A DNA stretch of 21,845 nucleotides from a virus. A program made the position numbers and the translations under genes. The stretch spans positions 1-21,845 of the IMG/VR virus record IMGVR_UViG_3300046742_000080, one strand, 5' to 3'. Below, in pieces: positions 1 to 21,845 of this stretch (within the stretch, counting starts at the first letter, position 1; each line of letters starts with the position of its first letter). The notes under the pieces are model-generated. The model did no database searches. It worked only from the letters and a program-made list of their open reading frames with translations, and had not been told where the DNA came from.

Positions 1-398
1 AGATCTACAAGTCCATGAACATTCCGTTCCTGGGCAAGTTCGGTACTAACTCCAGCCTGCCTTTGGCTGGTGATTTCGTTGGCGAAACTATGGCTGCTGA
101 CACCGCTGTGTCTGGCGACAACTATGGCTCCCGTAACAACTACGGTGGTCAAGTCTTCGGCAAGTCCTGTGGTCTCATCTTCCAGAAGGAAGCCGCAGGT
201 GTTGTGGAAGCTATCGGACCTCAAGTCCAAGTGACCAGTAACGACGTGTCCGTGATGTATCAGGGCGACCTGATCGTCGGCCGTCTCGCTATGGGCGCTG
301 ACTACCTGAACCCCGCAGCTGCTGTGGAGTTCGTGGTTGACGTTGCTCCTACCGTTACCAACGGCGCTGTGGCTACCACTGGTGCTGCTGCATTCTGA
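1..398 (+). CDS. 10: Major capsid protein, C-terminal part (5' end outside window)
   Basis: This is the 3' end of an open frame that enters the window; the first full codon is at base 3 and the stop is TAA-less TGA at 396-398. About 131 residues are visible. The text (IYKSMNIPFLGKFG, then a GDFVGET stretch and an Ala/Val-rich end) resembles the C-terminal part of T7-family gp10 capsid proteins, which form the icosahedral shell. The in-frame ATG at 15 is internal, not the start. Identity rests on recalled family sequence plus position: it is followed by a terminator and then gene 11, as gene 10 is in T7. Codon use is strongly biased to GGT, CGT, GCT and AAC, as expected for a very highly expressed virion gene. 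I cannot tell whether a frameshifted minor form exists, because no slippery site is visible before this stop. Confidence 0.88.
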   Translation, partial: IYKSMNIPFLGKFGTNSSLPLAGDFVGETMAADTAVSGDNYGSRNNYGGQVFGKSCGLIFQKEAAGVVEAIGPQVQVTSNDVSVMYQGDLIVGRLAMGADYLNPAAAVEFVVDVAPTVTNGAVATTGAAAF

Positions 399-425
399 TT
401 TACCTATCTATTTATTAGATCTACG

Positions 426-451
426 GGGGACCTTCGGGTCCCCTTTTTTTT
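426..451 (+). terminator. Intrinsic terminator after the capsid gene
   Basis: A perfect 7-bp stem GGGGACC / GGTCCCC (426-432 with 437-443) closes a TTCG loop on a C-G pair, the very stable UUCG tetraloop, and is followed by eight T (444-451). It sits between genes 10 and 11, the same place as the late terminator of T7. It would limit expression of the downstream genes relative to capsid, with read-through supplying genes 11 onward. The next ATG begins only six bases after the T-tract. Confidence 0.95.
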
Positions 452-457
452 ATTCAT

Positions 458-1072
458 ATGACTACTCCCTCTACGATTTCACTCGATACCGAACTATCCG
501 CAGTTAACTCTATTCTGGGGAGTATCGGTCAGTCTCCAGTTACAAGTCTCGACTTCACTAACCCTGAGATTTCTTTCATTCATAATCTTCTTCGTGAAGT
601 TAATGTCGATATTCAGAATGAAGGCTGGTCTTTTAATACTGAATATCACGTCACCTATTCACCTGACACTAATGGTTACTTTGTCATTCCTCCTAACGTA
701 ATTAGGTTTGACGTACATGATAATCAAAACATCAAAACTACTAATGTAGTCAAACGTAACGGAAGGCTTTATGACAAGTACAACCACACCGATGTATTCA
801 CCGCAGATCTTGATCTCGACGTCGTTACCCTTTACGAGTTCAGCGATCTTCCTTCTGTCTTTCAACGCTACATTACTTACCGTGCTGCTGGCAGAGCTGC
901 TGCTCAGCTAGTTGGTAACCCTCAGCTCGTACAGCTTTTAGGTACACAGGAAGCTCAGGCACGTGCTGCCTGTATGGAATACGAATGTGATCAAGGCGAT
1001 CACACCTTTATGGGTTGGCCTGATGGCACCTCATACAACGCATATAAACCTCATCACGCACTACGTCGCTAA
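458..1072 (+). CDS. 11: Tail tubular protein A (T7 gp11-like)
   Basis: 204 residues, close to the 196 of T7 gp11. In T7 this protein forms the dodecameric ring between the portal and the nozzle. The N-terminus has the family pattern: LSAVNSILGSIGQSPV, then a helix ending in NVDIQNEGWSFN, which corresponds to the conserved 'L..vN..l..iGe.PV' and 'GW.fN' of gp11 proteins. The C-terminal half holds the Ala-rich helix YITYRAAGRAAAQLVG. There is no Shine-Dalgarno sequence; the bases before ATG are the terminator T-tract and ATTCAT. Its stop shares one base with the start of gene 12 (TAATG), so the two are probably coupled in translation. Confidence 0.93.
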   Translation: MTTPSTISLDTELSAVNSILGSIGQSPVTSLDFTNPEISFIHNLLREVNVDIQNEGWSFNTEYHVTYSPDTNGYFVIPPNVIRFDVHDNQNIKTTNVVKRNGRLYDKYNHTDVFTADLDLDVVTLYEFSDLPSVFQRYITYRAAGRAAAQLVGNPQLVQLLGTQEAQARAACMEYECDQGDHTFMGWPDGTSYNAYKPHHALRR

Positions 1073-3882
1073 TGGCAAGCATTACTCAGACTATCCCTAG
1101 TTTTACTGGTGGTATCTCACAACAACCTGATGAGCTGGTACTACCAGGGCAGGTGAAAGATCTAGTTAACGGTATCCCTGACATCACGGATGGTCTGGTA
1201 AAGCGTCCTGGCAGTAGGTTTGTCAATTCTCTGTCTGGTGCATCTACTGGTACTTGGTTTAGTTACTACCGTGACCAAAGTGAAGGTGCTTACATTGGTC
1301 AAATTCAAAGAAATGGCACAGTAAGAATCTGGGATTCATCAGGCAACGCAGTAAGTGTTAGCGGTAGTTCTAGTTCATACCTGACACACAGCAACGATGA
1401 GGACATCAAATTTTTAACTATTGCTGATACTACATTTGTCACTAACGTCACTAAAGAAGTTAAGCGTACAAATGATAAGTCTGATGACCGTGCCGTCAGT
1501 ATTGGCGATAGCAATAATAATAAATACCAAGCATTTGTTGAGCTTCGTCAACTTGCTCATGGCAGAGAGTACAGTTTCAGCGTTGCTTCTACTAATGATT
1601 CTGAAGTCAGTATTACTAACTCTGGGGAAGGAAGAGCTACTTCAATCTTTGTAGCTACGCCCAGCGGTGGCACTCCTCCTAACGGTTACGAGACTATTGC
1701 ACGTGGTAATGCTCAGACAGGTATCAACCCCAACTGCGAACATCAAGCATCTGAAATTTTTACTGTAAACAGCGGCAACGGTAGAAACCTTGTCTTCCGT
1801 CTGACCGCCACTTGTCAGGTAGCGGTGCAAGAAAACGTAGGAAGCGGTAACTCTCTAGATGGTAATGACTATGTCGGTGTTTACAACGTCACAGTAGAGC
1901 TTCTCAATGGTGGATATGGCTGGGCTCCAAATAATACAGTAACCGTACAAATGCGGAATGTGAATTACACCGTTACCGTTAAAACTATTCAGCAGATAAA
2001 CGCAAGAATAGGTTTTGGATTCTTTAGACCACAGCCATCTTCGTTTGATGCAAACGTAGATGTTTCTGCTGACAGTATTTTAAGCCAAGCTGTTAAGGGA
2101 TCTGGTACTGGAGAAATTAACCTAAATGTAGTTCAAAAAATTGGCAACGGTTTATTCCTAGCGCATAGCTCGCCTTTTACTGTTCAAACATCTAACCCAG
2201 ACTTGTGGCGGATTACTCCTACGGAGATCAATAATGCTTCGGAGCTGCCTAGGCAGTGTAAGCATGGGATGATTGTTAAAGTAATTAGTAGTGCTGACTC
2301 TGTTGACGATGATTTCTACCTTAAGTTTATAGGTAACAACAATACTGACGGTCCGGGTAGTTGGGAGGAATGTGCTGGTCCTGCTATCTACACAACGCTA
2401 GATGCAAGTACACTTCCTCAGATTATTCAACGTCAATCTAATGGTAGCTTTACTGTAGGTACATATACATGGGATACCCGTGAAGTCGGTGATAACAACA
2501 CTAATCCTTTTCCATCCTTTATCAGCGATGTAGCTAATAATGTTGGTAAAAAAATTAGTCAGACTTTCTTTCACAGAAACAGACTTGGATTCCTTTGTGA
2601 AGACAATGTCATCCTAAGCAGAGCTGGTGAGCCAGGTAACTTCTTCCAAGAATCTGCTTTGGTCATTGGTGGGTCAGATCCTATCGATATCCAAGCAAGC
2701 TCTACTCAGCCTACGCAGCTTAAATCTGCAATTGAAACCAACACTGGTCTTGTCATTTTTGCTGAGACACAGCAGTTCTTGCTGCATACTGACAGTGATT
2801 CGCTGACACCTGAGACGGGTAAGCTGTCGAATATATCTACTTATAGATACAGCCCGAAAACTGAGCCCGTTTCCCTTGGAACAACACTTGGCTTTATCGA
2901 CAGTGCTGGCGTCAACGGTCGTTTCTTTGAGGTCTTTGATATTCGTCGTGAAGGTGAACCCAACATGGTTGAACAAACCAAAGTTGCACCTAAGCTGTTG
3001 CCTCATGATTTAGATGTCATGACAAACAGCAGAGAAAATAACACTATATTTTTCTCTAAATCTGGCACTGCAGAGATCTTTGGTTATCGCTACTTCAATA
3101 CTGGAGACAAGCGTGCTCAGTCAGCTTGGTTTAAATGGACCTTGCCGCACAACATTGCACATTTGTTTGTGCTTGATGATGAGTTGTTTATCATTAGTAG
3201 CGATTACAAGTTGTTGAAGATTGCTTTGCAGAAGCTTGATACTGCTCGTGATGTTGTCGGTGATAACTTCTACGAAAATACTCTTGATGGTGGTTATTCT
3301 GTTCATCTCGATTCGTCGGTATCTCTGACAGCAGGCTCTTATGACGGTACATACACGACTGTCTCACATAGTTTTACAGGCACTGGAACCAAACTTGGTG
3401 CAGTCAACCTGTCCACTGGTGAAGTGTTTATGGAAGACGAGACACAACGGAGCGGTACTACCTACAAATTCAATGGTGATTTTGCTGGTGACACTGTTGT
3501 TGTTGGCTGGCTCTATGAGCTGAATGTCAAACTTCCTCGTATCTATGTCAAACAAAAGGCAGGTGAAATCACTACATCTGACGTCACTGCATCGTTGACC
3601 ATCCAACGTGTACATCTTCGCTTTGGTCCTGTAGGACAGATCCAAGTCAGGCTTCAACGTTTAGGTAAAGACCACATCGAAACAACGTATGAATCTACAC
3701 CTATGGATTACTACGATGCAGATGAAGCAACGTTTGTCCCTGAGAAAACTCAAACAGTCCCTGTGTATGAGCGTAATAAAAACTGTAATCTTGTATTGAA
3801 ATCACTTCACCCTGGACCTGCTCAGTTTATCTCAATGACGTGGGAGGGTGACTACACACCCATGCACCATAAGCGTGTCTAA
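1072..3882 (+). CDS. 12: Tail tubular protein B, nozzle (T7 gp12-like)
   Basis: 936 residues; T7 gp12 has 794. It is the nozzle at the tip of the short tail. The N-terminal signature MASITQTIPSFTGGISQQPD followed by GLVKRPGSRFV is diagnostic for the family (gp12 proteins start with a 'GGISQQPD..R' segment and a 'KRPG..' turn). The middle part contains FFHRNRLGFL and GSDPIDIQAS, and a long beta-rich C-terminal half, as in other gp12 proteins. The extra length is mostly in roughly residues 140-330, a Gly/Asn/Ser-rich stretch with no clear T7 counterpart that may be an extra beta domain on the nozzle. It starts inside the TAATG junction with gene 11 and ends inside the start region of gene 13. 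Confidence 0.94.
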   Translation: MASITQTIPSFTGGISQQPDELVLPGQVKDLVNGIPDITDGLVKRPGSRFVNSLSGASTGTWFSYYRDQSEGAYIGQIQRNGTVRIWDSSGNAVSVSGSSSSYLTHSNDEDIKFLTIADTTFVTNVTKEVKRTNDKSDDRAVSIGDSNNNKYQAFVELRQLAHGREYSFSVASTNDSEVSITNSGEGRATSIFVATPSGGTPPNGYETIARGNAQTGINPNCEHQASEIFTVNSGNGRNLVFRLTATCQVAVQENVGSGNSLDGNDYVGVYNVTVELLNGGYGWAPNNTVTVQMRNVNYTVTVKTIQQINARIGFGFFRPQPSSFDANVDVSADSILSQAVKGSGTGEINLNVVQKIGNGLFLAHSSPFTVQTSNPDLWRITPTEINNASELPRQCKHGMIVKVISSADSVDDDFYLKFIGNNNTDGPGSWEECAGPAIYTTLDASTLPQIIQRQSNGSFTVGTYTWDTREVGDNNTNPFPSFISDVANNVGKKISQTFFHRNRLGFLCEDNVILSRAGEPGNFFQESALVIGGSDPIDIQASSTQPTQLKSAIETNTGLVIFAETQQFLLHTDSDSLTPETGKLSNISTYRYSPKTEPVSLGTTLGFIDSAGVNGRFFEVFDIRREGEPNMVEQTKVAPKLLPHDLDVMTNSRENNTIFFSKSGTAEIFGYRYFNTGDKRAQSAWFKWTLPHNIAHLFVLDDELFIISSDYKLLKIALQKLDTARDVVGDNFYENTLDGGYSVHLDSSVSLTAGSYDGTYTTVSHSFTGTGTKLGAVNLSTGEVFMEDETQRSGTTYKFNGDFAGDTVVVGWLYELNVKLPRIYVKQKAGEITTSDVTASLTIQRVHLRFGPVGQIQVRLQRLGKDHIETTYESTPMDYYDADEATFVPEKTQTVPVYERNKNCNLVLKSLHPGPAQFISMTWEGDYTPMHHKRV

Positions 3883-4315
3883 ATACATTCATCCAATCAC
3901 AATGCAGGCTGCCTATGAGGTGGCCTGTAACCTACTTCCAGAAGACTACAAAGAGGTTGTGGAAGGTCATGGACATGACCCTAAACGCAGCCTGCCACTA
4001 GGTGCTAAGTATGGCGACTCTGTCTACTTCACAGTACCGAACGGTGACCTTGCTGGATGTGCAGGAGTAAATCCACAGGGAGCTATATGGATGCTCTGTA
4101 CTCCTGCTATACACAAATATCCAATTACATTCGCCAGAGAAGCGAAACGCTATGTAGAAGGTCGATCTGAAAAGCTTCTTTGGAACATAGTTGATAAGCG
4201 AAACACCACCCATCTAAAGCTTCTCAAATTCCTAGGTTTTAAATTCCTTCGGGAGTTTCCCCATGGACCTAACAATTTAACCTTTATAGAATTTTGCCGT
4301 GTGCGAACCCGTTAG
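3875..4315 (+). CDS. 13: Internal virion protein A, gp13-like (GNAT-like fold)
   Basis: 146 residues from a GTG at 3875 (MSKYIHPITMQAAYE...); T7 gp13 has 138. The C-terminal half WNIVDKRNTTHLKLLKFLG matches the T7 segment WNYVWVGNTSHIRFLKTIG that I recall, including the spacing of Asn-Thr-X-His. This is the shape of an acetyltransferase-like (GNAT) core, but no enzymatic role is known in phage assembly, where gp13 is needed for normal core assembly. Start choice: a second in-frame GTG at 3848 adds nine residues but sits directly on a GGGAGG run with no spacing, and the family begins close to the KYIHPIT segment. The 3875 start overlaps the gene 12 stop in GTGTCTAA. The gene 14 start overlaps its end by 17 bases. 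Confidence 0.82.
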   Translation: MSKYIHPITMQAAYEVACNLLPEDYKEVVEGHGHDPKRSLPLGAKYGDSVYFTVPNGDLAGCAGVNPQGAIWMLCTPAIHKYPITFAREAKRYVEGRSEKLLWNIVDKRNTTHLKLLKFLGFKFLREFPHGPNNLTFIEFCRVRTR

Positions 4316-4997
4316 TGCAACGTTAGGGGTTTTGGGTGCTGCATCTAGTGCTGCAGGTGCTATTGGTGCACACCAAGATGCTTCAGCCCAAGCTGCTGCT
4401 CAGAACCGCTCTATTGCTAATCGAGCCAATCAAAGAAACGCTCAGTACGAACTTGAATCTCTACAAGGCGTTGCTGAATACAATACTGCGAAACTAGATG
4501 TTGAGCGCAAACAAGATGAGGTAGGTCTGGAATTTTCTCGTGCCGCATCTGAAGAACAGCTCAGAGAAGATGATGAAATTAACCAATACTTGATGCAAGA
4601 TCAAGATCTAGCAGTCAAGTTAATGGCTGGTAGTGAAGTAGATGAAGGTGGTCGTTCACGTACACGTGGTCGAAATCTCAAGCTTGCTATTGGCAGACAA
4701 CGTGGATCTAACGTCGCTAATCTTGCTCGCGGTCGTATTGCTTCTACGATTCGACTTAATGATGCTCGACGTAGAGCTAACAAACAAAATCAAGCCTTGT
4801 ATGAGTCTGTAGCTAATCCATATCGTTCAGGTCCTGCACCTAGTCAAGATATTGAATTCGTCAAAGGTCCGTCACCATTGGGTCTTGTCGCTGGACTTGC
4901 TAGTGCTGCTGTTTCTGGCGCTTCTACATACAACCAATTTGCACCTGAATCTAAGAGGATCGGAGCGCCTAAGCCTGCGCCTAAGAAATCTAATTAA
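4299..4997 (+). CDS. 14: Internal virion protein B, gp14-like
   Basis: 232 residues (T7 gp14: 196) from a GTG that overlaps the end of gene 13. T7 gp14 is a core protein ejected into the outer membrane at infection. The start MCEPVSATLGVLGAASSAAG mirrors the T7 pattern of Met-Cys followed by a small-residue hydrophobic helix. The middle is a long charged helix rich in Ala, Gln, Glu and Arg (about residues 30-175), consistent with coiled coil. Near the C-terminus is a second Gly/Ala-rich hydrophobic stretch (LGLVAGLASAAVSGAS), then a basic Pro/Lys tail. The two hydrophobic ends fit a protein that must insert in a membrane during ejection. There is no Shine-Dalgarno sequence. Confidence 0.88.
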   Translation: MCEPVSATLGVLGAASSAAGAIGAHQDASAQAAAQNRSIANRANQRNAQYELESLQGVAEYNTAKLDVERKQDEVGLEFSRAASEEQLREDDEINQYLMQDQDLAVKLMAGSEVDEGGRSRTRGRNLKLAIGRQRGSNVANLARGRIASTIRLNDARRRANKQNQALYESVANPYRSGPAPSQDIEFVKGPSPLGLVAGLASAAVSGASTYNQFAPESKRIGAPKPAPKKSN

Positions 4998-4999
4998 CT

Positions 5000-7483
5000 A
5001 TGACATCTTCTTATCAAGGATTAGCTGGCAACCGTAGCGCTGGTGCAGACCCTACTGCTGACTTCCTGCCTGCTCAACAGCAAGCTAATCAAAAACTAAA
5101 ACAAGATATTGATCGATTTAATCAATCGGTCAATGCTAACGATGCAGCTCGTATGGAAAATGCCAAACGGGCTGGTGATACCGCTAGAGCAATAGGTGAA
5201 CTTTCTGCTACTGCAGCAAAAGTCCTTGGTGGTATCCAAGCTGAGCGTATTAAAAAGTTTCAATCTGAAGGTCAGGCGCTTGCCGCTGCAGGTATCACTG
5301 ATCAAGAAAAACTTTTAGAGGCTCAAGAGAAATACGAGGCTGAACAGAAAAGGACTCAAGAACAGCTAGATGGAGTTGCTGATAAAGCAGCAAAAGATGG
5401 CAAGCCTTTTCACGTCCTGAATGGCATCAAAAAACTGAATGCCTATCACTTGGACGAGATCCAAAAGATTCAGATTGCGGACCTTGCAACTGTAGTTACC
5501 TCAGAGTTTCCTCAGTACTACGAAGACCAAGGTGGTGCCAGTATGTCACGTGCTGATCAAATGGCACTTCCTGGTCAGTTCCTAACTGACAACTACGAAA
5601 GGTTTTCTGGCTTTAATCCTGGGTTTGTCACTAAGTATGGTCTTCCTGCTCTAAACAAGTTTAGGGATGAACAACGTCAAAAGATTGACTTTCAGTGGAC
5701 TCAGACTACAAGTGCACAGACTTCTGACCGTGCCATTAACACATTGCTTGTAGACGGAAACATTGGCAATGCTGTCAATTCTCTTTCTACCACTGTTGAC
5801 TCTAAAGGCAACGTACGTGGTCCTGCTGCAGCTTATAAGTATCTCGTAGAAACTGTCCTGCCTAAGGCAATCAAAGCAAACCTTGTCAGCGTCACTGACG
5901 TGCAAGAGATGTTTGCTAAGAGTGAAATGCCTGGCATGAATGGCAAGACCTATGGCGACCTAAAAAAGATCGACATGAATACGTTGATCGAGACGGCAGA
6001 GGCTGACATCAACAGTGACTTTAGTCGTAGGGAAACAACAAGGAATAATGCTTTCATTGCAGAAGAAGAACAGTGGATGCAAACTACTGATCTTTCTACT
6101 TTGACTAACGATGAAATTGAACAACGTCAAAACCAGTTTATCCAGACATATGGCAAACGCAGCACAAAGCTAGATCAATACAAGCTTCACTTGTCTGTTG
6201 ACGCTGTCCAGCTCAAAGAAGCTGACAAAGCAGCACAACGTCTGATCGAAAGCAACAGCTTGACGACTGAACGTCTTCTGAAAATGCCGTGGCAAATTCA
6301 GCAACAGTATGGAGCTATCGCAGCAGCTACTGACAAAGTTGCTGGTGATAACTACAAAGTTCAGGAAGAAGCAGTTAAGGATGCTGTTGAAAAGAAAGCC
6401 AGTGTCACCCCTCTTGGTTCAAGAGATCCCAGTGTTGGTGTAGTTACTTCTATTTATCAAGCCAAGTTTCACGAGAATCTCCGTCAACAGCTTGAAGCAG
6501 GTAACCCTAATGCACTTAATGATGCATTGAGCATTACTCTTCAAGACTTTAATGCTTGGTCTGCTGATTCTGCAAACTTTAGCAATAACGGTTACAACGT
6601 CTTTGCTGACGCTGCTACCGCACAAAACCTGCAAGCCAATGCACGAGTAGAGCAAGAAAGAGTTAACAGCGTTATTCGTACTTACGGCGCTCGCTCTTTA
6701 GATCAAGTGGGTCTAGTTAACTCCACTGTTCTGCGTAACGACGCTGCAAACTTTGGACAACGGGGATTCAAACATCATCCTCAGATTCAACGTATCAGCC
6801 GGATATTGCAAGTAGATCCGATTACAGCTACTAATAAAATGATTGAAGCTTACAACTTAGCTAACCAGGCGCAAGGTAATCCTATTCCTTTAATTTCTTT
6901 GTCTCCTGCTGCTGAGGCTATTAAAGATGATCTCCCTCCACAAGCTAAGGCTAAGTTCCTTAGCAACCAAGGACAGATGACACCTAATGTTTCTCTGCAG
7001 GTGATGTCGCAGCTTCCTGGTGACTACCGTCCTGAGATGGTGCCTAGTGGTTATGGCGATCTTGTCGCTAAAGCTGCTCAGCAATACGACATTCCTCCTG
7101 CCATTTTGGCTGGCTTGCTTGAGCAAGAAAGTGGTTATCTGCCTGAAGTAATTAAAGGTAAGCGGCTTAGTCGTTCTGGTGCGATCGGTATTGCTCAGTT
7201 CCTACCAGGCACTGCTGAACAAATGGGAGTTGATCCGGTTAACCCCGAGTCTGCGATCCCTGGTGCTGCTAAATACCTTCGACACCTTATGGATAATTAT
7301 GGGTTCGACCTTCGTACAGCAATCTATGCTTACAACGCTGGACCTGGAACAGTTCAACGCTACGGCGTAGGTGCTACTGAAGAAAACAAAAATTACTACC
7401 CTGGCATCATCAAAAGAGCTGCCAAGTATGGATATAAAGCTGCCTTCCGTGACCCGTCAATGATGCGTCCTGTCTTTCAATAA
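5000..7483 (+). CDS. 15: Internal virion protein C (gp15-like) with C-terminal lytic transglycosylase domain
   Basis: 827 residues; T7 gp15 has about 747. Residues 1 to about 680 are a mostly helical, Gln/Ala/Lys-rich core protein with coiled-coil-like stretches, as expected of gp15, which lines the ejection channel in the periplasm. The last 150 residues are an SLT-type (soluble lytic transglycosylase) domain: the catalytic glutamate is E710 in LLEQESGY, followed by GAIGIAQFLPGTA (from G727) and AYNAGPG (777-783), the three standard motifs. This domain cuts peptidoglycan so that the channel can pass the wall. In T7 the same activity is at the N-terminus of gp16, and the gp16 here lacks it. 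The gene follows gene 14 by two bases and precedes gene 16 by six; neither start has a Shine-Dalgarno sequence. Confidence 0.9.
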   Translation: MTSSYQGLAGNRSAGADPTADFLPAQQQANQKLKQDIDRFNQSVNANDAARMENAKRAGDTARAIGELSATAAKVLGGIQAERIKKFQSEGQALAAAGITDQEKLLEAQEKYEAEQKRTQEQLDGVADKAAKDGKPFHVLNGIKKLNAYHLDEIQKIQIADLATVVTSEFPQYYEDQGGASMSRADQMALPGQFLTDNYERFSGFNPGFVTKYGLPALNKFRDEQRQKIDFQWTQTTSAQTSDRAINTLLVDGNIGNAVNSLSTTVDSKGNVRGPAAAYKYLVETVLPKAIKANLVSVTDVQEMFAKSEMPGMNGKTYGDLKKIDMNTLIETAEADINSDFSRRETTRNNAFIAEEEQWMQTTDLSTLTNDEIEQRQNQFIQTYGKRSTKLDQYKLHLSVDAVQLKEADKAAQRLIESNSLTTERLLKMPWQIQQQYGAIAAATDKVAGDNYKVQEEAVKDAVEKKASVTPLGSRDPSVGVVTSIYQAKFHENLRQQLEAGNPNALNDALSITLQDFNAWSADSANFSNNGYNVFADAATAQNLQANARVEQERVNSVIRTYGARSLDQVGLVNSTVLRNDAANFGQRGFKHHPQIQRISRILQVDPITATNKMIEAYNLANQAQGNPIPLISLSPAAEAIKDDLPPQAKAKFLSNQGQMTPNVSLQVMSQLPGDYRPEMVPSGYGDLVAKAAQQYDIPPAILAGLLEQESGYLPEVIKGKRLSRSGAIGIAQFLPGTAEQMGVDPVNPESAIPGAAKYLRHLMDNYGFDLRTAIYAYNAGPGTVQRYGVGATEENKNYYPGIIKRAAKYGYKAAFRDPSMMRPVFQ

Positions 7484-7489
7484 CAACTA

Positions 7490-10400
7490 ATGGCAAATGA
7501 ATTTCTAGATGAGATTCTTAACGGTACGCCGGAGTTAGTAGAGGGAGCAATCGAAACTTTAAATGCACAAGATCTAGCCACTGCTGAACAAACAAAAGTT
7601 CTAGATGGTGCAGATGAAGTTGAGGCTGCTAACGCTGTACAAACTTCTGAATCTCCACAAGACAGCGGTTCTACGGAACCTGCTCAACCTGTTGAAGAGG
7701 CAGGAAACTCAGGGCTGTTGTCCGATCAGTTTCTTTCTGAAGCAACCAAAAGCATTAAAAACAGTCAAGAGGAGAAGTTAGCCATTCCTGTCGGTGTGGT
7801 TGACTTCGCTATTGACTCTATTAACACAATTGGCAACATTGTTCTTCGTGATCCTGGAGTCACCATTGATGACTCTGGGAACTTTCACTACAAGCAAGGT
7901 GCCGTAAATATCCCTAAGCTTCCTAAGTTTGAAAGCAAAGTAGCACAAGCTACACGGGAGATCTCTTCCGTTGTTGCTCCTAATATCTTCATTGCTGGTA
8001 AAGCTTTGCAAGGTGCTAGAGCACTCAACGCTGCAAATATCAGCCGTCAAGGTCTTGGTTGGCAACTTGGAAGCGACAAAGCTTTCCAATGGTTTGCCTC
8101 TACTGGTCTGACTGCTGGTATTGGTGCTGGTATTGACTACGTCTCCGAAGCCAGTACTGACGACAACCTAGGTGGCACTCTTAAAAAGAGTTGGCCTAGA
8201 ACTTATAGCTGGATCTCTGACGACTGGGCTACGCTTGATTCCGATAGTCCTGATGTTAAGCGCAACAAAAATATCAATGAAGGAATCTTTGCTGGATTGT
8301 TTAGTGACTTCCTGCAAGGCGCAGCAAAGCTCTTTAAAATCCGTAAAGGGATTAAGGAAGTAACCAAGTGGATCCCTGAAAATGAAAAGGCAAAGAATGC
8401 CAAGGTATGGTCAGAGGATCCAGAAGACTTCCTCTCTGATGATCCTGTAGAGAACACAGTCCTTAATTCTGCTAAGCGTCGTACTGAAGCGCTAGATCAA
8501 ACAGGTGGGTACAACTATTCCATCTCTGATGGTCAGCTTAATGAGCCTGTATTCGGCCTTCACGAAGCCTACGATGCTGTTGAAAGTGGCTCTAGGAGTG
8601 CTGACCCCAAAGGGGTGCTTGGAGCTTCTGTAGACGCTGTACGCATCGATAAGAACATTGACACAGTCTACGGACGACTTGGCAGTGTAATGACTGAAGG
8701 TGCCATCAAGTTCTCCAATAAGGCTGGTGATGCGGGTCTTGCTGTCATCAAAGGTCTCAAAGAGACACTGATCGAAGCTGGTGAGTATGGCTATCGCACT
8801 GATGGTGGTCGTTATATCTCTCATAAAGAGGTGATGGCATCTGGTGAAAAGATTGCTGCTGACCTGTTGGAGATGGATGTCTCCGAAATGAAGCGAATGT
8901 TTCGCAACCTGTCCGGTAAAGACGTTGACACTGGACTTAGTGAGCTGAACTCCGAAGCCTATGCAGGTGTAATGAAGGCTATTGGTGAGTACACCAAAGA
9001 GTTTGCCAACATGGATCACTTCCGTGCTGCTGGCTATGTAGCTACTTCAACTGCTGGTCAGATCTCTGACATGGCTCAGGCTTCTCGCCTTGCCGACAGC
9101 GTGTCTGCTGTGAGTCGTGCACAGGAACAGGTACTTGATCGTATTGAGTTTCTGATGCAAGTCAAAGGCCAAACGTCTTATGTACGTGGTCGTGCTTTGA
9201 ACATGCTGAATCTCTGGAAAACCGATCCTAAAAAGGCAAAAGAGGCAGTTAAAAATACCAAACAAGATACGATCGACAAGCTAAAGGAGATCTCTGAGGA
9301 AACCTCTGACACGATCGCTACCTTGCGTGCTGTCAAAGAACAACGTCCTGAAATGCTGGGACCGTTGATGCTTGCTTATGACATTACTGATGGCAGTGTC
9401 AGCTCTATGTCCAAGCTAAATCAGTATGTACGAAATACCACTGGTACTGTCAGCAAGATGTTCTTTGACGGCAGTCCTGACTTGGAGTCTGTTTGGCTTC
9501 AGGGTGTGTGGTCAAACATCTATAACTCTGTGCTCTCTTCTATTGGCACTCCGTTGAAGGCTACGTTCAGCAACGTTGCTCTAATGATTGAGCGTCCTAT
9601 TGCTACCTACGCTGGCGCAATGCTGTCTGGTGATGGAGCTACTCTCCGCAAAGCGCACTATATGTACACCGTTGGTATTGGTGAGACCTTGGGTCGATCC
9701 TTTAACCACATGAGTCAGGTATTTAAGCGTGCTTCTGCTGACCCTTCCTCGGTTGGCTACATCATGCGTGATGACATTGTTCGCAAGAATGATGACAAGA
9801 TTGCATTGCTGAACTCTTTTGCAGAAGCTGCAGAACAACGTGGTGAATCAGCACCAAAAGCAATGATGGTGCAGGTTGAAGCTATGAATGACTTGGCAGA
9901 ACATCCACTGCTTCGCTTCAGTGCTAACGCTATGACAGCGTTTGACGGCTTTACTCGTTCTTTCATTGCCAACATTGAGGCAAGAGGTCGTGCCTACGAC
10001 ACTCTGATGAATGCTGGTGACAAGGTTACTGCTAAGCGTGTTCGAGCTATGGCTCGTAATACCTACGGTCAGATGTTTGATGAATCTGGAATGATCACAG
10101 ATGAAGCTGTTGATTATGCCAGCCGTGAGATTGCAATGAACTTGGATGCTCCAGGTCTCCGCAGTCTTAACGGATTGATTTCACGGTATCCCATTGTCAA
10201 ACCGTTCATGATGTTCCCTAAAACATCTATGAGCATGATTGCGTTTACTCGTAGCCATACTCCTTTGGGGTTGTTTGTGCGTGATGTTGATACCTTTAGT
10301 ACTAAATATGCACGCCAAAGCAAAGAAAATGTTCGGTCCTTGCTAGAGGCTCGTGGTGTTCCCTACAGCCCTGAGACTGCAGAAGCTGCCTACAACACTA

Positions 10401-11455
10401 TTGCTGCTGAACTGAAGGGACGTCGTGCTATCGGCACGCTGTCTGTCCTTGGTGCTGGCGCCTTGTTCACTGGTGACCGCCTACGCGGCAATGGCCTCTA
10501 CGACAAAGAGAAGCAGAAGGTACGTCGTGAGACTGGTTGGCAGCCCCGTACGTACAAAGGTCTTGACGGCAAGTGGTACAGCTACGAAAACCTCGGTGCC
10601 ATCAGCGATTGGCTTGCTCTGACAGCCGACGTCATGGACCACTTCGACACTCTAGATGAGCCGTCACTGGAGCTGATGCTCAATAAGTCTGCTCATGTCC
10701 TTGCAGCAAACCTGACTAACAAATCATTCCTTGCTGGTCTTGAGCCTATGAATGACGTGTTGGCTGGTAACCCTGCTGCATTGTCACGCTGGGGTGCAAG
10801 CTTCCTTAGTGGCCTTGTTCCTGGTAGCGGTTTCCGTAATGAGTTTGCACGTCTGATGACACCGCAACTCAAAGAGATGGAGCAAGATTTCTTGCAACTT
10901 TTGGCTAACCGTAACCCAGTTTTCAAAGATCAACTGCCTGATGTCTATGACTGGATTGATGGTGGCAAGGTTGGTGAACCTACCAATTTCTTCCAAAGAG
11001 CTTGGAACACCTATTCACCATTCATGAAGCAGAGCGACAGCCTTAGCGAAGAAAAGCAGTTCCTAATCGACATTGAATTTAATGCTCGTCCTACCTTGAG
11101 TACTAATGGCAAAGGTGTTGAACTTACCCCTGAAATGCGTTCACAAATCACTAACGAAATGGGTAAGAACGGTGGGTTTAAACAGGCTATTCGTGAAGTC
11201 ATGAATACACCTGAAGGTAAAGCCTTCCGTGAACAATGGAAAGAAGCAGCTCGTAGCGGTATTTATCCAAAGCTTGCTGACTACAAAAACGTCCACCGTA
11301 TGCTTACACAACGACTTCGTGCTGAACAGAAGTACGCAATGTCTCGTGTAGAGCTTGCTCCTGAAATTGCTGAACTTGAGTTTACTAACAACCAAATTGA
11401 AGAGGCAACTCGTTTAGGACAAATTGAACGTATTAGACAACTACAGAACAACTAA
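7490..11455 (+). CDS. 16: Internal virion protein D (gp16-like), without transglycosylase domain
   Basis: 1321 residues, almost the same as T7 gp16 (1318), the largest ejected core protein, which spans the inner membrane and pulls in the first DNA. The first 75 residues are acidic and look disordered (Glu/Ala/Gln/Ser-rich), where T7 has its transglycosylase; no SLT motif is present. A small-residue hydrophobic segment, FASTGLTAGIGAGIDYV, near residue 210 and another near residue 980 (AIGTLSVLGAGALFTG) could contact membrane. The rest is helical with many charged repeats. Assignment is by size, position between gp15 and the fibre gene, and general resemblance to cyanopodovirus internal core proteins. 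The stop TAA shares a base with the ATG of the fibre gene (TAATG). Confidence 0.87.
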   Translation: MANEFLDEILNGTPELVEGAIETLNAQDLATAEQTKVLDGADEVEAANAVQTSESPQDSGSTEPAQPVEEAGNSGLLSDQFLSEATKSIKNSQEEKLAIPVGVVDFAIDSINTIGNIVLRDPGVTIDDSGNFHYKQGAVNIPKLPKFESKVAQATREISSVVAPNIFIAGKALQGARALNAANISRQGLGWQLGSDKAFQWFASTGLTAGIGAGIDYVSEASTDDNLGGTLKKSWPRTYSWISDDWATLDSDSPDVKRNKNINEGIFAGLFSDFLQGAAKLFKIRKGIKEVTKWIPENEKAKNAKVWSEDPEDFLSDDPVENTVLNSAKRRTEALDQTGGYNYSISDGQLNEPVFGLHEAYDAVESGSRSADPKGVLGASVDAVRIDKNIDTVYGRLGSVMTEGAIKFSNKAGDAGLAVIKGLKETLIEAGEYGYRTDGGRYISHKEVMASGEKIAADLLEMDVSEMKRMFRNLSGKDVDTGLSELNSEAYAGVMKAIGEYTKEFANMDHFRAAGYVATSTAGQISDMAQASRLADSVSAVSRAQEQVLDRIEFLMQVKGQTSYVRGRALNMLNLWKTDPKKAKEAVKNTKQDTIDKLKEISEETSDTIATLRAVKEQRPEMLGPLMLAYDITDGSVSSMSKLNQYVRNTTGTVSKMFFDGSPDLESVWLQGVWSNIYNSVLSSIGTPLKATFSNVALMIERPIATYAGAMLSGDGATLRKAHYMYTVGIGETLGRSFNHMSQVFKRASADPSSVGYIMRDDIVRKNDDKIALLNSFAEAAEQRGESAPKAMMVQVEAMNDLAEHPLLRFSANAMTAFDGFTRSFIANIEARGRAYDTLMNAGDKVTAKRVRAMARNTYGQMFDESGMITDEAVDYASREIAMNLDAPGLRSLNGLISRYPIVKPFMMFPKTSMSMIAFTRSHTPLGLFVRDVDTFSTKYARQSKENVRSLLEARGVPYSPETAEAAYNTIAAELKGRRAIGTLSVLGAGALFTGDRLRGNGLYDKEKQKVRRETGWQPRTYKGLDGKWYSYENLGAISDWLALTADVMDHFDTLDEPSLELMLNKSAHVLAANLTNKSFLAGLEPMNDVLAGNPAALSRWGASFLSGLVPGSGFRNEFARLMTPQLKEMEQDFLQLLANRNPVFKDQLPDVYDWIDGGKVGEPTNFFQRAWNTYSPFMKQSDSLSEEKQFLIDIEFNARPTLSTNGKGVELTPEMRSQITNEMGKNGGFKQAIREVMNTPEGKAFREQWKEAARSGIYPKLADYKNVHRMLTQRLRAEQKYAMSRVELAPEIAELEFTNNQIEEATRLGQIERIRQLQNN

Positions 11456-14307
11456 TGGCTGAATCTCAATACACAGCTCCAGCCACTTACACTATTACTT
11501 TCCCTTCGTTGTCTCAAGCTGAGGTCAAGGTAAGTGTTAATGGAGCGGAACTTTCTACCAGTAACTACTCCATTTCCGGTTACGCAACCTCTGGCAGTGG
11601 TACTGTAACTATTACCTCCACCGTTAACACTGGTGACATTGTCCGTATCTTCCGTGATACTGATGTCACTACTCCTGAAGCTACGTTTGCTCCAGGTGCG
11701 TCAATTAAGGCGAACGACCTCAACGAAAACAACCAACAGCTTCGCTATAAACTTGAGGAAAAAATTGATGCTTCTAACATCGCTACTGCTGCTGTTGTTA
11801 CTGATGCTATACGTGATTTAAATGTCACTACAGCTAAACTTGCTGATGGCAGTGTAACTACCGTCAAGATTGCATCCGATGCTGTTACTAACGCCAAGTT
11901 GGCTGACAACTCGGTTGCAATCGAACAGATGCAAGACAACTCGGTAGATACACCTGAGCTTGTCGATGCTGCTGTTACTAACGTCAAACTAGCAGATAAC
12001 TCTGTTAGTCAAAGCAAGATGCAGGACGACTCCGTCGGTACTGCTGAAATCATTGACCTCAACGTCACGACAGCAAAGCTAGCTGATAATGCTGTCACAA
12101 CCGTCAAAATTACTGACGACAACGTAACAGAGCCTAAGCTTGCTCCTAATTCCGTTACTAACCGACAGATTGCTGACGGGTCTATTAGCGGTGCCAAGAT
12201 TACTAACGGCACCCTTGATATTCAAGCTGTCCTAGATGTTGACTTTAGAACTCTTGCTGAGCAAAACGCAGGTCCTAATGATGTAGGCAACGACGACGAG
12301 ATCTCCACTACTGCTGCTAATAACAAACGGTATGATGTTATCTACCAATCAGGTACACCTTCATCAACCGATTTTGTTACTGGTAAGCTTTGGTACGATC
12401 ATGCTAATGACCAAACACTTTATGTTTGGGATGGTAGTAACTGGCTGGGCATCTCATCTGGCGGTACTTTTGTCACGCAACCAACCGTCATTTGGGTTGA
12501 TAGTGTCAACGGTCTAGATACTAATGATGGTCACCGTGTCATTGATGCGATGAAGACCATTAAGGCTGCTGTTGCATCTGCAGATCATGGTGACATTGTT
12601 CTTGTAGCCCCTGGTGTCTATCGGGAAACTCTTCCCATCGACATTACTGTCAATAACCTGTCAATCGTTGGTCAATCTCTTCGTAGTTGCTTTATTCACC
12701 CGACACCGGCAACTGAAGAGAACATCATGTTCCGCGTTAACAGCGGTACACAGATTGCTAACTTCTCTTTTGGTGGTCTTAAGGCTAGCGGTACACGTGG
12801 TGGTCACGCTATTGACTCTGACAGTACCTACGGACTTCCTACTAACCAGGCTTTTGTTTGCGCGTTCTATCCAAACGCAGTCATCTATAAGTCTCCGTAC
12901 ATCCAGAACTGTACAAACTTTGCTGACTCTGGGATCTACAACCACACACAAGCTGAATACAACGCTAACAACAGCCTTGGTGGTTTCTTTGACCCTAATA
13001 ACGTTCAGCAAGGTGGTTTCGGTGGTGACCTTACTTCCGGTCCTACTGGTGGTGGTCTTTTGGTTGACGGCGCTACCGTGGCAACTAACTCACCACTCCG
13101 TTCAATGGTGGTGGATTCGTTCACGCAAGTTACGCTTGACGGTCCTGGCATCCTTTGCTGCAACAACGGTTATGCACAGCTTGTGTCGTTCTTCGGCACC
13201 TTCTGTCACTACCACGCAAAGGCACTTAATGGCGGTCAACTTAACCTCAGCAACTGTACGACTGACTACGGTCGGTATGGTCTGATTGCTGACGGTAAAT
13301 CCTCCAGTGCAATCTTTACTGCCTCAGCCACGGCTGCTGCCTCTACTGGAGACCTGTTCTTCACTATTGGTGCTCAGACTGCTGGAGCTGCCTGGCATGG
13401 TTCTGCCACACGTCCACAAGACAACATGCTTGTGACGATTGGCTCTAACACTTATCCTGTTAAGTCAGCAACTGCTAATGGTGCTGGGTGGGATGTCTAC
13501 ATCGAGAACCCTGACCCGACAGCACTTGCAACCAATCTTGGTTTGTCTGCTGCTATTTCTAGTGGTGATGCTGTCAGCTTCTTTTACCGCTCCTATATCT
13601 CTACTGGTGGTCACACCTTTGAGTATGTAGGTTCTGGTACTGACTACCGTGCTGATCCAGCTAACGGTGGCGTTCCTATCGAAGCCAACCAAGTTAAGAG
13701 TCTGAACAACGGTAAGGTGTGGCAGTCAAGCACTGACCACAACGGTAAGTTCAAAGTTGGTGATACGTTCTCTGTTGACCAACGTACTGGTCAGGTAAAC
13801 ATCAGTCTTGATGCTTATCGACCTGAACTTGTTAACGACCTAAGTCCTCAGCTTGGTGGTGATCTTGATGTCAATAACAAGGATATTACAGGTACGGTCA
13901 AACTAAACGGTCTGATTTATCCGTCTGTTGACGGTGCCGTTGATCAAGTCTTGAAGACTGACGGTAGTGGCAATCTGAGCTTTGTCGGCATCACATCACT
14001 GCAAGGCGCTGGGATGCAGAACCTTAGTGACGACAGCACACCACAACTTGGTGGTCAGCTCGATGCTGTTAATAACAAGATCGTCAACCTTGCGTCTCCT
14101 ACAAGTAATAACGACGCAGCTAACAAAACTTATGTCGATAATGCTATCGGCAACATTGATGCAGCTTTTATCGAGACTGCTCAAACCCTTGCTGCTGATA
14201 AAACCATCAGTGCAAATGTAAATGCCGCTTGTGTCGGTCCAATCGCAGTCGATTCAGGCGTCACGCTGACTGTTGGTGCAAACTCTAAACTCGTCGTTCT
14301 TAACTAA
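11455..14307 (+). CDS. 17: Tail fibre: T7 gp17-like anchor, decapeptide-repeat shaft and pectate-lyase-like beta-helix
   Basis: 950 residues (T7 gp17: 553). Residues 1 to about 120 are the T7 fibre anchor domain that binds the tail: YTAPATYTITFPSL at the start, then IVRIFRDTDVTTP and SIKANDLNENNQQLRYKLEE. Residues 123-252 are thirteen tandem 10-residue repeats (listed separately). From about residue 345 (VIWVDSVNGLDTND) through LVAPGVYRETLPI and LSIVGQSLR to about 735 it looks like a right-handed parallel beta-helix of the pectate-lyase type found in cyanophage fibres. The C-terminal part has two PQLGG(D/Q)LD copies (798 and 863), an NDAANKTYVDNAI segment and a conserved-looking end, TLTVGANSKLVVLN. 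It recognises the host surface. No polysaccharide-cleaving residues can be asserted from reading alone. Confidence 0.88.
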   Translation: MAESQYTAPATYTITFPSLSQAEVKVSVNGAELSTSNYSISGYATSGSGTVTITSTVNTGDIVRIFRDTDVTTPEATFAPGASIKANDLNENNQQLRYKLEEKIDASNIATAAVVTDAIRDLNVTTAKLADGSVTTVKIASDAVTNAKLADNSVAIEQMQDNSVDTPELVDAAVTNVKLADNSVSQSKMQDDSVGTAEIIDLNVTTAKLADNAVTTVKITDDNVTEPKLAPNSVTNRQIADGSISGAKITNGTLDIQAVLDVDFRTLAEQNAGPNDVGNDDEISTTAANNKRYDVIYQSGTPSSTDFVTGKLWYDHANDQTLYVWDGSNWLGISSGGTFVTQPTVIWVDSVNGLDTNDGHRVIDAMKTIKAAVASADHGDIVLVAPGVYRETLPIDITVNNLSIVGQSLRSCFIHPTPATEENIMFRVNSGTQIANFSFGGLKASGTRGGHAIDSDSTYGLPTNQAFVCAFYPNAVIYKSPYIQNCTNFADSGIYNHTQAEYNANNSLGGFFDPNNVQQGGFGGDLTSGPTGGGLLVDGATVATNSPLRSMVVDSFTQVTLDGPGILCCNNGYAQLVSFFGTFCHYHAKALNGGQLNLSNCTTDYGRYGLIADGKSSSAIFTASATAAASTGDLFFTIGAQTAGAAWHGSATRPQDNMLVTIGSNTYPVKSATANGAGWDVYIENPDPTALATNLGLSAAISSGDAVSFFYRSYISTGGHTFEYVGSGTDYRADPANGGVPIEANQVKSLNNGKVWQSSTDHNGKFKVGDTFSVDQRTGQVNISLDAYRPELVNDLSPQLGGDLDVNNKDITGTVKLNGLIYPSVDGAVDQVLKTDGSGNLSFVGITSLQGAGMQNLSDDSTPQLGGQLDAVNNKIVNLASPTSNNDAANKTYVDNAIGNIDAAFIETAQTLAADKTISANVNAACVGPIAVDSGVTLTVGANSKLVVLN
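11821..12210 (+). repeat. Thirteen tandem decapeptide repeats in the tail fibre
   Basis: Thirteen in-frame 30-base units encode the pattern (N/S/A)-V-T-T-x-K-(L/I)-A-D-(N/G), for example NVTTAKLADG, AVTNAKLADN, NVTEPKLAPN, ending SISGAKITNG. Ile, Leu, Met and Val alternate at fixed positions, which suggests a trimeric beta-structured shaft. The DNA units have diverged by synonymous changes, so the period is kept by selection on the protein and is not a recent expansion. Confidence 0.9.
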
Positions 14308-14309
14308 TC

Positions 14310-14810
14310 ATGGCTTACGGAAAAATTAAAGCAGATACTCTTACCTGGGACAACGCAGGTACAGATACTGACATCACTATTAGCGGTATTCCTACCGCTG
14401 CACAGCTTGCAGCAAAACAAGATGCAGATGCAACCATCGTTAAGACTGGTGTAGAGCAAACCTTTACTGCTGGTCAGCGTGGAGAGATTACAGAGCTTGC
14501 TGCTGGCACTTCTTTCACTATTGATCTTGACGCATCCAACAACTTCCTGATTCAACCCAATGGCACCTACACGGTGACTCTGAGCAACGTCAGCGGTGCT
14601 AAAGGTCAATGTGGATCTATCTTCATCAAACCCACCGCAACTGCTGCTAGCGGCTCATTCCCTACCACGATGAAGTTTGTTGGTGGTGCAGCTGGCATCA
14701 CCTTGACTGGCACCAGTGGTTCTATTGATCGTATCGATTACATCGTCCAAGACGATAGCGCAGGCTATGAGTGTCTCACCTGCAACTTTACTGCCAACTA
14801 CGAAGCTTGA
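14310..14810 (+). CDS. Small fibre-associated structural protein
   Basis: 166 residues starting two bases after the fibre gene stop. The N-terminus (MAYGKIKADTLTWDNAGTD) and the body (FTAGQRGEITELAAGTSFTI, then a 'NNFLIQPNGTYTVTLSN' strand pair, GQCGSIFIKPTA and a final IDRIDYIVQDD segment) resemble the C-terminal domain of many phage tail fibres, here as a separate gene. It is rich in Thr, Ala, Gly and Ser and probably all-beta. It most likely sits on or near the fibre. There is no Shine-Dalgarno sequence; translation is probably coupled to the fibre gene. Its exact function is not known to me. Confidence 0.72.
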   Translation: MAYGKIKADTLTWDNAGTDTDITISGIPTAAQLAAKQDADATIVKTGVEQTFTAGQRGEITELAAGTSFTIDLDASNNFLIQPNGTYTVTLSNVSGAKGQCGSIFIKPTATAASGSFPTTMKFVGGAAGITLTGTSGSIDRIDYIVQDDSAGYECLTCNFTANYEA

Positions 14811-14813
14811 TAT

Positions 14814-17800
14814 ATGCCAGTATTTAATAACGCCTTGGCCGGTGCTTCCGGTCAGGGCAGCGGCGGCTATGTAATTGAAAAGAGCCTTAGGTTTAAAGGC
14901 GGTTCTGACGCTAGCTTAACCAGAACTCCTACAACAGCTGGTAGTTCATCTGCTTTTACTTTAAGTACTTGGGTTAAACGCAGTCTTTCAACGACTTACG
15001 AGTATTTGATGTGGACAACTACATCGTTTTATATTAATTTTACAAATACCGATAAAATTAATATCGCTCTTTATGCACCGGATGGGTCTAGTTGGGCTGT
15101 AATTGCAACTTCGCAAGCAAGGTTTAGAGACCCTAGTGCTTGGTATCACATTGTTGTTTCTCTAGATTCATCAGCAGGAACTGCTAATTCCGATAGACTC
15201 AAGTTGTGGGTTAATGGTAAAGAATCTCCCCTGGATTATACAGCTTATTGGGGTGGTTTGATTACAGGAAATGTTAAAGACGTTAATACCACAATAGAGC
15301 ATGAAATTGGCGCTCGCAATCCCTACCCTTGTGATTTTTACCTTGCTGATTATTATTGGATTGATGGTCAAGGTTTGACCCAAAATGACTTTGGTGAATT
15401 TGACGACAACAACGTCTGGCAAGCAAAGGAGTTTACCGGAACATACGGTACTAACGGCTTCCACCTCGACTTCTCCGACACAAGCAGCACTGCTGCGCTT
15501 GGATTTGACGCCAACGTAGAAGGCACTAGGTACAGCGCCTTTGTGACTGGTTTTCAAAGTAGCCATCCTCCCGCAAATATGTTTGATGGTTCTACATCGA
15601 CATTTACTCTAGGTGCGAACAGTGGAGGCATTATGACCTTCACTCCTGGAACGGCTATCCCTTACGCAGCAGCTAGCGGCGGTGTCGAACTTTATCTGCA
15701 CCCTGGCTCACAACCAGACAGATTTCGGATCAATGGTGGTAGTTGGGTCAACCAAACAAACCAAGCAACAGGCGGCTGGCAAACAATTTCTACAGGTGAT
15801 GGAAGTATCACCAAAATCGAGTTCCAGGATCAAGCTACTTCTGAAGCAGTCGTTTACGCCATCCGTGTCAACGGAACAATCCTGACTGATCCGTCTGGAG
15901 CGAATGACTGGACGGTAAATAATGTTAACGGTTTGGGTAACGGCACTAAGTATCGCACTCTGGAGCTGAGTGCAAACCATCCCTCTGGTGTTGTTTCTCA
16001 GCGAGACAATGCTTTTGACGCAGCTCGGATTGCTACTTACGTAAATACAAACACATGGGCGATCACCAATACAGCTTGGTTGGGATCTTACGCTAATGGA
16101 TATGCTGAAGCGAGATGGATACCTGTCGGAGGATATGCAGTAACTAGCTCTTTGAGAGTTTATTTTGGTGTCTATAGCAATGTATCACGTAGAACGACTC
16201 TTACGATTACTTATACCGATGGCACTACAGAGTCAAGCCCACAGTTTTCATCTGGTATCAATAACTGGATGACTTTGTTTACTGCAAGCAATGCTGCAGG
16301 CAAGACAATTCAAAAAATTGAGATAACTAATCCAGACACTACAAATATTCAATTTGGTGGTTTTGTTATTGATAACGTTATTGTTGAATCTTTAAATGTA
16401 GATACTGACGTTCTGCGTGACGTACCAACAAACGGCGATTCGTCAAATGACACTGGTGCGGGCGGAGAAGTCAGCGGGAACTACTGCACATGGAACCCCT
16501 TAGCAGAGCAGGGAAGCGACTCAATTACTTTGTCAAACGGCAACTTAACTGCCACTGTTGGCTCAACAAGAAGCTCGTTTTTTGGAACGATGGCTCTAGA
16601 AGGCAAAATTTACTGGGAAATTGTCTTTACTGGCGGTGCTTATGTGTTTGGCATGGCGGATGCAAGTATGTTCAACACTACGGCAAATACAGCTCCAAAC
16701 AGATTTATTGGCGAGACCTCTACATCTTGGGGTATTGGCGATGACGGCACTGTTTACAACAATGGTGCAAGTCAAGGCGCTGAAACATCATGGACAAATG
16801 GTGATGTCATGGGGTGGTCATACGACTCAAGCAACGGTGCGATCAAGATCTATAAAAACGGCACTTTGAACGGATCTTATACGGCATCAACTGCAAATAC
16901 TTATTTCCCTGCCGCAACACTTTTAACTTCTGGAGCGTCAGTTGACGCAAACTTCGGCCAACGCCCCTTTGCCTATAGCGCCCCAACTGGATTTAAAGCG
17001 CTATGCACAACGAACCTTCCCGACCCGACGATTGCCGATGGTTCGACGGCATTTGATGCTGCACTATGGACCGGAAACGGCACTTCGCAATCAATATCAG
17101 GACTTGAATTCAGCCCAGATCTTGTCTGGGTTAAAGGGAGAAATGCGGCTAATGGTCATAACTTGCAAAACACAATTAGCGGAACAGGTAAGTTTCTGCA
17201 AACACATACCACTAGCGCAGAAGGCTCTAACACTACAAAGATTACTGCGTTTAACAGCGACGGTTTTTCGCTTGGAAGCAATGCCGGAGTCAATAACAAC
17301 AATGACACTTATGTCGGCTGGGCTTGGGACGCTGGTGATGATGCTAACCCGGTCAGCAACACTGACGGCAGCCAAACTTCACAGGTTAGAGCAAATCCAA
17401 CGGCTGGATTCAGTATTGCTACTTTCAACACGCCAGATCCATCTGCACAGTTTACTTATGGGCATGGATTAAATGCTGCTCCTGAATTTGTGATCCATAA
17501 GTTTACTGGCTGGAACAGTAACTGGTACTCATATCACAAATCCATAGGCCAAAAATACATTAACCTAAATGATACTGGCGCGGCAGCAACAAATGAGTTT
17601 ACGACTGGACCAACATCTAGTGTTTTTACATATCCTTCGTCGCTAATTGTTGGACCTAACTATCCAATGGTGGCTTTCTCGTTTACTTCTGTCGAAGGCT
17701 ATAGCGCGTTTGGTTCGTACACCGGCAATGGTGTAACCGATGGTCCGTTTGTATATACAGGATTTAGACCTGCATTTGTCCTTTACAAAAGAACAGACAG

Positions 17801-18032
17801 CACAAGTGATTGGTATCTAGATGATTACAGGAGAGATGGTTACAACTTTGCCAACAAAAATCTATACGCAAACCTTTCTGCAACAGAAAGTAGTGGAGCT
17901 TTTACAGATTTTCTATCTAATGGATTTAAGCTGCAGACCTCATCCTCGCTAAGAAACGCAGCCAGCGGTACATATATCTACGCCGCATTTGCTGAACACC
18001 CCTTCCAAGCCAATGGTGGGCTTGCACGCTAA
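14814..18032 (+). CDS. Large adsorption/fibre protein with LamG-like and SPRY-like domains
   Basis: 1072 residues. The N-terminus (MPVFNNALAGASGQGSGGY, then SLRFKGG) is common in cyanophage adsorption proteins. Residues about 20-225 look like a LamG/concanavalin-type beta-sandwich (FTLSTWVKRS, WYHIVVSLDS, KLWVNGKE). Residues about 225-545 are further beta-rich modules. About 555-730 resembles a B30.2/SPRY domain (KIYWEIVF, a WGIGDDGTVYNN segment, IKIYKNGTLNGSY). About 740-1065 is a Trp/Tyr-rich domain seen in marine phage fibres (LVWVKGRN, YVGWAWDAG, YIYAAFAEHPF). Such modules bind sugars or surface proteins, so it is probably a host-recognition component. Arginine codons are mostly AGA/AGG (about 19 of 30 by my count) against about 1 of 19 in gene 17, which points to separate ancestry. 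Confidence 0.8.
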   Translation: MPVFNNALAGASGQGSGGYVIEKSLRFKGGSDASLTRTPTTAGSSSAFTLSTWVKRSLSTTYEYLMWTTTSFYINFTNTDKINIALYAPDGSSWAVIATSQARFRDPSAWYHIVVSLDSSAGTANSDRLKLWVNGKESPLDYTAYWGGLITGNVKDVNTTIEHEIGARNPYPCDFYLADYYWIDGQGLTQNDFGEFDDNNVWQAKEFTGTYGTNGFHLDFSDTSSTAALGFDANVEGTRYSAFVTGFQSSHPPANMFDGSTSTFTLGANSGGIMTFTPGTAIPYAAASGGVELYLHPGSQPDRFRINGGSWVNQTNQATGGWQTISTGDGSITKIEFQDQATSEAVVYAIRVNGTILTDPSGANDWTVNNVNGLGNGTKYRTLELSANHPSGVVSQRDNAFDAARIATYVNTNTWAITNTAWLGSYANGYAEARWIPVGGYAVTSSLRVYFGVYSNVSRRTTLTITYTDGTTESSPQFSSGINNWMTLFTASNAAGKTIQKIEITNPDTTNIQFGGFVIDNVIVESLNVDTDVLRDVPTNGDSSNDTGAGGEVSGNYCTWNPLAEQGSDSITLSNGNLTATVGSTRSSFFGTMALEGKIYWEIVFTGGAYVFGMADASMFNTTANTAPNRFIGETSTSWGIGDDGTVYNNGASQGAETSWTNGDVMGWSYDSSNGAIKIYKNGTLNGSYTASTANTYFPAATLLTSGASVDANFGQRPFAYSAPTGFKALCTTNLPDPTIADGSTAFDAALWTGNGTSQSISGLEFSPDLVWVKGRNAANGHNLQNTISGTGKFLQTHTTSAEGSNTTKITAFNSDGFSLGSNAGVNNNNDTYVGWAWDAGDDANPVSNTDGSQTSQVRANPTAGFSIATFNTPDPSAQFTYGHGLNAAPEFVIHKFTGWNSNWYSYHKSIGQKYINLNDTGAAATNEFTTGPTSSVFTYPSSLIVGPNYPMVAFSFTSVEGYSAFGSYTGNGVTDGPFVYTGFRPAFVLYKRTDSTSDWYLDDYRRDGYNFANKNLYANLSATESSGAFTDFLSNGFKLQTSSSLRNAASGTYIYAAFAEHPFQANGGLAR

Positions 18033-18045
18033 TTAACTATTTACT

Positions 18046-18567
18046 ATGTTACAACTTAATGGTAAGACCCTGCAATACGACAGGGCATTTGTTCATGACG
18101 GGATGCAATATCCCGCTAATTGGCTGCGCTTGACCTCTTTGGAGGAGAAGCAAGCCATTGGTATCGTTGAAGTCTCGGCGACCCCTGCGGCCTCTTGGGA
18201 CCAGCGTTTCTACTGGGGTGTTGATAACCCCAAAGATCTCGACCAACTCAAAGAAACCTGGACTGCAAAGGTCAAGGAAACCGCAAGCTCCCTGATTACA
18301 CCTACCGACTGGTATGTCGTTCGTCAGGCTGAGAACAGTGCTGCTGTCCCTGCTGAGGTGCTCTCCCGTCGTGGTGAGATCCGCACGTTGAGCGGTGAGA
18401 AAGAAACTGCTATCGCTGCCTGTGCAGACGTTGCAGCCCTTGCTGAGTACGTGACTGGTTCTGAGTACAGCCGGTGGGAACCACTGCCGGAACCTGAGCC
18501 GGAGCCTACGCCTGAGCCAGAACCTACTCCAGAACCCACTCCCGAACCTACCCCCGCTGAAGAATGA
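18046..18567 (+). CDS. Small protein downstream of fibre genes, possible fibre-assembly factor, with PEPT tail
   Basis: 173 residues. The N-terminal part (QYPANWLRLTSLEEKQAIGI, then WDQRFYWGVDN) and the middle (TPTDWYVVRQAE, VLSRRGEIRTL) look like the small proteins that follow fibre genes in cyanophages and resemble tail-fibre assembly proteins of the DUF4376 kind. Residues about 146-173 are a low-complexity tail of PEPEP/TPEP repeats, probably extended and unfolded. It lies 13 bases after the 1072-residue gene, and its stop overlaps the next start in ATGA. A chaperone role for the fibre is inference from position and resemblance only; it could equally be a virion decoration. Confidence 0.65.
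   Translation: MLQLNGKTLQYDRAFVHDGMQYPANWLRLTSLEEKQAIGIVEVSATPAASWDQRFYWGVDNPKDLDQLKETWTAKVKETASSLITPTDWYVVRQAENSAAVPAEVLSRRGEIRTLSGEKETAIAACADVAALAEYVTGSEYSRWEPLPEPEPEPTPEPEPTPEPTPEPTPAEE
18481..18564 (+). repeat. Pro-Glu-Thr repeat tract (PEP/TPEP)
   Basis: Degenerate 6- and 12-base repeats of the CCT-GAG-CCG / ACT-CCA-GAA type encode alternating Pro-Glu and Thr-Pro-Glu-Pro units at the end of the 173-residue protein. The last units (CCAGAACCCACT, CCCGAACCTACC) differ only at third positions. Such tracts vary easily in length by slippage. Confidence 0.85.
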
Positions 18568-18731
18568 TCGCCCTTATCCGTCCACTTCTGTTTTCGTTTA
18601 TCAACTCAGACAAAGTCAAGCGTTTGATTGTTGACTTGCTTACCAAATTGGCTGAGCAAACAGACAACTCTGTAGACGACGAAGCCGTCAAGTTTATCGA
18701 ACGCGGCTTGTTCGGTGGACCAGTGGCCTGA
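18564..18731 (+). CDS. 55-residue conserved-type cyanophage protein of unknown function
   Basis: A small gene of 55 residues beginning with ATG inside the ATGA stop/start overlap with the previous gene and ending TGA at 18729-18731. The protein begins MIALIRPLLFSFINSDKVKR, with a helix continuing LIVDLLTKLAEQTDN and an acidic then aromatic end. It is probably an amphipathic, helical peptide; the first 14 residues are hydrophobic enough to touch a membrane but too short to be a sure transmembrane segment. I recall similar small proteins in cyanophages, all without known function. Support for it being real: perfect fit into the gap between neighbours, ATGA coupling at one end, a 17-base overlap with the next gene at the other, and no alternative gene here. 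Confidence 0.72.
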   Translation: MIALIRPLLFSFINSDKVKRLIVDLLTKLAEQTDNSVDDEAVKFIERGLFGGPVA

Positions 18732-19146
18732 GCCCCCGTCATTTCCCTCTCTAACGCTTCCAGAAGCGCCTGGAATGCCTGCGCCGGTCCTAGAAATACC
18801 AAGGGCTAACATCCCTAGTTACAAGCCCCTTGTAGTCCCTCCTAGCGACCTGCGTCCACCTCCAGGTATCAGAGGAAATAACGAAGATAAACAGCCAGAC
18901 AAGGCTCAATCAAAAGCTAAACCACCTCAACCAAAAGAGGTGCAAATGATTGACGTGCCATTTACGGATGTAGAAGTCCCAATGCCGTCAACCGAAATAA
19001 TGACTGCAGCAGCTACAACAGCTTTTATTTCTGTAGCTGCCACCCTTACTGCTACATCTCTTTTTAAATACCTTGTAATGGTAATGAAGCCCCTACTTAA
19101 GCAGGCATGGAGCAAATTAACAAAGAAGAAAAAAAACCCTTCTTAA
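18715..19146 (+). CDS. Proline-rich protein with one C-terminal membrane segment
   Basis: 143 residues from a GTG at 18715 (MDQWPEPPSFPSLTLPEAPG). Residues 1-75 are rich in Pro and probably extended; then comes a hydrophilic Gln/Lys linker and a motif, FTDVEVPMPSTEIMTAAATT. Residues about 97-118 are a hydrophobic helix (AFISVAATLTATSLFKYLVM), followed by a very basic tail ending KKKKNPS. The positive-inside rule suggests the tail is cytoplasmic and the Pro-rich part periplasmic. I recall similar proteins beside cyanophage tail and lysis genes, without function. It overlaps the 55-residue gene by 17 bases and the holin-like gene by 40. A slippery heptamer lies nine bases before the end of its coding frame (see separate entry). 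Confidence 0.75.
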   Translation: MDQWPEPPSFPSLTLPEAPGMPAPVLEIPRANIPSYKPLVVPPSDLRPPPGIRGNNEDKQPDKAQSKAKPPQPKEVQMIDVPFTDVEVPMPSTEIMTAAATTAFISVAATLTATSLFKYLVMVMKPLLKQAWSKLTKKKKNPS

Positions 19147-19397
19147 AAAAGGTAAAAGAACACGCAGAAAAGGATATTGAAATCCTTGGGACTTTCGTTC
19201 GCCTTGGTGTTGTGGTTTGGAGTGGTTTTATTATCACTCTTAACTACGTAGATATTCCTATGATTAAAAAAGGTCAAAGTGGTGGCGACATTACTTTTGT
19301 AGCTAGTGTCTTTACAGGCGCTTTGGCTACTTTTGGCCTAAATACTTCTAATAATAGATCTAAACCCGACGACGATTTAAAGAAAAAAGACCCATGA
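19107..19397 (+). CDS. Holin-like protein, two transmembrane segments
   Basis: 96 residues. A basic, charged N-terminal 25 residues (MEQINKEEKKPFLKKVKE) precede a first membrane helix, about 27-47 (FVRLGVVVWSGFIITLNYV), a short Lys/Gly loop and a second, about 61-79 (ITFVASVFTGALATFGLNT), then a charged tail KPDDDLKKKDP. Small size, two helices and charged ends fit a class II holin, which makes the inner-membrane lesion that times lysis. T7 gp17.5 is of this type and lies in the same place, between gene 17 and gene 18. Its start lies inside the previous gene and its stop overlaps the next start in ATGA. Other small membrane roles cannot be excluded. Confidence 0.68.
   Translation: MEQINKEEKKPFLKKVKEHAEKDIEILGTFVRLGVVVWSGFIITLNYVDIPMIKKGQSGGDITFVASVFTGALATFGLNTSNNRSKPDDDLKKKDP
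19131..19137 (+). other. Candidate -1 ribosomal frameshift heptamer A AAA AAC
   Basis: In the frame of the Pro-rich membrane gene the bases read A AAA AAC, the X XXY YYZ form of a -1 slippery site, within a run of eight A (19129-19136). The -1 frame is exactly that of the holin-like gene. A slip would give a 227-residue fusion: 141 residues of the first protein joined to holin residue 11 onward. Only a weak hairpin follows (CCTT with AAGG) and no well-spaced upstream Shine-Dalgarno is seen, so this is a candidate only. Confidence 0.35.
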
Positions 19398-19744
19398 AGA
19401 AACTACTAATTCTTTTGTTTTTGGCTGCACCTGCTGCTGCCCAGCAAGTAACCCCTAACTTTACTCAGGGGTCCATGCAATCAACCACTACTACCACCGT
19501 CGATATTGATCGCACTATCGAAACAAATATCTATGGTGGCGATTATCAATCATGGAGCGGAACAAACGTCACCCCCAGCGGGGATATTTTGGATTCTGCT
19601 ACGACTTATTCCGTAACTACTGCAGGAGAACAGTTTCAACTAGAGATTGTAGATCGCACAGCGGGAGTCGTAGAGAACATCGTCATCGACGAGGTTATCC
19701 AACAGCAATCCACCACTACCTCGCTATCAGTCTTCTCTCAGTAA
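19394..19744 (+). CDS. Small exported protein, unknown function
   Basis: 116 residues with a clear Sec signal peptide, MKKLLILLFLAAPAAA, cleaved probably before QQ at about residue 17. The mature part is about 100 residues, rich in Thr, Ser, Gln and Val, without cysteine, with SMQSTTTTTVDID and a QQQSTTTSLSVFSQ end, and likely beta-structured. Its start overlaps the holin-like gene stop in ATGA; a purine-rich AAAGAAAAAAGA stretch just upstream may help ribosome binding. It would act in the periplasm or outer membrane of the host. It is not a lipoprotein (no Cys at the cleavage site), so a classical Rz1-type outer spanin is unlikely. I do not recognise the family beyond its presence in cyanophages. 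Confidence 0.7.
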   Translation: MKKLLILLFLAAPAAAQQVTPNFTQGSMQSTTTTTVDIDRTIETNIYGGDYQSWSGTNVTPSGDILDSATTYSVTTAGEQFQLEIVDRTAGVVENIVIDEVIQQQSTTTSLSVFSQ

Positions 19745-20226
19745 CGCCTGCGTTTGCAGCAGAAGATCCCACAGTCCATAACAGCTCTAATCCCGTAGCA
19801 GCAGCAACGGGCAATGTGACTAATCAGGCGGTGCAGTTCCAAAACAATGGTGCACCGTCTCGTCAGTACTTTGCCAATAACGTCAGTTGTAACGGGGCTA
19901 CAATGCAGCTTAGCCCGTTTTATATGGGTAACGACACTATCCCACAAGAATCAACGGGATATGTCCGCAACAATAACTTTGGTATGCAGCTCAACTTTAG
20001 TGTTCCGCTTGACGGAAGCATGATTGAGCTTTGCAAAAGCATCGCTAGAAAACACGAACAGAAACTACGTCTTGATTACGAACTTGTTCGTGCTCTTAAA
20101 TGTACGGAAATCATGAAAGCTGGGTTTATGTTTAGACCTGGCAGTCGTGTTGAAGTTCTTTGTCATGACGTAATACCAATAGTGGCTAATGACAAAAAAG
20201 AAAGCGACGGAGGATCAGTTCAATGA
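19708..20226 (+). CDS. Exported four-cysteine protein with apparent non-standard start
   Basis: 172 residues if started at ATC 19708. The first 20 residues read as a signal peptide (HHYLAISLLSVTPAFAA) with cleavage before EDP. The mature domain resembles secreted cyanophage proteins I recall (NPVAAATGNVTNQAVQFQNN, then YELVRALKC and FRPGSRVEVLC) and has four Cys (VSCNG, ELCKS, LKCTE, VLCHD), fitting two periplasmic disulfides. No ATG, GTG, TTG or CTG lies in frame between 19555 and the signal peptide. The ATG at 19552 would add 52 arginine-rich residues that are merely the shifted reading of the preceding gene, and the GTG at 19816 would remove the signal. A GAGG at 19691-19694 lies 13 bases before the ATC. 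The end overlaps the small terminase start by 38 bases. Confidence 0.72.
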   Translation: MHHYLAISLLSVTPAFAAEDPTVHNSSNPVAAATGNVTNQAVQFQNNGAPSRQYFANNVSCNGATMQLSPFYMGNDTIPQESTGYVRNNNFGMQLNFSVPLDGSMIELCKSIARKHEQKLRLDYELVRALKCTEIMKAGFMFRPGSRVEVLCHDVIPIVANDKKESDGGSVQ

Positions 20227-20437
20227 ACTGCATAACCTCGTCACTAAGGAGTTCTTAGCCCGTATCAAATCGGGTGAAGCGACAACTCAAGACTTAAAAG
20301 CAGCGTGTGATTGGCTAAAGACTAACGACATCAGTGGTGTTGCTTATGACGGCAACCCCTTGTCGAAACTTGCCAATGTCATGCCTGAAATAGACCCAGA
20401 AATGGTACAGCGGAGGCTTTATGGAAAAGCGCTTTAG
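20189..20437 (+). CDS. 18: Small terminase subunit (T7 gp18-like, DNA maturase A)
   Basis: 82 residues (T7 gp18: 89). The sequence (MTKKKATEDQFNELHNLVTK, then IKSGEATTQDLKAACDWLK and NPLSKLANVMPEIDPEMVQR) matches the small terminase subunits I recall from T7-like cyanophages: a short helical protein with a Thr-Gln-Asp-Leu turn, a Trp-containing helix and an acidic C-terminal part. It recognises concatemer DNA and regulates the large subunit during packaging. Start: ATG inside the preceding secreted gene; no Shine-Dalgarno sequence. The large subunit (gene 19) is not in the window, although in T7 it follows closely; here HNH-type genes and a terminator intervene. Confidence 0.78.
   Translation: MTKKKATEDQFNELHNLVTKEFLARIKSGEATTQDLKAACDWLKTNDISGVAYDGNPLSKLANVMPEIDPEMVQRRLYGKAL
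20412..20416 (+). promoter_or_regulatory. Shine-Dalgarno GGAGG before the basic-protein gene
   Basis: GGAGG ends four bases before ATG 20421. It is the only good ribosome binding site at any start in this window, where the other genes depend on overlaps or A/T-rich contexts. It lies inside the 3' end of the small terminase gene and fixes the start of the 76-residue protein. Confidence 0.8.
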
Positions 20438-20651
20438 CGGTCCTAAATATAAAAACGGGAATCACAAATCCCAACAAAAGGCATACAACAGAACACCAAA
20501 GGGTAAAGCACTGCGTGTAAACGCAAATCGACTACGCCGTCAACTGAAGATCCGCAAAGGCGATCCACGTGATGCTGCTCACTACAAAGGCAGCACTACA
20601 AAAGGACGACCTCAAGCGAGATCGAAAAACAGAGCTAGCCGTACTAAATGA
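20421..20651 (+). CDS. Small very basic protein, possible degenerate HNH-type
   Basis: 76 residues with about a third Lys, Arg or His, so it must bind nucleic acid or acidic protein. The region RKGDPRDAAHYKG followed by SKNRASR (D51, H54, N70) recalls small phage HNH-like proteins with a 'KGDGKDVDH...S.NR' pattern, but the first catalytic pair Asp-His is Ala-His here, so activity is doubtful. Residues 1-45 (KYKNGNHKSQQKAYNRTPKG) are disordered-looking. The start has the only strong Shine-Dalgarno in the region; it overlaps the small terminase by 17 bases and the next gene by ATGA. Possible roles are a DNA-condensing virion protein or a packaging accessory; neither is proven by the sequence. 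Confidence 0.62.
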   Translation: MEKRFSGPKYKNGNHKSQQKAYNRTPKGKALRVNANRLRRQLKIRKGDPRDAAHYKGSTTKGRPQARSKNRASRTK

Positions 20652-20977
20652 CCCCTTTACTTCCAACTCCTGATCACTACCTATACAACCTAATAACCAT
20701 GACGTCTCCTGAAGCTAAGCGCCTTTGGAGGCGCAGCATCAAAGAACACTTCGGATGCACATGTGTTTATTGCGGAATTACTTATGAATTACATGAACTC
20801 ACTCTTGATCACGTACATCCTCGCAGTCTTGGGGGTGAAGACATTTCATCGAATGTCGTACCAGCGTGTACCTGTTGTAATCAGGACAAAGGAAGTAACC
20901 ACTGGCGCTCTTGGATGAGAGCCCGTTTTGGAATGAATTTACTTAGGGAAGGATTGATTCTTTCCCACATCTCATAA
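20648..20977 (+). CDS. HNH endonuclease, small, zinc-binding
   Basis: 109 residues. The motif set is complete: CVYC (C39, C42), LDHVHP (D54, H55) with RSLGG, N69, then CTCC (C74, C77) and CNQDK (N78, K81). The two CxxC pairs hold a structural zinc and His55/Asn69/Asn78 form the beta-beta-alpha metal site, so nicking or cutting of DNA is expected. The start is ATG in the ATGA overlap with the previous gene; ATG 20699 (MTSPEAKRLW) is an alternative start that keeps the whole domain. Lying just after the small terminase, it may aid packaging, as HNH proteins next to terminases do in some other phages, or it may be a free-standing homing-type enzyme. A terminator follows. Confidence 0.9.
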   Translation: MTPLLPTPDHYLYNLITMTSPEAKRLWRRSIKEHFGCTCVYCGITYELHELTLDHVHPRSLGGEDISSNVVPACTCCNQDKGSNHWRSWMRARFGMNLLREGLILSHIS

Positions 20978-20996
20978 ACCACAACTAATAAATACC

Positions 20997-21021
20997 GCGC
21001 TCCGAAAGGGGCGCTTTTTTT
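20997..21021 (+). terminator. Intrinsic terminator after the HNH gene
   Basis: The stem GCGCTCC / GGGGCGC (20997-21003 with 21008-21014; seven pairs, one of them U-G) closes a GAAA loop of the stable GNRA type, and seven T follow (21015-21021). It ends the gene 11 to HNH transcription unit. The ATG of the next gene is the next base, 21022. Confidence 0.93.
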
Positions 21022-21845
21022 ATGTCTATACGTCCCACTGAATTAAGCTGGGCTAACTATAAAAAAGCAGCTAAACATTTAAAGCTTGTTAAACCAGGCA
21101 TTACGCCCCAACAAATCATTGGTCGTATAGGTTATCCCCTTAAAAACGGTCAACGTATTTTTATTACCTCTGATGGTAAAGGTGGTGTTAAACAAAGGCA
21201 ACGTACAGCGCACGATGCACGTAATGCATTACGCCAAAAACGTCGTCGTATTCAAACAGGTCAACTCACCCTTGAGCAGTCTGTTGAATCACGTCAAAAA
21301 AAGGACAACATTAGAGCACAAGGTCTAGAGGCAGATCATTTTAATGAAATTGCTTTTATAGGCGAGCAATTAGAACGTTTAGAACGCTCTGGCGGCGATG
21401 TTCAAGCTGCCTTGCAGAGGCTTCGTGATGCTGGTTATGCCTTAGGTGATAATCCTGACAACTTGCAAGGTCTTTCTCCAGAGGATAATAAAGCAAAGTA
21501 CCAAGATTCGAAAAGTCTACAAAATTATCTTGGTAGCCGCGAAACCTTAGGCCAATCTCCCTCTGCTCGTAATACCAACCTTATCGTTACCGGAGAAGAC
21601 TTGTCTCAACGTACGACAAGTTTTCCTCAACAAAATCAAGGCTCACTAACCACTACAAGTGGTCAAGTCAGGTATACACCTGACGTACTTCCAGGCTTTG
21701 ACACTTCTGAACAACCTGGACCCTCTGTTACCGCTGCTCCTGGTACGTATTCATCGCCTCAGGTGATGGAGACAAATGGCAACGGGAACGGTTACGAGAA
21801 TGGGAACGGGAACGGTTACGAGAATGGGAACGGGAACGGGAACGG
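21022..21845 (+). CDS. Hypothetical protein with possible divergent HNH-like centre and Asn-Gly repeat (3' end outside window)
   Basis: The frame is open from ATG 21022 to the window end: 274 whole codons, no stop. Residues 1-95 are basic (LRQKRRRIQTGQLTLEQSVE). Then comes GLEADHFNEI (D105, H106), a charged helix, and GDNPDNLQGLSPEDNKAKYQ (N147, L148, N156, K159), which has the order Asp-His ... Asn-Leu ... Asn-x-x-Lys of HNH/His-Me nucleases. This is an inference from pattern only, with no zinc cysteines. Residues about 175-250 are Ser/Thr/Gln/Pro-rich linker, followed by an NGNGNGYE repeat. It begins directly on the terminator T-tract without a ribosome site, so it must rely on read-through or an unseen promoter. 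I do not recognise it as large terminase. Confidence 0.7.
   Translation, partial: MSIRPTELSWANYKKAAKHLKLVKPGITPQQIIGRIGYPLKNGQRIFITSDGKGGVKQRQRTAHDARNALRQKRRRIQTGQLTLEQSVESRQKKDNIRAQGLEADHFNEIAFIGEQLERLERSGGDVQAALQRLRDAGYALGDNPDNLQGLSPEDNKAKYQDSKSLQNYLGSRETLGQSPSARNTNLIVTGEDLSQRTTSFPQQNQGSLTTTSGQVRYTPDVLPGFDTSEQPGPSVTAAPGTYSSPQVMETNGNGNGYENGNGNGYENGNGNGN
21775..21845 (+). repeat. 24-base tandem repeat encoding NGNGNGYE, cut by window end
   Basis: Two full units (21775-21798 and 21799-21822) of AAT-GG(C/G)-AAC-GGG-AAC-GGT-TAC-GAG differ at one base; a third starts at 21823 and goes on as AACGGG hexamers to the end of the window. The repeat is nested: hexamer inside 24-mer. Near-identity at DNA level marks recent expansion by slippage, unlike the older decapeptide repeats of the fibre gene. 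Confidence 0.92.

Follow-up and report, generated by a model that had tools for sequence, protein, structure and literature searches.

A cassette with overlapping genes for two exported proteins, a candidate for outer-membrane breakage, in marine cyanophages

The P-H-A-B cassette and its products

The window analysed here, the whole 21,845-base stretch of one IMG/VR virus record, belongs to a T7-like cyanophage whose nearest annotated relatives are S-TIP37, S-RIP2, KBS-P-1A, and S-SBP1. After the fibre genes, four genes designated P, H, A, and B follow one another in that order and lead into the small terminase gene (Table 1), whose assignment in the preliminary description is confirmed by profile matches (PF11123, 2e-19; phrog_891, 4.2e-25). 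The only peptidoglycan hydrolase seen in the window is a transglycosylase-like C-terminal domain in an 827-aa protein at 5000-7483. Several other features flank the cassette. A 55-aa gene (phrog_2738, 18564-18731) precedes P; this gene is mobile around the cassette, lying downstream of B in Prochlorococcus-type loci and, in Syn5, after a gene termed Z. A very Lys/Arg-rich 76-aa protein is encoded at 20421-20651, with the small terminase on one side and an HNH endonuclease gene (20648-20977) on the other. The contig ends (21790-21845) within a short repeat coding Asn-Gly units (GGGAACGG), which is probably the point where assembly broke off.

Table 1. Features of the cassette. Positions are those of the window except for X and Z; L with a number denotes a locus.
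Feature	Position	Strand	Description
P	18715-19146	+	143 aa, GTG start; phrog_9426
H	19107-19397	+	96 aa; DUF6450 (PF20048), phrog_2714
A	19394-19744	+	116 aa; phrog_650
A signal peptide	19394-19441	+	
Mature A	19442-19741	+	no Cys
B	19552-20226	+	224 aa from ATG 19552; phrog_1755, phrog_848
B long basic n-region	19552-19710	+	overlaps A; open frame kept, sequence not conserved
B signal core and predicted leader-peptidase site (HHYLAISLLSVTPAFA)	19711-19758	+	over the last codons and stop of A
Mature B	19759-20223	+	four Cys
Small terminase	20189-20437	+	38-nt overlap with the end of B; right-hand border of the cassette
X	Syn9 gp167 = L257:4013-4516; L005:2097-2603		exported, A-like
Z in S-TIP37	40203-40457 (L003:2934-3188)		intact 84-aa ORF, overlaps the end of B

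A distinctive feature of A and B is that both are exported and that their genes overlap in different frames. The preliminary description had said as much, and had noted that A is free of Cys and that mature B has four; the two open reading frames, the export signals, and the Cys pattern all hold in the window, and the signals recur in relatives. The signal peptide of A in the window is MKKLLILLFLAAPAAA, and the next residue is Q. Among the 188 parsable A sequences, an AxA-type site precedes the mature part in 181, and neither a lipobox nor a Cys occurs in any. The secretion signal of B is internal: its core (HHYLAISLLSVTPAFA, then AEDP) comes after some 50 residues that are hydrophilic and mostly basic. 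The B motif was placed at 227 loci (8 reference, 68 of 81 close, all 80 cyanomyovirus, 65 of 80 Prochlorococcus-podovirus type, and 6 of 7 genome-contig loci). A signal-like core with a small-x-small site is present in 226 of these B sequences; the mature part has four Cys in 201 and six in 26, and a lipobox-like string occurs in two, both from cyanomyoviruses.

None of the four proteins matches a family of known function. A matches phrog_650 (2.3e-33) over residues 5-116, reaching the last position of the profile, and scores 28.6 bits against Pfam DUF6322, under the family cut-off of 30.6; its homologue in Syn9 scores 137.5 bits. B matches phrog_1755 (2.3e-46) and phrog_848 (3.6e-42). Structure prediction of the two mature proteins singly, a check that the preliminary description had put forward, gives a beta-hairpin for A and a poor model for B. 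The AlphaFold2 model of mature A (34 sequences; pLDDT 84, pTM 0.41) is a long hairpin with strands at residues 9-31 and 74-97. Its matches in the PDB are weak (best Foldseek E 1.3e-3, best Z score 3.8) and are chiefly hairpin stems of ring-forming pores, plus some phage tail proteins. In-out alternation is suggestive in strand 1, where 2.4% of shuffles reach it, and absent from strand 2, where 91% do. The model of B (55 sequences; pLDDT 60, best Z score 3.4) consists of a beta-hairpin and a 35-residue helix. Sequence searches against solved structures returned nothing convincing, and most matches from the fold searches against viral models were to these same families.

P is Pro-rich over residues 1-93 (23 Pro), followed by a membrane helix at about 94-125 and a basic C-terminal tail, and its topology is probably N-out/C-in. 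It matches phrog_570 weakly (0.0053 for the window, 1.0e-4 for S-TIP37). H shows two hydrophobic segments by eye and belongs to DUF6450 (2.9e-30); in the libraries searched only DUF6450 and unnamed PHROGs match it, with no functional name. H is an unproven candidate holin, holin-like by size and place only.

The start of B and selection on the overlap

B overlaps A by 193 nt and lies in the -1 frame relative to it. Because the signal of B overwrites the conserved last codons of A and has no usual start codon nearby, several records (S-TIP37, KBS-P-1A, S-H38, and SS120-1) start B downstream of its signal. The start was compared at 88 loci, namely the window, 80 viral contigs, and seven of the eight reference phages (P-SCSP2 yielded no A stop). 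In most of them, an in-frame ATG recurs at one position, 68 codons ahead of mature B, across adjacent Ser and Trp codons of A. This Trp can be placed in 82 of the 88 loci, and the residue before it is Ser in 78 of these, encoded by TCA in 75 and by AGC in three. For comparison, the pool has 952 Ser codons, 251 of them TCA, and the part of A ahead of the overlap has 310, 148 of them TCA. ATG 19552 is very likely the start of B, and the overlap is very likely under selection. A rare start codon close to the signal core in the window was considered and dropped, since the conserved ATG of the relatives lies 68 codons upstream of the mature part. Shine-Dalgarno motifs were set aside as evidence for the start; all five window starts that were examined lack one, so the test is uninformative. 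In two relatives (L079 and L083), the ATG reads ATA because the Trp of A is Tyr there. The B frame is still open in both, and translation of B may begin at a near-cognate start or by another route.

Between the Trp and the end of A, 76 of the 82 loci have an open B frame, and none has an open third frame over the same stretch. When the amino acids of A are held fixed and its codons redrawn (synonymous resampling), the mean chance of an open frame is 0.001. A stricter comparison, in which each gene's own codons are shuffled, puts it at 0.063; as a control the shuffle is the weaker one because it retains codon choices that selection may have made. After clustering at 75% identity, the frame is open in 4 of 8 representatives against 0.02 expected. 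Of the six loci in which it is not open (L001, L006, L008, L022, L044, and L065), the ATG is missing from five, and each of the six has an ATG or GTG closer to the signal.

The overlap is graded, extending over about 25 codons in cyanomyoviruses, 63 in Synechococcus podoviruses, and nearly all or all of A in Prochlorococcus podoviruses. Among cyanomyovirus loci, 56 of 75 have a B frame without stops across roughly the final 25 codons of A (expected 4.3 by resampling, 37.9 by shuffling), and none of 73 has one across the stretch before them. At the close loci, the two successive stretches from the Trp on are open in 62 of 63 and 63 of 63 (expected 1.2 and 2.9 by resampling, 16.3 and 30.2 by shuffling), and the stretch upstream of the Trp in 0 of 62. 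In the Prochlorococcus type, the frame is open throughout A, the upstream part being so in 47 of 51 loci (expected 1.8 by resampling, 23.3 by shuffling), and an ATG 8 nt past the ATG of A itself could serve as the start of B.

The properties of the encoded leader also depart from what coding for A would give. Hydropathy of the signal core is 1.67 at the close loci against 0.14 +/- 0.73 expected from coding A (higher in 64 of 64), and 1.84 in the Prochlorococcus type against 0.34 +/- 0.78 (higher in 55 of 55). Net charge of the n-region is 9.8 against 7.3 expected and 11.6 against 7.6 in the same two groups. Amino-acid conservation in the n-region was looked for without success: with the last ten codons of the overlap set aside, 54-67% of its B-frame residues differ. 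Third positions of A in the overlap are mostly about as free as elsewhere. The leader, with unconserved residues in an open and basic frame, therefore appears to be maintained as open and basic, not in sequence. The overlap series resembles successive stages of a gene whose start moves upstream within the neighbouring gene, and its gradation explains the late B starts in several records and hence the hidden export signal.

Carriers and range of the cassette

Among loci with at least 1.5 kb upstream, the order P-H-A-B on one strand is kept in 51 of 53 close loci and in 28 of 40 of the Prochlorococcus type; H is present in 52 of the 53 and in all of the 40. In cyanomyoviruses, the order is X-A-B, adjoining a phrog_570 gene with the plan of P (Pro-rich, membrane helix, basic tail), and this set has hsp20 and replication genes in its vicinity and is not next to known lysis genes. 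X (phrog_564) is an exported, A-like gene just upstream of A, and the A profile also weakly matches upstream of A in P-HM1 (1.3e-5) and P-SSM2 (2.3e-4); X may be a duplicated copy of A. In S-SM1, P, B, A, and X bear the numbers T4-GC 234-237, which are not named in the main text of the S-SM1 proteome paper. DUF6450-like (H) genes also occur 1-2.6 kb from B on the other strand in 31 of 80 cyanomyovirus loci, for example downstream of B on the minus strand in L155, L122, L145, L120, and L143.

Each family was also searched in a panel of 15 hand-picked cyanophage records and 14 control genomes. A, B, and H match the same nine records (P-SSP7, S-TIP37, Syn9, P-SSM2, P-SSM4, S-RSM4, S-SM1, P-HM1, and Syn19), and P, by phrog_570, matches eight of them. 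The exception is P-SSP7, in which the positional counterpart of P (PSSP7_042) has one predicted membrane region according to the record's own note. The link of P across phage families is weak by score, and also rests on the shared plan and place. None of A, B, H, and P was found in P60, Syn5, PSS2, S-PM2, Pf-WMP4, and S-CBS4, or in the 14 controls. The genes of the cassette are thus common to T7-like and T4-like marine cyanophages, and P, H, A, and B probably form a functional unit.

In a wider set of 50,697 phage records, two different queries detected B in 398 and 459. The names tallied for the B-carrying records are Synechococcus, Prochlorococcus, cyanophage, marine, uncultured, and Tiamatvirus. 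A scan of genome contigs gave seven matches, on marine metagenome or single-cell assembly contigs. Host homologues were considered as their source and rejected: of the six contigs analysed, five carry P and six carry H, and because they carry these genes too, the matches look like phage contigs. The search for taxonomic range and co-occurrence that the preliminary description had called for therefore returns cyanophages only, in the collections searched.

Proposed function, alternatives, and known systems

How marine cyanophages breach the outer membrane is the question on which the cassette bears. The available text of PMC6139136 reports no spanins in 20 phages of Prochlorococcus or Synechococcus, with the suggestion that the outer membrane is perhaps simply fragile, and proposes that spanins may have gone unrecognised among N-out/C-in membrane proteins and outer-membrane proteins. 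Eight of the nine carriers (P-SSP7, Syn9, P-SSM2, P-SSM4, S-RSM4, S-SM1, P-HM1, and Syn19) are listed there as spanin-less; the ninth, S-TIP37, is not in the list as available. The six non-carriers of the panel are likewise listed, so the cassette cannot be the only answer. The A/B cassette sits where lysis genes normally lie, which makes it a candidate for outer-membrane breakage in phages without the usual tool, and P-H-A-B is a concrete, testable candidate for this breach in the eight phages listed as spanin-less. In the literature searched, no paper was found that treats genes of the A or B family as lysis genes, and none for Syn9 gp165; its available text gives no gene-level expression timing for A or B.

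From the anatomy of A and B, which is well supported, we infer a function: P-H-A-B may break the host outer membrane at the end of infection, replacing spanins, a reading that we regard as plausible, if somewhat short of probable. H would open the inner membrane in a holin-like manner, and P would reside in that membrane with its Pro-rich arm across the periplasm. Sec and leader peptidase would release A and B into the periplasm, where A, predicted to be a long beta-hairpin, would assemble on or in the outer membrane and disulfide-bonded B would partner A, facing P. Together, the four proteins would rupture the outer membrane. The overlap would tie A to B and give B its long basic leader, free to drift as long as it stays open. 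A more specific picture can be drawn, of a spanin-independent machine for outer-membrane disruption common to marine T7-like and T4-like cyanophages, with P as a Pro-rich arm in the inner membrane, H as a small pore former, A as a beta-hairpin ring or pore former, B as a disulfide-bonded component, and dual-coding genes whose overlap grew stepwise to the point where the frame of B takes in nearly all of A in Prochlorococcus podoviruses; as a whole this picture is possible and somewhat more doubtful.

Several alternatives have to be weighed against outer-membrane breakage by the cassette. A and B could alter the envelope of the infected cell without a role in lysis, through a superinfection block, receptor masking, outer-membrane permeability, or the surface layer. 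That they are exported, limited to cyanophages in the collections searched, and present in two unrelated lineages would suit such a role, as would the location of the cyanomyovirus set near genes of host-takeover type such as hsp20 and away from a lysis cluster. We nevertheless consider it rather unlikely, since the podovirus set occupies the fibre-to-terminase slot, where P60 has its endolysin (phrog_181, 2.8e-31; the only match of this family among 17 records), and since A and B co-occur with the small membrane protein H. A and B could conceivably also be minor components of the virion, proteins associated with the tail fibres, or assembly factors that pass through the periplasm, for their genes come directly after the fibre genes and A weakly matches phage tail proteins (8egr_I, E 1.3e-3; Z score 2.7). 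Cleavable export signals on nearly all members would, however, take them away from assembly in the cytoplasm, and the set is common to T7-like and T4-like phages, whose virions differ; a virion role is improbable.

The remaining alternatives concern Z and the route to B. The preliminary description suggested that A and B may fill the spanin place by a different mechanism, or else modify the cyanobacterial outer membrane or S-layer. A co-inherited, envelope-directed set does occupy the fibre-to-terminase slot, and to that extent the spanin-place proposal stands; it is weakened by Z, a short protein of about 84 aa with a transmembrane segment plus a coiled coil, which lies after B or overlaps it in 48 of 68 close loci, so that an Rz-like candidate exists in sister phages. 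Z would then be the real spanin of the phage group and A and B merely its neighbours. Z is also found in P60, in the same slot as the endolysin, and in Syn5, both without A and B, and the P60 protein weakly matches a PHROG named Rz-like spanin (0.03). Yet Z is missing from the window, from L010-L017, from 65 of 65 Prochlorococcus-type loci, and from 80 of 80 cyanomyovirus loci, all of which keep A and B; no lipoprotein partner was found beside Z in S-TIP37; and its length would seem short for spanning the periplasm. It is accordingly quite improbable that Z is the real spanin of the group. The S-TIP37 record annotates no more than a 41-aa piece of Z (STIP37_48). A single clear lipobox-like start, LLLGC, which also has an AxA site, was found in that phage; it belongs to a gene at 18859-19203 (L284:1860-2204) just before psbA, far from the cassette. 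As to the route, ribosomes might enter B by a -1 frameshift out of A, producing an A-B fusion, instead of initiating at ATG 19552. The -1 frame of B and the open frame of L079 and L083 despite their ATA would allow this, but by eye no slippery heptamer is shared at the junction among nine phages, loci that have lost the ATG show stops ahead of a nearer start, the Ser codon that contributes to the ATG is conserved in its own right (TCA in 75 of 78), the frame upstream of the ATG is closed in 62 of 62 close loci, and in cyanomyoviruses B has a conserved ATG start, MDR. We regard frameshifting as very improbable.

The proposed action of P-H-A-B can be set beside several known systems. In shape only, the hairpin model of A resembles the stem given by each subunit of ring-forming beta-barrel pores (best Z score 3.8); with a Z score below 4, no sequence similarity, and no other shared domain, this is a common arrangement at most. 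The unimolecular spanin T1 gp11 is a parallel insofar as A or B may be a beta-rich periplasmic protein acting on the outer membrane; unlike gp11, A and B of the window have no N-terminal lipobox and no C-terminal membrane helix. Syn9 gp165 (phrog_848) and gp166 (phrog_650/DUF6322) and their cyanomyovirus homologues share with the window the families, the A-then-B order, and the overlapping frames. They differ from it in their shorter selected overlap, in the extra A-like X upstream, and in P being on the other side or the opposite strand.

T7 places its Rz/Rz1 spanins beside gene 18. Like the two-component spanins (lambda Rz/Rz1, T7 gp18.5/18.7), A and B are exported and encoded by adjacent, out-of-frame overlapping genes in the late region beside the small terminase. 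In contrast to Rz/Rz1, both have cleavable signals, and the overlap falls in the leader of B, not in its mature domain. The earlier remark that neither protein is Rz-shaped or a lipoprotein is sustained: neither A nor B of the window has a lipobox or an N-terminal anchor with a coiled coil. An Rz-type partner would be a type II protein with an N-terminal anchor and a periplasmic coiled coil, whereas A is predicted to be beta and B has an internal signal of the cleavable type. According to the available text of PMC6139136, two-component spanins are often mis-annotated because of gene overlap. Because the lipobox and the anchor with a coiled coil were looked for and not found, A and B stand outside the spanin families, though they may work like spanins.
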